Source of the DNA: Peptoniphilus sp. BV3C26
Lineage (GTDB): Bacteria > Bacillota > Clostridia > Tissierellales > Peptoniphilaceae
NCBI RefSeq assembly: GCF_000478985.1
Contig: NZ_AWXB01000039.1
Coordinates: 62,001 to 126,000 of the forward strand
DNA: 64,000 bases
Reading direction: 5' to 3'
Shown here: positions 1-64,000 of the stretch, piece after piece
How the letters are laid out: each line of letters opens with the position of its first letter
Numbering within the stretch: the first letter of the stretch is position 1
Program-made: the position numbers and the translations under genes
The notes under the pieces: model-generated
Database searches by the model: none
Told to the model about the DNA's origin: nothing
What the model saw: the letters and a program-made list of their open reading frames with translations, nothing else

Positions 1-266
1 CTCAAATCATTTTTTATTTCAAGTTCTCTTTCAACGGCAATTTTTCGTAAAATATTTTTGTCCCCTTGTAAAATTTTTTGAATTTCAGTTACAGAAAAAT
101 CTAAATCCCTAAAATATTTTATCTTTACTAACTTTTCCTGGTCTTCTTTTGAAAAATTCCTATATCCGTTGTCTAAAATTTCAGGTTTTATTAAATTTTT
201 TTCAATGTAATATTCAATGGCCTTTCTTGTTAATTCTGTCTTCTTTGCAATTTCATTTATTAACAT
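1..266 (-). CDS. MerR-family transcriptional regulator (3' end beyond window)
   Basis: The minus-strand reading frame opens at an ATG at 266 behind a strong ribosome site (AAGGAGGG) and runs off the left edge. The visible ~88 residues start MLINEIAKKTELTRKAIEYY, the winged-helix DNA-binding domain of MerR regulators, followed by the GYRNFS and DLDFS segments typical of the second wing and the start of the dimerisation helix. The effector domain is outside the window, so the ligand is unknown. Its promoter has the 19-bp spacer characteristic of MerR-activated promoters, so autoregulation is likely. Confidence 0.85.
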   Translation of the reverse strand, partial: MLINEIAKKTELTRKAIEYYIEKNLIKPEILDNGYRNFSKEDQEKLVKIKYFRDLDFSVTEIQKILQGDKNILRKIAVERELEIKNDL

Positions 267-285
267 CTTATCCCTCCTTATTTTT

Positions 286-316
286 ATATTAATCTCACAC
301 CTTAGGTAGAGGTCAA
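286..316 (-). promoter_or_regulatory. MerR-type promoter with 19-bp spacer and central dyad
   Basis: On the minus strand TTGACC (316-311) and TAATAT (291-286) are separated by 19 bp instead of 17. The spacer contains an imperfect dyad centred on ACCTtAGGT (about 294-311). Overlong spacers with a central dyad are the hallmark of promoters that MerR proteins activate by DNA distortion. It reads directly into the merR gene. Confidence 0.65.
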
Positions 317-333
317 GAGTTTTTTAATTAAAA

Positions 334-357
334 AACAGTTGGTTTTTCCCAACTGTT
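334..357 (-). terminator. Rho-independent terminator after the cca-glmM-degV operon
   Basis: Nine-bp perfect stem AACAGTTGG/CCAACTGTT with a 6-nt loop, followed on the minus strand by a T-rich tract (333-321). It closes the minus-strand operon ending at 375. Confidence 0.8.
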
Positions 358-374
358 CTAATTTTTTATTTCTA

Positions 375-575
375 TTAAAATTTGTTCTTGCTATTTGTAA
401 TTATTAAAAAGATAAGACTTATTCCTAAAAAGATTAAAAATTTAAGCCAAAAAATCTTGGGATCAAGACTCCATTCTGGGTGATTTTTAAATTGTATTAA
501 ATCTTTAGTAAGAAAAATTAAGCCTAATATTAAAAAAGTTATTGAAAATTTATACTTCAAAAAAAATTTTTTCAT
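375..575 (-). CDS. Small membrane protein, unknown function
   Basis: A 66-residue protein with a basic N-terminus (MKKFFLKYK) and two hydrophobic segments, about residues 9-24 and 43-60, separated by a short polar stretch containing HPEW. This predicts a two-span membrane protein with both ends inside. A weak GGGGGA ribosome site precedes the ATG. It is the last gene before the terminator at 334-357 and lies 22 bp after degV, so it is probably cotranscribed with it. I do not recognise a family; being small and low in complexity, it could also be a chance reading frame. Confidence 0.5.
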   Translation of the reverse strand: MKKFFLKYKFSITFLILGLIFLTKDLIQFKNHPEWSLDPKIFWLKFLIFLGISLIFLIITNSKNKF

Positions 576-597
576 ACTTTTCCCCCATTTTTTATTT

Positions 598-1431
598 CTA
601 AAAGGCTATTACAATTCCTCCATCATCTGCATAGGTTGTTGAAAGACCCTTTGCTTCTAAAATTATTATGTCTTTAAAATTATAAAGTTCTTTTACCTTT
701 TCTTTAAAGAGCTCTGCTTTTTTCACGTCATTTGATTCCGTTATAAATAAAATTTTATCTTGAAAGTCATGAGAGATATTTCCAAAGCTCTTAGCAAGAT
801 TTATAAGACTTTTTTTAAAGCCCCTATTTATTTGAAAAACTTCTATTTCTCCTTTTACTCCCTGCATTATTGGTCTTATATTTAAAGCTCCTGCAAGAAT
901 TCCTGTAACTTTTTTCATTCTTCCGTTTTTTACAAGATTATCAAATCTTTCTAAAATAAAAAATGTTTTTAATTCTTTTACTCTTTCTTCTAATTTTTCA
1001 ACTAAAGTTTCAAAATCAAATTTGTCCTTCCATTGAAGAAAAGAATATAAAAGGCTCACTTCTCCTGCTGCCGCTGAAAGAGAGTCCAGTATGTGAATTT
1101 TTTTATTTGGATTTTCTTTTTGTGCCTCTTCCATACCAACTTTTGCTGCATTGTAAGTTCCGGAAAGTTGTTTTGATATGGTTATAATTATTAATTCGTC
1201 TTCTTCCATTTCCAATATTTTTTCTTTAAATTCAAAGGGGGATGGGCAAGATGTTCTTATGGGATTTTTACTTGCTTTCATTTTTTCCAAGAAATTATTT
1301 TTATCCAACTTGTCATTGTCTACATACTCAACCCCGTCAATATAGATTTTAAAGGGCACTATTCCTATTTTGTTTTTTTCTGCAAATTCTTTACTTATAT
1401 CACAGCATGAGTCTACAATAATTCCTGTCAT
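598..1431 (-). CDS. DegV family fatty-acid-binding protein
   Basis: A 277-residue DegV-family protein. These proteins bind a long-chain fatty acid between two alpha/beta domains, and some (FakB) present it to the kinase FakA for phospholipid synthesis. Family marks visible: VDSCCD near the N-terminus (residues 6-11), the TSCPSP motif (60-65, canonical TSQPS), and SKQLSGTYNAA (86-96), whose serine/threonine residues contact the fatty-acid carboxylate. The ATG at 1431 has a good AGGAGG site. It lies 16 bp downstream of glmM in the cca-glmM-degV series. No fakA is in view, so a role in fatty-acid activation is inferred from the family only. Confidence 0.9.
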   Translation of the reverse strand: MTGIIVDSCCDISKEFAEKNKIGIVPFKIYIDGVEYVDNDKLDKNNFLEKMKASKNPIRTSCPSPFEFKEKILEMEEDELIIITISKQLSGTYNAAKVGMEEAQKENPNKKIHILDSLSAAAGEVSLLYSFLQWKDKFDFETLVEKLEERVKELKTFFILERFDNLVKNGRMKKVTGILAGALNIRPIMQGVKGEIEVFQINRGFKKSLINLAKSFGNISHDFQDKILFITESNDVKKAELFKEKVKELYNFKDIIILEAKGLSTTYADDGGIVIAF

Positions 1432-1447
1432 GAGTCCTCCTATCTAT

Positions 1448-2791
1448 CTAACCAAGTCTTTTTTCTATAAAACTTGCAAGCTCTTGGGCTTCTTTTTTTA
1501 TTTCCTCTTCGTCTTCTCCTTCTATCATAACACGAACAAGACTTTCTGTTCCTGAGGTCCTTATTACTATTCTACCCTTGCCTTCAAATTTACTTTCCAT
1601 ATTTTTGATTTTTTCTTTTATTTTTTCGTCTTCAAGATATTTAAATTTTAAATCTGGTCTTACTTTTGCATTCACAAGAACTTGAGGATAAGAAATCATA
1701 AGCTCGTTAAGTTCTGAAAGTTTCATCTTTGTGTTTTGCATAACTTCCAAAATGTGAATGCCTGTTGCAAGTCCATCTCCTGTTGTATTGTAATCAAGAA
1801 AAATTATGTGGCCTGATTGTTCTCCGCCTAAGGAATAATCTCCCCCAATCATTTGTTCTAAAACATATCTGTCCCCAACTTTTGCATGAATTAAACCTAT
1901 TCCTTCTTCTTGCAAATATCTTTCAAGACCTATGTTGGACATAATTGTTCCTACAACTTTATTGTTTTTAAGTTTGTTTTGTCTTTTTAAATACATGGCA
2001 CAAATGGCAAGTATATGATCACCATCAACTATTTGGCCCTTTTCATCTACTGCAATTATCCTGTCTGCATCTCCGTCAAAGGAAAAACCGCAATCAGCCT
2101 TTTCTTTTATTACCAGTTCTCTTATTAAATCTGGATTTGTGCTGCCACAATTTTTATTTATATTTGTTCCATCAGGTTTGTCATTAATTACAACAAGATT
2201 CGCTCCCAAATCTTCTAAAACTTCTTTTGCAATTTTATATAGGGCTCCATTTCCTGTATCTATGGCGATTTTTTTGCCTTTTAAATTTAAATTTGAAAGT
2301 CCCTTTAAATAATTTGCATATTTTTCTCTTCCGTCATCTATATTTCTAAGGTTTCCCACTTCTTCAAAAGTTGCATTTTTATAAATTTTAACATCTGAGT
2401 AAATAAGTTCTTCTATTTGATCTTCAACTTTATCTGGAAGTTTAAAACCTTGATCAGAGAAAAATTTTATACCGTTATACTCAAAAGGATTGTGACTTGC
2501 ACTTATTACAACTCCAAAAAGATAAGACTCTTTTCTTGTTAAATATGCAATTCCCGGTGTAGGTATAACTCCGGCTAAATCTACATCAAGACCTATACTC
2601 ATTACTCCTGCAGCAAGGGCACTTTCTAAAAGATGCCCTGAAAGTCTTGTGTCCCTTCCTATTATTACACGTCCTTTACTTGCTTTTGAAAGTACATATC
2701 CTGCAGCCCTTCCTAAATTAAAAGCGAGTTCCGGCGTAAGTTCTTGGTTTGCTACTCCTCTTACTCCGTCCGTTCCGAAAAGTCTTCCCAT
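1448..2791 (-). CDS. glmM: Phosphoglucosamine mutase GlmM
   Basis: Converts glucosamine-6-phosphate to glucosamine-1-phosphate for UDP-GlcNAc and peptidoglycan synthesis in the cytosol. The 447 residues match the usual family length (~445-450). Visible landmarks: GTDGVRG at the N-terminus, the phosphoserine loop ISASHNP (96-102, catalytic Ser99), the Mg-binding DGDADR motif near residue 240, the sugar-binding GEQSGH segment, and the C-terminal phosphate-binding RTSGTE loop. The start codon lies inside the 3' end of cca (31-bp overlap), with an AAAGGA ribosome site in cca coding sequence, so the two genes are probably translationally coupled. Confidence 0.97.
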   Translation of the reverse strand: MGRLFGTDGVRGVANQELTPELAFNLGRAAGYVLSKASKGRVIIGRDTRLSGHLLESALAAGVMSIGLDVDLAGVIPTPGIAYLTRKESYLFGVVISASHNPFEYNGIKFFSDQGFKLPDKVEDQIEELIYSDVKIYKNATFEEVGNLRNIDDGREKYANYLKGLSNLNLKGKKIAIDTGNGALYKIAKEVLEDLGANLVVINDKPDGTNINKNCGSTNPDLIRELVIKEKADCGFSFDGDADRIIAVDEKGQIVDGDHILAICAMYLKRQNKLKNNKVVGTIMSNIGLERYLQEEGIGLIHAKVGDRYVLEQMIGGDYSLGGEQSGHIIFLDYNTTGDGLATGIHILEVMQNTKMKLSELNELMISYPQVLVNAKVRPDLKFKYLEDEKIKEKIKNMESKFEGKGRIVIRTSGTESLVRVMIEGEDEEEIKKEAQELASFIEKRLG

Positions 2792-4107
2792 TTTTTATTC
2801 CTTTCTACAATTTCAATCAAATTTTCTTTTGTATTTATCTTTGGATCATCGAGAACTTTTTCTTCAAGAGCTTTTAAAATTTCTCCAATTATGGGACCTT
2901 CTTTAAAACCTAATTTTTTTAAATCAAATCCATCAATTTTTAAAAATTTTTCCTTTGCCGTATCTTGGTTTAAAAGTCCCCTTACCCTTTCTTTTCTATC
3001 TATTAAAAAATCTGCCCTTCTATCTTTTCTTGTGGAAATTCTATCTGCTATCATTAAATCGTAAAGTTTTAAAGAATTTTCAGTGCCCAGATTTCTTATT
3101 TGCCTTCTTAATGCCCTATCAGTCATAACTTCATGAGCCGTCATGTGATATTGAATTAAAAGGCTCACATTTTTTATAAAATCCTTTGAAAAATTAAGTC
3201 TTCTTAAAATCTTTTCAGCACTTTTTGCCGAAAGGTCTTCATGGCCATAAAAATGCCCCTGGCCACCTTCATCAATAGAAAAAACTTGTGGCTTTTCTAT
3301 GTCGTGTAAAAGAGCTGCCATTCGTATTTCTAAATCTTTGGGACAATTATTTACAACTTCTAAAAGATGATCAAAAAGAGTTTTTGAATGATATCTTGTC
3401 CTTTGATCATAATCAATTGTCTTCATAATCTCCGGCAAAAAAATCTCATAAATATTTAATTCTTTTAAAAGATTTAAACCCACCTTAGGATAGTCGCTCA
3501 TTAAAATTTTAGAAAATTCATCTCTTATTCTTTCAGAAGAAATATTTTTTAAAAGATTTGCATTTTCTTTAATAGCCTCTTTTAAATCTTGGCTTAAAGA
3601 AAAATTTAAGGTGGAGGCAAATCTTATGGCTCTTAAAATTCTTAAAGCGTCTTCACAAATCCTATCTTTAGGATCAAGGACCGTTCTTATAACTTTATTT
3701 TTAATGTCATCAAGACCACCATACAAATCAATAATTTCATCATAAAAAGCCATGGCATTCATGGTGAAGTCTCTTCTTTTTAAATCTTCTTCCAAATTTT
3801 TTGTGAAAAATACCTTGGAAGGCTTTCTATTTTTTATATATTTGCCCTCAAGTCTAAATGGGGTTACATCAAGAGTAAAATTTCCATTTACAACAAGAAT
3901 TGTCCCAAGACTTACTCCAATATCTTTTAATTTAAAATCTTTAAGACATTCTTTTATTTCATCTGGATCTGCTGAAGTTGCAAGATCATAGTCTTTTGGT
4001 ATTTTTCCCATAAGCATATCCCTAAGGCAACCGCCTACAAGATAGGCCTTATGTTTTTTATTTAAAATTTCAAGAATTTCTTTAACTTCTTCAGGCAATT
4101 TATTCAT
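2761..4107 (-). CDS. cca: CCA tRNA nucleotidyltransferase with HD domain
   Basis: Adds or repairs the 3' CCA end of tRNAs. The 448 residues hold the nucleotidyltransferase head with LVGGCLRD (23-30), catalytic DYD (39-41) and RRDFTMNAMA (111-120), then the neck/body helices and an HD-type domain with LLHDIEKP (265-272), as in the bacterial two-domain type. The ATG sits only seven bases after a TATAAT box and no ribosome site is visible, so the mRNA may be leaderless. First gene of the operon cca-glmM-degV. Confidence 0.93.
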   Translation of the reverse strand: MNKLPEEVKEILEILNKKHKAYLVGGCLRDMLMGKIPKDYDLATSADPDEIKECLKDFKLKDIGVSLGTILVVNGNFTLDVTPFRLEGKYIKNRKPSKVFFTKNLEEDLKRRDFTMNAMAFYDEIIDLYGGLDDIKNKVIRTVLDPKDRICEDALRILRAIRFASTLNFSLSQDLKEAIKENANLLKNISSERIRDEFSKILMSDYPKVGLNLLKELNIYEIFLPEIMKTIDYDQRTRYHSKTLFDHLLEVVNNCPKDLEIRMAALLHDIEKPQVFSIDEGGQGHFYGHEDLSAKSAEKILRRLNFSKDFIKNVSLLIQYHMTAHEVMTDRALRRQIRNLGTENSLKLYDLMIADRISTRKDRRADFLIDRKERVRGLLNQDTAKEKFLKIDGFDLKKLGFKEGPIIGEILKALEEKVLDDPKINTKENLIEIVERNKKWEDFSERTE

Positions 4108-4113
4108 ATAAAA

Positions 4114-4142
4114 ATTATAACATAGTAAAAAGTTTCTTTAAA
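4114..4142 (-). promoter_or_regulatory. Promoter of cca, predicted leaderless start
   Basis: Minus-strand TTTAAA (4142-4137), 17-bp spacer, perfect TATAAT (4119-4114). Transcription would begin about seven bases later, at or next to the A of the cca ATG (4107), leaving no 5' untranslated region. Confidence 0.55.
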
Positions 4143-4166
4143 CAATTTGTAAGCCTTAGGATATGT

Positions 4167-4172
4167 TATAAT
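4167..4172 (+). promoter_or_regulatory. -10 box of the lipoprotein gene promoter
   Basis: Perfect TATAAT 20 bases upstream of the ATG at 4192, followed by an CGGAGG ribosome site. No clear -35 hexamer. Divergent to the cca promoter. Confidence 0.45.
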
Positions 4173-4191
4173 AGTTCCAACGGAGGTATTT

Positions 4192-4791
4192 ATGAAAAGA
4201 AAATTTATAGCTTTAATATTAATTTCCCTTATGCTTTTAACAGCTTGCGGAAAAAATAAAAAAACTCAAACTGTACAACCTGATGAAAGTTCAAAAATTC
4301 CCACCAGTGGAGAAGTTTCCACTCAAAATGTAAATGGGGAAGAAAATACGGAAGGCACATTACAAAATGAACCTACAGCAAAAACTTTTGACAGAGATTT
4401 GGTTAAAAAGTTATGTGAAGACTCAAGTTACATTTCTCGTGTGAAAATCGGAGAAGCAACGGAAGGTGCCAATGAAATTTCCTTTGTAGTAGATTATAAG
4501 GGAGATCTTTCAAATATAAAGATGACAGCTCCTAAAAGCCTCACCCCTGGAAAAGAGTATCTGATTTTTTATAAGGATGACGAAAATGGAAAAGTTGTGC
4601 CTACAAAAGCAGAAGACTCTTATGTAGAAATTGCAAGCACAAATGATTCCACTTTAAGCTATGTAGAAAACAGGTATAAAAGACAGGAAAGAAAAAATTT
4701 GCCTGAGGAAAAAACTCAAAACTCTGAAAAAAATAATGGCAAGTTAAATAAGGATGATAAAACTTCCAATAAGTCAGGTGGAGATAATTAA
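4192..4791 (+). CDS. Putative lipoprotein, unknown function
   Basis: A 199-residue secreted protein. Residues 1-20 form a lipoprotein signal peptide (basic start, hydrophobic core, lipobox LTAC with the lipidated Cys at about residue 19). A Thr/Ser/Glu-rich linker (about 25-65) follows, then a small folded domain (about 68-155) and a Lys/Asn-rich tail. The domain includes RVKIGEA and VVDYKGDLSNIKM segments and ends in a YLIFYKDDENGK strand pattern. No named family is recognised. It is followed one base later by another exported protein, so the two probably act together at the cell surface. Confidence 0.75.
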   Translation: MKRKFIALILISLMLLTACGKNKKTQTVQPDESSKIPTSGEVSTQNVNGEENTEGTLQNEPTAKTFDRDLVKKLCEDSSYISRVKIGEATEGANEISFVVDYKGDLSNIKMTAPKSLTPGKEYLIFYKDDENGKVVPTKAEDSYVEIASTNDSTLSYVENRYKRQERKNLPEEKTQNSEKNNGKLNKDDKTSNKSGGDN

Positions 4792-4792
4792 A

Positions 4793-5731
4793 ATGAAAAA
4801 AACAATAAAAAAATTAAGTATTCTACTTTTAGCCCTTTTAATTTTTGTTCCTTCAAACTTATTTGCAGCAAAGGATATATCTATTTATCTTGACGGCTAT
4901 AAGATAGAAACAGACGTTAAACCCTTTATAAGTTCTTCAAGGACTTTTGTTCCCATAAGATTTATTTCTGAAAAAATCGGCTGCAAAGTTGATTGGAATC
5001 AAGAAAAACAAATGGTTACAATTTCAAAAGATAATAACAATATAAAGTTAACTATAGGAAAAAAAGATGTTCTTATAAATGATAAGGAAAATGTTAAAAA
5101 TGACGTTGCTCCTTTAATTAAAAATTCAAGGACCTTTGTTCCTTTAAGATTTATTACAGAATATTTTGATCTTGAAACTAAATGGAACTCAAAGGAATAT
5201 AGGATTGATTTAGTTTCAAAAGATGAAAACAAAAATCTTTCTGAAAATGAAAAAGTCTATGTTTCAAGTGTTAAAGATTTGGAAAATAAATTAAAAACAT
5301 CCTATGATGATTTAAAAAGCTACTTCTTTGAAAATGCCGATAAATATTCAAACGAAGAACTTAAAAAAATTTATGATGGTAAGATTCAAGAGATAAACGG
5401 AATTATTGAAAAAATAAAAGCTTTAGCTCCGCCAGAAAAATTTAAATCTTCCCATGATTTTTTAGTAAAAAGTCTTGATTATTTAAAGAGCGTTCTTGCA
5501 AGTCTTAAGGATGGATTTTTAAATTCTAATTCAGATTCAACTAAAGAAAGTTTAAAAAATTTAACGGATTTTTCCATTAAAATAAATGAACACTTAAAAG
5601 CTCTTCAAGCAAACATTGATGGCCTAGAGTACATTCCTGACAAGGCAATAGAGCTTTACAACAAGGTTAAAGAAAATAATCCTATTAATGACAAAACTTT
5701 AAATAACCTTTGGAATCAAATAGGAAAATAA
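4793..5731 (+). CDS. Exported protein with tandem copper-amine-oxidase N-terminal domain repeats
   Basis: Start chosen at the ATG at 4793, which has an AGGTGGAG ribosome site and begins a proper signal peptide (MKKTIKKLS then a hydrophobic core ending FAA); an in-frame ATG at 4754 would bury it. After the signal come two copies of the Cu_amine_oxidN1 fold, each with the RTFVPxRFI signature (mature ~residues 35-70 and 95-130). Such repeats occur in surface proteins of Firmicutes and do not imply oxidase activity; no catalytic oxidase domain is present. The C-terminal half is helical and charged, probably coiled-coil. Translationally linked to the preceding lipoprotein. The function is unknown. 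Confidence 0.85.
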   Translation: MKKTIKKLSILLLALLIFVPSNLFAAKDISIYLDGYKIETDVKPFISSSRTFVPIRFISEKIGCKVDWNQEKQMVTISKDNNNIKLTIGKKDVLINDKENVKNDVAPLIKNSRTFVPLRFITEYFDLETKWNSKEYRIDLVSKDENKNLSENEKVYVSSVKDLENKLKTSYDDLKSYFFENADKYSNEELKKIYDGKIQEINGIIEKIKALAPPEKFKSSHDFLVKSLDYLKSVLASLKDGFLNSNSDSTKESLKNLTDFSIKINEHLKALQANIDGLEYIPDKAIELYNKVKENNPINDKTLNNLWNQIGK

Positions 5732-5736
5732 AAAAA

Positions 5737-5767
5737 GGACAAGGATTTTAATTCCTTGTCTTTTTTA
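5737..5767. terminator. Bidirectional terminator
   Basis: Stem GACAAGGA/TCCTTGTC with A-tract on the left and T-tract on the right. It lies between the plus-strand amine-oxidase-fold gene and the converging radA and can serve both. Confidence 0.8.
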
Positions 5768-5801
5768 TTTCTCTTTTATGAAAAAAAAATAACTTTAATT
5801 T

Positions 5802-7151
5802 TTAATCATTAAGAGTTTTATTTATAACATCTATTATGTGTTTACATTTTATTAATTTTTTATCTTCTTTTTCAAGTTTTATATCAGGAATATAAATTTT
5901 ATCAAAGCCCATTCTAAGGGCTTCATTTATTCTTATATCTATGGAGGGGCAGGCTTTTAATTCTCCTGTTAAACCTAAGTCTCCTATAAAGATTGATCCT
6001 GCCTTTATGGGAATATCTTTTAAGCTCGAGTATATGCTCATTAGAATTGCAAGATTACTTGCTCCTTCTCTTAGATTTATGCCCCCTCTTGTTTTTACAA
6101 CTACATTTTTATCAAACATGGATAGGCCTGCTCTTTGTTCCAGAATGGATATTATTGTAAAAAGTTGTTCTTTTCTTAAAGATTCACTTATTCTTGTGGG
6201 ATAGGGCATAAAGGATTTACTTACTAAAGCTTCTATTTCAAGGATGATAGGTCTTGTCCCTTCTCTTACTACACAAAGGGCTGAGCCTGCCTGCTCTTCT
6301 CCTTTTTTTCTTTCAGTCATAAAATATTTTGAAGGATTGTCTATGGACTGAAGACCCTTGGAAGTCATTTTGAAAAATCCCATTTCCCCCGTTGAGCCAT
6401 ATCTATTTTTTGTTGTGGATAGAATTCTTAATTCTTCATAAGAATCTCCCGTTAAGTATAAAACTGTATCCACTGCATGTTCAAGACTTCTTACTCCCGC
6501 TAGTTCGTCTTCTTTTGTCATTTGACCTACTATAAATATCGCTCTTGGTCTTTTATAGTTTTTACTTAAAGACATAAGCTCATAAGTACATTCCATTATT
6601 TGAGTGGGAGAACCTGGTCTATTTGTAAGTCTTCCTAAAGTAAAAGTTTGTATTGAATCTATAATAAGTATATCTATATCTAATTCTTCTGCTTCTTCTA
6701 TAACCTTATCAAGGGAATTTGTGGAAATTACCCAGAGCCTATCTGATACTCTTCCGTCAATTCTAAGAGCCCTTGCTTTTATTTGAGTGGAAGATTCTTC
6801 TCCCGATGCATATAAAATCTTTTTTCCTTTTTCCGCCAAAATATTTGAAATTTGTAAAAGAAGGGTGGATTTTCCACTTCCCGGTTTTGCAGTTAAAATG
6901 GTGAGGGAATCTTTTAAGATTCCTCCACCCATTACTCTGTCAAATTCACTTAAACCTGTTAAGATTCTTCTGTCATCTTTTAATTCAACATCTTTTAAAA
7001 GCTTAGCTGGACTTTGACCGCCTAGGCTTTTTTTTAGATTTTTATGCTCTTTTTCTTCAATGCTTTCTTCTAAACTTCCCCAAGCTCCGCATTCAGGGCA
7101 TTTACCTAAAAATCCTGGAGAAGTGTAACCGCACTTATTACACTTGTACAT
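5802..7151 (-). CDS. radA: DNA repair protein RadA
   Basis: A RecA-like ATPase/helicase that processes recombination intermediates. N-terminal C4 zinc finger with Cys4, Cys7, Cys18 and Cys21; Walker A AKPGSGKST (88-96); RadA-specific KNRYG motif (248-252, canonical KNRFG); C-terminal Lon-like domain from about residue 270 including GGINLREGASNLA. The 449-residue length is typical. Its ATG overlaps the 3' end of clpC by 14 bp, the conserved ctsR-mcsAB-clpC-radA order of Firmicutes, so it is probably part of the stress operon. Confidence 0.96.
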   Translation of the reverse strand: MYKCNKCGYTSPGFLGKCPECGAWGSLEESIEEKEHKNLKKSLGGQSPAKLLKDVELKDDRRILTGLSEFDRVMGGGILKDSLTILTAKPGSGKSTLLLQISNILAEKGKKILYASGEESSTQIKARALRIDGRVSDRLWVISTNSLDKVIEEAEELDIDILIIDSIQTFTLGRLTNRPGSPTQIMECTYELMSLSKNYKRPRAIFIVGQMTKEDELAGVRSLEHAVDTVLYLTGDSYEELRILSTTKNRYGSTGEMGFFKMTSKGLQSIDNPSKYFMTERKKGEEQAGSALCVVREGTRPIILEIEALVSKSFMPYPTRISESLRKEQLFTIISILEQRAGLSMFDKNVVVKTRGGINLREGASNLAILMSIYSSLKDIPIKAGSIFIGDLGLTGELKACPSIDIRINEALRMGFDKIYIPDIKLEKEDKKLIKCKHIIDVINKTLND

Positions 7152-9588
7152 TTTCTTTTTCCTTATTTTTTGTTGAAATTTTTCTTAAAACAAGTTTTTC
7201 ATTTTGAATATAAGCTGTTATACCTGAGCCCTTTTGAACTTCTCCACTTAATATTTTATCTGCCAGGGCATCTTCAATGTTAGTTCTTATAGCTCTTGCA
7301 AGAGGTCTTGCCCCATATTCTTTATCAAAGCCCTTTTTGCTTATATATTTTACAACATCATCTGAAAATTTAATGTCTATATCCATTTCCCTTATTCTTA
7401 AAGCAAGGTCTTTTAACATATTTTCAACTATTTGTTCAACTTCTTTTTCTCCTAATTCCTTAAAGACTATTATATCGTCAACCCTGTTTAAAAATTCAGG
7501 TCTGAAATTATTTTTAAGTTCAGTAAAAATAATTTCTTTCATATTTTCATATTCAGTCTTTTTTTGGTCTTCCAAATCAATAGAAAAACCCATTTGAGAT
7601 TTTTTCTTTAATAAATTTGCTCCAGCATTAGAAGTCATAACAATTACAGTGTCTTTAAAATTTACAGTCCTTCCTTGAGAATCAGTTAATCTTCCTTCAT
7701 CAAGTATTTGAAGTAAAATGTTAAAAACATCAGGATGGGCCTTTTCTATTTCGTCAAACAAAATTACACTATAGGGTTTTGTCCTTACAGTTTCAGTAAG
7801 TTGTCCTCCTTCATCGTAACCTACATATCCTGGAGGTGAACCTATAAGTTTTGATACGGTATGTTTTTCCATATACTCACTCATATCTATTCTTATCATA
7901 TTTTCAGCCTTGCCAAATAAACTTTCTGCAAGGGTCTTAGCCAAATAGGTTTTACCCACTCCTGTAGGCCCTACGAAAATAAATGACCCTATAGGTCTAT
8001 TTGGATCTTTTAAACCGATTCTCGCTCTTTTAACGGCCTTAGAGAGGCTATCTACAGCTTGGTCCTGTCCCTTAACTTTTTCTTTTAATTCTTCATTTAA
8101 ATTTTTAAGTTTTGTTTTTTCTTCTGAATTAAGTTTTGTTATGGGAACTCCCGACCAATCAGAAACAATTTTTGCTATATCTTCAAAGCCTACAAGAGGT
8201 TTTTCATTACTCTCTTCAAATTCCTCTTTTTTTATTCTAAGGTCATCTTGTAATTTTCTCTGTTTATCCCTTAAACTTGCTGCAAGTTCAAAATCTTGAT
8301 TGGAAATAGCCTTTTCTTTTTCCTCTTCAACATCTCTTAATTTTTTTTCATATTCAACTTGAAAATCTGGAACTTTAAAAGAACCTATTCTAAGTTTTGA
8401 AGCAGCTTCATCAATAATATCTATTGCCTTGTCTGGTAAGAATCTATCATTTAAATATCTCTGAGAAAGTTTAACAGCAGCTTCTATGGCCTCTTTAGAA
8501 ATTATAAGTCCATGATGCTTTTCGTAATTTTCCTTTAAACCATCTATTATTTTTATTGAATCTTCTATTGTTGGCTCACTTACATTTATAGGCATAAGCC
8601 TTCTTTCAAAAGCTGTGTCTTTTTCAATATGTTTTCTATATTCACTTGTTGTAGTTGCCCCTATTATTTGAAGATCTCCCCTGGTTAGGGCAGGTTTTAA
8701 AATATTTGAAGCATCCATAGCGCCTTCTGCAGCTCCTGCTCCTATAAGAACATGGATTTCATCAATAAATAAAATTACATCTTCATCGGCACTTGCTTGG
8801 TCTATTACACTTTTTAATCTCTCTTCAAAATCTCCCCTATATTTTGCTCCAGCTATAAGGGCGGAAACATCGAGGGTTAAGATTTTTTTACTTTTAATAA
8901 ATTCAGGCACTTGTCCTAAAATAATTCTTTGTGCAAGACCTTCAACTATGGCTGTCTTTCCAACACCAGGTTCTCCAATAAGAACAGGATTATTTTTTTT
9001 ACGCCTTAAAAGAACTTGAATAATTCTTTCTATTTCTTCATTTCTTCCAATAACAGGATCTATCTTTCCCTTTTGAGCTCTTTCATTTAAATTTATTGTC
9101 CACTGGGAAAGACCCTTTTCGCCGTCCTCTTCAAGATCGGAATTTCTCTTTTCTGCCATAGCTTTAAAAATGGATCTTTCCAAATTTTCAGAGCTTATTC
9201 CCAAACTTCTTAAAACAAGTATGGCAATTCCCTGACCCTCTCTTAAAATTCCAAGAAGAAGATGTTCCGTTGAAACTTCTTTACTCTTAGTTTGTTTTGC
9301 CGCCTCAAAGGCAAGCTCTATTATTCTCTTAGTTCGGGGTGTATATCCTAAATTATCCATGCCTTGGTTGTTGCCCCTGGAAATAAGGCTGTCAATTTTT
9401 TCTTTTACTTTCTCATAATTTATGCCAATGCCCTTTAAAATTTTAGAACCTAAACCATTTTCTTCTTTAATAATTCCAAGAAGAATATGTTCACTACCTA
9501 TATAGGCATGGCCGCTTAACCTTGCTTCATTTTGTGCAATTATAAGTGCTTTCTGTCCAGACTCCGACCATTTTATATACATGTCCAT
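7138..9588 (-). CDS. clpC: ClpC, Hsp100 AAA+ unfoldase
   Basis: ATP-dependent unfoldase that feeds substrates to ClpP, adaptor-dependent and linked to McsA/McsB. Domain order: Clp N-domain double repeat (1-145), AAA+ D1 with GEPGVGKT and FIDEIH, a short M-domain with a UVR-like region (about 410-470), AAA+ D2 with GPTGVGKT, intact Walker B ILFDEIE, sensor MTSNAG and arginine finger FLNRVDD, and an MGF tripeptide in the expected ClpP-docking loop. Start placed at the ATG at 9588 (AAGGAGG seven bases upstream), sharing one base with the mcsB stop (TGATG); the TTG three bases earlier is a less likely start. Confidence 0.96.
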   Translation of the reverse strand: MDMYIKWSESGQKALIIAQNEARLSGHAYIGSEHILLGIIKEENGLGSKILKGIGINYEKVKEKIDSLISRGNNQGMDNLGYTPRTKRIIELAFEAAKQTKSKEVSTEHLLLGILREGQGIAILVLRSLGISSENLERSIFKAMAEKRNSDLEEDGEKGLSQWTINLNERAQKGKIDPVIGRNEEIERIIQVLLRRKKNNPVLIGEPGVGKTAIVEGLAQRIILGQVPEFIKSKKILTLDVSALIAGAKYRGDFEERLKSVIDQASADEDVILFIDEIHVLIGAGAAEGAMDASNILKPALTRGDLQIIGATTTSEYRKHIEKDTAFERRLMPINVSEPTIEDSIKIIDGLKENYEKHHGLIISKEAIEAAVKLSQRYLNDRFLPDKAIDIIDEAASKLRIGSFKVPDFQVEYEKKLRDVEEEKEKAISNQDFELAASLRDKQRKLQDDLRIKKEEFEESNEKPLVGFEDIAKIVSDWSGVPITKLNSEEKTKLKNLNEELKEKVKGQDQAVDSLSKAVKRARIGLKDPNRPIGSFIFVGPTGVGKTYLAKTLAESLFGKAENMIRIDMSEYMEKHTVSKLIGSPPGYVGYDEGGQLTETVRTKPYSVILFDEIEKAHPDVFNILLQILDEGRLTDSQGRTVNFKDTVIVMTSNAGANLLKKKSQMGFSIDLEDQKKTEYENMKEIIFTELKNNFRPEFLNRVDDIIVFKELGEKEVEQIVENMLKDLALRIREMDIDIKFSDDVVKYISKKGFDKEYGARPLARAIRTNIEDALADKILSGEVQKGSGITAYIQNEKLVLRKISTKNKEKENVQV

Positions 9589-10556
9589 CAAAAAACCTCC
9601 TTCATAATACGTCTGATTTTGTTGGCACGTAAAATATCCCTGGACTTCTTTTCAATAATTGCTCCTCTTTCTATTTGCAAAGCTCCGTCAGTTAAAGTCT
9701 TGGCTAATTCATAAATATCTATTTGATCCTTTGCCTTTATGATACTTAAATCTATACCTAAGGCTATATTTGAAAAATTATTTATCATTTCTTCCTCAGA
9801 AATAATCCTTGCATTTCTCAAAATACCATAAGACCTGTTTACCAAATCCTCAAGATTAATTATTTCGTCCATATAAAATTTTTTACGTTTTTCTCTTTCC
9901 ATATCTTCTATTTCAAGAGCCAGAGAAGAAATTTTGTCAATTAAATAATCTTCTCCAATTCCTATAGTTTTTTCATTAGTTAAAACAAAAATATCCTTAC
10001 TTTCTTTTCCACTTTTCTCCATTCTGTCAAGGCTAAAACCCATTCTTAAAAGAGAACGACTTAAAGAATCCATGCCATAATAATTAAGAGCAGGAATACT
10101 CATTAAAACTCCAAGTTCAAGACCTGTGCCTAAAAGTTGGGGTTGACTTGTTAAATAGCCGAACTCTCCATCAAAAGCATATTTTAAATTTTCACTTATA
10201 AAATCATCTATACCATTTATCTTTTCCCACATCTCTTTTAAATGTAATCCTCTTAGAGAGTCTGTGATAACAAGATGATCTTCCTCCATTAAAAAAATAT
10301 CAGGAGAATTTTTCCTTGACTCCAGAGAAGAAATCTCTCTATTTTCCATAAGCATAGGACTTGTTGAAATACTGTCCAAAAATTTTAATCTCTCAAGAGA
10401 AGTCATGCGAGAAATTTCTTGTCTTTCATAGCCCTTTAAATTTAAAAGGTCATGAATTTTTAAAGAAAGCTCTTCAGCTTCTGTAGATGAAATTCTGGGA
10501 ACAAAAGGAAAACCGCTTATATTCCTGTGCAATCTTATCCCGGAAACAATAATCAT
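9588..10556 (-). CDS. mcsB: McsB-family protein arginine kinase homologue, divergent active site
   Basis: By position between mcsA and clpC and by similarity this is McsB, which phosphorylates arginines to mark proteins for ClpCP and to inactivate CtsR. The 322 residues keep EEDH (91-94), LGTGL (142-146) and the C-terminal phosphoarginine-receptor type motif RDILRA (306-311). Several guanido-kinase residues differ: the SSRIRLARN element is SGIRLHRN (5-12), the catalytic-loop Cys of TSCP is Gln138, the Arg of GTGLRAS is Glu147, and the RGxxGEGSEA loop is not recognisable near 176-186. About 25 N-terminal residues are also missing relative to Bacillus McsB. Stop and start overlaps with clpC (1 bp) and mcsA (4 bp) show tight coupling. 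Confidence 0.88.
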   Translation of the reverse strand: MIIVSGIRLHRNISGFPFVPRISSTEAEELSLKIHDLLNLKGYERQEISRMTSLERLKFLDSISTSPMLMENREISSLESRKNSPDIFLMEEDHLVITDSLRGLHLKEMWEKINGIDDFISENLKYAFDGEFGYLTSQPQLLGTGLELGVLMSIPALNYYGMDSLSRSLLRMGFSLDRMEKSGKESKDIFVLTNEKTIGIGEDYLIDKISSLALEIEDMEREKRKKFYMDEIINLEDLVNRSYGILRNARIISEEEMINNFSNIALGIDLSIIKAKDQIDIYELAKTLTDGALQIERGAIIEKKSRDILRANKIRRIMKEVF

Positions 10557-11056
10557 TTTTTCCCCCTCAAAGCCTTAATCTCATCTCTAATTTTTGCAGC
10601 CTCCTCATAGTTTTCAAGAGAAACTGCCATATTTAATTTGTCATTTAAATCCATTTCATGACGTCTTAACTTTAAATCTTCGGAAATATTAATAGGCATC
10701 TTGCCCTTATGAGTCCAGGAATTTTGAAGATTCTTAAGAAATCTTTCCACATCAGGTCTAAATTCATCATAGCAAGATTCACAACCAACACAAGTTTCCT
10801 CCATAACTTGACCTAAAGTTGAACCGCAGTTTCTGCACTCTTTTATTTCCATTTGGTCCTCACTGCCGCCTCTAAACTTAAATATATCTTGTAAAAATCC
10901 CTTTACCCTATCATTCATAAAAACATTGAAAAAGCCCTCGCCTTTTAATTTTTTTTCAGCACATTGAGAACAGAGATGAATTTCACTTATATCTTCTCCC
11001 ACAATCTTTGTAAAAGAAATTACAGCTTCATTTTTTTTACAATTATCGCAAATCAT
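10553..11056 (-). CDS. mcsA: McsA, zinc-binding activator of McsB
   Basis: Adaptor that binds and activates McsB and modulates CtsR. Two pairs of CxxC zinc-binding motifs: Cys3/Cys6 with Cys29/Cys32, and a second set around CRNC and CVGCESC (about 74-97). The C-terminus (about 137-165) is a UVR-type coiled coil (YEEAAKIRDEIKAL), shared with UvrB and ClpC. The 167-residue length is normal. The ATG overlaps the ctsR stop as ATGA with an AGGAGG site inside ctsR. Confidence 0.94.
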   Translation of the reverse strand: MICDNCKKNEAVISFTKIVGEDISEIHLCSQCAEKKLKGEGFFNVFMNDRVKGFLQDIFKFRGGSEDQMEIKECRNCGSTLGQVMEETCVGCESCYDEFRPDVERFLKNLQNSWTHKGKMPINISEDLKLRRHEMDLNDKLNMAVSLENYEEAAKIRDEIKALRGKK

Positions 11057-11517
11057 AATTTGCCTCCTAAAATAAACAAAACAATATTTTTTAAAATATC
11101 AGCTCTTATAGTATTTCTGTCTTCCACATGAGAACCTAAAGCCCTATCACTTATAGCCGCCATAATAATATGAGCCTCCCTTTGTGTAAGCTTTCCGGCA
11201 TTTAAAAGAGAATTAATAAGTTCTTCAGCCTTGTCCCTTGTAATTGAATCTCCAATTTCATCTATAAATACATTTCTTGCAAGCTCAGCATTTGGAAACC
11301 TTACCTTAGTAATCCTAATAAAGCCTCCGCCTCCACGCCTCGACTCAACATAATATCCCTTGTATGGAGTAAAACGAGTAGTTAAAACATAATTTATTTG
11401 GCTTGGAGCGCAGTCAAACCTCTCTGCTAAAAGAGATCTTTGAATTTCAAGACTTCCCTCCGCTTCCTTTAACATTGCAAGTAAAAAATCTTCTATTGAA
11501 TTTGAAATTTTTGCCAT
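11053..11517 (-). CDS. ctsR: CtsR, repressor of class III heat-shock genes
   Basis: Winged-helix repressor of clp genes. The N-terminal HTH contains FDCAPSQINYVLTTRF and the wing ESRRGGGGFIRI, the family signature around the thermosensing glycine loop; the C-terminal domain is helical. Start chosen at the ATG at 11517 (MAKISNSIEDF), which has an AAAGGTGAT ribosome site and aligns with known CtsR N-termini; the longer frame from 11553 would place a CtsR box inside the gene. Two CtsR boxes upstream predict autorepression. First gene of ctsR-mcsA-mcsB-clpC-radA. Confidence 0.95.
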   Translation of the reverse strand: MAKISNSIEDFLLAMLKEAEGSLEIQRSLLAERFDCAPSQINYVLTTRFTPYKGYYVESRRGGGGFIRITKVRFPNAELARNVFIDEIGDSITRDKAEELINSLLNAGKLTQREAHIIMAAISDRALGSHVEDRNTIRADILKNIVLFILGGKL

Positions 11518-11526
11518 AATATCACC

Positions 11527-11543
11527 TTTGACCATCTTTGCCT
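11527..11543 (-). promoter_or_regulatory. CtsR box, promoter-distal copy
   Basis: On the minus strand this is a GGCAAA-GAT-GGTCAAA tandem heptad, matching the CtsR operator consensus RGTCAAA-NAN-RGTCAAA with one change in the first heptad. It lies just upstream of the ribosome site of ctsR. Confidence 0.7.
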
Positions 11544-11573
11544 TTTCAGACAAAAAAAATATTTCTTTAGATT

Positions 11574-11602
11574 ATGATAACATGAACCAATTCTTCTGTA
11601 AA
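11574..11602 (-). promoter_or_regulatory. Promoter of the ctsR operon
   Basis: Minus-strand TTTACA (11602-11597), exact 17-bp spacer, TATCAT (11579-11574). Flanked by CtsR boxes on both sides. Confidence 0.65.
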
Positions 11603-11608
11603 GAATTT

Positions 11609-11625
11609 TTTGACCTTCTTTGATG
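11609..11625 (-). promoter_or_regulatory. CtsR box, upstream copy
   Basis: Minus strand reads CATCAAA-GAA-GGTCAAA, a good match to the CtsR tandem-heptad operator. It sits six bases upstream of the -35 hexamer. Confidence 0.75.
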
Positions 11626-11659
11626 TTTTATTAAAAATTAAAGTAAAAATAATTTTTTT

Positions 11660-11677
11660 ATGCTTTACGTATAGCAT
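11660..11677. repeat. Small dispersed hairpin repeat, copy 1
   Basis: ATGC(TTTACGTATA)GCAT with flanking T/A runs. One of six copies of an 18-bp hairpin (others at 58439, 58658, 58952, 62279 and 63082) whose stem sequence varies while pairing is kept. Confidence 0.55.
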
Positions 11678-11681
11678 TTTG

Positions 11682-11985
11682 TTTTTATTAAAAAAGTTGT
11701 AAGTTTTTCTACTTACAACTTTTATTTTTATATGTTTAATATTTTTTGTGCGTTTTTATAAAAAATTTTATTATATATTTCTTTTGTTATTTCTTTTTCT
11801 TCTAAGAGTTTATTTAAATAATCCATTAGGGGAAAATATTGGTCTTTTTGGTATATGTCTGTTCCAAACATGAGTCTATCTTGAAATTCTTTTATAAATT
11901 TTATTCCAAATTCTTTATCTCGCATAAGGGCATTGCCGCCACTGTTTGCTGATAAGTCAAAGTAGAGATTTTTATATTTTCTTAA
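11682..11985. repeat. 304-bp direct repeat, left copy (island boundary)
   Basis: Ungapped match to 20439-20742 with three mismatches seen by eye in 304 bp. It contains the terminator and the last ~86 codons of the amidohydrolase gene. The right copy is part of the intact gene. Together they bracket the 8.5-kb defence/mobile island. Confidence 0.92.
11728..11985 (-). pseudogene. 3' remnant of an amidohydrolase gene
   Basis: The last ~86 codons of the amidohydrolase at 20485-21342, with the same reading frame and stop codon and one amino-acid change near the end (QKILNI versus QEILNI). The frame is cut at 11985, where sequence unique to the island begins, so no start, no metal-binding HxH motif and no first two-thirds of the enzyme remain. 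It is a by-product of island insertion and not expected to be functional. Confidence 0.9.
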
Positions 11986-12272
11986 TTTTCTCTCATTATT
12001 CTTAGTGTTTCTTTAAATTCTTTTGTCTTTGTTGCTTCTTCTAGTAGGATTTTTATTTCTTCATCTGTTAGTTCTTCTGAATTTTCTATAAGGCTTTCTA
12101 AGATTGCTCCTCTTGTTATTAGTCTATGAGTTCTTTCTTTTCTTCTTTTTATTATGTCTTGTTTTAATATCTTTTTTTCTTGATTTTTTAGTTGCCTTAA
12201 TCTCTGTTCTGTATCGTCTATTTTATCTTTTATTTCTTTTGACTCTTGTCTTATTTGATCTAATTTTTTCAT
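11982..12272 (-). CDS. Small mobilisation-type protein (DUF3847/TraD-like)
   Basis: A 96-residue, highly charged protein: an N-terminal coiled coil (residues 1-40) then RKERTHRLITRGAILES (45-61), which resembles the core of small relaxosome-associated TraD/DUF3847 proteins encoded beside relaxase genes on mobilisable elements. No relaxase is present here. Good AAGGAG site before the ATG. The stop codon lies within the four bases where the left direct repeat begins, so the original C-terminus may have been altered by the junction. The family call is from memory of the motif and is moderately sure. Confidence 0.65.
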   Translation of the reverse strand: MKKLDQIRQESKEIKDKIDDTEQRLRQLKNQEKKILKQDIIKRRKERTHRLITRGAILESLIENSEELTDEEIKILLEEATKTKEFKETLRIMREN

Positions 12273-12293
12273 ATTTATCTCCTTTCTTGTAAT

Positions 12294-12328
12294 AAAAAAG
12301 ACGATGAAGATATCTTCTCCCCGTCTTT
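12294..12328 (-). terminator. Hairpin upstream of the mobilisation-type gene, possible terminator
   Basis: AAAGACG/CGTCTTT outer stem with an inner GAAGATATCTTC palindrome; the minus strand continues into a T-run. It could end transcripts from the right before the small gene at 11982-12272. Confidence 0.5.
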
Positions 12329-12646
12329 AAGTTTCTCTCTCGACTTAAATGTTAACTTTAAAATGTTTGTATTCTCCTTTAAAACACATACTAAAACCTC
12401 TGCTATGCTATTATTTAAAAAACAAAAACGAATAATCTATCAGAATGAAATCATTTATCATCTAATAAACAGTTAAAATATTAAATAAAGCCACCCAACA
12501 CTCTTGTTATGCTATTAAATCCAAAACAAAATGGATGCCACCTGCAAAATATAGGCTAACATCCATGTAATAATAATTATTTAAATATTGTGTCCAGTCT
12601 TATGGGTGCACATCAATCTTAGGCACTAACCTTTTAATCTTTCTAT
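12329..12646. other. Non-coding stretch with a degenerate direct repeat and a hairpin
   Basis: No gene found. A loose direct repeat containing TATGCTATTA occurs at about 12398-12427 and 12501-12531. A 7-bp stem ATGGATG/CATCCAT (12531-12566) could form a hairpin downstream of the carboxylesterase fragments on the minus strand. No tRNA- or riboswitch-like sequence was seen. Confidence 0.4.
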
Positions 12647-13246
12647 TTATCTTTTATCTATATAGTCTGCCCTTTCTTTTTCAAAAATTCCGCTTTCATA
12701 TAAATCGTCGATGAGGTCTGCTTGAGGAAATCTAATTGTTGTAACTTCTTGATTTTCATAAAGGCTTATTTCTTTTTTCTCATTAAAAAGAACTCTTCCT
12801 TCAATTTTTCCTCTTTTTATAAAATCCAACCAATCTTTTTGAATTAAATCTCTGGCCTTTTTATTTTCCTCGCTGATTTCTATATTCATCTTGTCCAAAT
12901 TTCCAAAGAAAAAGGCAAGCTCAGCCCCATGATAAGCCCCTCTTAAACCATCATAAAGATTTGGCACTTCATTTAATCTGTAGCCATAGACAGGGCATTT
13001 CTTTGAAAAATTTTCCATCAAATACAAGGCGCTGGAGTGAAAGATATTAAGTTCCATTATTTGTATTTGCAGATCTATATGGTCCTTAGATAGGGGCTTA
13101 AAGCTTTCTTCCAACCTTTCAGCATATTTTCCATATTTTTTCTTTATAGTATTTTTCAAATCTTTTTCTTTTTTTGCAATTCCTAAAAATTTGTAATAAA
13201 TAGGAATTTCAATCATGGAAAATTCATCCTGGTTGCTGCCAATCAA
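12647..13246 (-). pseudogene. Carboxylesterase, C-terminal fragment after frameshift
   Basis: A 199-codon frame beginning IGSNQDEFSM, the conserved internal segment of type-B carboxylesterases (canonical IGTNxDE), so it is the continuation of the gene at 13243-14121 and not a separate protein. It carries the region expected to hold the third catalytic residue (YHGAELAFFFG includes the family's catalytic His context). Restoring one base at about 13251 rejoins the frames to give FPENPILIGSNQDEF. Together the halves total ~491 residues, the normal size of PnbA-like esterases. Confidence 0.85.
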
Positions 13247-14121
13247 AATAGGTTTTCTGGAAAATCAAGGCCCTGTATGACTTGTAAGGGATCTTTTGTA
13301 AAAAATTTCCCGTCCAAGACATCATTTTGTCCCTTTCTTATCTTCATAAACTTTTCTTTGGGCATCTTTTTTAATTCTTCTCGAGAGTTTATTTTATTAT
13401 CCTTTAACATTTGATAGTAGGTCTTTTTTGCCTGATCAAGGCTTTTTAGCATGGGAAGATTGCCGCAGCAAATTATAAGCTTATCGAATAATTTATTGGA
13501 TATAGGATTCAAATAATGATAAAGGGCTGCAAGTCCTCCACCGCAGTGGCCCATCAGAGTAATATTTTCTTCATCCCCACCAAAATAACCTATATTTTTT
13601 CTTATCCACTCAAGGGCCTTTTGCTGATCAAAATAAGTGAGATTTGCAGAAAAATCTTCACCCTCCCAAGTTGGCATATAGCCAAAGTTTCCTATCCTAT
13701 ATGTTATAGAAACTGCAACAAGGCCTTTTTTTGCAAGATTTTTCATAGTGTACATAGGAACAGTTCCTGAACCCTCTCCGCCACCGTGGATAAAAACCAA
13801 AACCGGCTTCTTTTCTTCAAAACCACCAGTCCAAATATTTACTACAAAGGCATCTTCAGTCTTTTGGTCCTTGATTGGCAAAAATTCAGGTCGTAACATA
13901 AAATGTTTTAAAAATACATTCATAAAAAGGGGGTAAGATTTTTGAGGAAAGGCAAAGGTTCCTTCCCTATTTATAAATTTTTCCTTATAGTCATAGTCTT
14001 GAATTAATGTCGGATATTCAAATCTTTCTGCCCTAGCATAGTTTATGCTTAAAATTGAATATACACCTGAATCCTCATCCTTTTGTCCATAAAGCTTTCC
14101 AATTTTTGTATCTATTATCAC
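13243..14121 (-). pseudogene. Carboxylesterase type B, N-terminal fragment, frameshifted
   Basis: A 292-codon frame with a GTG start behind AAAGGAGGAG. It has the esterase oxyanion segment VFIHGGGEGSG, the DQQKALEWIRKNI block and the nucleophile elbow, which here reads GHCGGG instead of GxSxG, so Cys replaces the catalytic Ser. The frame ends at FPENLF where family members continue into the IGTNxDE segment; the next ORF supplies it in another frame. A single lost C in a short run at about 13251 explains the break. Probably a pseudogene, or a sequence error. Confidence 0.85.
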
Positions 14122-14306
14122 TTGTCTTTCTCCTCCTTTAGTTTATTAAATTGAAGTTTCTTTCGCTTATATTTCCCTCTAACCTATCTCCATATAACTG
14201 TTCATGGCTTCTATCTATTTCTGATAATTGGTTCTTTTTAAGCTACAGCCCCTTTAAACAAATAGCCAGTAAGTTGAATTGAATATTACAAGTTATGAAT
14301 TTTTAG
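14122..14306. other. Intergenic stretch inside the island
   Basis: 185 bases without a convincing gene or structured RNA. It carries the ribosome site of the carboxylesterase; no clear promoter was recognised. Confidence 0.4.
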
Positions 14307-14801
14307 TTAAACCAAAACGGTCAATAAATATGCCAAAATTAAGCTCACGAAAAAGAAGATTATAACTTTTGTGATCTGACTTTTCCCATTAAAACCAAAA
14401 TTATCATAACCCTTAGCACCAACCGTCTCTGGGTAAACTTTAGTCGGCAATTTTAACTTGGTAAGCATGAGATAATCAAAAAAGATAATATCAAAAAGCT
14501 TATATCCTTCAAATAGTATTAAAAATCTAACAAAGGCTTGCTGAAAAGTTAAACTAAATTTTACTGTATCAACAATTGCCCAGACTAGGACGGCTGCAAT
14601 GGTTAGCAATCCAAGTACCATGATAAGTCCGCCGAATATATTGACCCAAATCGGTTTATCTGGCAACTTACTCATCATAACTTTGATATCATCAGGTGCG
14701 CCGAAATGCTTCGAGCCAAATTTCGGTATAATAAGTATAAAATTCACCATCATAATTGATGCTGTTAAGCAAATGATTGTTAACATACCAAGTGTTTTCA
14801 T
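14307..14801 (-). CDS. Integral membrane protein, unknown function
   Basis: About 164 residues with four hydrophobic segments (roughly 8-28, 55-80, 88-105 and 142-164) and a conserved-looking polar stretch between spans 3 and 4 (KLPTKVYPETVGAKGYDNF). Start taken as ATG at 14801; a TTG at 14804 is closer to the AGAGGAG site and may be used instead. It lies 42 bp after the SEFIR gene on the same strand, within the island, so it could be the last gene of that operon. No family recognised. Confidence 0.6.
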   Translation of the reverse strand: MKTLGMLTIICLTASIMMVNFILIIPKFGSKHFGAPDDIKVMMSKLPDKPIWVNIFGGLIMVLGLLTIAAVLVWAIVDTVKFSLTFQQAFVRFLILFEGYKLFDIIFFDYLMLTKLKLPTKVYPETVGAKGYDNFGFNGKSQITKVIIFFFVSLILAYLLTVLV

Positions 14802-14845
14802 CAATTTAGTTTGTCTCCTCTCTTAAGATATAAATCATTGTGCAA

Positions 14846-15766
14846 TTAAAATCTTATGTCTTTTGAAATATCTTCTATATTTCTATAATGATTTTCTATT
14901 TCTTCTTGCTTCTTTCTTTTTAATTGTTCTTCTCTTCTTCTATATTTTTTTTCTTCTTCATTTGTTTTCTCTACACACAAGATTAGGGTATCTCTATGAT
15001 ATTTTTGTACCTCTTCGATTGTTGTTCCATCTAAAATAATTCTATCTGAATCAACTCTGGCTATTCCAGGTCTATGCATTGATGTAAAGCTTGGTGGGTA
15101 ATCCCAGTTTCTTAAAAATAATTCAGACCATGTGTCAGTTGGTTTGCTAGATAATCTAAAAGGGACACTATACAAAGCAGAGCCTCTTGTTCCATCATTT
15201 TTTGGCAAGGTAACTTCATTTGTTATAATGCCTACGATTTTTATATCCTCTCCCTCAATTGTTATCGGTTCATATTCATCAACATAATATGGTCTTATAC
15301 CTACTTTAGGTTTCTTTTTAACTTTAAATATCGATGCAATAAGATCCTTATATGATTCTTCATTAAATGGATTACCTCTTAAATCTATTGCAAGTTTTCC
15401 GTTTAGGTAAGTAGGTAAAGCTGTATTGAAATCTCCTTGTCTGATGATTGGAATAAACTTCCTATCATTGTGATTATTGTAGAGTTCCGCAGATATTATA
15501 TGACTTTCATAACCTACACCTTTTTCTCTATTATTAGCTTTCCTTTTATACTCTTCAGTGCATATTATAATTACATAATCACTATCTCTTATCGAGCTTT
15601 CCATAAATTTTGGAAGTCTATCCCCTGGACTTACATCATAACTATCTATTATAGCTTCAATACCATCTGATAATAATTTATCTGCTAAAGATTTAACCCA
15701 ATCTGAGTGTTCTTTACTTTCCCATGAATATGATATAAATACTTTTGGAACGTTACTTTCTGTCAT
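14846..15766 (-). CDS. SEFIR (TIR-like) domain protein
   Basis: A 306-residue protein. Residues 7-135 are a SEFIR domain: KVFISYSWES (8-17), LADKLLSDGIEAIIDSYDV (27-45), PGDRLPKFME (47-56), DSDYVIIICT (61-70) and GVGYESHIISAEL (83-95). Bacterial SEFIR/TIR domains act as immune effectors, often NAD-degrading; Glu87 is a candidate catalytic residue. The C-terminal part (~150-270) has a conserved-looking block ending in DRIILDGTTIEEV and a highly basic/acidic helix at the end. It starts 11 bp after the type III res gene, so it is almost certainly cotranscribed with the restriction-modification genes. The effector activity is inferred. Confidence 0.88.
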   Translation of the reverse strand: MTESNVPKVFISYSWESKEHSDWVKSLADKLLSDGIEAIIDSYDVSPGDRLPKFMESSIRDSDYVIIICTEEYKRKANNREKGVGYESHIISAELYNNHNDRKFIPIIRQGDFNTALPTYLNGKLAIDLRGNPFNEESYKDLIASIFKVKKKPKVGIRPYYVDEYEPITIEGEDIKIVGIITNEVTLPKNDGTRGSALYSVPFRLSSKPTDTWSELFLRNWDYPPSFTSMHRPGIARVDSDRIILDGTTIEEVQKYHRDTLILCVEKTNEEEKKYRRREEQLKRKKQEEIENHYRNIEDISKDIRF

Positions 15767-15777
15767 TCAACACCTCA

Positions 15778-17982
15778 TTAAAATATATCTTCTAGTCTTT
15801 TCCAATTTTCATTATTCATTTCTTCTGTGTAGTTTGTATTGTTAATATAAAGTCTTGTATCTTTATCTCTAACAAACCCCCAATTTATTTTACGTCTATC
15901 TGCATAATCCTTAAAAGCATAGAATTTATTTTCGATTTGCTTATCAATATTTTTACTTTTTCCTTTTGACTCTCCACCTTTAGTTTCAATTATCCATACT
16001 TCTCCATTTTTCTTTTTGATTACATAGTCTGGATAAAAAAGATATTCTTTGCTTAGATTATTACCGTAAATAACTGATAGATATTGTTGCCCTGTATCTC
16101 CATTTTTATAGTACCAATCTACATCATCTCTACTTTCAAGATAGTTTTCTAAGAGTTGTTCTGAAGTCGATCTAAATTGAGATGTTGTCATAGATGTGTT
16201 GTATTCTTTATAAGCATTTTTCTCATACTCGACTACTTCTGTTTCATACGGAAGATACTTATAAAAATCTTCTAATGGCAATTTCCATTTTTCAGTTTTC
16301 TTATCCAAGATTTGCATTTGTCTTTCATTAGAAATTGCAGCTAAATCTAAAAAGTCATCTCTGAGTTTATAAGCGTTATTTATCATAAAAGCGTACCACT
16401 CACGATTCGAAAGATTTAACAACTTCTTGCTTGATGGTATATTTTTATGGAAAAGATGTTGAAGAATTGCTCTCATTTTGTTAGATGGCACACCAGTGAC
16501 TTTTTTAATCATATCAACTGCGTGCAAACAATCAATTCCATGATCGTGAGTTGATACTTCATAGGCTATTTCTCTATTTTCGCCTTGCTTTTCATCAACT
16601 ATATCTTTGAGTTTTATAAACTTACCAGTTCTAAAGGTAGATATAACTTTTGTTCCCATTATAAAACCATAAGACTCTAATAATTTTTCATTGTCCTTTT
16701 TAATGTTGGTTAGTTTATATTTTTCTTTGAAATAGTCATAAGCTCTATCTCTAACCAATACTTCATCTACAAACTGATAGTCTTTATTTCTATATTCTTT
16801 TACAAGTTCAAAATCTTTACACTTGTCTTTTAAAAATAACCTCTTAACTTCATAGGCATTTCCACCTTGTATAACAGATTCTTTGTACTTTTCATCGAAT
16901 GTATAGAGGAAGCAAAAATCTAATAAGTCATTGTCATAGTGCCTTGCTCTTGGCATTCTCCTTATGCGTCCTATTGTTTGCGTTTCAAAGGTTTCCGTCA
17001 TGTTTTCACGAAGTTTTACAAGTATCTTTGCTCTCGGACAATCCCAACCAGTTGATATGGCTTGTTTCATAATCAAGAAGTTTGATTTTGAGTCTTCATC
17101 TGTAACATCAAGTGTATTTATTTTCTCATCACTTAACCATTTAGCAAGCATTTTATTTTTATAGGTGTAACCCATATTTGTTAGGTGTTCTTCTACAAAA
17201 GTAACTAAGGACTCACTCATATCTGGAAATTGTATAATGACTAAAGGATTTATCTTTTCTCCTATTTTCTCATACTCAGCTTTAATTTCTTTTCTCTTTT
17301 CATCGGCTTTTTGTATTAGATAAATAGTTTCACTTTCAAGGTCGTCCATCTCGTCTGCTTCAATACCAGGATTGATGTAAAGTGCCTTTGTTATAAGACC
17401 AGAATTTATTACCTCTTCTTCTGGTATTTCATAAAATTCTGCCATTGGGTTTTTGACAGTTGTTGCCGATACTCTTATTTCTCTATCAGAATTAAGGGCA
17501 TATAGTATATCATCTGCTTTTGAGGTGTTGTTCAAATGCTCCTCGTCAATAATTGTTATAAAAGAAAGTTGTTCCCTATGTGCTTCTGCAATTCTTTCAA
17601 AAAGATTTTTCTTTTCACTATCTTTAAGTGCATTATTCTTTTTATTAGTTATCATTTCCCAGTTTATAAAATAGGTATAGCCACCCTTGAAACCTTGCAG
17701 AAGAGCATCGTGTATATTAGCAGATTTTGCATGAGGAATAAACTCGTCCATTTTATCTTTTGATTGTTCCTCTAAATCTCCCTTGCCTGGAGTAAGCCAG
17801 ATAAATACCTTATTAGGGTCCTGCCATAGAAGATAGTCATAGATATAAGAGAGTAGAATTATTGTTTTTCCAGACCCAGTCGGACTTTTTACAATAATTT
17901 TTCTTTTTGCATTTGGATCTGTCGTTTTATCCAAAAGATAATTTTTGGCATCCGTTTGAAAATCAAATAAATCTAACATCAT
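15778..17982 (-). CDS. res: Type III restriction enzyme, Res subunit
   Basis: ATP-dependent translocase/endonuclease that cleaves DNA lacking Mod methylation. Superfamily 2 helicase motifs: Walker A SPTGSGKT (33-40), DEEH box, and TIGRIRRMPRARH-like motif VI. The C-terminal nuclease appears as YPDYVIK followed by WIIETKGG, a PD-ExK arrangement. At 734 residues it is shorter than classic Res proteins (~900-1000). It overlaps mod by four bases (ATGA), and SEFIR follows 11 bp later. Confidence 0.92.
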   Translation of the reverse strand: MMLDLFDFQTDAKNYLLDKTTDPNAKRKIIVKSPTGSGKTIILLSYIYDYLLWQDPNKVFIWLTPGKGDLEEQSKDKMDEFIPHAKSANIHDALLQGFKGGYTYFINWEMITNKKNNALKDSEKKNLFERIAEAHREQLSFITIIDEEHLNNTSKADDILYALNSDREIRVSATTVKNPMAEFYEIPEEEVINSGLITKALYINPGIEADEMDDLESETIYLIQKADEKRKEIKAEYEKIGEKINPLVIIQFPDMSESLVTFVEEHLTNMGYTYKNKMLAKWLSDEKINTLDVTDEDSKSNFLIMKQAISTGWDCPRAKILVKLRENMTETFETQTIGRIRRMPRARHYDNDLLDFCFLYTFDEKYKESVIQGGNAYEVKRLFLKDKCKDFELVKEYRNKDYQFVDEVLVRDRAYDYFKEKYKLTNIKKDNEKLLESYGFIMGTKVISTFRTGKFIKLKDIVDEKQGENREIAYEVSTHDHGIDCLHAVDMIKKVTGVPSNKMRAILQHLFHKNIPSSKKLLNLSNREWYAFMINNAYKLRDDFLDLAAISNERQMQILDKKTEKWKLPLEDFYKYLPYETEVVEYEKNAYKEYNTSMTTSQFRSTSEQLLENYLESRDDVDWYYKNGDTGQQYLSVIYGNNLSKEYLFYPDYVIKKKNGEVWIIETKGGESKGKSKNIDKQIENKFYAFKDYADRRKINWGFVRDKDTRLYINNTNYTEEMNNENWKRLEDIF

Positions 17983-19688
17983 AATTCCTTCACCTCTCTT
18001 AATTCTTCTGTAAAATAATAATCCGGGATAGTAACAACTTCAAGTTTTCTTTCCTCGATACTATCCTTGATTTCATTAGTAAGCAATATGAATGATGGGA
18101 TATACAAAACACCACTTTTTTTCATTTCATAAAGTGCTATATTTAAATCTTCATCAGATAAAATGATTCTTCTACTATTCCCATCAATCTCACACATATT
18201 TTCAAGCTCGACCATTTCTTTGATATAATCAAGAAGTTTAGAAGATAAAATTTCTTCATCTTCTGAAAGTTTTGGTATAAATTCTGTTTTATAGTATTTA
18301 AGGTTATGAGGAAGTTCTTTTTGTATATTCTTCATTCGTTTATAAGTTATTTTTTCGCAAATATTGTTTTCATTGTTAGTACAAAGAATATATTTTCTAT
18401 TTCCACCATCTTCTTTATTAAGCTGCATAACTGCTTGCCCAGTTGTTCCACTCCCAGCAAAATAGTCTATTATATTAGCATTTTTCTTATTGAACGTACC
18501 AAGATTAATTAAATATTTTACTAAAGATAAAGGCTTTGTAGTATCAAATACTTTTTTGTTGTCAAACAACTCTTTTATTTCTTTAGTTCCATTTGCTGAA
18601 GTACCTAATGTTTCAGGCAAAATTGAACTTACAGCCGTTTTTGTAATATTTCCTCCAGGTATTATTCGCTTTACTTTTTCTACGTCACTTATTATAAGTT
18701 CTTCATCTATAAGCTCTTGTATCCCGTCATATCCTCTACGCCATCTTCCATACCTAGAATCGATAATCGGCAAAAATGATTCCCAATTTTCTTTTTTATA
18801 TTTTTCAATTAAAGAATTTAAATATAAGTCATTAAACTCTTTATTTTCATTATCGTATAAGTTTTGCAACTCCTCTTTAGTTGGTAAACACCATTTGTTG
18901 TCTAGATTATTAAAAAATATTGGGAAAAACATTGTTGGTCTATCTTCCCTATATATAGCTTGTCCCCACTGCCTTAATTGTTCTGTCTTCTCAGTATCAC
19001 TAACCCTAATTTCCATATAAAAATTTGCTTCGGGTTTATTTTTTGCATAACAAAGAATAGACTCATGCTCAATAGAAATTAAGGCTGTAGTTCCACCTTT
19101 TCCAGAACGTGCTTTCCAGATAAATTCTCCCAAGAAATTATCTTCACCAAAAATTTCGTCACCAAGAATTTTTAATTGATGGACTTCATTTTCATCAATA
19201 TTAATAAATATTATCCCATCATCAGATAATAAATTCTTAGCATAATCTAGCCTTTTTCCCATAAAAGATAGCCATTTAGAATGTCTAAACCCATCATCAA
19301 GACCTACCCTATTATCATCATATACAAATTCCTTATTCTTTGTATTGTAAGGTGGATCAATATAGATAACATCAATATTACCCTTGTGAGTCTTATCTAG
19401 TAATTTTAGAGAATGTAGATTATCCCCCTCTAAGAGAAAATTGAAATCGGTGGTATTATCTCTAACTATCTTTTTATCTTCTATCTCTTTAAAAACTGGT
19501 ATGTTATGAACAAGTTGTTTGTCTACTTCTTCTTCGTGTTCTTCCCAAACTAATCCATATTTTTTCTCAGTTAAGGCTGTTTCAATCTTGCTAAGTGCAA
19601 TCCTACTTTCATCATCTGTGTGAATTTCTTTTAGATGATTTAGGTATTCAAGCATTTCAGCTCTTCTGATTTGTGATAGGTTGCCCAA
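17979..19688 (-). CDS. mod: Type III DNA adenine methyltransferase, Mod subunit
   Basis: Recognises and methylates adenine in an asymmetric site and directs Res. Catalytic motif IV is DPPYN (111-115), placed before the AdoMet-binding motif DYFAGSGTTGQ (last third), the beta-class order typical of type III Mod proteins; the target recognition region lies between. The 569-residue length is within range. Start is a TTG at 19688 with an AGGTGG site formed by the end of the xre gene. Confidence 0.94.
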   Translation of the reverse strand: MGNLSQIRRAEMLEYLNHLKEIHTDDESRIALSKIETALTEKKYGLVWEEHEEEVDKQLVHNIPVFKEIEDKKIVRDNTTDFNFLLEGDNLHSLKLLDKTHKGNIDVIYIDPPYNTKNKEFVYDDNRVGLDDGFRHSKWLSFMGKRLDYAKNLLSDDGIIFINIDENEVHQLKILGDEIFGEDNFLGEFIWKARSGKGGTTALISIEHESILCYAKNKPEANFYMEIRVSDTEKTEQLRQWGQAIYREDRPTMFFPIFFNNLDNKWCLPTKEELQNLYDNENKEFNDLYLNSLIEKYKKENWESFLPIIDSRYGRWRRGYDGIQELIDEELIISDVEKVKRIIPGGNITKTAVSSILPETLGTSANGTKEIKELFDNKKVFDTTKPLSLVKYLINLGTFNKKNANIIDYFAGSGTTGQAVMQLNKEDGGNRKYILCTNNENNICEKITYKRMKNIQKELPHNLKYYKTEFIPKLSEDEEILSSKLLDYIKEMVELENMCEIDGNSRRIILSDEDLNIALYEMKKSGVLYIPSFILLTNEIKDSIEERKLEVVTIPDYYFTEELREVKEL

Positions 19689-19690
19689 TT

Positions 19691-19903
19691 TTATTCCACC
19701 TCATTTCTATGAATTTCTATAACATCTTCAATTCTGCAATCCAATGCCAAGCAAATCTTTTCTAATGACTCTAAGTTCACATAAGAATTTTTGCTCATTC
19801 TTGAAACTATGTTGCTTGTTATGTTTGCAGCTCTTTTTAAGTCTTCTTTGTTCATTTCTCTTTCTACCAATAAGTGCCATAATGGTTTATAAGAAATTGC
19901 CAT
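19691..19903 (-). CDS. XRE-family helix-turn-helix regulator
   Basis: A 70-residue Cro/C1-type single-domain DNA-binding protein. The HTH spans residues 16-50 (EDLKRAANITSNIVSRMSK), followed by NLESLEKICLALDCRIEDV, the usual fourth and fifth helices. It resembles the small controller proteins in front of restriction-modification genes. It is the first gene of the operon, two bases before mod, and a palindrome overlaps its promoter, so it probably controls mod-res-SEFIR expression. Confidence 0.88.
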   Translation of the reverse strand: MAISYKPLWHLLVEREMNKEDLKRAANITSNIVSRMSKNSYVNLESLEKICLALDCRIEDVIEIHRNEVE

Positions 19904-19938
19904 ATTAATACCCCATATCCGTTTTATTGTTAAGATAT

Positions 19939-19978
19939 ATTATATCGTAAATAGGCTGATAAGTCACTTTAGCCTATT
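19939..19978 (-). promoter_or_regulatory. Promoter and inverted-repeat operator of the xre-mod-res-SEFIR operon
   Basis: Minus-strand TATAAT (19944-19939) with a GTGACT/TGACTT -35 region 16-17 bp upstream. An 8-bp inverted repeat AATAGGCT/AGCCTATT (19950-19957 and 19971-19978) encloses the -35, a natural site for the XRE protein. Confidence 0.6.
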
Positions 19979-20165
19979 TTATACTTGTGCTTGCGTTAGT
20001 ATTTATTGAGATAGTCCTTGTTTTTTCCTTGTCCCACTTGGAACTGCTCCAAATCCTTACCCTTCGATAGGCTTTTTTAGGGTGGAAAAGCTTACGCTTT
20101 TCTTTCCTATTGTTTTCATTGAGGTTAAATCTGTATTTATTCTTTTTTATTTTGTTTTAATAATT
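19979..20165. repeat. Partial composite repeat with GAAAAGC hairpin
   Basis: The segment around 20080-20140 contains the hairpin GAAAAGC-TTAC-GCTTTTC and the downstream CTTTCCTATTG block that also occur near 59130-59190 and 62645-62710. The leading GAGGGGGAC stem found in those copies is missing here. Confidence 0.6.
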
Positions 20166-20410
20166 TCGCCTGACGGCGATCGGACCAATAGCAGATATTT
20201 GCTGCCAAATCAAAGATTTGGGCAAATAGTTGCATGAGACCTACCACGATTTTTTTCAAAAATCGGGTTAGGTCTTCAAAGTTGGTCCCTACATTCGATT
20301 GCGGAGTTCTATTCTTTTGAAACCTCTTCGCATAAAATTGCCCCACATGACCTGTGGGCTTTTGTGGGGCCTAGGGACTGGTTTACCGGTCCGTGTATAC
20401 AATGTGGGAG
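20166..20410. repeat. Composite palindromic intergenic element, copy E1
   Basis: Starts with CGCCTGACGGCG, then GGACC...GGTCC arms separated by a ~100-bp structured insert (including CCAAATCAAAGATTTGG), a CCCAC/GTGGG hairpin, and ends with GGACTGG-TTTA-CCGGTCC and a GTGTATACAATGTGGGAG tail. Nearly the same order recurs at 62739-63024, and a shorter form at 58751-58909. Confidence 0.75.
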
Positions 20411-20438
20411 AAAAAAACTTAACATTTTTTATTAAATC

Positions 20439-20742
20439 TTTTTATTAAAAAAGTTGTAAGTTTTTCTACTTACAACTTTTATTTTTATATGTTTAATATT
20501 TCTTGTGCGTTTTTATAAAAAATTTTATTATATATTTCTTTTGTTATTTCTTTTTCTTCTAAGAGTTTATTTAAATAATCCATGAGGGGAAAATATTGGT
20601 CTTTTTGGTATATGTCTGTTCCAAACATGAGTCTATCTTGAAATTCTTTTATAAATTTTATTCCAAATTCTTTATCTCGCATAAGGGCATTGCCGCCACT
20701 GTTTGCTGATAAGTCAAAGTAGAGATTTTTGTATTTTCTTAA
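20439..20742. repeat. 304-bp direct repeat, right copy (island boundary)
   Basis: Three mismatches to 11682-11985, no gaps. It comprises the terminator and the 3' end of the intact amidohydrolase gene. Recombination between the two copies would remove ~8.76 kb and leave one intact gene. Confidence 0.92.
20447..20480. terminator. Terminator after the amidohydrolase operon
   Basis: Perfect stem AAAAGTTGTAAG/CTTACAACTTTT with an 8-nt loop and A/T runs on both sides. A copy lies at 11690-11723 in the left repeat. Confidence 0.8.
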
Positions 20743-21342
20743 AAGGTAGCTAAGTCTTCCTTCTTCTACTTTTCCTTTTGGATATTCGTTTCTTTCTTCT
20801 ATGGTGAGATTTTCTTTGTTTTTTGAAATTTCAAACCAAAAGGGCTGTGAGTGTCCTATAAATATTAGTTGAGGAAATTTTTTTAGGGCTTTTTCCAGTC
20901 TTGGAAGGCCTTGTTCGTCATACACTCCGTAATATTTTCCTATTTGCGGGCTTATGTGAAATAGGACTGGCATTTTATTTTTCTGACAGGCATCGAATAA
21001 AAGGAAAAGTTTTTCTGAGTCTATTTCTTTGTTATAGGTTAGTTCTCCTATTCCTAGTGCTCCTAATGCTTTTTCTTCTTTTATTCTTTCTTCTATTTTG
21101 TCTTCCTTATCCAAGTCTATGTTACACATATAACCATATCTTTCTGGATATTTTTCTACTATTTTTCTCAGTTCATAGTTACTCATTAAGTCTTCTTCTT
21201 TTTCTGAACTGGACATTAATATGGATTTGTATATTCCCCTTTTATTCATGGATTTTATCATTTCTTGGGGATTTATTATTTCTTCTCCGTTTAATTTTTG
21301 TCCTTCTTTTTCTGTTACGTGAACGTGTATGTCAATCTTCAC
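20485..21342 (-). CDS. Amidohydrolase (metal-dependent TIM-barrel hydrolase)
   Basis: About 285 residues of the amidohydrolase-2 family. The N-terminal HVHV metal motif, GYMCNIDLD and GELTYN strands, a mid-protein FHISPQ and GHSQPF (metal histidines) and LMFGTDIY with the terminal catalytic Asp are all present. The start is set at the GTG at 21342, eight bases after AAGGAG; the GTG at 21351 lies directly on the ribosome site. It overlaps the upstream symporter gene by about 11 bp. Substrate unknown; the neighbours suggest uptake and hydrolysis of an organic acid or glycoside-like compound. Its 3' 300 bp are duplicated at 11682. Confidence 0.85.
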   Translation of the reverse strand: MKIDIHVHVTEKEGQKLNGEEIINPQEMIKSMNKRGIYKSILMSSSEKEEDLMSNYELRKIVEKYPERYGYMCNIDLDKEDKIEERIKEEKALGALGIGELTYNKEIDSEKLFLLFDACQKNKMPVLFHISPQIGKYYGVYDEQGLPRLEKALKKFPQLIFIGHSQPFWFEISKNKENLTIEERNEYPKGKVEEGRLSYLLRKYKNLYFDLSANSGGNALMRDKEFGIKFIKEFQDRLMFGTDIYQKDQYFPLMDYLNKLLEEKEITKEIYNKIFYKNAQEILNI

Positions 21343-22729
21343 CTTTTTCACTCCTTAGAGCAAGTTCTGCTGCTATTTGATCACTTTTTTCTTTGTTTAG
21401 ATTAAATATAAATACTATTCCTATTAATTCTATAATACATGCTGCTAGGGGTATTCCCGTTCCAAGATATCTTATGGCACTTATTACGTGTGGGCTTTGG
21501 TTTGCTGCTCCTGTTACAAATCCTACAATACTTAATAGGGCTGTTGCTCCAAAGGATGCTAGTGTTGAGCCTATTTTTCTTGAGAATGTATAGATTGAAT
21601 ATAGGGTTCCGTCATTTCTTTCGTGGTAGATATATTCATGATAGTCTATTGCGTCTGCTACAAATGCCCAAACAAGCATTACAAAGGTACATTGTCCTAT
21701 GTTTGCAAGGGTCATTAGTATTATATAAATTTTTACTTCTTCTATTGGTTTTACAAATAGGAGGATGGCTATTACAAGGTTCCATAGTAGGGCTCCTATT
21801 AATAGTTTTTTCTTTCCTATTTTTGTGGAGAGTCTTGGTACTATTACAAAGAGTATAACTGTAAGGGGTATTTGCAAATACATATACATTGATTGCATTT
21901 TTGGTGCTTTGTAAAATTCTTTAAATATAAATCCGCCAAATTGTGAATTTCCTGTTATAAATATAAGAGATCCTATTGATGCGAACATTATTCCAAGCAT
22001 GGCTTTATTTTTTAATGCTTGTCCTACTACTTTAAAGAAGGAGTATTCTTTATTTTTTGTGTTTTCTTCAGATTTTTTGCTTGCATATGAATGTCTTTCT
22101 ATGGTGAAAAGCATAAGGATGGTGTAACAAATTAGGCATCCAAGGGCTGCTATTATCCCTACTTTTAGATAGCCTGAAGGATTTGGGTTGTTATTTGAAT
22201 CCCAAATAAACATTGGTATTACTGACATAAATCCATATCCTACAAGGGTTCCCCCTATTGCTCTACATGCGGATAATTTACTTCTTTCTGAGGGTACAAG
22301 GGTTACTACTGATGCCATTGCTCCAAAGGGCATTGAGGTTCCTGTGTAACTTACTCCGTATAAAATATATACAAAGGCTACCCAAATATGTTTTGTGATT
22401 TCTCCAAAGCCAAGGCTTGTTACGTCAAAGAAGCCAAGTAATATTGATATGGCTAAGGGCCACATGAATATTTTTATCCAGGGTTTAAATTTGTCTGTTT
22501 TTTTACTTATTTTAAATCTGTCTGGTAGTGATCCTATTAGTGGGTCGTTTACTGCGTCAAATAGTCTTGCAAATAAAAATAGTCCTGACATAAATTTAGG
22601 GTCTACTTTTAAAACGTAAGTTGTAAATACGAGGAAGAAGGCGTCGAATGTAAGATTTACAAAGGATCCTGCCATATCTCCTGCTATATATCCTATTTGG
22701 TCTTTAATTCCAAAGGGTCTGAATTTCAT
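21332..22729 (-). CDS. GPH-family sodium:glycoside-type symporter
   Basis: A 465-residue membrane carrier of the MelB/XynP branch of the MFS superfamily. The N-terminus reads IGYIAGDMAGSFVNL, and ARLFDAVNDPLIG follows helix 2, the cation-binding helix signature of GPH symporters; about 12 hydrophobic segments. Although the family is named for sugars, members also take up other organic solutes. Good AGAGGTG site. It sits between the alpha/beta hydrolase and the amidohydrolase in one operon and probably imports their substrate. Confidence 0.88.
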   Translation of the reverse strand: MKFRPFGIKDQIGYIAGDMAGSFVNLTFDAFFLVFTTYVLKVDPKFMSGLFLFARLFDAVNDPLIGSLPDRFKISKKTDKFKPWIKIFMWPLAISILLGFFDVTSLGFGEITKHIWVAFVYILYGVSYTGTSMPFGAMASVVTLVPSERSKLSACRAIGGTLVGYGFMSVIPMFIWDSNNNPNPSGYLKVGIIAALGCLICYTILMLFTIERHSYASKKSEENTKNKEYSFFKVVGQALKNKAMLGIMFASIGSLIFITGNSQFGGFIFKEFYKAPKMQSMYMYLQIPLTVILFVIVPRLSTKIGKKKLLIGALLWNLVIAILLFVKPIEEVKIYIILMTLANIGQCTFVMLVWAFVADAIDYHEYIYHERNDGTLYSIYTFSRKIGSTLASFGATALLSIVGFVTGAANQSPHVISAIRYLGTGIPLAACIIELIGIVFIFNLNKEKSDQIAAELALRSEKGED

Positions 22730-22740
22730 AATACACCTCT

Positions 22741-23079
22741 TTATTTTTTAATATTTTTTGCCCAATCAATTGCTCTTTCTGCGTCATTTTTTGTGAGCAT
22801 TTTTTCTTTTACTTGATTAAGGGCATATTTTTCAAATTGCTCAATATAGTTTTCAAAACTTCCATAAATTTCTTTAATTTTTTCTTCTGGGAAGAATTCC
22901 ATAATTCCGTTTGTCAGATTATCCTCTGCGTTGGCAAGATATTTTGCTTTTGGAACTTCTAAAAATGGGCTTCTTATTCCTCCTAATGTGTTTCCATATT
23001 TGTCTTTTACAAATTTTCCCTTTTCTCTTTTTAAGGGTTCTATTATAGGTGGTTCATTGCCATTTTTTTGCCCAATCAT
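22741..23079 (-). pseudogene. Alpha/beta hydrolase (Abhydrolase_10 type), C-terminal fragment
   Basis: A 112-codon frame without a ribosome site. It starts in the middle of the family sequence (KNGNEPPIIEPL, then GNTLGGIRSPFLEVP), which is the C-terminal part of the alpha/beta hydrolase domain family encoded at 23054-24133. Removing one A from a seven-A run (plus-strand T7 at 23063-23069) joins the frames to give HDWAKNGNEPP, the sequence expected in the family. Confidence 0.85.
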
Positions 23080-24133
23080 GAAGAAAATCTAAAATAGAAT
23101 TTATATAAAAATCAAAGGGTAAATCATTTAGTCTGTAGTCATAATCGCTGTCTAAAAGTCTTGCCGGACATTTAGTTTTAACTATTTCTTCGTTTTTTGG
23201 AACAAGAGGTGATGCTGCATTAGTATGGGGAGCTCCTGCCATTTCATAATATCTTCTTTTATTTTTATCCGTATTTTCATTTCTTGTCTTTTTAAACTCT
23301 GAACCCATGGATTCAAATAATTTATAATCTCCCTCTGCGTTAAATGTTATCACAGGACGGTCTATTTCCTCTTCTCTGCATTCTTTTATGCTCATTGGTA
23401 CCTTAGAGTCTTTTATTTGTCTTAAGGCCCTTCCAAGACCTCCTGAGGCTAATGAAAGGTATCCATCAAAGGGAATTTCTAAATTATTTTTTTTGTAATA
23501 ATTATGCATATAATTTACAAATGTATTTAAATAGATTCCTGATTGTGATTGACCTGTTAGATAAATATAATCAGCTTTTATTTGAGGAAGGTCTCCTCTT
23601 TTTAAGGCAAGACCTGTTTTTAACAAAATATCCCAAACAAGTCCTTCTTCTGTTCCTTCAATTGATGCTGTTAAAGGGTCTATTGTTGCAGGGGCATTTA
23701 CAATTTCTCCATTTGACCAATTTAAGCTTTTATATCTTTCATAGTCAAAATTTTTAAGTGCCAAAACATTTATAGGCTTTGTTGTTATTCCAACATAAGC
23801 ATGGTTGTTTTCCATAATATGAAGATAACTTCTTCTCCAAAGGTCTTCTATATCATAACCGTTACTTGCATTCATAATGTCAACATACAAAATTCCTGTG
23901 AAGTCCTTTGAATTTTTTGGTCTTCTAACTAAAATTCTTGTAGTAAAAGGCAAATCTTCTTTAAAAATTTCTACTTGATTATTTTTTAAATCATATACAT
24001 TTGCCCTATCCTCTATAAAATATTCTTCTTCAATAAAATTATAATCTTCTAGATGTATTATTTCCCTTGAAAATTTCATTGATGAAAATGGATGAGAGTT
24101 TTCTGTAACTTCTATGGGACCTATTATTTTCAT
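23054..24133 (-). pseudogene. Alpha/beta hydrolase domain protein, frameshifted at the C-terminus
   Basis: A 359-codon frame with an AGGAGG start. It includes LTGQSQSGIYLN, the GxSxS nucleophile elbow (about residues 192-203), and an EGDYKLF and GAPHTNA segment with the candidate catalytic acid and His. The frame ends LHDWAKKWQ-stop, where homologues continue as HDWxxNGxEPP; the rest lies in the overlapping ORF. All three catalytic residues are in this part, so it may still fold, but ~100 residues are lost. First structural gene of the operon with the GPH symporter and the amidohydrolase. Confidence 0.82.
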
Positions 24134-24190
24134 TATTACCTCCTACTTTTATTATTTATAATGATTACGTTTTCTAAGAATATTTTACAT

Positions 24191-24229
24191 AAAAAAAGGT
24201 CAACATTCTTATAAAATATTGACCTTTTT
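24191..24229 (-). terminator. Terminator after the AraC regulator gene
   Basis: Stem AAAAAGGTCAA/TTGACCTTTTT with a 15-nt loop; A and T runs make it usable in both directions. Separates the regulator from the hydrolase operon. Confidence 0.75.
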
Positions 24230-24236
24230 GTGTAAT

Positions 24237-24941
24237 TTAATGACTTTTATTTTGCATTTTTTTAAATTCATTGGGACTTAAACCTGTGAAAGTTTTAAAA
24301 ACTTTTGAAAAATATTGACTGGAATTATATCCAACGCTAAAAGCTATATCTATAACTTTTAAATCTGTGTGTTTTAAAAATTTTTTTCCTTCTTCAATTC
24401 TTATTTCTTGCAAATCTTGCAAAATTGTTTTTTTATATTTTTCTTTATATTTTCTCATCATGTGTTCTTTACTTACGTTCAGCTCATTTGCCAAATCATC
24501 TATTGTAATTGGATACATGAAATTCACATTTAAAAGTTTATTGACTCTTTGAGCAAGGGATTTTTCAGAAAGTCCTTGTCTATTTTTAGGATCCGTATAT
24601 TTGTAGACCATTTCATCGTGTATTTCCCAAATATTTTCTTCCTTTGATGCTCCCTCTATTATAATTGCATAATTTTCAGCCAAGTAATGACTTGTCAAAG
24701 AATCCATGCCGCCTTTTTGTGCAAATAAAAAATAAAGAGAATTATAAGAAAGCATAATGTTTTTAAGACTTCTCAGGGAATCTTTGTAAACTCTTTTTAA
24801 AAGTCCCATTTCGCCGCTTTTAAGAACTTTTTTTACATAGGGAAGCATTGACTTAACTTTGTCTAAATCCCCATTTTCTATTGCTTTAAAAAAGCAATCT
24901 CTTTTTTTATAAGCATCTTCTAATTTCTCTTTATCTATCAT
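24237..24941 (-). CDS. AraC-family transcriptional regulator
   Basis: A 234-residue regulator. The C-terminal ~100 residues are a standard AraC double HTH: ITIDDLANELNVSKEHMMRKYKEK (first HTH) and DLKVIDIAFSVGYNSSQYFSKVFKTFTGLSPNEF (second HTH, the family signature). The N-terminal ~125 residues are helical with no cupin fold seen. It lies directly upstream of the hydrolase-symporter-amidohydrolase operon, so it is probably its regulator. No clear ribosome site precedes the ATG, which lies four bases after the hydrogenase stop codon. Confidence 0.88.
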   Translation of the reverse strand: MIDKEKLEDAYKKRDCFFKAIENGDLDKVKSMLPYVKKVLKSGEMGLLKRVYKDSLRSLKNIMLSYNSLYFLFAQKGGMDSLTSHYLAENYAIIIEGASKEENIWEIHDEMVYKYTDPKNRQGLSEKSLAQRVNKLLNVNFMYPITIDDLANELNVSKEHMMRKYKEKYKKTILQDLQEIRIEEGKKFLKHTDLKVIDIAFSVGYNSSQYFSKVFKTFTGLSPNEFKKMQNKSH

Positions 24942-24945
24942 ATTT

Positions 24946-26448
24946 TTATTCTATATTTTGTTTTTCAATTTTTTTATTGTCAAAAGGATATTTATACTGG
25001 CTTTCATTTATAAACTTATCCAAATTTTTCTTTACTCTTGTTGTAGAAGCAATAGTTCCAACTCCTGCTATACAACCTCCTGGACAAGCCATACCTTCAA
25101 GAAGATATCCGTTCTTTCTGCCTGCTTTGGCAAGCTTCATCATTTTAACGCACTCAGAAAGAGTATTTGCTCCTTCAACTTTAATTTCCCTTGTAGGATC
25201 AAGTTTTTGTGCAACTTCTTTAACTGCATTAGCTACTCCTCCTGCCACTGGATATCCACGACCTAGGGCAGATGCGTCTTCAACTGTTGAATCTATTTCA
25301 ATTTCTGAAGGTTCTATATTTTTTGCTACAAACATTCCCATTAGTTCTTCGAAGGTTATTACAAAATCTACGCTGGATTTAATGTTTGTATCTAAAGATT
25401 CAAGTTTTTTAGATGTGCATGGTCCTATAAAAACTACAACTGCATCCTTGTCTATGCTCTTAATATATTCTGCCGTATATCTCATGGGAGATCCGGAGTC
25501 TGAAATTTGTTCTGCATATTCAGGGAACATATTTTTTATCATAAGAGCCCAGGAATAGCAGCAACTTGTTCCCATAAAGGGAATGTCCTCAGGAACTCTT
25601 TCAAGATATTCCTTAGCTTCATGAAGAGTTGTAAGGTCTGCTCCCAAGCCAACTTCTATAACATCTGTAAATCCTAAGTGTTTTATAGCCTCAAACACTT
25701 GCATTGGAGATGTTCTTTGACCGAATTGACCTATAAAAGACGGGGCTATTGCACCGTAAAGTTTTTTTCCTGCTTTGATTGCCTTTATAACTTGATAAAT
25801 TTGTGTTTTATCTGCTATGGCACCAAATGGGCATTCACTTATACATCTTCCGCAAGCTACGCACTTATCATGATCTATCTCAGCACGGCCATATTGATCG
25901 CTTCCTATTGCATTTACTCCACAAGCTGCAGCACAAGGTCTGTCATAATCAACTATGGCATTATAGGGACAGGTGTTTTCACATCTTCCGCACTTTACAC
26001 ATTTTTCAGGATCTATGTGAGCACGAGTTTTGCCTATTGATACTGCATTGACAGGACAAACGTTAGTGCAGGGATGAGCCATACATCTTCTACAATTATC
26101 CGTTACATAAATAGCTCTTGTAGGACAAGCTTCACAGGCAAATTTTATTACATTTACCAGGGGTTTTTCATAGGCATTTGTATCAATGTCAACTTTATCA
26201 AAACCATCTGTTACTCTTTTATAAACATCTATTCTTCTTATGGGCATGCCCATTGCAAGTCTTATACGTTCATCTGCAATTGCACGCTCTCTAAACATAT
26301 TTTCTCTATACTGAGGCATTTCTCCCGGAAATAATCTATAGCTTGCATCTTCAAGACTTTCCACGTCTAAATCTTCATATGCAATCCTTGCTACTTCCGC
26401 AAATACTCTACGCCTAAGTTCAACTATACGTGAATAACTTTCTTTCAT
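24946..26448 (-). CDS. Monomeric [FeFe] hydrogenase (group B-like), with ferredoxin clusters
   Basis: A 500-residue iron-sulfur enzyme. It has several [4Fe-4S] sites: CRRCMAHPCTNVCP (119-132), CVKCGRCENTCP (150-161) and CVACGRCISECP (196-207), plus an extra PCAAACG. The H-cluster motifs are TSCCYSW (294-300), GPCTSKKLE (342-350) and EGMACPGGC (451-459). The last lacks the GGGQP ending of group A enzymes, so it is most like group B. Expected to evolve or sense H2 with electrons from ferredoxin during amino-acid fermentation. It overlaps the small ferredoxin gene by one base. Confidence 0.85.
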   Translation of the reverse strand: MKESYSRIVELRRRVFAEVARIAYEDLDVESLEDASYRLFPGEMPQYRENMFRERAIADERIRLAMGMPIRRIDVYKRVTDGFDKVDIDTNAYEKPLVNVIKFACEACPTRAIYVTDNCRRCMAHPCTNVCPVNAVSIGKTRAHIDPEKCVKCGRCENTCPYNAIVDYDRPCAAACGVNAIGSDQYGRAEIDHDKCVACGRCISECPFGAIADKTQIYQVIKAIKAGKKLYGAIAPSFIGQFGQRTSPMQVFEAIKHLGFTDVIEVGLGADLTTLHEAKEYLERVPEDIPFMGTSCCYSWALMIKNMFPEYAEQISDSGSPMRYTAEYIKSIDKDAVVVFIGPCTSKKLESLDTNIKSSVDFVITFEELMGMFVAKNIEPSEIEIDSTVEDASALGRGYPVAGGVANAVKEVAQKLDPTREIKVEGANTLSECVKMMKLAKAGRKNGYLLEGMACPGGCIAGVGTIASTTRVKKNLDKFINESQYKYPFDNKKIEKQNIE

Positions 26449-26723
26449 TAATCTTTCTTAAGCCCTTTCATAACTTTCTCTCCAACTAATTGAGGCGTTG
26501 CATTATAGATAATTTCATCATCTATTATTACAATGGGAGCTACATTTGTATCTGACCTCTTGCATAAATCAAGACATTTTGAGCAATTGACTTCTATACC
26601 TTCGGAATCACAAATTTCAGAATCTGGTCCACAAAGATCGTCAATTATGTATTCAAGTTGATCATAAATAGCATTGGCACCCATAAGGGTACAACGCGAA
26701 CCCATACATACTGTTACTTTCAT
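26448..26723 (-). CDS. Thioredoxin-like [2Fe-2S] ferredoxin subunit
   Basis: A 91-residue protein with CMGSRC (5-10) and a distal NCSKCLDLC (46-54), the four-plus Cys pattern of thioredoxin-like [2Fe-2S] proteins (NuoE C-terminal domain / HndA type). It is the first gene of a two-gene operon with the [FeFe] hydrogenase (stop/start overlap TAATG), so it probably transfers electrons to it. Perfect AAGGAGG site. Confidence 0.85.
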   Translation of the reverse strand: MKVTVCMGSRCTLMGANAIYDQLEYIIDDLCGPDSEICDSEGIEVNCSKCLDLCKRSDTNVAPIVIIDDEIIYNATPQLVGEKVMKGLKKD

Positions 26724-26816
26724 AAATAAACCTCCTTATTTTTATTATAACAGACAAGTTAACTTTAATATGAATAATTTTAAAATAAGTTAAGAAACTT
26801 AAGTATATTTAAAAAA

Positions 26817-26838
26817 TCCCCGGCTTATTTGCCGAGGA
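26817..26838 (-). terminator. Terminator after uxaC
   Basis: Minus strand CCTCGGC-AAATAA-GCCGGGG followed by ATTTTTT. It lies 19 bases after the uxaC stop codon. Confidence 0.8.
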
Positions 26839-26856
26839 CTTAAAATTATTTTAAAT

Positions 26857-28251
26857 TTATTTTATTATAAAATCTTTAGAATTTTTAAAACTTATATCTT
26901 TAACCATTTGTCCTAAAAATTCTTCATCCCATGGATATTCTCCCAGTTCTACATACTCTCCAACTAAATTACACATAATTCTTCTAAAGTATTCGTGTCT
27001 TGGATAAGATAAGAAAGATCTTGAATCAGTTAGCATTCCTACAAATTTTGAAAATACACTTGTTGATGCAAGAGTTCTCATTTGATTTATCATTCCATCT
27101 TTATGATCTAAAAACCACCAGGCAGTACCGATTTGTACTTTCATTTCTCCTTCTTTTTCTCCTTGGAAGGATCCTCCGATGGTTGAAAGAGAATATAAAT
27201 CCTTGGGGTTTAAGCTGAAAAGTAAAGTTTTTGGCAGCCCCCTATCATTCATGGCACTTAAAAGTTTTGAAATTTTTTCTGCTATTTTTTCATCGTGAAC
27301 TGCATCGTAACCTGTGTCAGGTCCTAACTTTTCAAACATTTTTTCGTTGTTGTTTCTTATTGCTTGAATGTGAAGCTCCATAGTCCAGTTGCGTTTACAG
27401 TATTCCTCTGACAAAAATAACATTAGTTCTGTCATATAAGCTTCGATTTCCATATCTGTAAGCTTTTGACCTTGCAAAGCTTTTTGGAAAACTTTATTTA
27501 ATTCTTCTTTATTTAACCTTGCAAAGGGAACTCTGGACAAACCATGATCTGATGCACAGGCTCCATTTTGGTCAAAGTATTGGATCCTAAAAAGAAGAGC
27601 ACTTTTTAAAGAATCTATATCTTTAATTTCTAAACCTGATACTTTTGAAAGCTCATCTATATAATTTTTAAAAGAAGCATCTTCAATTTTTAAAGCCTTA
27701 TCTGGTCTAAAGGCAGGAATAACTTTTGTTTCAAAATCACTTTCTTTTAAAAGCTTATGGTATTTCAAATCATCAAGAGGATCATTTGTTGTACAAACTC
27801 CCCACACATTACTTTTTGAAATCAATGCCCTTGGTGAAAAATCATCCCTTTGTAAAAGTTCATTACATCTTTCCCAAATCTCTTTGCAAGTTTTAGGGCT
27901 TAATGTTTCTTCTATGCCAAAAAAGTTTTTAAGCTCAAGATGGGTCCAATGGTAAAGAGGGTTGCCTATTAAATTTGGAACAACTTTTGCCCAAGCTTCA
28001 AACTTTTCATAATCTGATGCATTTCCAGTAATTCTTTTTTCCTCTATACCGTAAGCACGCATAACTCTCCACTTGTAGTGGTCTCCACCAAGCCAAGCTT
28101 GAGTTATATTTTTAAATTTTTTATTTTCATAAATTTCTTTTGCTTCAAGGTGACAGTGAAAATCAAATATAGGTTGATCCTTTGCGTAATCAAAATATAA
28201 TTTCTTTCCATATTCATTCCTAAGCATAAAATTATCGTCTAAAAATTTCAT
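26857..28251 (-). CDS. uxaC: Glucuronate isomerase (uronate isomerase)
   Basis: Converts D-glucuronate to D-fructuronate (or galacturonate to tagaturonate), the first step of hexuronate degradation. The 464 residues match the family. The N-terminal FDFHCHLEAKEIYE contains the HxH metal motif, WLGGDHYKWRVMRAYG is strongly conserved in UxaC, and the C-terminus has FVGMLTDSRSFLSYPRHEYFRR with catalytic Asp/Arg residues. It stands alone here; no uxaB, kdgK or other uronate genes are in view. Good GGAGG site. Confidence 0.95.
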   Translation of the reverse strand: MKFLDDNFMLRNEYGKKLYFDYAKDQPIFDFHCHLEAKEIYENKKFKNITQAWLGGDHYKWRVMRAYGIEEKRITGNASDYEKFEAWAKVVPNLIGNPLYHWTHLELKNFFGIEETLSPKTCKEIWERCNELLQRDDFSPRALISKSNVWGVCTTNDPLDDLKYHKLLKESDFETKVIPAFRPDKALKIEDASFKNYIDELSKVSGLEIKDIDSLKSALLFRIQYFDQNGACASDHGLSRVPFARLNKEELNKVFQKALQGQKLTDMEIEAYMTELMLFLSEEYCKRNWTMELHIQAIRNNNEKMFEKLGPDTGYDAVHDEKIAEKISKLLSAMNDRGLPKTLLFSLNPKDLYSLSTIGGSFQGEKEGEMKVQIGTAWWFLDHKDGMINQMRTLASTSVFSKFVGMLTDSRSFLSYPRHEYFRRIMCNLVGEYVELGEYPWDEEFLGQMVKDISFKNSKDFIIK

Positions 28252-28305
28252 ATTACCTCCATTTATTACTAGTTGATTTTATCACAGGCTTTTAAAAATG
28301 TCAGT

Positions 28306-30780
28306 TTATATTATTTGAACTTTGCCTTCTTCATCAATAATAAGTTTTGAGTCTGGTTTTAATTTTCCTTCAAGGCTTAACAGGGAAATTTGTGTTACTA
28401 TCTCATTTTCTATAAATCTTTTTACTATTCTTGCCCCAAAATCCTCACTCATAAGTTCTTTTGCAAGTTTTTTAGTGTTTAAATCATCCCAAGTAAGTTC
28501 AACGCCTCTTTCAATTAAGTCTTTTTTTAATTCACGAAGATTTAAAGTTAAAATTTTTTCCGTTTCTTCCAAAGTGAAAGATTTAAAATTATAAACTTCA
28601 TCAACATGATTTAAAATTTCCTTATTTTCTATCTCACTTGAACTTGTTAAAAGAACAAGGGTGTTTTTAAAGTCAATTAATTTTCCTTTATTGTCAGTAA
28701 TTTTTCCATCTTCCATAATTTGAATGATGATGCCTAAAACTTCTCTGTCTGCAACTTCTATATCTTCAAATAGTAAGACAGAATAGGGTTTTGTCCTTAC
28801 TGCTTCTGTTAAAATTCCTCCGGCTTCATGGCCTACATATCCTGGAGGAGCTCCTATTAATTTTGTAACTGAAGATTTATCTGTAAATTCACTCATTTCA
28901 AATGTTAAAAGTGATTTTTCATCAAACAATTGATCGGCTAAAACTTTTCCTATATAAGATTTTCCCGTTCCGGATGGGCCTTTTAGTAAAAAAGCTCCTA
29001 TGGGGTCTTCTTTATTTAACAAACCACTTTTTGATCTTATGATGGCCTTAATTATTCCATATACTGCTTCTTCTTGACCTACAAAGTGAGATTTAACATT
29101 TTCTTTTAATTTTTTTATTCTGTCAATTTCTTTTTCATTTAAAGTTGAAAGAGCGATTCCTGTGAGTCTTGAAAGAACTCCCTTTATTTCTTCTTCTCCA
29201 ACTTCAAAATTTATAGGATAGTAGGGCTTTTCAATTTCATATTTTTTTAATTTTTCTTTTCTATCTTCAATTTCTTTTTCATATTTTCCGACTTTTTCAA
29301 AATCTCTGTTTCCTATGGCGGATTCCAAATTTTCATTTAAAATATCAAGACCCATTTTAAGATCTGAAATGTCATTTAGCCTATCCACTTCTTTTTGCCA
29401 AAGATCTTTTTTATTATTGTATTCTTCATTTAAGATTTTTAAGTTTTCTTCAATGATTTTAAGACGATTTTTTGTAAGTTTATCTTCTTCCCTTGAAAGA
29501 GATGCTTTTTCCAGCTCTAGTCTTGTGATTTTTCTATTCATTTCATCAAGTTCTGAAGGCATGGAATCTATACTCATTCTTAAAAGTGCTGAAGCTTCAT
29601 CTATTAAATCTATGGCCTTATCTGGTAAAAATCTTTCAGTTAAATATCTCTTTGAAAGTTTTACTGCAGAAACTATTGCTGAATCTGTAATTTTAACTTT
29701 ATGATGAGATTCGTATTTATTTTTTACTCCTCTTAAAATAGAAATTGATGCTTCTTCAGAAGGTTCTTCTATTAAAACTTTTTGAAATCTTCTTTCTAAA
29801 GCTCTATCTTTTTCTATGAATTTTCTATATTCATCTATGGTTGTTGCCCCGATTGTAAGGATTTCTCCCCTTGCGAGCATTGGTTTTAAAATATTTGATG
29901 TGTCAAGAGATCCTGAAGTTGATCCTGAGCCTATAATGTTATGAATTTCATCTATAAATAAAATTATTTTCCCTTGAGATTCTTTTATTATTTCTAAAAG
30001 TTTTTTAAATCTCTCTTCAAAATCTCCCCTAAATTTTGCTCCTGCTATTAATGATGCCATATCAAGAGAAAATACAATTTTATCTCTTAATAAAGTTGGA
30101 ACGTCATTTTTTGCAATTCTTTGAACAAGGCCTTCAACTATTGCTGTTTTTCCAACTCCGGCTTCTCCTATTAAAACAGGATTATTTTTTATTCTTCTTG
30201 AAAGAATTCTTATTAAGCTTAAAGTTTCTTCATCTCTTCCTATTATGGGATCAAGTTTTCCTTCTTTTGCTTCTAAAGTTAAATTCCTTCCATATTTTGA
30301 AAGAACCTTTATTTGTTCTTCTGACAGACCATCAGCATCAACATCGGTAAATTTTTTCATAAGCTCATTTCTTAAACTTATATAATCTATACCGAAATCT
30401 TTAGCAATTGCCTGGGAACTTGTTTTATCTTCTCTTAATATGGCAAGAAAAAGTTGAGGAAGTCTTACATAAGATTCATACATATTTCTTGCTATTTCTT
30501 CAGAATTAATAATAATTCTTTGATAGGGTCTTGAATAATATAAATTTGTAAGTCCCTTTGATGATCTTAATTTTTCTATTGCTTCACTTATCTTATTTTC
30601 AAATTCAAGTAAATTTACACCCATTTTGGAGAGGGTTTTTAATAAATCCGTTCCCTTATTTCTTAAAATTGCAAGAGTCAAATGTAAATCAGTAACTTCT
30701 GCATTTTCATATCTGATTGCAATGTTTTGAGCATCTTTAAAAACTTGAACTACAAGTTGTGAAAATTTTTCTGCGTTCAT
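28306..30780 (-). CDS. clpB: ClpB-type Hsp100 chaperone with divergent second ATPase domain
   Basis: 824 residues. The N-domain (1-145), AAA+ D1 with GEAGVGKT (205-212), FIDEIH (275-280) and RALERRF (326-332), and a long coiled-coil M-domain (about 400-520, starting SIDSMPSELDEM) identify ClpB, the disaggregase that works with DnaK. D2 has GPSGTGKS (601-608), but Walker B reads LLFEDIE (669-675) where ClpC has ILFDEIE, sensor 1 is LTSSS (711-715) instead of MTSNA, the arginine-finger segment is ILNHVDE (722-728) instead of FLNRVDD, and ~35 residues before it are missing. D2 is probably impaired in ATP hydrolysis. No CtsR or CIRCE box was seen upstream. Confidence 0.88.
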   Translation of the reverse strand: MNAEKFSQLVVQVFKDAQNIAIRYENAEVTDLHLTLAILRNKGTDLLKTLSKMGVNLLEFENKISEAIEKLRSSKGLTNLYYSRPYQRIIINSEEIARNMYESYVRLPQLFLAILREDKTSSQAIAKDFGIDYISLRNELMKKFTDVDADGLSEEQIKVLSKYGRNLTLEAKEGKLDPIIGRDEETLSLIRILSRRIKNNPVLIGEAGVGKTAIVEGLVQRIAKNDVPTLLRDKIVFSLDMASLIAGAKFRGDFEERFKKLLEIIKESQGKIILFIDEIHNIIGSGSTSGSLDTSNILKPMLARGEILTIGATTIDEYRKFIEKDRALERRFQKVLIEEPSEEASISILRGVKNKYESHHKVKITDSAIVSAVKLSKRYLTERFLPDKAIDLIDEASALLRMSIDSMPSELDEMNRKITRLELEKASLSREEDKLTKNRLKIIEENLKILNEEYNNKKDLWQKEVDRLNDISDLKMGLDILNENLESAIGNRDFEKVGKYEKEIEDRKEKLKKYEIEKPYYPINFEVGEEEIKGVLSRLTGIALSTLNEKEIDRIKKLKENVKSHFVGQEEAVYGIIKAIIRSKSGLLNKEDPIGAFLLKGPSGTGKSYIGKVLADQLFDEKSLLTFEMSEFTDKSSVTKLIGAPPGYVGHEAGGILTEAVRTKPYSVLLFEDIEVADREVLGIIIQIMEDGKITDNKGKLIDFKNTLVLLTSSSEIENKEILNHVDEVYNFKSFTLEETEKILTLNLRELKKDLIERGVELTWDDLNTKKLAKELMSEDFGARIVKRFIENEIVTQISLLSLEGKLKPDSKLIIDEEGKVQII

Positions 30781-30811
30781 AAATCCCCCTTTCCTTTAAA
30801 ATAATTTTAAA

Positions 30812-30836
30812 AAAAGGACCCTAGGGCCCCCTTTAA
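30812..30836 (-). terminator. Terminator between the YjiH-like gene and clpB
   Basis: GC-rich imperfect hairpin (minus AAAGG...CCTTT around CCCTAGGG) followed by seven T. It starts four bases after the stop codon at 30841. Confidence 0.65.
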
Positions 30837-30840
30837 ATAG

Positions 30841-31998
30841 TTATAAAAACATCATAATAATGTGTGCTGCAATACCTGCGCAAAAACCGCCTATAGTGTG
30901 AGATATTATTGCATTACCTGTCATTTCTTTTGTTCCAAGAGCATCCATCATGGCGATGTGAGTTGATAAATATCCGCTCCAGCACATACAAATTGCAGTA
31001 AATACAGCTATATCATTTGCAGTTATTGCACCTTTACCTGCCATTTCAGCAACTATTCCAATTGCTGCACCACTTGAGCCTAAAGCTGTAATAGGCACTG
31101 CTATTGCTTGTGGATTTGTAAATCCAAATAGGGGTTCCAAAATAATATTAAGTTTTTCTCCAAGTAGAGGGAGAACAGCTATACCTTGATTTGCGGAACC
31201 GTTATAGACTCCTGCATCTCCTGTTCCATTTGTAAGCATAATAACTATTGTACAAATAATAACTACACCTGGAATTATTGAAAGACCCATGTCTATGCCG
31301 ACTTTACCTCCGTCGAGAAGGGCTTGAATAAAACGAGAACCGGCTGATCCTTCTCTTACTCTTCTCATTCCGTGCGGAATGGGGTCAGCTAAAGATGAAG
31401 AAACATATTCTTCAGTTCCGTAATATTTTTTAGTTTTTCTAAGCATAAGTCTTACTGAAATAATACTTCCTACGATAGCTCCTATGTTTCCAACTAAAGC
31501 ACCCTTAATAGCTCCATCAATTTTAAATCCCATCATAGTTGTTGTAACTATTAAACCCATTCCAAATGCCGTACCTAAATTTGTAAGAGCAGGCATCTGA
31601 TATTTTTTAAAATATTGTCTGAAGTTATCATCATGGGCTAGGGTAAGAATAGCAGGGTTATCTGACATGTAGCAATTTAACATTCCAAGAGAACTTGCCC
31701 CTGGTAAGTCATATATAGGCTTCATTATTTTACTTAATAAGGTATTTATAAGTGCGATTACTCCAAATTCAGAAAATATTCCTGACACTCCACCGGCAAG
31801 AACTGCAACTGCCATTAAATACCAACAAGTGTTCATGAGCAAATCATAACCTGTAAGCATCATTGTCTTTATCATATTTGTTCCGCCCATTTGTCGTCCC
31901 ATATAGATAAAGAAAGCAAAGAACAGCACTAAAAATATAACTGCTTCCAAGCCAACTTCTTTTTTTAAGCCCGGAGTTTTGTTTTCTTTTTTGTCCAT
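30841..31998 (-). CDS. YjiH-like nucleoside-recognition (Gate) membrane protein
   Basis: A 385-residue polytopic membrane protein with about nine hydrophobic segments. It contains the Gate/nucleoside-recognition type segment MSDNPAILTLAHD and repeated small-residue helices (LVGNIGAIVGSII), and the end CWSGYLSTHIAMMDALG. Such proteins are widespread in clostridia near amino-acid catabolism genes; their transport substrate is not established. Good AGGAG site. It lies just downstream of an alanine/glycine symporter on the same strand, with a terminator in between. Confidence 0.7.
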   Translation of the reverse strand: MDKKENKTPGLKKEVGLEAVIFLVLFFAFFIYMGRQMGGTNMIKTMMLTGYDLLMNTCWYLMAVAVLAGGVSGIFSEFGVIALINTLLSKIMKPIYDLPGASSLGMLNCYMSDNPAILTLAHDDNFRQYFKKYQMPALTNLGTAFGMGLIVTTTMMGFKIDGAIKGALVGNIGAIVGSIISVRLMLRKTKKYYGTEEYVSSSLADPIPHGMRRVREGSAGSRFIQALLDGGKVGIDMGLSIIPGVVIICTIVIMLTNGTGDAGVYNGSANQGIAVLPLLGEKLNIILEPLFGFTNPQAIAVPITALGSSGAAIGIVAEMAGKGAITANDIAVFTAICMCWSGYLSTHIAMMDALGTKEMTGNAIISHTIGGFCAGIAAHIIMMFL

Positions 31999-32042
31999 CT
32001 TTTCTCCTATTTCAAATAAATTTTTTTAAATGTTTTTAATTT

Positions 32043-32070
32043 AAAACACCCGGCCTTAACCGGATGTTTT
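32043..32070 (-). terminator. Terminator after the alanine/glycine symporter gene
   Basis: AAAACAtCCGG/CCGGgTGTTTT stem (one wobble) with a 6-nt loop and T-rich tail on the minus strand. Confidence 0.75.
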
Positions 32071-32099
32071 AATTAAAACTTTTTCTTTTTTATTTTTAA

Positions 32100-33467
32100 C
32101 TATTTTTTTGCTCCTGGATAGAATTTAGGATTATTAAAGAAGTCAGCTGCGATTTCCTTAACTTCTCCACTGAGCATTACCATACCGCACATGTTGACAA
32201 ATACTACAAGACCAAGTGTAAAGTCTAAGAATACACCTGCGTTTTCAAATGATACGAATCCACCAAGTAGAACCATACCACAAGCAATAAGTCTCATAAT
32301 CTTTCCAACAGCTGTACCGAATAGGTATTCACCTTGTTTTTCACAATAGAATACAATTACTATAATTGTTGAAAGAACAAATAGGAATAGTGAAATAGCT
32401 ATAACAGCAGTTCCTATGTTACCGAAAGCTGTGTTGAATGCTCTTTCTACTGCAATTCCTCTATTTGCTTCATCATGCCAGTTGTCAGTTACAAGAACTA
32501 CTAAAACTGATATTGAACATACGATAATAGTGTCGGCAATAACTTCAAATATACCCCACATACCTTGACGAGCTGGGTGGTCTGTTATTGCAGTTGCGTG
32601 TGCATAAGGAGCAGAACCCATACCTGCTTCGTTTGAGTAACATCCTCTTGCCATACCTGCTTTAATAGCAGCTGCAAGGGTTGCTCCACCAATTCCTCCT
32701 GCTACTGATTGAGGATTGAAAGCTCCCTCAAAGATTACAGCAATTGCATGAGGAAGTTGTCCTATGTGCATAATTATAATTATTATACCGAAAATTATAT
32801 ATAGGCCTGCCATTAGAGGTACCATTTTTTCAGTTACTTGTCCGATTCTCTTAATTCCACCGTAAGCTACAAGAACTACTAATATTAAAATTATAACTGC
32901 AGCGATTCTTCTGTCAAGACCTAATTTTTCAAGAGGACCTGCTGCTGAAATAGTTTGTAGAGTAATTGATGGAAGGATTTCAATCATAAAGAAGAATGAA
33001 ACTAAGAATCCCATTATTTTACCAAGTGTTCCGCCTATACCTTTTTTAAATGTATATGCAGGTCCACCAACGAATTCTCCGTCAGCGTTCTTTTCTCTGT
33101 ATTTAATACCAAGTACGATTTCACCAAATTTAGTTGCTTGGCCTAAAATACCTGCAACCCACATCCAGAAAACAGCTCCAGGACCTGCGGTAAATATAAT
33201 TGCTGGTGCTACTACTATGTTAGCGGCTCCGATTGATGATGCAAGTGCTGCAGATGCTGCTTGGAAAGGTGATACTGTACCTTCTCCACCTACTCCTGAG
33301 TTAAACATCTTACCAAAAGTTTGTTTTAAAATGAATGGTAAATATCTAAATTGTAAAAATCCAGTTCTTAATGTTATTAGGATTCCTCCACCCATAAGAA
33401 CTATAAGTATTGGCCAACCCCAGAAAAAGTTAGTTATCGCAATAATAGGTTTTGTTATAGCGTCCAT
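32100..33467 (-). CDS. Alanine/glycine:cation symporter (AGCS family)
   Basis: A 455-residue sodium-coupled amino-acid transporter with ~11 spans. Family marks: an N-terminal FFWGWPILIVLMGGGILIT helix, GEGTVSPFQAASAALASSIG (residues ~61-80), the signature region of AGCS with the substrate/cation-binding backbone, and YSNEAGMGSAPYAHATA (about 278-294). Good AAGGAA site. It lies beside ornithine carbamoyltransferase and probably supplies alanine or glycine, or exports fermentation products. Confidence 0.93.
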   Translation of the reverse strand: MDAITKPIIAITNFFWGWPILIVLMGGGILITLRTGFLQFRYLPFILKQTFGKMFNSGVGGEGTVSPFQAASAALASSIGAANIVVAPAIIFTAGPGAVFWMWVAGILGQATKFGEIVLGIKYREKNADGEFVGGPAYTFKKGIGGTLGKIMGFLVSFFFMIEILPSITLQTISAAGPLEKLGLDRRIAAVIILILVVLVAYGGIKRIGQVTEKMVPLMAGLYIIFGIIIIIMHIGQLPHAIAVIFEGAFNPQSVAGGIGGATLAAAIKAGMARGCYSNEAGMGSAPYAHATAITDHPARQGMWGIFEVIADTIIVCSISVLVVLVTDNWHDEANRGIAVERAFNTAFGNIGTAVIAISLFLFVLSTIIVIVFYCEKQGEYLFGTAVGKIMRLIACGMVLLGGFVSFENAGVFLDFTLGLVVFVNMCGMVMLSGEVKEIAADFFNNPKFYPGAKK

Positions 33468-33492
33468 AATAATTCCTTTCTTTTTTAAAGGG

Positions 33493-33516
33493 CTCCCTTC
33501 TTAATTAAGAAGGGAG
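33493..33516. terminator. Long perfect palindrome after the ornithine carbamoyltransferase gene
   Basis: CTCCCTTCTTAA/TTAAGAAGGGAG, 24 bp of perfect symmetry, starting 14 bases after the stop codon at 33530. The T-tract is poor, so termination may be weak and some read-through into the symporter gene is possible. Confidence 0.6.
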
Positions 33517-33529
33517 TCAAAATATTTAA

Positions 33530-34522
33530 TTAGCAAAGTGTTGCGTAAACAACAGCCTTGATTGTGTGCATTCTGTTTTCAGCTTGATCAAAAACAAGTG
33601 ATTGTCTTGATTCAAATACTTCGTCAGTTACTTCCATTTCCTTTAGGCCGAATTTTTCTTCGATGTCTTTTCCAACTTTAGTTTCAGTGTTGTGGAAAGA
33701 TGGTAGGCAGTGTAGGAATATTGCCTTTTCATTTGCATTTTCCATAACTTTCTTGTTAACTTGGTAAGCACCTAAGTGTTTAATTCTTTCTTCCCAAATT
33801 TCTTTAGGTTCGCCCATTGATACCCAAATGTCTGTGTAAAGAACATCAGCATTCTTAGTTCCTTTTTTAACATCATCAGTAACTTCTACTGTGCAGAAGT
33901 TTTCTTTTGCAATTTCAGTAGCCATTTCAATTAAGTGTTTTTCAGGCCAGTTTTCTTTTGGTCCGCAAGCTACGAAATTAACGCCCATTTTAGCACAAGC
34001 AATCATTAGAGAATTTGCAACGTTGTTTCTTGCATCTCCCATGAATACAAATTTAAGTCCTTTTAAATGGCCAAAGTGTTCTTCGATTGTTAAAAGGTCA
34101 GCTAACATTTGAGTTGGATGCCATTCATCAGTTAAACCATTCCATACAGGTACTCCTGAATATTCAGCAAGTTCTTCAACTGCAGTTTGCTTAAATCCTC
34201 TGTATTCAATACCGTCAAACATTCTTCCAAGAACTCTTGCAGTATCTTTGATACTTTCTTTATGTCCCATTTGAGAACCTGTTGGATCTAAGTAAGTAAC
34301 TCCCATTCCTAAATCATATCCTGCAACTTCAAATGAACAACGAGTTCTTGTTGAAGTTTTTTCGAATATAATGGCAATATTTTTTCCTTCTAAATATTTG
34401 TGAGGTATTCCTGCTCTTTTCATTGATTTAAATTGTTTTGAAAGATCTAAAAGATATCTCATATCTTCTGATGTAAAATCAATTAACTTTAAAAAGCTCT
34501 TACCTCTAAAATTTTTCGGCAT
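33530..34522 (-). CDS. arcB: Ornithine carbamoyltransferase (catabolic ArcB-like)
   Basis: Interconverts ornithine + carbamoyl phosphate and citrulline. Motifs: carbamoyl-phosphate-binding STRTR (60-64 of the long frame), HPTQ (138-141), DxxxSMG region, and HCLP (274-277); the C-terminal [11 protein letters not shown] is the catabolic-type ending, so arcB is a better guess than argF. The second ATG (34522) is used because AAGGAG lies nine bases before it and directly abuts the first. No arcA or arcC is present. The divergent AraC regulator and TIGR00300 genes beyond it suggest ornithine catabolism. Confidence 0.93.
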
Positions 34523-34733
34523 ATTACGCATCTCCTTTTTCTTTTTTATAAAATCGTATTCCTACAATTTCATTTTACTATATGGCATGTTTTTTAAAAG
34601 GACAAAAACAATTTAAAATTTTGTTTTTAATTGAATGATTTAGCTCTTTATCTTAAAAAAAGTTTTACAAATTTTTCCTAACTTGGAAATAGAGTGTCTT
34701 TTTATATAAACATCTCTTTTTTTTATTATAAAA

Positions 34734-34762
34734 TTCTTATTTTCCTCAATTTGATATATAAT
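34734..34762 (+). promoter_or_regulatory. Promoter of the double-HTH AraC gene
   Basis: Perfect TATAAT (34757-34762) with TTCTTA (34734-34739) 17 bp upstream. The predicted start is almost on the AGGAGG site, so the leader is very short. Confidence 0.45.
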
Positions 34763-34780
34763 ATAAAAAAGGAGGTTAAT

Positions 34781-36037
34781 ATGAACAGCTCAAATTATAT
34801 TGAAATCCAAGGCACTTATTCAACAACTTTAAGAGAAGGTCAAATTGCAAGCTTCGATTTGGAAACTGATTTGAACTCTACAAGGCCTCTCTTACATAAA
34901 CAATCAAGGTTTCTATACATAATTGACGGCAAGGGAAAAATTTTAATACAAAATCAAGTTCATATAATGGAACCCGGCGTTGTGATTACCCTTTTGCCTT
35001 GGCAGATAAGTGAAATAATTGAAGTAAGCGAACCTATAAGCTACTATCTTTTAATTTATTCTTTTGATCTTATTAATAATGTTATAAAAAGGATTTTTAA
35101 CATAGATAACGAAGAGTTTAACATGGTTGATCTTTTATACAAAAACAATTCCATTTTTTTAAATGAATCGGATAGTCGTAAATTTAAGAGAATTTTTGAA
35201 GATATCCGTGATGAAGTAGGCATGAGAAGTGTTGACATAAATACTAATAAAATGGATTTTTCAGGTATTTATGTGGTAAGTAAACTTACAGAACTTATTG
35301 TTGAATATTTAAGACATACTAAAAAAGAATATAAAAATGAAAACACTCCTCTTCCTTCAGAAGAAATTTTTCAATATATGTACTTAAATTCTCAAAAGAA
35401 GATAAGTTTAAAAGAAATGTCAAGAATTTTCTTAATGAGTGAATCTTCAATTTCTCGTTATATATATTCCATGACAGGTCTTGGCTTTTATGATCTGTTA
35501 AATGAAATGAAATATGCCAAGGCAATTTTCTTTCTTCTTTATACAGACATGACCCTGGAAGAAATAGCTGAAATCTTAAATTACACCGATGCCGCTCACT
35601 TTTCAAAGACCTTCAACAATCGTAATGGAATGGGTTCAAAAAAATTCAGAGAAACTTATCAAAATATAAATAAAATTACTCATATAAAGCACGATAAAAA
35701 TACTGGCCAAATGATTGATTACATTTACAAAAATTACTACAAAAATTTAAATATAAATTTAATATCAAAAAAATTTGATATGACTATAACTTCTATAAAT
35801 GATTCCCTAAGATACCTGGTGGAATTAAATTTCTCAAACTTTTTAAATAGAATTCGTATAAATAAGGCAGCAAGTCTTTTATTAAATACTGATAAAACTA
35901 TAACTGATATTGCTCTTGAAGTTGGTTACAATTCTACTAAAACTTTTAACAGAAACTTTTTAAAATTTATGAAAATTAATCCTGGAGAGTTTAGAGCCCT
36001 TGTAACTGAACAAAATGACAAGGAAAAAAACTTTTAG
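34781..36037 (+). CDS. AraC-family regulator with two tandem AraC HTH domains
   Basis: About 418 residues from the ATG at 34781 (AAGGAGG seven bases upstream; the longer frame from 34694 lacks a site). Residues 1-140 form a cupin-like sensing domain (LHKQSRFLYIIDGKGKILI). A first AraC-type HTH pair lies at about 200-300 (KISLKEMSRIFLMSESS, then MTLEEIAEILNYTDAAHFSKTF). A second pair lies at about 325-410 (TITDIALEVGYNSTKTFNRNF). Having two complete AraC domains is unusual. It lies between the divergent arcB and the TIGR00300 genes, so it probably regulates ornithine metabolism. Confidence 0.88.
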   Translation: MNSSNYIEIQGTYSTTLREGQIASFDLETDLNSTRPLLHKQSRFLYIIDGKGKILIQNQVHIMEPGVVITLLPWQISEIIEVSEPISYYLLIYSFDLINNVIKRIFNIDNEEFNMVDLLYKNNSIFLNESDSRKFKRIFEDIRDEVGMRSVDINTNKMDFSGIYVVSKLTELIVEYLRHTKKEYKNENTPLPSEEIFQYMYLNSQKKISLKEMSRIFLMSESSISRYIYSMTGLGFYDLLNEMKYAKAIFFLLYTDMTLEEIAEILNYTDAAHFSKTFNNRNGMGSKKFRETYQNINKITHIKHDKNTGQMIDYIYKNYYKNLNINLISKKFDMTITSINDSLRYLVELNFSNFLNRIRINKAASLLLNTDKTITDIALEVGYNSTKTFNRNFLKFMKINPGEFRALVTEQNDKEKNF

Positions 36038-36084
36038 GAAAAAGTTGCCACATTTTTTTGTATTTAATTGAATAATATTTATGT

Positions 36085-36106
36085 AAACCTTGAATCTTCA
36101 AGGTTT
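36085..36106 (+). terminator. Terminator after the AraC gene
   Basis: AAACCTTGA-ATCT-TCAAGGTTT stem followed by ATTTCTTTTT. Confidence 0.75.
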
Positions 36107-36189
36107 ATTTCTTTTTCTAACCTTTGTTAAAACACAAAATCATATTCCTATGATACAATTTAAGTAAATAAAATATAAGGAGGAGACTC

Positions 36190-37365
36190 ATGAAATTTGA
36201 ATTGCCACTTTTTACATGTCCTGATTTCTCTCAAGATAAATACAAAGATATGGGACAGGTAAATTTTGCAAAAGTTGAAAAAGACGGTGTAGCTCCTGAT
36301 GGATTCTATCTGACTACACACATGCCCACTTTTTATCATGTAAATGGTAAATGGCATTTACCCGAACACAACTCACTAAACTGTGTTGCAGTTCTTGAAA
36401 ACGAAAAGATAATTATTAAAGAACTTAGAGACTTAAAAGTTGGTGAAGAAGTTGCCCTTGGAAGAAGTCGTGACGGAAGTGAAGGTATTTTAGAATATAA
36501 AGAAGGCTTCCCACAATCTGTTTATAACACTCCAGGAAAAGCTGTAGAAACTTCTTTTTCAAGAGATTATGACACTTTATTCTCTCAAATGGAATATGAA
36601 AGAGATAACGGCGGATATATAGTTTGGGTTCTTGGACCTTCAGTTGTATTTGACCATGACACAAGAATTGCCTTAAACCACCTTGCAGAAAATGGATATA
36701 TTAATTGTCTTCTTGCAGGAAATGCAATGGCTACTCACGACCTTGAAGGAGGTTTCTTAGGTACAGCTCTTGGACAAAACATCTACACTCAAGAAAATGT
36801 TCCTATGGGACACTATAACCACCTTGACTTGCTAAATGAAGTAAGAACAATTGGTTCAATCAAAAAATTTATTGATGCTGGAAATGTAAAAGACGGTATT
36901 ATTAAAACTTTAACTCAAATGGATATACCTTATGTTCTTGCAGGTTCAATTCGTGATGACGGACCTCTTCCTGAAGTTCACGGTGATGTTGATGATGCTT
37001 TAACAGCTGTTAAAAAAGAACTTGATAAGGCTACTTTAATAATAGGTCTTGCAACTATGCTTCATAATGTAAGTACTGCAAACCTTGCTTCAAGTTACAG
37101 AATACGTAAAGACGGAAAAATTTCACCTGTTTATATGTATGTAATAGATGTAACTGAAAATATTGCAAACAAAGTTTGTGCAGCAAGAGAAAATGTTGCT
37201 TGTATCCCTATGATTACAAATGTTCAAGACTTTGTAGTTAACTGTGAAAAAGCACTTGTAACTCCGGCAGATAAAACTTTCGCAAGAGAAATGGAACTTC
37301 CGGAAGAAGAATATGTAGAACTTGATAAAAAACAAAAGGAAGGGGAAAGAAACAATGAAATTTGA
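36190..37365 (+). CDS. TIGR00300 family protein, ornithine cyclodeaminase-like (paralogue 1)
   Basis: 391 residues of the LOR/SDH-type TIGR00300 family, whose studied members (archaeal OCD, the C-terminal half of cyanobacterial AgrE/ArgZ) convert ornithine to proline and ammonia with NAD. Marks: LLAGNAMATHDLEGGFLGTALG in the middle, DVNKGH-like NHLDLLNEVRTIGS, VLAGSIRDDGPLPEVHGDV near 255-273, and a Rossmann-like C-terminus (CIPMITNVQDFV). Strong AAGGAGGAG site. It overlaps the next paralogue by 11 bp, so the two are cotranslated and may form a complex. Function by family only. Confidence 0.82.
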   Translation: MKFELPLFTCPDFSQDKYKDMGQVNFAKVEKDGVAPDGFYLTTHMPTFYHVNGKWHLPEHNSLNCVAVLENEKIIIKELRDLKVGEEVALGRSRDGSEGILEYKEGFPQSVYNTPGKAVETSFSRDYDTLFSQMEYERDNGGYIVWVLGPSVVFDHDTRIALNHLAENGYINCLLAGNAMATHDLEGGFLGTALGQNIYTQENVPMGHYNHLDLLNEVRTIGSIKKFIDAGNVKDGIIKTLTQMDIPYVLAGSIRDDGPLPEVHGDVDDALTAVKKELDKATLIIGLATMLHNVSTANLASSYRIRKDGKISPVYMYVIDVTENIANKVCAARENVACIPMITNVQDFVVNCEKALVTPADKTFAREMELPEEEYVELDKKQKEGERNNEI

Positions 37366-38449
37366 AATGCCAAAATATCATCATCCCGACTTTGAACAAG
37401 ATTTTTTAAAGAATGCACCTAATGTTACTCTTGAAGAAGTAAAAGTTGATGGAATAAGCCCAAGACACTATCATGCCCTTTCAGTTTACCCTGAATATTT
37501 CAAGATTAACGGAAAATGGGTTTTAGCTACTCAAAGTAGAATGGACACTGTTTGTGTTGCAGATGATACACCGGGAAAAGAAAGTGTAAATATAGTTGAA
37601 TTCAGAAACTTAAAAAAAGGCGACAAGGTTGTAATTGGTCGTACTGAAGACGGTTCTGAAGGAATTTATATGTGGACACAAGGCTTCCTTGAAGATGCAC
37701 AAGAACTTGATACTTTTGCTTTTAGAGCGGGACGTTCAAGAGAAACTGCTTTCAGTGTTGACTACGATACTCTTTATGAAGTATTAAGACACGAAAAAGC
37801 AAACAATGGATATGTAACTTTAATTGTAGGTTCAGCTCTTGCCCTTGATAGAGATTCAAGGTTAGCTCTTGAAAGACTTATAAGAAACGGTTATGTTCAA
37901 GCAATTTTCTGCGGTACTGAAACAGCAGCTTTTGACCTTGAAAAAGGAATCTTCGGAACATCTTGGGGACAAGAAACTTTTGAAAGAGAACAAAATACAA
38001 CACAAAACTTATTTGATACAATAAATCTTGCAAGAAAATACGGTTCAACAAAGGCTCTTTGTGAATCAGGAAAAGTAAAAGACGGCTTTATGAAAGCCTG
38101 CGTTGAAATGAATGTACCTGTTGTAATGGCAGGAACAATTCGTGATAGACTTGGTCTTCCTGAAACAATAAACAATGTTTACGCTGCACAAAATGAAATG
38201 AGAAAGCACGCTCGTAAAACTTCAACAATTATAATGATGGGTGCTATTCTATATACAATAGCAACAGGAAACATGACTCCTTCTTACAATGAGTTTGACG
38301 GACTTATAAGACCTGTTTACATGTATACAATAGATATACAAGAATTTGCCGTAAACAAACTTTCAGATAGAGGAACTTTAACAGCTGTATCAATGGTTAC
38401 AAACGTACAAGACTTTATCAGAAATGTAGATAGAGCTCTTAACGGCTGA
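37355..38449 (+). CDS. TIGR00300 family protein, ornithine cyclodeaminase-like (paralogue 2)
   Basis: 364 residues from the ATG at 37355 (AGGAAGGGG site inside the previous gene; the ATG at 37322 would add an unlikely basic leader). It shares the whole domain plan with its neighbour: FCGTETAAFDLEKGIFGTSWG, VMAGTIRDRLGLPETINNV (RDD of the first copy replaced by RDR) and VSMVTNVQDFIRN at the end. The pair arose by tandem duplication, but has clearly diverged, which suggests different substrates or a catalytic plus a structural subunit. Confidence 0.82.
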   Translation: MKFEMPKYHHPDFEQDFLKNAPNVTLEEVKVDGISPRHYHALSVYPEYFKINGKWVLATQSRMDTVCVADDTPGKESVNIVEFRNLKKGDKVVIGRTEDGSEGIYMWTQGFLEDAQELDTFAFRAGRSRETAFSVDYDTLYEVLRHEKANNGYVTLIVGSALALDRDSRLALERLIRNGYVQAIFCGTETAAFDLEKGIFGTSWGQETFEREQNTTQNLFDTINLARKYGSTKALCESGKVKDGFMKACVEMNVPVVMAGTIRDRLGLPETINNVYAAQNEMRKHARKTSTIIMMGAILYTIATGNMTPSYNEFDGLIRPVYMYTIDIQEFAVNKLSDRGTLTAVSMVTNVQDFIRNVDRALNG

Positions 38450-38452
38450 TAA

Positions 38453-38481
38453 TTGACAAAAAAAGCGGTTTTTTATAAAAT
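38453..38481 (+). promoter_or_regulatory. Strong promoter upstream of the FMN-binding protein gene
   Basis: Perfect TTGACA (38453-38458), exact 17-bp spacer, TAAAAT (38476-38481), directly after the stop codon at 38449. Predicted transcript start at about 38488. Confidence 0.7.
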
Positions 38482-38487
38482 ATAATT

Positions 38488-38558
38488 AACCCTTGGGACA
38501 ATATTTTATATTGTCGGGACGGCTTAAGGCCGTCCTTTTTATTTTATTAGGAGGTAAT
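38488..38558 (+). ncRNA. Candidate leader RNA: hairpin plus terminator before the FMN-binding protein gene
   Basis: Between the promoter and the ATG at 38559 lie a GACAATA/TATTGTC hairpin (38497-38515) and a GGACGGC/GCCGTCC terminator hairpin (38517-38535) with five T and TATTTTATT after it. The second is a proper intrinsic terminator downstream of the promoter, so transcription of the gene should be attenuated. Alternatively the terminator simply ends the upstream operon and the promoter is fortuitous. It matches no riboswitch class I know. Confidence 0.5.
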
Positions 38559-39008
38559 ATGAAAAAATATCTTACAGAAGAAGAATGTTACGAAATATTG
38601 GATAAGGCTGATTACGGAACTCTCGCCCTAAGTCAAGGAGAAAGGCCCTACTTAATTCCCATGAACTATACTGTAATAGATGGAGAAATTTATCTTCACA
38701 CTGCAATGAAGGGAAGAAAAGTCGACATACTTAAAGAAAATAAACGTGCAGCTTTTTCTATTGTCATCTCCCACAAATTAGTGGAAGAAAAATTTACATT
38801 CAATTTCACTTCCATCCTCTATGAAGGCCTTGCTCAAATAGTTGAAAATAAAAATGAAAAAGTAAAAGTTCTTGAATCCTTAGTAAAAAAACACTCCAAA
38901 AACTTTTTACAAGAAGCAAAAAAAGTAATCGAAAGATCCTGTGACCATACACTCATAATAAGACTTAAAAAGGAAAAACTTACAGGCCGATTAAGTAAAA
39001 TGGATTAA
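38559..39008 (+). CDS. Pyridoxamine 5'-phosphate oxidase-like FMN-binding split-barrel protein
   Basis: 149 residues starting at the ATG at 38559 with a perfect AGGAGG site; an in-frame ATG further upstream lies within the leader hairpins. Sequence DYGTLALSQGERPYLIPMNY and YLHTAMKGRKVDIL with later AFSIV is the NimA/PNPOx-like split barrel that binds flavin. Relatives include nitroimidazole reductases and general flavin reductases. The substrate is unknown. Confidence 0.82.
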   Translation: MKKYLTEEECYEILDKADYGTLALSQGERPYLIPMNYTVIDGEIYLHTAMKGRKVDILKENKRAAFSIVISHKLVEEKFTFNFTSILYEGLAQIVENKNEKVKVLESLVKKHSKNFLQEAKKVIERSCDHTLIIRLKKEKLTGRLSKMD

Positions 39009-39056
39009 AAATTTAATAAAAGAAATTAAATTTTTAAGTTTTTTAAGGAAATAAAA

Positions 39057-39524
39057 ATGAAATTTGCTTACTATAAAACGGACTTTGATCCTGATAAAAC
39101 TTTTATAGAAATAGGTTATGAAAAGGATTTTATAAAATCTATAAAACTTTTGGACGGGATTTCTCATAAAGATGAAAAATCAAAAATAAGCGACAAATGT
39201 TTCAAAGAGTTGGAAGAATATTTTAAGGGCAAAAGAAAAAAATTCACTGTAAAATTTAAGGCTCATGGAACAGAATTTCAAGAAAAATGTTGGAAAGAAC
39301 TTTTAAAAATCCCCTATGGTCAAACAAAAACCTATGGTCAAATTGCTGAAGAAATAAAAAATCCCAAAGCTGCAAGAGCTGTGGGAAATGCAAACAATAA
39401 AAATCCCCTATGGATAATAATCCCTTGCCACAGGGTTTTAGGAAAAAATGGAAGTTTAACAGGTTACGCCGGTGGACTTAAAATAAAAGAAAAGCTTTTA
39501 AAACTTGAAAAAGAAAATTTATAG
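39057..39524 (+). CDS. ogt: Methylated-DNA-protein-cysteine S-methyltransferase
   Basis: Repairs O6-alkylguanine by transferring the alkyl group to its own Cys. The 155 residues hold the active-site IPCHRVLG (about 125-132), the HTH with GQIAEEIKNPKAARAVGNANNKNP (helix that flips the base) and the conserved C-terminal YAGG. The N-terminal domain is short (about 70 residues), as in Ogt. The RBS is weak (AAGGAAA). Confidence 0.95.
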   Translation: MKFAYYKTDFDPDKTFIEIGYEKDFIKSIKLLDGISHKDEKSKISDKCFKELEEYFKGKRKKFTVKFKAHGTEFQEKCWKELLKIPYGQTKTYGQIAEEIKNPKAARAVGNANNKNPLWIIIPCHRVLGKNGSLTGYAGGLKIKEKLLKLEKENL

Positions 39525-39550
39525 GAGGTATAAATACCTCCTATTTTTTA
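39520..39550. terminator. Bidirectional terminator between ogt and the convergent gene
   Basis: ATAGGAGGTA-TAAA-TACCTCCTAT stem followed by TTTTTTA; AT tracts on both sides. Confidence 0.8.
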
Positions 39551-39553
39551 TTT

Positions 39554-40318
39554 CTATTCTCCATCTTTTTTCTCTTGACTTTGAACTTCTTTTAAATGTT
39601 TCAATTCCTTAAGGTCTCCCTTTCTTATAGTTTCAGCCTTTATATCAAAAATTGAAAGGGCATTTACCCAAGAAACAGCTTCCCAATTTTCTTTTCTATC
39701 CTTTTCAGGAACAAGTATTATGGAAAATTCTTCAGTTTCAAGAGGACTTGAGTCCATAATCTTTTGAAGTTCTTTAAGAATTTTTAAAGCTTCTTCAAAA
39801 CTTGGATTTTCACAGAAACCATAGGCATTTGCCTTAACTTGATAGGGAAAATTATTAAAATCAATTTTTTCATCTATGGTTAAAATATTTTTATAGCTAT
39901 CCTTGTCTATTGGCTCAAGGGTTATTTTATATGGAAATTTATTTTCCTCTTCAATTTTTCTTCCATATTGGTAAAGCCCCTCCATAAATCTTGAATAGGT
40001 GTTAAATATCCTATCTCCATAAGTGTCATAGATAAGTCCTCCCAACTTATTAAAGCTGAGGACAAAATTACTGTCAATACTATTTTCATCTCTTAAATGA
40101 ATATCATAAGTTCCAGATTTAAAATTGTAGATGGTCTTATCTCTTATTAATTTAAGGTCTTTATAATTGTTTTCTATGTATTTATCCGCCGTCCTATCCA
40201 CTAAAATTTTTGAAATCGGATTGCCGAAAAAGGAATTTGCTATAAATAAAAATATAAGTAAAAGGACTATTAAAAAAATCTTCCCTATTTTATATAAAGT
40301 TTTATTTTTTTCTTTCAT
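39554..40318 (-). CDS. Membrane-anchored protein (YfjL-like), unknown function
   Basis: 254 residues: basic N-terminus, one transmembrane helix (about 11-28, IFLIVLLLIFLFIANSFFG), then a mixed alpha/beta extracytoplasmic domain beginning NPISKILVDRTADKYIENNY, which resembles YfjL-like surface proteins of Firmicutes. The C-terminus is highly charged and ends DGE. No catalytic motif seen. Not in an obvious operon. Confidence 0.7.
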   Translation of the reverse strand: MKEKNKTLYKIGKIFLIVLLLIFLFIANSFFGNPISKILVDRTADKYIENNYKDLKLIRDKTIYNFKSGTYDIHLRDENSIDSNFVLSFNKLGGLIYDTYGDRIFNTYSRFMEGLYQYGRKIEEENKFPYKITLEPIDKDSYKNILTIDEKIDFNNFPYQVKANAYGFCENPSFEEALKILKELQKIMDSSPLETEEFSIILVPEKDRKENWEAVSWVNALSIFDIKAETIRKGDLKELKHLKEVQSQEKKDGE

Positions 40319-40381
40319 AAGTTTGCTCCCTTCCTATGAATTAACAAATATCTTATCTTAAAAATATTATACATGAAATTG

Positions 40382-40437
40382 AAAAAAAAAAAAAAAATAG
40401 TCGGCAAAAAGAATTTTATCTTTATATTGCCGATTAT
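40382..40437 (-). terminator. Terminator of the P-type ATPase gene with a 16-nt homopolymer
   Basis: Minus-strand AATCGGCAA...TTGCCGACTA imperfect hairpin followed by sixteen T (plus-strand A16, 40382-40397). Begins about 30 bases after the stop codon at 40467. Confidence 0.7.
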
Positions 40438-40466
40438 TTTTAATATATTTTTAATTTATAAAAAGA

Positions 40467-43184
40467 TCAATCTTCTATTTCCTTATAGGGATTTTCTCTG
40501 TGAAATTTTGAAAATCTTATTACTTTTTGAATTTCACCAAGGATAAGAGGAATGAAGCCTCCTATTAAAACAACTATCCATTCACGAAGACCTATATTTT
40601 CCAATTGGAAAAGTTCTCTTACGTGGGGCACATACATTACAATTACCATTAGTAAAAATGAAAAAGCTGTTGCTAAAACTAATTTACTATTGGAAAAAGG
40701 TCCTATGTGCCAAATTGTATATCTTATAGATCTTGAAGAATAAGATCTTAAAAGTTCTGCAAGAATTAAGGTTCCAAATGCCATTGTCCTTGCATATTCA
40801 AGACCTATCCCTTCTTTTCCGAACCAATTTAAACCTATTAGATAAGCACCTATTGTTGCAATTGTTATTGCTATTGATTGAACTATTACTGTAATTCTTA
40901 TTTCATCATCAAGTATTGGTTCTTTAGGACTTCTTGGAGCTTCGTCCATTATTCCTTCATCACCCTTTTCTACTCCCAGAGCAAGGGCTGGAAAAGAATC
41001 TGTTACTAAATTTAACCACAAAAGTTGAATTGGAATAAGGGGTACAGGAAGATTTAATAAAATTGAAATTAAAACTATTAAAACTTCTCCTATATTACAG
41101 GACAGTAAATAGGAAACGAATTTTTTAATGTTTGAATAAATTATACGGCCTTCTTCAACGGCATTTACTATAGTTGCAAAGTTATCGTCTGTTAAAATAA
41201 CTTCTGCAGTTGATTTGGCAACATCCGTTCCTGTTATACCCATGGCAATACCAATGTCCGCTTTTTTTATTGCTGGAGCATCATTTACTCCGTCTCCGGT
41301 CATGGCAGCTATGTGTCCATTTTGTTTTAAAGCTCTTACAATTTGTACTTTATTTTCAGGGCTTACTCTTGTGAAAACTCTCTTTTTCTTAACAACTTCT
41401 CTTATTTCTTCTTCAGTCATGTTGTTAAGTTCTGCCCCTACTATAGCTTCTGAAGCATCTTTTGCAATGCCCAGTTCCTTTGCTATGGCAAGTCCTGTTT
41501 CAAAATAATCTCCCGTTATCATAATTGGAATTATTCCTGCTCTTTTACATTCTTTTATTGCTTCTTTTGCTTCTGGTCTTGCAGGATCTATCATGCCTGT
41601 AAGTCCTACAAATACCATTTGATTTTCAATAGTATCTGAATTTATATTGTTGGGAAGCTCTTCAAAACTTCTGTAGGAATATGCTAAAACTCTCAAAGCT
41701 TGTCTTGCAAATTCTATATTTTTATTTAGGATTTTTTCTCTTTTTTCTTCTGTTAATTCCTTAATTTCTCCATCTTCAAGGATGTGACTGCATCTTTGTA
41801 AAATTATATCCGGTGCACCCTTTGTAAAGGAAACAACTTTTTCTTTATAGTTATGAAAAGTTGTCATCATCTTTCTTTCAGAATCAAAGGGGATTTCTTC
41901 AATTCTTTGGTGATTTTTATTTAAGTGAGCTATTTTTGTTCCCTGCTTTTCAGTAAAGGTTAAAAGAGCAATTTCAGTAGGATCTCCTCCTATTTGAACT
42001 TTTTCACCATCGAAACCAAGTCTTGCATCATTTGTAAGACCGGCTATATCTGAAAGAATTTTTAAATCTTCTATATCTTCAATTTTTTTATCCTTTGAAG
42101 AAAGTTGTCCCAGGGGAACATAACCTGTTCCGGAAACGTCTATTTCCGCATTATCTACAAAGGCTTTTACAACTGTCATTTCGTTTTGAGTAAGGGTTCC
42201 TGTTTTATCTGAGCATATTACAGTTGTTGTGCCTAGGGTTTCTACTGCAAGAAGTTTTTTAACAATTGCATTTTTATCTGCCATCTTGCCCATGCCTAAA
42301 GACAATACTATTGTTACAATAGCAGGCAGTCCTTCAGGAACTGCTGCAACTGCAAGGGCAATTGCCGTCATAAACATTTCTAAAGTGTCATTTTTATATA
42401 ATTTTCCTACAATAAAAACTATTATACAAATACCAATTACAAGAAGACCCAGGGTCTTTGAAAGGCCTGCAAGTTTTTTTTGCAGGGGAGTTTCTTCATT
42501 ATCTACAAGGGCTATAGAGGTCGCTATCTTTCCTATTTCACTTTGGTGACCTGTTGCTACTATAAGGCCTTTTCCACGTCCATATGAGACCACTGTGGAG
42601 CTGTAGGCTATGTTTTTTCTATCTCCTATTCCCTCATCTTTGGTATAAACTTTTTTTGCATCTTTTTCTACGGGAACTGATTCTCCAGTTAAAGAAGATT
42701 CATCAATTTTTAAGTTTTGAGATTCTATAAGTCTTAAATCTCCAGGAACTATATCGCCCGTTTCTAAAACAACCAAGTCCCCTGGAACTAAAAGACCACT
42801 TTCAATTTCCATTTCTCTTCCGTCTCTTATTATTTTTGCCTTGGGAGAACTCATTTTTTGTAATGCTGCTATAGCTTTTTCCGCTCTTCCTTCTTGATAG
42901 AGGGATAAAATTGCATTTACAACAACTATGGCTATAATTATTACCGCTTCTACCTTGTCTCCTGTAAAGGCTGATAATATTGAAGCTATTATAAGAATTA
43001 TAATCATAGGGTCTAAAAATTGGTCCTTTAATTTTTCAATTAATGGCTTTTTTTCTTCCTGTTTTAATTCATTTCTTCCATATTTTTCCAGGGCCTTATT
43101 TGCCTTTTCACTACTTAGCCCTTTTTTAATGTCCGATGAAAATAATTCTGCTGTTTCATCAATTTTCTTTTTATACCAGTCCAT
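40467..43184 (-). CDS. P-type cation-transporting ATPase (Ca/Mn type)
   Basis: 905 residues of the P2A ATPase class. N-terminal cation ATPase domain, TGES actuator loop (LTGESVPV), transmembrane PEGLP motif in helix 4 for Ca2+/Mn2+ coordination, phosphorylation site DKTGTLTQNE (about residue 330), KGAPD nucleotide-binding motif, MTGDGVNDAPAIKKADIG hinge and a C-terminal four-helix bundle. Pumps Ca2+ or Mn2+ out of the cell. Its leader is a yybP-ykoY Mn riboswitch, so Mn2+ export is the most likely physiological role. Monocistronic. Confidence 0.94.
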   Translation of the reverse strand: MDWYKKKIDETAELFSSDIKKGLSSEKANKALEKYGRNELKQEEKKPLIEKLKDQFLDPMIIILIIASILSAFTGDKVEAVIIIAIVVVNAILSLYQEGRAEKAIAALQKMSSPKAKIIRDGREMEIESGLLVPGDLVVLETGDIVPGDLRLIESQNLKIDESSLTGESVPVEKDAKKVYTKDEGIGDRKNIAYSSTVVSYGRGKGLIVATGHQSEIGKIATSIALVDNEETPLQKKLAGLSKTLGLLVIGICIIVFIVGKLYKNDTLEMFMTAIALAVAAVPEGLPAIVTIVLSLGMGKMADKNAIVKKLLAVETLGTTTVICSDKTGTLTQNEMTVVKAFVDNAEIDVSGTGYVPLGQLSSKDKKIEDIEDLKILSDIAGLTNDARLGFDGEKVQIGGDPTEIALLTFTEKQGTKIAHLNKNHQRIEEIPFDSERKMMTTFHNYKEKVVSFTKGAPDIILQRCSHILEDGEIKELTEEKREKILNKNIEFARQALRVLAYSYRSFEELPNNINSDTIENQMVFVGLTGMIDPARPEAKEAIKECKRAGIIPIMITGDYFETGLAIAKELGIAKDASEAIVGAELNNMTEEEIREVVKKKRVFTRVSPENKVQIVRALKQNGHIAAMTGDGVNDAPAIKKADIGIAMGITGTDVAKSTAEVILTDDNFATIVNAVEEGRIIYSNIKKFVSYLLSCNIGEVLIVLISILLNLPVPLIPIQLLWLNLVTDSFPALALGVEKGDEGIMDEAPRSPKEPILDDEIRITVIVQSIAITIATIGAYLIGLNWFGKEGIGLEYARTMAFGTLILAELLRSYSSRSIRYTIWHIGPFSNSKLVLATAFSFLLMVIVMYVPHVRELFQLENIGLREWIVVLIGGFIPLILGEIQKVIRFSKFHRENPYKEIED

Positions 43185-43200
43185 CTTACCTCCTATAAAA

Positions 43201-43305
43201 AAAAGACTTTTGCTTAAAAAAACAAAAGTCTTGCATACCTTTTAGGTTTTATCAACCGGGTTTAACCGTAATGACGATTGATAAATTTTTGCTACTCCCT
43301 AATGT
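43201..43305 (-). promoter_or_regulatory. yybP-ykoY manganese riboswitch
   Basis: On the minus strand the conserved core reads TTAGGGAGTAGC, then CGTCATTACGGT, CCCGGTTGAT and GGTATGCAAGACTTT, in the order of the yybP-ykoY aptamer. It is followed by a strong terminator AGACTTTTG/CAAAAGTCT with an eight-T tail (43201-43232). Mn2+ binding should disrupt termination and allow ATPase expression. Confidence 0.85.
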
Positions 43306-43348
43306 ATTATTATTTTATCAAAAATTCTTTAATTTTTAAACTTAAATT

Positions 43349-44641
43349 TTATTTATTTTTATTAGGAACTAATTTTTCCATACCGCCCATATAAGGTCTT
43401 AAAGGCTCTGGAATTTTTACGCTTCCGTCTTCTTGAAGAAGATTTTCAAGAAAGGCTATTAACATTCTTGGCGGTGCAACAACTGTATTGTTTAAAGTGT
43501 GTACTAAATAATTTCCGTCTTTACCCTTTAATCTTATATTAAGTCTTCTTGCTTGAGCATCTCCCAAGTTTGAACAAGAACCTACTTCAAAATATTTCTT
43601 TTGACGAGGTGACCAAGCTTCTACATCAAGAGATTTAACTTTTAAATCAGCAAGGTCTCCTGAACAGCATTCAAGGGTTCTTACAGGGATTTCAAGACTT
43701 CTGAAAAATTCTACAGTGTTGTTCCAAAGTTGATCGTACCAATAGGGAGAATCTTCTGGTTTGCAAATTACAACCATTTCTTGTTTTTCAAATTGGTGAA
43801 TTCTGTAAACTCCTCTTTCTTCTATTCCGTGAGCCCCAACTTCTTTTCTAAAACAAGGTGAATAAGAGGTTAAAGTAAGAGGCATATCTTCTTCTGGACT
43901 TATAGTATCTATAAATTTTCCTATCATTGAGTGCTCGCTTGTGCCTATTAGATATAAGTCTTCTCCTTCGATTTTATACATCATATTTTCCATTTCTGAA
44001 AAAGACATAACTCCAGTTACAACATCACTTCTAATCATAAAGGGTGGTACATAATAGGTAAAGCCCTTGTTAATCATAAAGTCTCTTGCATAAGATAAAA
44101 TTGCAGAGTGAAGTCTTGCTATATCTCCTCTTAAATAATAAAAGCCGTTTCCTGATGTTTTTCTTGCAGCATCAAGATCTATTCCGTCAAAAGTTTCCAT
44201 AATATCTATGTGGTAAGGAACTTCATAAGAGGGAACTTTAGGTTCTCCAAATCTTTGAAGCTCAACATTTTCACTATCGTCTTTTCCTATAGGAACTGTA
44301 TCGGCAATCATTTGAGGAATTACCATCATTATTTCTTTTACTTTTGCTTCCAGATTTTTTTCTTTTTCTTCAAGGGAGTTTAGTTCTTCATTTATTTTAT
44401 TGACCTCATTTTTAACTTCTTCTGCCAATTCTTTTTCTTTCTTTTGCATATGCATTCCGATTTGTTTAGAAAGGGAATTTCTTTTTGCACGAAGTTCATC
44501 TCCCTTAGTTTTTGAATCTCTAAAATCCTTATCAAGTTCAATAACTTTGTCTACAAGTTTGATTTTTTCATCTTGGAATTTTTTCTTAATATTTTCCTTT
44601 ACTAAATCAGGATTTTCTCTTAAAAATTTAATATCAAGCAT
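43349..44641 (-). CDS. serS: Seryl-tRNA synthetase
   Basis: 430 residues of a class II synthetase. N-terminal coiled-coil arm (about 1-110, with the KKKEKELAEEVKNEVNKI stretch) binds the long variable arm of tRNA-Ser. Motif 2 lies around YRIHQFEKQEM, with TSE (TSEHSM) at the active site and motif 3 near VAPPRMLIAFLEN. Strong GAGAGGAG site. Preceded by a T-box leader that responds to uncharged tRNA-Ser. Confidence 0.96.
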   Translation of the reverse strand: MLDIKFLRENPDLVKENIKKKFQDEKIKLVDKVIELDKDFRDSKTKGDELRAKRNSLSKQIGMHMQKKEKELAEEVKNEVNKINEELNSLEEKEKNLEAKVKEIMMVIPQMIADTVPIGKDDSENVELQRFGEPKVPSYEVPYHIDIMETFDGIDLDAARKTSGNGFYYLRGDIARLHSAILSYARDFMINKGFTYYVPPFMIRSDVVTGVMSFSEMENMMYKIEGEDLYLIGTSEHSMIGKFIDTISPEEDMPLTLTSYSPCFRKEVGAHGIEERGVYRIHQFEKQEMVVICKPEDSPYWYDQLWNNTVEFFRSLEIPVRTLECCSGDLADLKVKSLDVEAWSPRQKKYFEVGSCSNLGDAQARRLNIRLKGKDGNYLVHTLNNTVVAPPRMLIAFLENLLQEDGSVKIPEPLRPYMGGMEKLVPNKNK

Positions 44642-44675
44642 TTTTTTCTCCTCTCAAATTTTATTTATTATTGCA

Positions 44676-44860
44676 TAAAAAAACCGCCCCTATAAAGGGA
44701 CGGTTTAACCGCGTTGCCACCCAATTTGATTCTTTCGAATCCTCTTTAAATGTATGACTCCGAGACGGATTCAAGTTTTACGACACTTTCTTGCACCAAA
44801 CGAAAGCTCTCTTAAGTCGATACGACTTTACTATTTCTCTTCACAGCCCTATTAAATTAG
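44676..44860 (-). promoter_or_regulatory. T-box riboswitch of serS
   Basis: The minus-strand leader ends with the T-box sequence GGGTGGCAACGCGG and a terminator AACCGTCCC...GGGGCGGTTTTTTT; stem I elements (GAAGAG, GGTGCAAG) lie upstream. A TCC codon in the AATCCG context of the specifier loop fits serine. Uncharged tRNA-Ser would bind and allow read-through into serS. Confidence 0.9.
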
Positions 44861-44865
44861 CTTAA

Positions 44866-44894
44866 ATTATACATTTAAATATTTTTAAAGTCAA
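44866..44894 (-). promoter_or_regulatory. Promoter of the serS T-box transcript
   Basis: Minus-strand TTGACT (44894-44889), 17-bp spacer, perfect TATAAT (44871-44866). Confidence 0.8.
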
Positions 44895-44910
44895 GATACA
44901 AAGAATCTAT

Positions 44911-45645
44911 CTATTTCTTTTCTTCTGTATTTGCAGGAATGATTTTTACAAGTCCTGTCTTAAGCATTATTTTTGCACAAATTACTGACATTATAATGGA
45001 AATTACAATCCAAATACCTTCTTTTCCTACAACTTTACCACCTGTCAAATGCCAAATAATCATGATTACTGCAGGAACACATAGGGGTAAAAGTTTATTC
45101 TTAACAGTATTTTTACCTGATTTATTTCCTGAAAGCATTGTATAGAATAAGGAACCAAATAGGGCAGGTAAAATATATTTAGATGCTACTTGAACTGGTT
45201 CTGATTGTAAAAATGGTTGAAGAGGAATTAAAAGAACAACTCCTAAGGCTATTATTAACATTGTAATAAGTGATGATGAAGCTATTGCAATCAAACTTAT
45301 TACATCAGATTCTTCAGTGCCTTGTTCCAAGTTCATAAGAGCTTGAGCGTTTAAAGCACAGGGGATTTTTAAGTTTGTAACATTTCCGGTTATATATGCA
45401 AGATAAGTTCCAGATCCTAAAATAGGTCCATAACTTATAAATTCTGCAAGAACTGTTGGAATGAAAACTGCAAGAAGAGTACTTGCTATGGCTAAAACTT
45501 CTTTTAAATCAAATCTTAAGCTGTAAGATACTGCAATTAAATATGGAACTAAAAGCATGGCACCTATACTTAATATGGATCCTATTCTTCCTACTCTGTG
45601 AATTGTATTAAAATATTTTGTTTTTTGTAAATCTTTATTATCCAT
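44911..45645 (-). CDS. Integral membrane protein, putative transporter subunit
   Basis: 244 residues with six or seven hydrophobic segments, including GPILGSGTYLAYITGNVTNLKIPCALNAQALMNL (split by short polar parts), which suggests a conserved substrate-facing region. No ATPase or known carrier motif. It is the last gene of the operon M20 hydrolase - membrane protein (45655) - this gene, with ten bases between the two membrane proteins, so they probably form one complex. Family not recognised. Confidence 0.7.
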   Translation of the reverse strand: MDNKDLQKTKYFNTIHRVGRIGSILSIGAMLLVPYLIAVSYSLRFDLKEVLAIASTLLAVFIPTVLAEFISYGPILGSGTYLAYITGNVTNLKIPCALNAQALMNLEQGTEESDVISLIAIASSSLITMLIIALGVVLLIPLQPFLQSEPVQVASKYILPALFGSLFYTMLSGNKSGKNTVKNKLLPLCVPAVIMIIWHLTGGKVVGKEGIWIVISIIMSVICAKIMLKTGLVKIIPANTEEKK

Positions 45646-45654
45646 GATTTCCTC

Positions 45655-46374
45655 CTATAAAAGCATGCTTTCAAAAATAATTGAAAGTCCCATTCCTACA
45701 ATAAGTGCAAAGGCTAAAACAAATTCTTTCATCCAAGATATCTTCATCTTTTCTGCAAGTTTTAAAAGAATAAGGGAAACTAAAAAACTTGCTGCAAAAA
45801 CAAGAATGGAAACTTTTCCTTTAAGTAGTTGAGATACTGAAAGTACTGTAATCATTGCAAGAGTGAAGTAACCTATTATTAAAGTACCTTCTGCTCCACT
45901 CTTAGTTTTAAATTTTGTTACTCCCTTGTGGTAAGACTTACCTAAGAATATATTTAAAACTGCTGCAAAAATTATACTTATACTCATTACCATAAAAATT
46001 GCAGGAACTAAGTTTACATCCGTTCCATTTATAAATTCCGACATGTTTTCATAACCTGCAGCACTTGTTACCATACTTGCAGCAGTAAGCTCATACATAA
46101 GAGCTCCTATAACTGATAGTCTAAACCATGCCCAGGGTGTACCTACAACTGTAGATAAACTTGCAAGTCCTATGTCTATTGATACTGATGGCACTATAGA
46201 AAAAAGTACCGATGATTTTATAACCTTATTAATATCTTTATTAGTAAATCCCAGTTCTTTTGCTCTTTTTATTGCAAGTCTTAAAGATACTAAGATAAAC
46301 ACAACTACTATAATTAGGGAACAAATTACCATAATATATAGTGATTTCCCATTGACTATATCTCTAACGTTCAT
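45655..46374 (-). CDS. Integral membrane protein (DUF5058-like), putative transporter subunit
   Basis: 239 residues, about six transmembrane spans. The segment VPSVSIDIGLASLSTVVGTPWAWFRLS and the acidic/small-residue loops resemble the clostridial DUF5058 proteins that lie beside M20 hydrolases; the family assignment is from memory and only moderately sure. Adjacent to a second membrane protein and the M20 hydrolase; probably imports its amide substrate. AGGAGG site present. Confidence 0.65.
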   Translation of the reverse strand: MNVRDIVNGKSLYIMVICSLIIVVVFILVSLRLAIKRAKELGFTNKDINKVIKSSVLFSIVPSVSIDIGLASLSTVVGTPWAWFRLSVIGALMYELTAASMVTSAAGYENMSEFINGTDVNLVPAIFMVMSISIIFAAVLNIFLGKSYHKGVTKFKTKSGAEGTLIIGYFTLAMITVLSVSQLLKGKVSILVFAASFLVSLILLKLAEKMKISWMKEFVLAFALIVGMGLSIIFESMLL

Positions 46375-46392
46375 AATAACCTCCTGTTAAAA

Positions 46393-47832
46393 TTATGCTT
46401 GAATTTTTGGATCTCTTATTTTTAATTCTTTAGGTATTGGAGAAATATATTTTTCTCCTCTTTCTTCAATTAATTCTTCTTTTGCTTTTTTTATAATTTC
46501 AGGATTATTTAAAGCTCTTATTGCAGTTAGGGCTAAAGTGCCAACTGCTCTATCCATACCTTTTTTTGCAATTTCAGTTTTTCCTTGAGAAACTCTTTGC
46601 CAAGAGTGAAGAGGAGTTGCAAAGGCTGCTGTTGAAATTAAACATTGGGCTGTGGGAACGCATTTACTAAAATCTCCAACATCTGTTGAGCCGTTTGCCA
46701 TATCTGAATTTTTTCCCATTATTATAATATCACTTACAAGGCCTTTTTCTGCATATTCCTTAGCCTTGGCCATGCCTACAAATCTTGACAGACTTTTTAC
46801 GGTTCCGTCTATAATTTCAGGACTTAAAGTGGTCATAAATTTTTTTGCTTCCTTGTAATCTTCTTGACTATAATCTTGACCTCCTATATCTTTTAAAGCT
46901 TCTTCCATTAATTTTGTCAAAGTTGGGTTTGGAAGATAATCTGAAATCGCCAAATCAAATTCAACATCTAACTTAGTTCCTGTCATAAGAGCTGCACCTT
47001 TTGCACAATCTACAACTCTTTCATAGGCTGACATGGCATCTTCCATCCTTGGAGCTCTTATAAAATAATAAACTGCCCCACTTGCTTGAACTACATTTGG
47101 AGCCTTTCCTCCAACATCCAAGTACGAATAGTGCATTCTAATATCACTTTTAACATGTTCTCTTAAATAATTAACTCCCACATTCATAAGTTCGCAGGCA
47201 TCAAGAGCAGATCTACCTAACTCAGGAGATGCAGCTGCGTGAGAGCTTATTCCCTTAAATTTAAAAGTTGCAATTACATTTGCAAGAGATCCACATTCCC
47301 AAACAGAATTTACTGAAGCGGGATGCCAAGTAAAACCTATGTCCAAACCGTCAAAAATTCCATCTCTTGCCATAAATGTTTTTCCGGCATCTCTTTCTTC
47401 AGAAGGAGTCCCGAAAATTTTAATTGTTCCCTTTTTATTTTCTTTTTCCATGTAGGCCTTTAAAACAAAAGCTGCAGCTATTGCACCTACTCCCAAAAGA
47501 TTGTGGCCACAACCATGACCGGCTCCTTTTTCTGTCAAAGCTTCCTGTTTCAAAGAACATTCCTTTTGGCTAAGTCCGGGTAGAGCATCATACTCTGCTG
47601 TAAAAGCGATTGCAGGCTTACCTTCTCCCCAAGTTGCCACAAAACTTGTAGGCATATCCGCAAGACCTTCTTTAACTTCAAAGCCTTCTTTTCTAATTGC
47701 ATCGCAAAGAATTTTTTGGCTTTTAAATTCTTCTAGACCCAGCTCTGGATTGTCCCAAATGGCATCACTTAGCTTTCTGTAGCCTTCTTTCTTGCTGTCA
47801 ATAATTTCTTTTACAATTTTTACGTCTTCCAT
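46393..47832 (-). CDS. M20-family amidohydrolase (AbgB-like)
   Basis: 479 residues. Metal-dependent M20 peptidase fold with GCGHN (about 112-116, zinc ligands) and the ADEYDALPG-like TAEYDALPG (77-85). The insertion and C-terminus (STDVGDFSKCVPTAQC, HSWQ near 400) match the p-aminobenzoyl-glutamate hydrolase subunit B type more than hippurate hydrolases. It probably cleaves an N-acyl or amide-linked amino acid imported by the two membrane proteins encoded downstream. GGGAGAG site. Confidence 0.85.
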   Translation of the reverse strand: MEDVKIVKEIIDSKKEGYRKLSDAIWDNPELGLEEFKSQKILCDAIRKEGFEVKEGLADMPTSFVATWGEGKPAIAFTAEYDALPGLSQKECSLKQEALTEKGAGHGCGHNLLGVGAIAAAFVLKAYMEKENKKGTIKIFGTPSEERDAGKTFMARDGIFDGLDIGFTWHPASVNSVWECGSLANVIATFKFKGISSHAAASPELGRSALDACELMNVGVNYLREHVKSDIRMHYSYLDVGGKAPNVVQASGAVYYFIRAPRMEDAMSAYERVVDCAKGAALMTGTKLDVEFDLAISDYLPNPTLTKLMEEALKDIGGQDYSQEDYKEAKKFMTTLSPEIIDGTVKSLSRFVGMAKAKEYAEKGLVSDIIIMGKNSDMANGSTDVGDFSKCVPTAQCLISTAAFATPLHSWQRVSQGKTEIAKKGMDRAVGTLALTAIRALNNPEIIKKAKEELIEERGEKYISPIPKELKIRDPKIQA

Positions 47833-47953
47833 TAAATCTCTCCCTTCTTTAAGTTTAAAAAAACTTTTATTTTAAGTATCATATCACCCTGCTAATAAAC
47901 AATCAAATTAGCAAAATATAATATGATATACGTTTTCAAGTCATTTTACAAAT

Positions 47954-47983
47954 AAAAAAGAGCAAAATTAATTGCTCTTTTAA
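47954..47983 (-). terminator. Terminator after the PPK2 gene
   Basis: AAAAGAGCAA...TTGCTCTTTT stem followed by T-rich tract on the minus strand. Confidence 0.75.
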
Positions 47984-47986
47984 AAT

Positions 47987-48850
47987 CTATTCTTCTGCTT
48001 TTAAAATCTTTCTTGCTTCTTCCAGTTGACTTTCCTCTTCTTTACTCAATTTTGGAAATTCCGGATTCATTTTTTCAAGTTTTTGTCTTAAAATCTCGGA
48101 AATTAAAAACCTTGAAAACCATTTTTGGTCAGCCGGTAAAATATACCAGGGGGCATATTCCGTTGAAGTATTTTTTAAAACGCTTTCATAAGTTTTCATA
48201 TATTTTTCAAAGTATTTTCTCTCTTCAATGTCTGAATAGGAAAATTTCCAATGTTTATCAGGTCTTTCAACCCTATCAAGAAGTCTTAAACGTTGTTCTT
48301 CCTTCGAAACATGTAAAAAGAATTTTAAAACTTCAAAGCCATTTTCATAAAGATATTTTTCAAAATCATTTATCTGTCTGTATCTTTTTTTCCAAACATC
48401 ATCTTCAATTAATTCTTCAGGAAGATTTGAATTTTCTAAAAGATTATGAACTCTTGTAACTATAACATCTTCATAGTGACTTCTGTTAAAAATACCTATT
48501 TCTCCTCTTGCCGGAAGAGCCTTATTTATTCTCCACAAATAATCATGGTCCAGTTCTTCATTAGAAGGCTGTTTAAAAGCTCTCACAGGCGTTCCCTGAG
48601 GGTTTAAAGCGGTCAGGACATGTTTTATTATACCGTCTTTTCCAGCAGCGTCCATGGCCTGTAAAACTATTACAATACCTCTTTGGTTTTCAGCATATAA
48701 TTTTTCTTGTAAAACTTTTAAAACTTCAAGATTTTCCGGTGTAAGTTCTTTTTTTGTAATATCTTTTTCAAAATCTTTTGGAGCTCTTGTTGAAAATTTT
48801 CCCAAGTTAATAGGTTTGTCATGTATAACCCTATATTTTTCAGTATTCAT
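47987..48850 (-). CDS. Polyphosphate kinase 2 family protein
   Basis: 287 residues. PPK2 transfers phosphate between polyphosphate and nucleotides. Walker A-like QAMDAAGKDG (64-73), FNRSHYEDV (129-137), and the conserved FLHVSKEEQRLRLLDRVERPDKHWKF lid region are all typical of the short (class I/III) type. Positioned between an M20 gene and the riboflavin operon without an obvious functional link. Confidence 0.9.
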   Translation of the reverse strand: MNTEKYRVIHDKPINLGKFSTRAPKDFEKDITKKELTPENLEVLKVLQEKLYAENQRGIVIVLQAMDAAGKDGIIKHVLTALNPQGTPVRAFKQPSNEELDHDYLWRINKALPARGEIGIFNRSHYEDVIVTRVHNLLENSNLPEELIEDDVWKKRYRQINDFEKYLYENGFEVLKFFLHVSKEEQRLRLLDRVERPDKHWKFSYSDIEERKYFEKYMKTYESVLKNTSTEYAPWYILPADQKWFSRFLISEILRQKLEKMNPEFPKLSKEEESQLEEARKILKAEE

Positions 48851-48886
48851 TTTTTAACTCCTTTCGTATTAAATATTTAAACATAA

Positions 48887-49351
48887 TTAATTTATTTGAT
48901 CAATTAAATTTACCATTTCTATAGCTGAAACTGCTGCTTCAAATCCTTTATTTCCAGCTTTTGTCCCTGCACGTTCTATGGCCTGTTCAATAGAATCTGT
49001 TGTAAGGACTCCAAATATTACTGGAATTCCTGTTTTTAAAGATGTTTGTGCAATTCCCTTTGAAACTTCACTTGAAACATATTCAAAATGAGAAGTTGCT
49101 CCTCTTATTACTGCTCCAAGACAAATTACAGCATGAAATTTTTTTGATTCTGCACACTTTTGAGCTATAAGGGGAATTTCAAAAGCACCAGGAACCCAAA
49201 AAATCTCAATTTCATCTTCTTTTACTCCATGACGACTTAAGCCGTCTATAGCTCCGTCCAATAATTTTGATCCTATAAATTCATTAAATCTTCCTACTAT
49301 TATTGCAAACTTTTTACCTTTTGCAGTAAGGTCTCCACCGTGAATTCTCAT
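48887..49351 (-). CDS. ribH: 6,7-dimethyl-8-ribityllumazine synthase
   Basis: 154 residues, full length. Condenses 3,4-dihydroxy-2-butanone 4-phosphate with the ribitylamino-pyrimidine. Family marks: [16 protein letters not shown] near the N-terminus, the substrate loop [10 protein letters not shown] (53-62), [14 protein letters not shown] (79-92) with the catalytic His, and FGVLTTDS. Last gene of the rib operon; the ATG overlaps the ribBA stop by four bases. Confidence 0.96.
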
Positions 49352-50559
49352 TTTTCCTCCTCAAATTCTTTTAAAATATGTTTCATTTTTTTTGCTTTGG
49401 TCTTTAAATAAAATCTGTCCACTTCATTTGACTTAATTTCTATGGGGACTCTTTCCTTTATTTCCATTCCATATTCTTCCAAAGAATATACCTTGTCTGG
49501 ATTGTTTGTTAAAAGCCTTAATTCATGAACTCCCAAGTCTTGTAAAATTTGTGCCCCCTTGGAATAATCTCTCATATCTTCAGGAAAACCCAAAGCAAGA
49601 TTTGCTTCAACTGTATCCATACCTTGGTCTTGAAGGGCATAGGCACGAATTTTATTTAAAAGTCCTATTCCTCTTCCTTCCTGTCTCATGTACAAAAGGA
49701 TGCCTCTACCCTCTTCATTAATTCTTTTCATGGCAAGTTGTAGCTGATTTCCACAGTCGCACCTTAAAGAACCGAAAGCATCTCCTGTTAAACATTCAGA
49801 GTGAACTCTGCAAAGAAGATTTTTTCCATCTCCTATATTTCCCTTAACAAGGGCAACATGATGTTCTCCAGTAATAGTGTCTAAATAGGCGTGAGCTGTA
49901 AACTCTCCATATTTTGTAGGAAGTTTTGCCACAGCTATTTTTCTCACCATTTTTTCATGTTTCTTTCTATATTTTGCAATGGCATCAATAGTTGTGATTT
50001 TCATATTAAACTTTTCAGCAAGGGCAAAAATATCCTTTCCCCTTAACATGTGGCCGTCTTCAGCCATAATTTCACAACAAAGACCAATTTCTTTAAGACC
50101 TGCTATTTTTAAAAGATCTACAGTTCCTTCTGTATGACCCCTTCTTACTAAAACTCCCCCTGTCCTTGCAATTAAAGGAAACATATGACCCGGTCTTCTA
50201 AAATCTTCAGGACTTGCAGAATCTTCTGTTGTTTTTATTGCAGTTAAACTTCTTTCATAGGCAGAAATTCCCGTACTTGTATCCTTATGATCAATTGAAA
50301 CTGTAAATGCCGTTGAATGATTATCTGTGTTTTCATTTACCATTTGAGGTAAACCAAGTTTTTCTCCATAAAACTTACTCATGGGCATACAGATTAAGCC
50401 CCTGGCATATTTTGCCATCATATTAATATTTTCAGGACTGGCAAATTCCGCCGCACAAATAAAATCTCCTTCATTTTCCCTGTCTGGATCATCAGTAACA
50501 ATGATTATTTCTCCATTTTTAAGTGCTTTTACAACTTCTTCAATAGTATTAATTTTCAT
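49348..50559 (-). CDS. ribBA: Bifunctional RibBA (DHBP synthase / GTP cyclohydrolase II)
   Basis: 403 residues. The N-terminal half (1-200) is 3,4-dihydroxy-2-butanone-4-phosphate synthase ([11 protein letters not shown] and [17 protein letters not shown]), the C-terminal half GTP cyclohydrolase II with the zinc site [15 protein letters not shown] and QEGRGIGL. It supplies both precursors for riboflavin. Starts ten bases after ribE; AAGGAG site. Confidence 0.96.
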
Positions 50560-50568
50560 ATCTACTCC

Positions 50569-51195
50569 TTAAAAATCTTTAAGCAAGTCCATTGAAATTT
50601 CACTTTCCCTATAGGGAGTAAAAAGTCTTTCAATGTACCTACCTATAATATCAGTTTCAATATTTATTAAATCTCCTGTCCTAAGTTTGGTAAGGGTGGT
50701 TTCCTTTAAAGTTGTGGGAATAATGGAAACTACAAAAGAATCTGCATTTACTTTTGATACTGTAAGAGAGATTCCGTTAAGGGTAACTGAACCTTTCTTT
50801 ACTATATACTTTAAAATTTCTTTAGAGGCGCTCATGTGATATTCCACAAGATTATTTAAATTTACAATTTTTATTATCCTGCCCAGTCCATCAACGTGGC
50901 CTTGAACAATATGACCATTTAATCTCCCATTAGAAGGAAGAGCTCTTTCAAGATTTACAAAAGAACCCTTTTTTATTTCTTTTAAAGTCGTCCCATCAAT
51001 AGTTGCCTTCATAATATCAGCCTCAAAAAAATCTTTGCCTAAATTTGTAACTGTAAGGCAAACTCCATTTGTTGCAATGGACTCTCCAAGACCTATGTCA
51101 GTAACTTTTTTTGCCCTAATTTTAATTTTATAAAGGTCATTTTTCTTTTGTATACTTTCAACTAGTCCCACTTCTTCAATTATTCCGGTAAACAT
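50569..51195 (-). CDS. ribE: Riboflavin synthase alpha chain
   Basis: 208 residues with the tandem lumazine-binding repeats of riboflavin synthase: MFTGIIEEVG at the start, NGVCLTV and NGHIVQGHVDG in the first repeat, NGISLTV in the second. Forms riboflavin from two lumazine molecules. Overlaps the RibD reductase frame by 16 bp. GAGGTG site. Confidence 0.96.
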   Translation of the reverse strand: MFTGIIEEVGLVESIQKKNDLYKIKIRAKKVTDIGLGESIATNGVCLTVTNLGKDFFEADIMKATIDGTTLKEIKKGSFVNLERALPSNGRLNGHIVQGHVDGLGRIIKIVNLNNLVEYHMSASKEILKYIVKKGSVTLNGISLTVSKVNADSFVVSIIPTTLKETTLTKLRTGDLINIETDIIGRYIERLFTPYRESEISMDLLKDF

Positions 51196-51890
51196 ATTTC
51201 ACCTCTTATGCACAAATCTTCATCAAACCTGTCAATTTTTATATTTTTTAAACTTATGGAATCTTCTAAATTTTTAAAACCTTGACCTTCAACACTTGTA
51301 AGAGCATCTCTTCCTCCTATTATTTTAGGAGCTAAGAAAAAATATCCGTAATTTACGAGACCCTCACTTAACATGGAAAAATTTAAATTCCCCCCTCCTT
51401 CAAGAAGGATACTTGAAATATTTTTTGAACCTAAATCCTTAAGCATTTCCCTTAAATCCACTTGCTTATCTGAATTTGTTACAACAATTTCAAGGTTTTC
51501 AACCTTACAAAGTTTTTTATAAACTTCCCTGTCATAACTTTTGCTTGTATAGATATAAGTTTTACTTCCTATATCTTTTTTTAAGAGCTTTGAATCCAAA
51601 GGAATCCTAAGCTTAGAATCCACAATAATTCTATTGGGCTGAGATGGATTTAAAATATCTCTTACATTAAGACTTGGATCATCTTTAATAATTGTATTTA
51701 TGCCAACTAAAATTCCGTCTAAATCATTTCTTAAACTATGGGCAAATCTTCTTGAAGCTTCAGAACTTATCCACTTGGAATTTCCTGTAAAAGTTGCAAT
51801 TTTTCCATCAAGACTTGTTGCAGTTTTCAAAACTACATAAGGTCTTTTATTTTTAATAAAATAAAAAACTTTTTGTTTAAGTCCCGACAT
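51180..51890 (-). CDS. ribD: RibD C-terminal reductase domain, separated by a frameshift
   Basis: A 236-codon frame holding the pyrimidine reductase half of RibD: TSLDGKIAT, GNSKWISS, RNDLDGILVGINTIIKDDPSLNVR and LEGGGNLN. The conserved KNKRPYVVL that joins the two RibD domains lies near its start, but the preceding ~14 residues are out of phase with the deaminase frame. Only a weak AGAAG site precedes the ATG. One extra T in the six-base run (plus-strand A6 51863-51868) would fuse it to the deaminase as FFYFIKNKRPYV. Confidence 0.85.
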   Translation of the reverse strand: MSGLKQKVFYFIKNKRPYVVLKTATSLDGKIATFTGNSKWISSEASRRFAHSLRNDLDGILVGINTIIKDDPSLNVRDILNPSQPNRIIVDSKLRIPLDSKLLKKDIGSKTYIYTSKSYDREVYKKLCKVENLEIVVTNSDKQVDLREMLKDLGSKNISSILLEGGGNLNFSMLSEGLVNYGYFFLAPKIIGGRDALTSVEGQGFKNLEDSISLKNIKIDRFDEDLCIRGEICLPE

Positions 51891-52282
51891 TGGTCTTCTA
51901 AAACTCCTAGCCTTACTTCAATTCCATTGTCCCTTAATTTTTGAATCCCCTTGCCTGCAACTTTTTCATTTGAATCAAGGCAGCCCACCACAACTCTTTT
52001 AATTTTTGATTTAATAATTAAATCTGTACATGGTGGAGTCTTGCCAAAATGAGAGCAGGGCTCCAGGTTTACATAAAGATCTGATCCTTCAAGAGAAACC
52101 TTTGAATTTAAAATTGCATTTCTTTCAGCATGGTTTTCTCCAAATTTTTCATGATAACCCTGAGAAATAATCTTCCCATCTTTTACAATAACGCACCCTA
52201 CAAGAGGGTTTGACCTTGTGTGTCCTCTTCCAAGTTTTGCAAGTTCAATTGTTTTTTTAATAAATAATTCGTCTAATTCCAT
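51833..52282 (-). CDS. ribD: RibD N-terminal deaminase domain, truncated by a frameshift
   Basis: A 149-codon frame for the diaminohydroxyphosphoribosylaminopyrimidine deaminase half of RibD: HAERNAI and EPCSHFGKTPPC zinc/catalytic motifs are intact. It runs to KFFILLKIKDLM and stops, overlapping the reductase frame by 58 bp. The domain is complete, so deaminase activity is likely kept. The ribosome site (AAAGGGG) lies inside the FMN-riboswitch terminator, linking translation to the switch. Confidence 0.9.
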   Translation of the reverse strand: MELDELFIKKTIELAKLGRGHTRSNPLVGCVIVKDGKIISQGYHEKFGENHAERNAILNSKVSLEGSDLYVNLEPCSHFGKTPPCTDLIIKSKIKRVVVGCLDSNEKVAGKGIQKLRDNGIEVRLGVLEDQCRDLNKKFFILLKIKDLM

Positions 52283-52284
52283 AA

Positions 52285-52420
52285 AAAAAAGCCCCTTTCA
52301 AGGCTTACAAAAATATTACTTCTTTCATCCGGACTATAACCGTCGGTATCGGAATTTCACCGATTCATGCAAATGCTCGCGGACTTTACCGCCGGTGAGG
52401 AATTACACCTCGCCCTGAAG
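52285..52420 (-). promoter_or_regulatory. FMN riboswitch (RFN element)
   Basis: Minus strand begins CTTCAGGGCGAGGTG and includes ATTCCTCACCGGCGGT, CGGTGAAATTCCGATACCGACGG and GTCCGGATGAAAGAAG in this order, all diagnostic RFN segments. A terminator AAGCC-TTGAAAGG-GGCTT with a run of T (52285-52307) follows. FMN represses the rib operon by termination. Confidence 0.97.
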
Positions 52421-52445
52421 ATTTAAAAATATCTACTTAATTAAT

Positions 52446-52473
52446 ATAATAGCATTATGGTAAATTATGTCAA
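52446..52473 (-). promoter_or_regulatory. Promoter of the rib operon
   Basis: Minus-strand perfect TTGACA (52473-52468), 16-bp spacer, TATTAT (52451-52446). The -35 overlaps the stop codon region of the upstream M20 gene. Confidence 0.75.
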
Positions 52474-53685
52474 GTTAATGTTTTCATAGTCCTTCGTTAA
52501 AAATTCCCTAGCAAATTTTACTTGAGCAAGACTTCCATATTTTAAAGCCCTCTCATCCATGTCAAAATGCTCATTGTGATGCTCTGAATAAATTCCTTTT
52601 TCCCTATTTCTAATTCCTACAAAGGCAAATAAACTAGGGGCTAGGCTCCTATAAAAACTGAAAGATTCTGAAGCAAACCAAATTTCCTTTTGATGAAGAT
52701 CAAAAATTTCAAGATCCCTTATGGCGAAATTTGCCAGATTGGAAAGTTTTTCATCATTTATAACAGGACCTTCCTTAAAGCCGGACTCCTTGGTAAATTC
52801 AAGGCTACACCTACTAGCGGCACTTATATTTTCCGCAACATTTTTTAAAACTTCATAAGCTTTTTTCCCTTCATCCACATCATAAAATCTCATTGTTCCC
52901 GTGACCCTTACAGTGTCTGGAATAATATTTCTCTGTTGACCTCCATTTATTGAACCCAGACCTAAAGTAACAGTTTTAGTAACATCAATTTGATTTACCC
53001 AAGCAGAAGCTATGCCATTAATAATATTTGCAGCTGCAAAAATTGGATTAATAGAAAGATCTGGTCTGGAACCATGTCCACCCTTTCCATGAACGGTAAA
53101 ATCAATTATGGCAGATCCTGCCATAACAGGGCCTGGAGTAAAACTTATAGATCCCACATCCATAAAAGAAACTAAATGATTTCCATAAATTCCATCAATC
53201 TTAAATTTTTTAAGCTCCTCTATCATAGGTTGGATACCCGTTCCCAATTCTTCTCCCTCTTCAAAAATAAAAATGATTTTTCCCCTTAGATCCTCCTTAT
53301 ATTTTGTCAAAATTTTTGCAGAATTAAGAAGCATTGCCATATGGCCGTCATGACCACAGGCATGCATAATGCCCTTATTTTCAGAAACCGAAACTTTTTC
53401 ACAAGTCATATTGCACTTATTTTCCTCAATGGGAAGGCCGTCAATATCAGATCTTATACCCAATGTTTTCCCCGGCTTTTTTGTATCAAGGACAGCATAA
53501 AAGCCCGTCCCCTTCACCTCTTTAATTTCTAAACCCAAACTTTTCATCTGATCTTTTAAAAATTCAGAAGTTTTTATTTCTTTTCCCGAAAGCTCCGGAT
53601 GAGTATGAAAAAATCTTCTAGTTTTTACCAAAAAATCAAAACTATTTTCTATTTCATCAATAATTTTTCTGTCAAAATCATCCAT
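52465..53685 (-). CDS. M20-family amidohydrolase (hippurate hydrolase/IAA-amino acid hydrolase type)
   Basis: About 406 residues from the ATG at 53685 (AAGGAGATAAAG directly before; the longer frame from 53709 lacks a site). Contains HACGHDGHMAMLL with zinc ligands, EEGEELGTGI, HGKGGHGSRPDLS, and a C-terminal EHHNEHFDMDERAL. It is the typical N-acyl-amino-acid amidohydrolase, releasing free amino acids in fermenters. Distinct from the AbgB-like enzyme at 46393. Transcribed towards the rib promoter. Confidence 0.88.
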   Translation of the reverse strand: MDDFDRKIIDEIENSFDFLVKTRRFFHTHPELSGKEIKTSEFLKDQMKSLGLEIKEVKGTGFYAVLDTKKPGKTLGIRSDIDGLPIEENKCNMTCEKVSVSENKGIMHACGHDGHMAMLLNSAKILTKYKEDLRGKIIFIFEEGEELGTGIQPMIEELKKFKIDGIYGNHLVSFMDVGSISFTPGPVMAGSAIIDFTVHGKGGHGSRPDLSINPIFAAANIINGIASAWVNQIDVTKTVTLGLGSINGGQQRNIIPDTVRVTGTMRFYDVDEGKKAYEVLKNVAENISAASRCSLEFTKESGFKEGPVINDEKLSNLANFAIRDLEIFDLHQKEIWFASESFSFYRSLAPSLFAFVGIRNREKGIYSEHHNEHFDMDERALKYGSLAQVKFAREFLTKDYENINLT

Positions 53686-53742
53686 CTTTATCTCCTTAAA
53701 TAATTTCACTAATAGTTTATCAATAAATAACTTGTATGTTAA

Positions 53743-53780
53743 ATAAAAAAATAACCCGACTTATAAAGCGAGTTATTTTT
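53743..53780 (-). terminator. Terminator after the first PatB gene
   Basis: Minus AATAACTCG/CGGGTTATT stem (one wobble) followed by seven T. Confidence 0.75.
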
Positions 53781-53785
53781 CTCTC

Positions 53786-54997
53786 TTATTTTACAAAAAC
53801 ATATTTTTTCATTCTGTCAAAAGCTTCTTTAACTCTTGATAGAGGTAGAGCTAAGTTCAATCTTATGTGGTGAGGTCCATGGAACATTCTACCATCTTGC
53901 CATGCTACTCCAACATCCCAGCCTGCTTTTTCTATTTCTTCTATACTTACATTATTTTTCTTGCAATATTCAGTGCAATCTATAAAAAGCATATAAGTTC
54001 CTTGAGGCTTGCTGTATTTTACTCCTTCAAAGTTTTCGTCAATGAATTTTGTTGCATACTCAAGATTTCCCTTTATTACTTCAAGCATTTCTTGAGCCCA
54101 TTGATCTCCTGTTTCGGAGTAAGCTCCTATTAGTCCGTACATTGATAACACGTTCATATCATTATAATGGCTTAAAGATGATTCTTTTAAGACCCTATCT
54201 CTTAGCCAGTCATTATAAATTATATGATAGCTTCCTATTAAGCCTGCAAGGTTAAAAGTTTTTGATGGAGCATATAGGGCTATGGTCCTTTGTTTTGCGT
54301 CTTCTGATACTGATTGTGTAGCTACATGACGATTTTCTCCCACTATTATGTCTGACCAAATTTCATCTGATATTACATATACATTATGTTTTTTGTAGAT
54401 TTCCATTGCCTTTTCTACTTCTTCTTTTTCCCATACTCTTCCTGTAGGATTGTGAGGTGAGCAGAATATTGCAGCGTGGATATTGTTTTCTACAATCTTC
54501 TTTTCCATGTCTTCATAGTCCATTCTATAGATGTTGTTTTCATCTAAAACCAGTGGAGAATGAATTATATTGTAGCCGTTATTTTCCAAAGATCCTGTAA
54601 AACCTATATAAGTTGGTGAATGTAAAAGGACATTGTCGCCCTTTGAACAGATTACGTTCATAGCACTTATAAGTCCACCCAAAACTCCATTTTCATATCC
54701 TATATATTCTTCTTTAATGTCATCTACATGTTTGTATTTTTTGTGCCAGTTAATAATGGCTTCAAAATATTCTTTTCTTGGTGCAAAATATCCATATAGA
54801 GGGTGTTTTGTCCTTTCTATAATAGCTTCAGGAATACTTGGTGCAGTTTCAAAGTTCATGTCTGCAACCCACATGGGGATTATGTCAAACCCTGCCTTAG
54901 GTTTATCTGGTGCAAAACCCGGTCTCTGACCTAAAACTTCTACTGCTATGGCATCTTTTCCCATTCTGTCTATTATTTTTTCAAAATTGTATTTCAT
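53786..54997 (-). CDS. patB: PatB/MalY-type cystathionine beta-lyase (paralogue 1)
   Basis: 403 residues, class I/II aminotransferase fold with PLP. Lys in YAPSKTFNLAGLIGSY (about 240-255) binds PLP; PMWVADMNFETAP, CSPHNPTGRVW and SDEIWSDI are conserved in MalY/PatB. Cleaves C-S bonds in cystathionine or cysteine to give pyruvate, ammonia and a thiol or H2S. Good AAGGAGG site. It is the second of two paralogues in this cluster. Confidence 0.93.
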   Translation of the reverse strand: MKYNFEKIIDRMGKDAIAVEVLGQRPGFAPDKPKAGFDIIPMWVADMNFETAPSIPEAIIERTKHPLYGYFAPRKEYFEAIINWHKKYKHVDDIKEEYIGYENGVLGGLISAMNVICSKGDNVLLHSPTYIGFTGSLENNGYNIIHSPLVLDENNIYRMDYEDMEKKIVENNIHAAIFCSPHNPTGRVWEKEEVEKAMEIYKKHNVYVISDEIWSDIIVGENRHVATQSVSEDAKQRTIALYAPSKTFNLAGLIGSYHIIYNDWLRDRVLKESSLSHYNDMNVLSMYGLIGAYSETGDQWAQEMLEVIKGNLEYATKFIDENFEGVKYSKPQGTYMLFIDCTEYCKKNNVSIEEIEKAGWDVGVAWQDGRMFHGPHHIRLNLALPLSRVKEAFDRMKKYVFVK

Positions 54998-55076
54998 TTT
55001 TCCTCCTTACTTAAAATATAAAAACTCATAATAATATTATATCCCATCTTTTTTATTATTAAAAAGATACAAAAAA

Positions 55077-55110
55077 ATTAAGACAAAATAAAAATTTACT
55101 TTGTCTTAAT
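55077..55110 (-). terminator. Terminator after nhaC
   Basis: Perfect ATTAAGACAAA/TTTGTCTTAAT stem with a 12-nt loop, then seven T on the minus strand. Confidence 0.8.
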
Positions 55111-55123
55111 GAATAATTATTTT

Positions 55124-56443
55124 TCAATCTTTTATTGCTTTTTCTTCTTCCGTTCTCATAAGACCGAAGTGTATAGTAATTAGAGCTGCGATTATTAATG
55201 CAAAGAAGTAGAAAGAATATTTCAACACCTCTATAGGTGATGCGTTGGAAAGTCCTGTTACTATTAGCATTCCTCCGTCATGAGGCATTAGGGCAATAAA
55301 GGCACAGGCAAAGATATCTAAAAGCGATGCTAACCTCTTTGGAGCTATATTATATTTCGAGCCAATTTCTTTTGCCATTGGTGCCGCTATAATTATTGCT
55401 ATTGTATTGTTAATCAAAGCAGCTGATAAGATTCCTGACAAAAATGATATCCCATATTCTGCTCCACGACGGGTTTTGATTCTCGAAGTTATTGCATTTA
55501 CCAGCCACTCAACTCCACCATAATATCTTACAAGACCAATAATTCCAGATACTAAAATAGCCACAATAGTTATACTAAACATATCGGACATTCCTTCCCC
55601 TGTTGCTTGTGCCCAAGTAATAATAGTTAAATTACCTTGAACGAGACCTATTAGCCCGGATAATAAAATTCCCGAAAATAATACAACGGCAACATTAACG
55701 CCCATAAGAGCTGTAATTAATACTGAAATATAGGGAAGTATCTGTATTAAGTCATAGTCAGGCTTTTCAACTATAGCCCCTGAACCTCCTAAAATTCCAT
55801 AAAGAATTGCAGCAACTATGGCAGCAGGTAAAGCAATTAAAAAGTTCATTTTAAATTTATCCTTCATTTCAGCGCCAACCCCTTGAGTAGCTGAAATTGT
55901 AGTATCTGATATCATAGAAAGGTTATCGCCGAAATATGAACCTCCTATAACAGCTGCACATGTAAGAGGTACATTTAAACCTGCCCCTTGAGCAACGCTT
56001 AAAGCAACTGGTGCAAGGGCTGCAACTGTACCCATAGATGTTCCTATAGATGTAGAAATAAAAGCACCCATTAAAAATATACCAGGAACTAAAAATTGTG
56101 ATGGTATATGATTTAAGCAGAAATTAACAACAGAGTCCTTTCCGCCCATAGCCGCTGCAGTTCCTTGAAAACCACCAGCTAAAAGGTAAATAAGACCTAT
56201 CATCATAACTCCTGAATTTCCCATATTTTCACATAAAATATCAATTTTTTTACCTATAGGAGTTGTTCTTTCCATAATTAAAGCTATAGCTATACCTACA
56301 AAAAGGGCAACATGTCTTGGAAATTTACTAAATGGTGATTCAACACCTTGAACTGTAAAAAACAGTCCTATTCCCACATAAAGTACTAAAAACACAATTA
56401 GTGGTAAAAAGGCTAAAAAGCCAAACTTTTTTTCATTTTTCAT
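55124..56443 (-). CDS. nhaC: NhaC-family Na+/H+ antiporter
   Basis: 439 residues with ~11 spans. Conserved GTSMGTVAALAPV and SYFGDNLSMISDTTISATQGVG (about 172-193) are typical of NhaC/amino-acid antiporter relatives, and ALINNTIAIIIAAP follows later. Some members transport malate/lactate or amino acids instead of H+. It lies between two PatB genes, so it may exchange a sulfur amino acid or its product. Confidence 0.88.
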   Translation of the reverse strand: MKNEKKFGFLAFLPLIVFLVLYVGIGLFFTVQGVESPFSKFPRHVALFVGIAIALIMERTTPIGKKIDILCENMGNSGVMMIGLIYLLAGGFQGTAAAMGGKDSVVNFCLNHIPSQFLVPGIFLMGAFISTSIGTSMGTVAALAPVALSVAQGAGLNVPLTCAAVIGGSYFGDNLSMISDTTISATQGVGAEMKDKFKMNFLIALPAAIVAAILYGILGGSGAIVEKPDYDLIQILPYISVLITALMGVNVAVVLFSGILLSGLIGLVQGNLTIITWAQATGEGMSDMFSITIVAILVSGIIGLVRYYGGVEWLVNAITSRIKTRRGAEYGISFLSGILSAALINNTIAIIIAAPMAKEIGSKYNIAPKRLASLLDIFACAFIALMPHDGGMLIVTGLSNASPIEVLKYSFYFFALIIAALITIHFGLMRTEEEKAIKD

Positions 56444-56467
56444 ATGTATCTCCTTAATTTTAACCCT

Positions 56468-56491
56468 ATAAGGCTTGTTTCCAAGCCTTAT
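56468..56491. other. Strong hairpin between nhaC and the second PatB gene
   Basis: ATAAGGCTTG-TTTC-CAAGCCTTAT, a 10-bp stem in the 50-bp gap between two minus-strand genes. The T-run follows only in the plus direction, so on the minus strand it is more likely an attenuator or mRNA-stabilising hairpin than a full terminator. Confidence 0.55.
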
Positions 56492-56493
56492 TT

Positions 56494-57720
56494 TTATAAA
56501 CTTTTTGCATTTTTGACTATATTATCAACAGATTCTTTTACCATTTCTGGTGTTGTTGCAAGATTTAGTCTTATATAGCCTTGATATTCTTCTCCAAACC
56601 ATGCTCCATAGTCCACTGCAAGCCTACATTTATCTTGCACAAATTCTTTTAATTTTTTTGAAACGGGCATGTTATTAACTATTACTTTTTCATCATCTTT
56701 TACATCAATAAAACTTGATAAATCTATCATAGGCAGATAGGTTCCCTGCATATCTGCAACTTCTACTTGAGGAAGTTCTCTATTTAATGTTTCTTTAAGA
56801 TAAATATAATTTTCCCAAATTATATCCCTAAGAGCATTTAGCCATTCAGCCCCACCTTCATAGGCAGCTCTTGTGGCAATGCAACCCATTATGTTTACTT
56901 CCATTGGCACGTTGTTGTTTTGATATTGATCAAATTTTTCTCTAAGTTCTTTGTTTTCAATAACTATGTTTGAATGTACAAGGCCTGCAAGGTTAAAGCT
57001 TTTTGATGCTGCATTTACAAGTATTATATTGTCTTTGTACTTGCCCTTACCTACTCTTGGTGCTGGTGTGTGTTTATTGCCGTTAAAGGTAAAGTCTTGG
57101 TGAATTTCATCACTTATTATTAAAACTCCATATTTCTTACAAATGCCAAATAATTTGTCCAGCTCTTCTTCTTTCCATACTCTTGATGCAGGATTGTGAG
57201 GAGAACAGAAAATCATCATTTTTACATTTTCTTTTTTTATTGCTTCTTCTGCTTTTTCATAATCAATATAATATTGATTGTCCCTGTGTATTAAATCTAC
57301 CGTTACTTTTTTTCTTTTTGTATCTGTAATACAGTTATGGAAGGGATAATATACAGGAGGCATAATTAGTATTGAATCATTTTCTTTTGTAAAACAATTT
57401 ATAAACCAATATAAAGCCGGTACAACTCCCACTGAAGTGCGAACCCATTCTCTTTTTACAGGATAATCAAAATTTTTTTCCATCCAATTTGAATAAGCTT
57501 CATAATATTTTTCAGGTTTAAAGCTGTAGCCGAAAACTCCATGTTCAACTCTCTCTTTTAAAGCCTCTCTTATACATTCTGGACTTTTAAAATCCATATC
57601 TGCTACCCACATGGGAACCAGATTGTCATCTTTGTATCTTACCTTTAAAAAATCCCATTTTAAGCAATTGGTATTTTGTCTGTTTACAGAATATTTTTCT
57701 AAAAATTCTTTTTTATTCAT
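56494..57720 (-). CDS. PatB/MalY-type cystathionine beta-lyase (paralogue 2)
   Basis: 408 residues, same PLP fold as the paralogue at 53786: VPMWVADMDFKSPECIREAL, CSPHNPASRVW, SDEIHQDF and NAASKSFNLAGLVHSN with the PLP lysine. Divergent in the N-terminus and the C-terminal dimer arm. First gene of the operon with nhaC. Its upstream region carries a CTTAACCGTTAAG palindrome overlapping the promoter and shared with the divergent marR. Confidence 0.92.
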   Translation of the reverse strand: MNKKEFLEKYSVNRQNTNCLKWDFLKVRYKDDNLVPMWVADMDFKSPECIREALKERVEHGVFGYSFKPEKYYEAYSNWMEKNFDYPVKREWVRTSVGVVPALYWFINCFTKENDSILIMPPVYYPFHNCITDTKRKKVTVDLIHRDNQYYIDYEKAEEAIKKENVKMMIFCSPHNPASRVWKEEELDKLFGICKKYGVLIISDEIHQDFTFNGNKHTPAPRVGKGKYKDNIILVNAASKSFNLAGLVHSNIVIENKELREKFDQYQNNNVPMEVNIMGCIATRAAYEGGAEWLNALRDIIWENYIYLKETLNRELPQVEVADMQGTYLPMIDLSSFIDVKDDEKVIVNNMPVSKKLKEFVQDKCRLAVDYGAWFGEEYQGYIRLNLATTPEMVKESVDNIVKNAKSL

Positions 57721-57749
57721 TTTACCTCCTATTAAATATATTTAAGTAG

Positions 57750-57762
57750 CTTAACCGTTAAG
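57750..57762. promoter_or_regulatory. Palindromic operator CTTAACcGTTAAG
   Basis: Perfect dyad on the start-side of the patB paralogue 2 promoter, immediately after a minus-strand TATAAT. The same half-site occurs at 57815-57826. Likely bound by the divergent MarR protein. Confidence 0.55.
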
Positions 57763-57814
57763 TATATTATATAAAATTTGATAGCCTTGTCAACTTTATT
57801 TAGAGCATTTATTA

Positions 57815-57826
57815 TTAACTTGTTAA
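57815..57826. promoter_or_regulatory. Palindromic operator TTAACttGTTAA
   Basis: Dyad with the same TTAAC/GTTAA half-sites as 57750-57762, next to the plus-strand TATAAT (57840-57845) of marR; suggests autoregulation. Confidence 0.55.
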
Positions 57827-57862
57827 AGTTTTTTTATGCTATAATTGTAAAAAGAGGTGCCT

Positions 57863-58423
57863 ATGAAAGATTATAAAAGTGATAAAAGTATTTATGAAAA
57901 TGATATTATAGATTCCTGGATTGAAAAAGATGAAGATGAGGAAATTGTTTCTCAAAGATATAGAGAACTTTCCAAGATAATGAATCCTATGTATGATTTT
58001 ATTTTGGCTTATTCCAATTATTTTTCCATTAGAAGGGACTATGGTTACGGACCTGAGCTTACTATGGTAGAAATTCATATTCTTACAGATATTCATGATC
58101 ACCCTGATACTACCGTTACTGAAATTGCTAGTCAATGGAAAAGGACTACTTCTGCTATTTCTCAAATTGTTAGAAAGCTTATTAATTTCGGTTTAATTGA
58201 CAGAGTTAATTCTAAAGAAAATGGAAAGATTTACCATCTGACTACTACTCCCAGCGGTGAGAAACTTGCTCTTGCCCACAAGAGATATGACAATATTGAT
58301 ATTGTAAAGACCAGAAAGGTTCTTTTAAAAAAATTTACTGTTGATGAGCTAATTGCTTTTGATAATATTTGTAAGGAATATACAAATATTCTCAGAGAGA
58401 GTACAAAAAAAGAGGACGATTGA
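57863..58423 (+). CDS. MarR-family transcriptional regulator
   Basis: 186 residues from the ATG at 57863 (AGAGGTG site). The winged helix is at about 75-140: TVTEIASQWKRTTSAISQIVRKLINFGLIDRV, then the wing SKENGKIYHL. N-terminal helices form the dimer. Divergently placed to the PatB-nhaC operon with shared palindromes in the intergenic region; thus a repressor of sulfur-amino-acid lyase and transporter genes is likely. A TATAAT at 57840-57845 serves it. Confidence 0.9.
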   Translation: MKDYKSDKSIYENDIIDSWIEKDEDEEIVSQRYRELSKIMNPMYDFILAYSNYFSIRRDYGYGPELTMVEIHILTDIHDHPDTTVTEIASQWKRTTSAISQIVRKLINFGLIDRVNSKENGKIYHLTTTPSGEKLALAHKRYDNIDIVKTRKVLLKKFTVDELIAFDNICKEYTNILRESTKKEDD

Positions 58424-58438
58424 TTATCGTCTTTTTTT
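58415..58438 (+). terminator. Terminator overlapping the marR stop codon
   Basis: GACGAT/ATCGTC stem with the stop codon TGA (58421-58423) in its loop, then CTTTTTTT. Confidence 0.75.
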
Positions 58439-58456
58439 ATGCTTCACGCCAAGCAT
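58439..58456. repeat. Small dispersed hairpin repeat, copy 2
   Basis: ATGCTTcacgccAAGCAT, with the family loop replaced and the stem conserved. Confidence 0.55.
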
Positions 58457-58650
58457 TTTTAAAATTATATTCTAATTTTGAATTAACATTAATTTTAAAT
58501 TATTTAAGAAATCCTTCCATTTTAAACAAACTTCTTTCTTAACATAATCTTTAAAAATCCTCTAGGGACCAATTTATTGGTCCGTGTGTATATTGTGGGA
58601 AAACAAACCATGCATTTGATTTAAAATTTATTTTAAAATTTTTTACAAAT
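58457..58650. repeat. Direct repeat flanking metNIQ, downstream copy
   Basis: This AT-rich block, including AACATTAATTTTAAATTATT and the hairpin GGACCAA-TTTA-TTGGTCC (58566-58583), is nearly the same as 62297-62480. The hairpin there is GGACCGG-TTTA-CCGGTCC, so both stem sides changed together. Confidence 0.75.
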
Positions 58651-58657
58651 ATTTTTT

Positions 58658-58675
58658 ACGCTCTACATAGAGCAT
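58658..58675. repeat. Small dispersed hairpin repeat, copy 3
   Basis: ACGCTCTACATAGAGCAT, the best-paired copy (GCTCTA/TAGAGC). Confidence 0.6.
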
Positions 58676-58750
58676 TTTGTTTTAAATTTTTCCAATAAAT
58701 CTTTTTTCTATATTTTTTCTTTCTCATTTTTTATTTTATTTTCAATCATT

Positions 58751-58909
58751 CGCCTGACGGCGACCGGACCAATAAATTGGTCCCTACATTCGCTTGTAAG
58801 GTTTTAATCTCTTGGAACCTTTTCTCACAAAATTATCCCACATTCACGTGTGGGATTTTGTGGGCTGTAGGGACCGGTTTACCGGTCCGCGTGTATAATG
58901 TGGGAGAAC
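58751..58909. repeat. Composite palindromic intergenic element, copy E2 (short form)
   Basis: Left end CGCCTGACGGCG and GGACCAATAAATTGGTCC, core with CACAAAAT...ATTTTGTG and CCCACA/TGTGGG, right end GGACCGG-TTTA-CCGGTCC and a GTGTATAATGTGGGAG tail. The whole 160 bp can fold as one long imperfect palindrome. It lacks the ~100-bp insert of copies E1 and E3. Confidence 0.75.
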
Positions 58910-58951
58910 AAAATAAATATTTGATTTAAAATTTATTTTAAATTATTTTTT

Positions 58952-58969
58952 ATGCTCTACGTGAAGCAT
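58952..58969. repeat. Small dispersed hairpin repeat, copy 4
   Basis: ATGCTCTACGTGAAGCAT; same consensus as 62279 and 63082. Confidence 0.55.
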
Positions 58970-59044
58970 TTTTATTTTTAAAAATTTTCAATTGAAATTT
59001 TTTCTGAATTTTTTCTTTTTCATTTTTTATTTTACATATGTAAC

Positions 59045-59200
59045 GCGAGGGGGACTAATGGACTTGCGATTGTCCCTATCCGTCCCCCTCACACTCCCCC
59101 TCCTTACCCCTCGAAACGCTTTTAAGATGTGGAAAAGCTTACGCTTTTCTTTCCTATTGTTTCTGTGGAGGTTGAATCTACATTTATTCTTTTTCGTTTT
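59045..59200. repeat. Composite repeat with GAGGGGGAC stem, downstream of metQ
   Basis: Perfect 9-bp arms GAGGGGGAC (59047-59055) and GTCCCCCTC (59082-59090), then the GAAAAGC-TTAC-GCTTTTC hairpin and a CTTTCCTATTG block. Same module at 62563-62715. It ends about seven bases from the metQ stop codon. Confidence 0.75.
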
Positions 59201-59206
59201 TTTATT

Positions 59207-60040
59207 TTATTTCCAAGCTACTATTGAAGAGCCCTTGCTTTCTTTTTTGATTACTTCTTCTGTATCGTCAGATTGATATGCTGCTACTATTTTTTTGAAT
59301 ACTTCATTGTCTTTGTCTTCTGGTCTTGCTGCAATTATATTTATATATGGTTTTGAGTTTTCGTCTACTGGTTCTAAGAATATTGAATCTGTTGTTGGAC
59401 TATATCCAGCGTCTGTTGCTACTCCATTGTTTATACATGCTGCGGTCACATCGTCTAATGCTCTTGCTGTTTGTGATGCGTCCATTGGAATTATTTCTAG
59501 GTTCTTTGGATTTTCTATAATGTTTTTAGGTGTCAATGGATCTCCTGGTTTTCCGTCAACTTTTATAAGTCCTGCAGTTTGAAGAAGAGCTATGGCTCTT
59601 GCTTGGTTTGAAACGTCGTCAGGGATTGCAATTTTATCTCCATCTTTTATTTCATTTACGTCTTTTATCTTATTTGAGTAGATGCCAAGGGGTGCAAGCA
59701 CTGTTTTACCAATAGAAACTATATTTGATTTTTTGTCTTCGTTAAAGTGATCTAAGAAGTTTTGATGTTGAAATGAATTTAAATCTATATCTCCTGATAA
59801 AAGTGCTGCATTTGGTTGATTGTAATCTGTAAATTCAACAAGTTCTGCTTTTATTCCTTCTTTTTCAAGTTTTTTTATTACAAAATTCCAAGTGTCTGAC
59901 TTGGTGCCTACAACTCCTATCCTAACTGGACGATCTTTTCCTATATTTTCGTCTACTTTGTTTGCCTTATTTTTTGAACCACATGCTGTTAATGCTAATG
60001 CTAATCCTAATATTCCTAAAATTTTAATTGTTTTTTTCAT
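59207..60040 (-). CDS. metQ: Methionine ABC transporter substrate-binding lipoprotein MetQ
   Basis: 277 residues. Lipoprotein signal with LTAC lipobox (Cys20). NlpA-family domain: RIGVVGTKSDTWNFV, then ELVEFTDYNQPNAALLSGDIDLNSFQHQNFL, characteristic of MetQ. Binds L- or D-methionine outside the cell and passes it to MetI. Last gene of metNIQ; GAGGAAA site. Confidence 0.95.
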   Translation of the reverse strand: MKKTIKILGILGLALALTACGSKNKANKVDENIGKDRPVRIGVVGTKSDTWNFVIKKLEKEGIKAELVEFTDYNQPNAALLSGDIDLNSFQHQNFLDHFNEDKKSNIVSIGKTVLAPLGIYSNKIKDVNEIKDGDKIAIPDDVSNQARAIALLQTAGLIKVDGKPGDPLTPKNIIENPKNLEIIPMDASQTARALDDVTAACINNGVATDAGYSPTTDSIFLEPVDENSKPYINIIAARPEDKDNEVFKKIVAAYQSDDTEEVIKKESKGSSIVAWK

Positions 60041-60050
60041 TTTATTTTCC

Positions 60051-60719
60051 TCATCTTTCTAATTTTTTTATTGCTAAATTTGATATTCCTTGTACAAAAT
60101 ACACAAGTATTAGTATAAGGACCATTGATACTATTACTACGTCGTCTTGAAATCTATTATAACCGGTGGCTATTGCAAGTTTACCTAAGTCTTGAGCTCC
60201 TATGGCTCCTGCCATGGCGCTAAGTCCTATTAAAGAGATCATTGTAAGGGCTGAAACCCTTATTAAATTTTGAAGTCCTTCTCTTAAATAAACTCTTGTG
60301 ATTACATAAAAGGGACTATCCCCCATGGAAATTGCAGCTTCTATAAGCCCTTCATCTATTGAAGATAAGGCTGATTCTACTTGCTTTGCATAAAAGGGGA
60401 AAGCTCCAAAGAAAAGTGGAACTATTGCTGCTGTCGCTCCTATTCTTGTGCCGACAATTGCCTTTGTTAGTGGAGCTACCACTGCCAAAAGAATTATAAA
60501 TGGTACAGCACGAAGAAAGTTTATAATCTTATCCAATATGGAGTTTAAAACTTTATTTTCCAGTATTCCCCCTTGTTTTGTGGTGACAAGTACTATTCCA
60601 AGTATTAGTCCAGCTATACCTGCAAAGATTGAAGTAAAAAATACCATATAAATTGTTTCTAAAGTTGCAGGTAAAAAGTCGCCTTTAATAGCTATTACAT
60701 TTTTAAAAAATTCACTCAT
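60051..60719 (-). CDS. metI: Methionine ABC transporter permease MetI
   Basis: 222 residues, five spans. The cytoplasmic coupling loop is EAAISMGDSPFYVITRVYLREGL (about 131-155), the EAA motif of ABC permeases. ATG overlaps metN by 8 bp; GGAGGAA site. Confidence 0.94.
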   Translation of the reverse strand: MSEFFKNVIAIKGDFLPATLETIYMVFFTSIFAGIAGLILGIVLVTTKQGGILENKVLNSILDKIINFLRAVPFIILLAVVAPLTKAIVGTRIGATAAIVPLFFGAFPFYAKQVESALSSIDEGLIEAAISMGDSPFYVITRVYLREGLQNLIRVSALTMISLIGLSAMAGAIGAQDLGKLAIATGYNRFQDDVVIVSMVLILILVYFVQGISNLAIKKLER

Positions 60720-61755
60720 TTTCTTCCTCCAGTCTAAGTTCTCTTACCCTTACATTTTTTTCTTTCATGTAGTCAAAGGCTTCTAAGATGTTTTTACAAT
60801 CTCCCTTTAAGGAAACTATAAGCACACCAAGAGGTGTATTTTGTATAAACTCTACATTGCCCCATAGTATTGATGTCACTACATCAAACTTTTTATAAAG
60901 CTCAAGGATTATTGGCTCCAAGGTTGAATCTCCTATATAGTCAAGCCTTACAAGTTTTGAATTGTCCGATGTAACTAAATCCTTATTATTTTTTAAAGTT
61001 TCTAATACTTCTTCTGATTGGATTGTGCTTTCAATAAACTCTTTTGTAAGTTTATGCTCTGGATTAGAAAAGATTTCTAAAACAGATTTGCTCTCAACAA
61101 TGTTTCCATTTTCCATTACAGCACACTTTGTGCAAATGGATTTAACCACCTGCATTTCGTGAGTTATGATGACTATTGTAAGTCCCAGATCTTCATTTAA
61201 CTTCTTCAAAAGTTTTAATATTTGAGAAGTGTTTTGTGGATCCAGGGCTGAAGTAGATTCATCGCAAAGAAGTATGTCAGGATCATTTGCAAGTGCTCTT
61301 GCTATGGCGACTCTCTGTCTTTGACCTCCTGAGAGTTTACTCGGGTAATCATCTCTTTTTTCATAGATGTCCACCAGTTTCAAAAGTGATTCTACTTTTT
61401 TAATTTTCTCACTTTCTTTTAATTTTGAATGCTTCAAGGGATAGTAGACATTTTCAAATATAGTCCTCGTTGAAAAGAGATTAAAATGTTGAAAAATCAT
61501 CCCTATCTTCATTCTTTTTTTTCTAAGTTCCTTTTCAGTTAATTTTGTTATATCCTCTCCCTTTATATATACTTCTCCAGAATCCGGCCTTGTAAGTAAA
61601 TTTATACATCTTACCAAGGTTGATTTTCCGGCTCCAGAGTAACCAACAATTCCAAATATTTCTTTTTCTTTTATTTTAAGAGATACATCCCTTAGTGCGT
61701 GTACCACCTTATTTTTATTTTCAAATGCTACACTTACATTCTTTAGTTCTATCAT
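60712..61755 (-). CDS. metN: Methionine ABC transporter ATPase MetN
   Basis: 347 residues. Walker A GYSGAGKST (38-46), Q-loop, signature LSGGQRQR (140-147), Walker B LLCDEST, H-loop. The C-terminal ~80 residues form the NIL/ACT-like domain that senses methionine and inhibits the transporter. First gene of the operon after a T-box leader. Confidence 0.96.
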   Translation of the reverse strand: MIELKNVSVAFENKNKVVHALRDVSLKIKEKEIFGIVGYSGAGKSTLVRCINLLTRPDSGEVYIKGEDITKLTEKELRKKRMKIGMIFQHFNLFSTRTIFENVYYPLKHSKLKESEKIKKVESLLKLVDIYEKRDDYPSKLSGGQRQRVAIARALANDPDILLCDESTSALDPQNTSQILKLLKKLNEDLGLTIVIITHEMQVVKSICTKCAVMENGNIVESKSVLEIFSNPEHKLTKEFIESTIQSEEVLETLKNNKDLVTSDNSKLVRLDYIGDSTLEPIILELYKKFDVVTSILWGNVEFIQNTPLGVLIVSLKGDCKNILEAFDYMKEKNVRVRELRLEEENE

Positions 61756-61780
61756 TTTTCCTCCATCAAATTTAAATAAA

Positions 61781-62040
61781 AAAAACGTCCTTTCTATCCA
61801 TATAGGATAAAAAGGACGAAATTATTCCGCGTTACCACCTTAATTGCATTTAAAATAAAAAATGCCTCTTCATGTACCATCATACACTAACTCTGTAACG
61901 GGAGTTCCCGTGTGATTCTAAATATCGAACCACCCTATCAAGAATCATGTTCAAAAGATCTCATCTTGCTACTCTCACCACAATATAGCTTCTCTGTAAA
62001 GACTAAAATTCTTTTTACTCTTTCTTTCAAATAGTTTTTA
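61781..62040 (-). promoter_or_regulatory. T-box riboswitch of metNIQ, methionine-type
   Basis: Minus strand carries the T-box AAGGTGGTAACGCGG (61841-61827), stem I elements including GGTGAGAG and AGTAGCAAG, and a terminator CGTCCTT...AAGGACG with eight T (61788-61818). An ATG in the GAACATGATTC context of the specifier loop fits tRNA-Met, in keeping with the genes controlled. Confidence 0.88.
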
Positions 62041-62072
62041 ATTTTTAAGTTTCTTTTTTAAACTTGTTTTTG

Positions 62073-62101
62073 ATTGTACGAGCTGTGGAAAAATTTGTCA
62101 A
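62073..62101 (-). promoter_or_regulatory. Promoter of the metNIQ transcript
   Basis: Minus-strand perfect TTGACA (62101-62096), 17-bp spacer, TACAAT (62078-62073). Confidence 0.8.
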
Positions 62102-62139
62102 CACTATTTTTAAAATTTTTAAAAAAAATTTTTTTAAGT

Positions 62140-62250
62140 TTTTTTGCAAAAATCGCCTCAGGTATTCAAAATTGGCCCTTGCATTCCTTTGCAGAGATTT
62201 TCTTTTGTGAGCATGTAAACTGGTCCACATGTGTTGAGTGGGAGAAAAAA
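62140..62250. repeat. Degenerate copy of the composite palindromic element (E4)
   Basis: The order TTTTTTTGCAAAAATCG, ATTGGCCCTTGCATTC, TTTTCTTTTGTGA, ACTGGTCCACATGTGTTG, GTGGGAGAA parallels copy E3, but many bases differ and the terminal hairpins are decayed. Confidence 0.45.
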
Positions 62251-62278
62251 ATAAATATTTTTTATAAATTATTTTTTT

Positions 62279-62296
62279 ACGCTCTACGTGAAGCAT
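62279..62296. repeat. Small dispersed hairpin repeat, copy 5
   Basis: ACGCTCTACGTGAAGCAT. Confidence 0.55.
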
Positions 62297-62480
62297 TTTT
62301 AAAATTATATTTTAATTTTGAATTAACATTAATTTTAAATTATTTAAGAAATCCTTTCATTTTAAACAAACTTCTTATTGCCACAACCCTTGAAAATCCT
62401 GTAGGGACCGGTTTACCGGTCCGCGTGTATAACGTGGGAAAACAAAACCTGCATTTGATTTAAAATTTATTTTAAATTTA
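62297..62480. repeat. Direct repeat flanking metNIQ, upstream copy
   Basis: Near-identical to 58457-58650. Contains GGACCGG-TTTA-CCGGTCC (62405-62422) and the CGTGTATAACGTGGGAAAAC tail. Confidence 0.75.
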
Positions 62481-62562
62481 CATTTTTATTTTATTTTATG
62501 TTTTTTCAATTTATATTTTTTCTACATTTTTTCTTTCTCTTTTTTTATTTTAAATATGTATC

Positions 62563-62715
62563 GCGAGGGGGACTAATGGACTTGCGATTGTCCCTAACGT
62601 CCCCCTCGCACTCCCCATCCTTACCCCTCGAAACGCTTTTTAAAGGTGGAAAAGCTTACGCTTTTCTTTCCTATTGTTTCTGTGGAGGTTGAATCTGCAT
62701 TTACTTTTTTTCATT
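62563..62715. repeat. Composite repeat with GAGGGGGAC stem, upstream copy
   Basis: GAGGGGGAC (62565-62573) and GTCCCCCTC (62599-62607) arms, then GAAAAGC-TTAC-GCTTTTC and the same tail as at 59045. Directly followed by element E3, as in the 20-kb region. Confidence 0.75.
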
Positions 62716-62738
62716 TTTTTATTTTGTTTTAATAAATT

Positions 62739-63024
62739 CGCCTTACGGCGATCGGACCAATTGCAGATATTTGCAGCCAAATCAAAGATTTGGGCAAATA
62801 GTTGCATGAGACCTACCACGATTTTTTTACAAAAATCGGGTTAGGGCTTCAAATTGGTCCCTACATTCTGTTGAATGGGTTTTCTTTTGTGAAACCTGTT
62901 CGCATAAATTTACCCCACGTTTCTGCATGGATTCCATGTTTGGATAAAATTACAATAAATTTATTCGTTGGTTTTTGTGGGGCCTAGGGACCGGTTTACC
63001 GGTCCGCGTGTATTGTGTGAGAGA
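62739..63024. repeat. Composite palindromic intergenic element, copy E3 (long form)
   Basis: CGCCTTACGGCG, GGACC...GGTCC with a ~100-bp structured insert as in E1, a variable middle, GGACCGG-TTTA-CCGGTCC and a GTGTATTGTGTGAGAG tail. Confidence 0.75.
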
Positions 63025-63081
63025 ACAAAATAAATATTTGATTTAAAATTTATTTTAAAATTTTTTATAAATTATTTTTTT

Positions 63082-63099
63082 ACGCTCTACGTGAAGCAT
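63082..63099. repeat. Small dispersed hairpin repeat, copy 6
   Basis: ACGCTCTACGTGAAGCAT, ten bases from the MATE stop codon. Confidence 0.55.
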
Positions 63100-63108
63100 T
63101 TTTATTTT

Positions 63109-64000
63109 TTAATTTTCAAGCAGGGCTTTTATTACTATTAAGGAGAATATAAGGGTCAAGCCTTCTGATAAAACACTGCTGAACCAAATGTATTGGGGAT
63201 TTATTTTTGAGAGTAAAAATAGGGCAAGGCCTATCATGACAAAGGATCTCAGGATATTTATTATTATGGAGTTGTTTGGTTTTAACATGGATGCTGAAAA
63301 ACCAGATATTATTATGTTGTACCCTATTAATAAATATGAAAAGCTGTATTTTGCCATTGCTCCTTTGGAGTATATTATTTGTTCTAAGTCTCCTTTTAAG
63401 AATACTGAAAATATATTTTGGCTGAAGTAGTTTATGAGTCCGAAACTTATAAGGCTTACGCTTATGGTTGAAATGAGTGCATATTTAAAGATTGTTCTTG
63501 CTTCTTTCAGTTTATTTTTTCCGTAATAGTAGCTTACCAGAGGACTCATTCCTTGGGATATTCCTGCATAAAAAACTGCTACCATTTGTGTTACATAGGA
63601 TATTACTGTAAAGGTTGATAGGGCTCTTTCGCCTAAATAGTTTATTATGAAGTGATTGTATAAAAATATTATTGCTCCTCCGCCTATTTCTGCTATACAG
63701 CTTCCTATGCCTAAGTGGACTATTCTTTTTAAGATATTTCCATGAAATTTAAAGGTTCTAAATTTTAAATTTGATTTTTTTCCTAAAAAATGCACTAAGA
63801 ATATTAATGTTGCTAATAGTTGTGATATGCCTGTTGCTATTGCAGCTCCTTTTATTCCGTAATTATAGACTGCTACAAATAAATAATCTAAAAAAATGTT
63901 TGTCAGAGCTGATATTGCTACTACTATTATTGAAAGATAGGGATATCCGTCTATTTTTACAAGGACTTCAAGGTTGTAGGAAATTATAAAGAAGGGGCTA
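63109..64000 (-). CDS. MATE-family multidrug/Na+ antiporter (5' end beyond window)
   Basis: An open frame enters from the right edge and ends with a TAA at 63109. About 297 residues are visible (the GTG at 63795 is internal, since the same frame continues to 63999 with SPFFIISYNLEVLVKIDGYP). The MATE repeat YGIKGAAIATGISQLLA and the second-half GGGAIIFLYNHFIINYLGERALSTFTVI with GISQGMSPLVSYYYG are typical. It exports drugs or metabolites in exchange for Na+ or H+. Substrate unknown. Confidence 0.88.
   Translation of the reverse strand, partial: SPFFIISYNLEVLVKIDGYPYLSIIVVAISALTNIFLDYLFVAVYNYGIKGAAIATGISQLLATLIFLVHFLGKKSNLKFRTFKFHGNILKRIVHLGIGSCIAEIGGGAIIFLYNHFIINYLGERALSTFTVISYVTQMVAVFYAGISQGMSPLVSYYYGKNKLKEARTIFKYALISTISVSLISFGLINYFSQNIFSVFLKGDLEQIIYSKGAMAKYSFSYLLIGYNIIISGFSASMLKPNNSIIINILRSFVMIGLALFLLSKINPQYIWFSSVLSEGLTLIFSLIVIKALLEN

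Follow-up and report, generated by a model that had tools for sequence, protein, structure and literature searches.

The 64,000-nucleotide stretch of Peptoniphilus sp. BV3C26 DNA analysed here (the window) contains three composite copies of a repeat, the E element, starting at 20166, 58750 and 62738, together with isolated ends at 58562 and 62401 and a decayed copy near 62140, all where a preliminary description had claimed them. Features are given on the + strand. The long copy at 20166–20410 consists of a sub-terminal hairpin, an AA-type REP hairpin with a guest element in its loop, a spacer, a GG-type REP and a tail. The arms of its left REP lie at 20182–20189 and 20282–20288, the guest at 20190–20274 (R1 match, 98.5 bits) and the right REP, which has one G-T pair, at 20371–20392. 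The second long copy (62738–63105) has its sub-terminal hairpin at 62738–62751, AA REP arms at 62754–62761 and 62853–62860, a guest at 62762–62847 (R1 match, 98.5 bits), a GG REP at 62984–63005 and a tail that carries GCTCTACGTGAAGC. The short, REPIN-like copy (58750–58960) also has spacer and tail, with a sub-terminal hairpin at 58750–58763, an AA REP that reads on the − strand at 58766–58787 and a GG REP at 58867–58888. The isolated ends are an AA/TT-type REP with a right-type tail (58562–58583) and a GG/CC-type REP (62401–62422), and the decayed copy (62140–62300; direct repeats D6 and D14) retains two degenerate hairpins. In single-strand folding the three composite pieces reached z scores of −7.8 to −8.3 against shuffled sequences, and the isolated GG end −2.0.

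Another unit, the C element, is made up of a GCGAGGGGGAC..GTCCCCCT hairpin unit and a 3′ part. It occupies 59040–59212 (direct repeats D3 and D11), with a second copy at 62558–62735 directly 5′ of the long copy at 62738 and a 3′ part at 20034–20165 directly 5′ of that at 20166. It is a low-copy companion of the REP arrays, and was rejected as the main repeat at only 5 to 6 copies.

REP hairpins in the genome

Searching the 1.93-Mb draft genome with the 22-nt pattern GTAGGGACC-NN-TTTA-NN-GGTCC (up to three mismatches) found 106 sites, of which about two are fits expected by chance; the control pattern, read backwards, found none. A long copy used as BLAST query gave 133 matches. The result that would have refuted the preliminary description, a handful of copies lacking covariation, was looked for and not obtained. 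High copy number and extragenic position are expected of a GTAG-type REP, and 102 of the 103 hairpins examined fall outside ORFs of at least 120 aa, the exception lying within an unsupported 129-aa ORF that spans the array. Clusters hold up to 11 hairpins in arrays. The congener compared, P. duerdenii, has no copy versus 103 here, so that assigning the family to the genus was too wide on the genomes searched. An exact 22-mer search of the GTDB genome_contigs set, from which this genome is possibly excluded, gave no match.

Stems were perfect in 95 of 103 hairpins, departed by G-T pairs only in 3 and had mismatches in 5, counts that are biased towards intact stems because the search was seeded from the consensus. 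The foot is GTAG at 85 of the 103, CTAG at 15 and another sequence at 3. Both stem types noticed in the preliminary description are real, but they mainly mark the two ends: AA/TT stems have a left-type flank in 50 of 52 REPs (right-type in 2), GG/CC stems a right-type flank in 48 of 48, and the three odd stems are all right-type (9 of the 103 end types were set by eye, the script having found both types). The two stems are mostly labels of opposite ends, which face each other. The TTTA and TAAA loops, taken earlier for a difference between copies, reflect only the strand read.

The clearest two-sided stem change at homologous places is that between the REPs at 58562 (AA/TT, right-type tail) and 62401 (GG/CC), where the DNA 5′ of the two is 93% identical (direct repeat D12). 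The left sub-terminal hairpin likewise exists in two paired forms, CGCC/GGCG at 25 and CGGC/GCCG at 21 of 68 left ends; another 16 have no four-pair stem, several with mixed, unpaired arms. The claim that such changes show selection for the fold is supported but was overstated: within this genome the stem types mainly label the ends, and stems of relatives (below) support it better.

Inward-facing AA-GG pairs at most 200 nt apart number 28, with inner spacings clustering at 79 (n = 9) and 119 (n = 7). These pairs, and the fold of 58748–58895 (z −7.8), show the REPIN trait of an inverted REP doublet that forms one hairpin together with its spacer. Two comparisons with P. duerdenii yielded no empty site and so no view of an insertion, which counts against the model. 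At the metNIQ operon that species is without elements, yet synteny itself breaks at both arrays; one 7.6-kb stretch searched there gave scattered matches and guests.

The RAYT gene

Among the transposase families searched (RAYT, PF01797, and IS110, PF02371), a single intact RAYT, an HUH/tyrosine transposase of 154 aa, was found, on a contig other than that of the window. The earlier statement that no transposase is present therefore holds for the window but is wrong for the genome. The gene (810–1271 plus stop in locus L038) lies within an array of like elements, between an AA-left REP (1328–1349) and a GG-right REP (764–785), and so shows the RAYT trait of two flanking inverted REPs. GGAGG precedes its ATG, the start is on the inner side of the AA-left REP, and the GG-right REP begins 21 nt past the stop codon. 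Promoter-like sites showed no excess at the locus (4 versus 4.6 by chance).

The protein is the single match to PF01797 in the genome (37.8 bits; cut-off 23), and its best NCBIfam model is the REP-associated tyrosine transposase NF047646 (E = 6.8e-18). At 64.9 bits it misses the 80-bit cut-off of that model, which counts against the assignment; of nine relatives scanned, only L075 (82.9) passes. It has the HUH motif and tyrosine of the IS200/IS605 superfamily, as aligned to structure 4er8, and its HxH (H79, H81) and Y138 are invariant in all nine aligned sequences, its own included. In E. coli TnpAREP the catalytic tyrosine is Y115 (PMC8266576). A PDB sequence search gave 4er8 (TnpArep) as the sole match below E = 0.01 (E = 0.0017), and the top fold match was again 4er8 (E = 1.2e-8, TM 0.65), a structure of the E. 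coli TnpAREP in complex with a REP hairpin, with IS608 and ISDra2 also among the matches.

Six more REPs lie on the RAYT contig, and one unit there has the same 15 nt inside its left hairpin as the RAYT unit. Since most interiors are unlike the RAYT unit, descent of non-coding units by internal deletion is supported for this one unit only. A decayed RAYT in P. duerdenii was considered and rejected: the PF01797 match there is below the cut-off (20.6 bits) and our RAYT does not align to it.

RAYTs and hairpins of related genomes

GTAG-hairpins occur near the gene at five of ten other RAYT loci; at the remaining five no adjoining GTAG-hairpin of at least seven pairs was found within the locus sequence examined, which counts against the model. 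Of 13 other genomes scanned for one such pattern, four hold 14–35 copies, and each of these four has a RAYT. Genomes G063 and G066, of the same genus as two of these, have no RAYT found and no copies of the pattern. Against the model, RAYT-bearing G062, G116, G096 and G134 have no copies of the one REP pattern tested.

The hairpins of the four RAYT-bearing relatives that do hold copies differ in stem sequence and are perfect in 82 of 103 cases. Four have G-T departures and 17 are mismatched, also against the model; a G-G variant that recurs in G064 and G065 makes up ten of these mismatched stems. Three pairs show two-sided changes: G-C 63/T-A 28, A-T 93/G-C 9 and C-G 82/T-A 15/G-C 4. A MAFFT alignment of REPs across several genomes was left out, as stems fell out of register.

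The guest element

The preliminary description's structured insert of about 100 bp in the left hairpin proved to be a guest of about 86 nt with two hairpins, inserted in the REP loop at T^AAA. Its 17 copies in this genome are near-identical and all in REP loops, 16 in AA-type hairpins, as described, and one in a GG-type hairpin. The first hairpin reads GCA..ATTTGC..CCAAATC-AAA-GATTTGG..GCAAAT..TGC and the second GACCTAC..GTTAGGTC, with a bulged T. Two-sided changes occur at 16 of 29 pairs, and the covariation score of 0.267 (0.136 when shuffled) was reached in none of 500 shuffles. Of 249 genomes searched in the order (Tissierellales in NCBI terms), 99 contain the guest. One query of plasmids found none, and an exact pattern found it in two viral contigs from one sample.

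Rfam (4227 models) gave no guest match in the window at gathering thresholds. In 14 loci, of which 13 contain the guest, scanned with E limits of 0.1 or 1, it gave only T-box, tRNA, rRNA and sub-gathering matches; the last were taken as chance, and one overlaps a guest (S774, 33.7 of 48 bits, L158 1467–1564). IS110 was rejected as the source of the guest, with no PF02371 match in this genome and 4 of 14 control genomes positive. The GTTAGGT of the guest resembles the GTTRRRY of attC; identity with an attC integron site was rejected, as the opposite arm is GACCTAC and not a full complement. Flanking-stem counts did not support the idea that guests in general sit within a host hairpin: stems of at least 6 flank 7 of 52 copies (3 of the 7 from this genome) versus 4.2% of mismatched flank pairs, and stems of at least 7 flank 5 of 52 versus 0.8%.

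Proposed mechanism and alternatives

We hold with high confidence that E elements are GTAG-tagged REPs and inverted, REPIN/BIME-like doublets of a REPtron in Bacillota, with one RAYT encoded elsewhere in the genome. The preliminary interpretation, which offered a MITE- or REP-like family or an RNA, is partly supported: the first alternative was right, and more exactly this is a REP family with a cognate RAYT. Copy number, pairing, ends, gene position, predicted fold and hairpin-RAYT co-occurrence in some relatives were observed here, and from them we infer cutting, mobilisation in trans and hitch-hiking of the guest. What the TnpAREP-like RAYT recognises is most likely the REP hairpin in single-stranded form, GTAG foot included. 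The enzyme is predicted to cut beside the hairpin and rejoin DNA, and would copy or move non-coding units in trans into intergenic places. Because it is bounded by one AA/TT-left and one GG/CC-right REP, inverted, the RAYT gene is the likely autonomous unit, and the hundred or so hairpins elsewhere would be its non-autonomous relatives. Compensated stem changes would follow from the proposed role of the hairpin as substrate. Long copies are REPs hosting an independent guest in the loop, which was probably multiplied together with its REP.

Inverted ends, a non-coding interior and many copies would also suit MITEs of a lost classical DDE transposase beside which the RAYT is coincidental. With RAYT and IS110 as the transposase families searched for, we consider this extremely improbable: unlike plain terminal repeats, each end pairs with itself to form a hairpin and has a GTAG foot, the interval bounded by one left and one right end is precisely where the RAYT lies, and in some relatives a RAYT is again accompanied by hairpins, of other sequence. 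Selection at each site for functional RNA structures (terminators, mRNA stabilisers), rather than mobile DNA, would account for the extragenic position, for the 14 of 29 REP clusters between co-directional genes, for the terminator-like score of the GG REP behind the RAYT gene and for the paired forms of the sub-terminal hairpin. The arrays with clusters of up to 11 hairpins and the difference between this species and P. duerdenii argue otherwise, and we regard it as very unlikely; the suggestion that the E element is an RNA is unsupported for REPs. As elements of a REPtron, REPs may still have a secondary use as terminators or mRNA stabilisers.

The guest is undescribed, and is the most novel part of the system. 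Rather than a mobile module it could be a non-coding RNA under conservation, given its strong covariation, its closeness (some 200 nt or less) to tRNA or 5S rRNA genes at 8 of 47 distinct loci scanned and an excess of G-U over A-C on the modelled strand (25 versus 12). Contrary to the G-U hint, 7 of 8 stable-RNA operons have their tRNAs on the strand opposite to the modelled one; genomes differ in the number of copies, from 0 to at least 17, and in where these lie, copies occur on both strands and in tandem, and the 17 copies here all lie within REP loops. A conserved RNA is rather unlikely in our judgement. Tentatively, and short of even confidence, we propose a new family, belonging to this order, of small, structured, gene-free mobile nucleic acid that inserts into the loops of DNA hairpins: those of REPs here, that of the C element in a second genus and, in further ones, the D-loops of tRNA fragments. 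In this genome it would be copied by riding on a REP that the RAYT mobilises, and so be a parasite of a parasite.

Comparison with known systems

The REP/RAYT literature found concerns Proteobacteria, and here a complete system is present in an anaerobic coccus of low GC content. Di Nocera 2013 makes no mention of Firmicutes, Clostridi, Anaerococcus, Finegoldia or Peptoniphilus in its main text, and among the matches listed in a search mostly outside subscription literature we recognised no publication that deals with the guest or with a REP/RAYT system of Peptoniphilaceae. The absence of the REPs from P. duerdenii offers a natural test of whether REP populations depend on their RAYT, RAYTs with differing GTAG-hairpins within one family are material for how the enzyme reads its stem, and the guest is a covarying structure in about 40% of the order's searched genomes, for which the sequences scanned gave no match to Rfam.

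IS200/IS605 insertion sequences appear to share the enzyme fold and have hairpin ends; here, in contrast, the RAYT scores 21 of the 55 needed for their family model, and one gene stands against some 100 non-coding hairpins. Like the guest, REP-targeting insertion sequences such as ISPpu9 and ISPpu10 lodge inside REPs (PMC1525189), whereas the guest is only about 86 nt and gene-free, in a genome without an IS110-type (PF02371) gene. Group 3 REPtrons (Stenotrophomonas, Marinomonas) have perfect-stem REPs, with a TTTA loop in Marinomonas (PMC8266576); the stems differ from those here, and the likeness is one of REP features.

The REPINs of Pseudomonas fluorescens SBW25 (PMC3116915) are likewise REP doublets, inverted around a spacer, in which REPs are often 71 or 110 bp apart (79 and 119 here); they too have a predicted hairpin, compensatory changes and a link to RAYT. 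Here, however, the GTAG feet point inward (tail-to-tail in the terms of PMC3733652) and left and right REP sequences differ. The E. coli REP/BIME system with TnpAREP (yafM, RAYT) is alike in its GTAG foot, its extragenic composites and its HUH/tyrosine enzyme (4er8), whose fold the RAYT here is predicted to share. The E. coli gene is delimited by two different inverted REPs, Y and Z2 (PMC2817692), much as the AA and GG types surround the RAYT here. Unlike in E. coli, the palindromic stem here pairs perfectly over 7 bp, without a bulge, around a TTTA loop, the host belongs to the Bacillota, and some copies carry an 86-nt guest in the loop.

Copies and structure of the E elements

The genome of Peptoniphilus sp. 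BV3C26 is a 1.93-Mb draft of 69 contigs, of which the window is a part, and the nearest named relative found was Peptoniphilus duerdenii (MetI protein 95% identical), which NCBI places in Tissierellales, Peptoniphilaceae. The copies of the E element (REP hairpins and their composites) claimed in the preliminary description were all recovered: composites at 20166, 58750 and 62738, isolated ends at 58562 and 62401, and a decayed copy near 62140. A search of the whole genome with GTAGGGACCNNTTTANNGGTCC, allowing ≤3 mismatches, found 106 sites, split 52 to 54 between the strands, and none with the pattern read backwards as a control. A similar script pattern gave 105 matches in the window and 31 fetched stretches; two of these, both within the insert of long copies, were dropped as false, and 103 were kept for analysis. 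The true number may exceed this count, because some copies reach contig ends. With ≤2 mismatches the hairpin had 103 sites and was confined to this genome among 130 of the family; three others held a single two-mismatch site each, a level also reached by the control, and P. duerdenii held none.

The 103 hairpins comprised 52 with an AA/TT stem, 48 with a GG/CC stem and 3 odd ones; the foot was GTAG in 85 and CTAG in 15, and pairing was perfect in 95, with a G-T departure in 3 and a mismatch in 5. Stem type largely followed position: a left-type flank was found on 50 of the 52 AA hairpins and a right-type tail on all 48 GG hairpins, the nine cases in which the script saw both types being assigned by eye. 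The two remaining AA hairpins, which bear a right-type tail, include the isolated end at 58562; its counterpart at 62401, in the homologous place of direct repeat D12, has a GG/CC stem, i.e. a two-sided change. Outside the left REP hairpin lies a small hairpin that, among 68 left ends, is CGCC/GGCG in 25, CGGC/GCCG in 21 and otherwise paired in 6, the remaining 16 lacking a 4-pair stem. The right REP hairpin has a conserved tail on its outer side, which typically reads GCGTGTATAATGTGGGAGAACAAAATAAATATTTG. Neighbours within 200 nt formed 28 AA-GG pairs that face inward (inner spacing 79 in nine and 119 in seven), 23 outward-facing pairs and 16 pairs of other kinds, including tandem AA copies. 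The hairpins fall into 29 clusters of 1 to 11, lying between co-directional (14), convergent (3) or divergent (2) genes or at the edge of a stretch (10).

The RAYT gene and its relatives

Pfam Y1_Tnp has a single match in the genome, a RAYT (TnpAREP-like transposase) encoded on the minus strand of contig 23 (ATG at 1271). In coding orientation the unit consists of a CGGC/GCCG hairpin, an AA-left REP, GGAGG, 154 codons and a stop, 21 nt, a GG-right REP, its tail and further REP units; promoter-like sites at the gene showed no excess over chance. Just inside the left REP, the opening 15 nt (CAATGGTTTAAAATT) recur in one adjacent gene-less unit, which fits an internal deletion of the RAYT unit; the interior of the other left ends is different. 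The best curated model for the protein was REP-associated tyrosine transposase, at 64.9 bits, under the 80-bit cut-off. Residues H79, H81 and Y138 were invariant in 9 aligned sequences, and Y138 aligns to the segment of the E. coli protein that contains Y115, Y115F being described as a catalytic mutant (PMC8266576). An AlphaFold model built with 9 sequences (mean pLDDT 81.5) best matched PDB entry 4er8, a RAYT bound to a REP hairpin, followed by the ISDra2 and IS608 transposases.

Relatives of the RAYT (31-41% identity) were found in 10 other genomes among the 130 of the family. GTAG adjoins a hairpin of at least seven pairs at five of these ten loci (L076, L080, L081, L082 and L083; one base separates it from the stem in L080), and was not found beside such a hairpin at the other five. 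A degenerate REP pattern, derived from three of these loci, was run on 14 genomes. It had 27, 14, 27 and 35 sites (controls, 0) in four of them, each with a RAYT, and no site in the other ten; five of these ten have a RAYT (the present genome, G062, G096, G116 and G134), and no RAYT was found in the remaining five (G001, G063, G066, G132 and G135). At all 103 sites listed, stems were perfect in 82, with a G-T departure in 4 and a mismatch in 17; a single G-G variant that recurs in G064 and G065 accounts for ten of the mismatched stems. Among the variants that keep pairing are two-sided changes, seen at three stem pairs.

The guest: possible mobile DNA or RNA

The two-hairpin insert of long copies, here called the guest, had 17 matches of 94-100% identity in the genome, of which 16 occupy AA-hairpin loops and one a GG-hairpin loop. 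The junction, GGACCAAT^[insert]^AAATTGGTCC, places the insert behind the T of the TAAA loop, without duplication of the target; some copies have one extra base to the right (16 of the 17 copies listed). Truncated guests also occur in REP loops, at 792, 2724 and 3459 of L051, 6344 of L068 and 754 of L070. They end directly after (A)GCAGATATTTGC, or after TCAGATATTTGC in L070, as if at one deletion-prone site.

BLAST (E ≤0.01) found relatives of the guest in 41 of 130 family genomes including its own, many matches being short, and a covariance model (E ≤1e-4) found it in 99 of 249 genomes of the order, again including its own, and in 42 of 92 genera. Copies ranged from 0 to 17 per genome, the high counts being lower bounds because at most 18 candidates were scored per genome. 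In an alignment of twenty diverse copies (102 columns), 89.4% of cells were paired under the structure that we assigned, a share biased upward since the structure was set on the same sequences, and 16 of 29 pairs showed two-sided changes. The covariation score was 0.267 versus 0.136 in shuffles (0 of 500 as high), and pairing fell to 24-47% when the partner was slid; further pair types were not above shuffles (29 versus 27.1; 117 of 500 as high). At 14 loci scanned with Rfam, no family overlapped a guest at gathering score.

A stem around the guest is not the rule outside its own genome. In L116, from one other genus, it lies within a relative of the hairpin of the C element, a second, low-copy structured repeat, whose counterpart in the window (62558-62640) is empty. 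At eight of 47 distinct loci scanned, tRNA or 5S rRNA genes are no more than about 200 nt from the guest, whose position in the operon varies. In the tRNA gene clusters of L129 (790-873), L130 (1498-1581) and L140 (1485-1568), all of one genus, and of L161 (1501-1584), it seems to interrupt the D-loop of a duplicated 5′ tRNA fragment. L123 carries two head-to-tail guests at 1402-1571, with part of a third indicated by BLAST, adjoining a T-box-like leader (90.3 bits versus a gathering score of 93).

The guest could be a functional RNA or a mobile passenger of hairpin loops. Two hints at its strand conflict: on the modelled strand G-U exceeds A-C (25 versus 12), and the same strand is antisense to the tRNAs at 7 of the 8 tRNA/5S rRNA loci. 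Its nesting, multiplicity and placement make a mobile passenger, in our view, slightly the more probable of the two.

Other repeats and rearrangement

The metNIQ operon (59207-62120) is 86% identical to that of P. duerdenii, and collinearity stops at E-element arrays on both sides of it, which suggests, for the one region compared, that the arrays are recombination points. The C element (GCGAGGGGGAC..GTCCCCCT and a 3′ part) has 5 to 6 copies, each close to E-element sequence; in the window its sequence lies at 59040-59212, 62558-62735 and 20034-20165. A 300-nt direct repeat (11682-11981 and 20439-20738, 99% identical) represents part of the 288-aa gene at 20485-21351, duplicated next to sequence that resembles the element tail (11641-11685). 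The minus strand carries two T-box leaders and an FMN riboswitch (61809-62039, 44693-44853 and 52313-52426), and some 100 nt separate the first of these from the decayed E copy. In L046 (contig 15, about 14787-15332) a small palindrome resembling GCTCTACGTGAAGC, a motif also present in the E tail, recurs in runs with T-rich spacers.

Comparison with known systems

We propose that the REPs are, with high probability, spread as single-stranded hairpins by the RAYT, and a recount of mismatched stems in the relatives left this confidence unaltered. The sole tested REP/RAYT feature in which the system falls short is the NCBIfam cut-off of the enzyme. By its defining features it is a REPtron, i.e. 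a RAYT with its REPs. In E. coli, too, the RAYT gene stands between two unlike REPs in inverted orientation, there Y and Z2 and here the AA and GG types (Nunvar et al. 2010; PMC2817692). Bertels and Rainey (2011; PMC3116915) defined REPINs and reported compensatory changes, and Di Nocera et al. (2013; PMC3733652) described GTAG repeats in 24 families and tagged REPs in eight phyla, noted alternative complementary stem residues and named tail-to-tail dimers.
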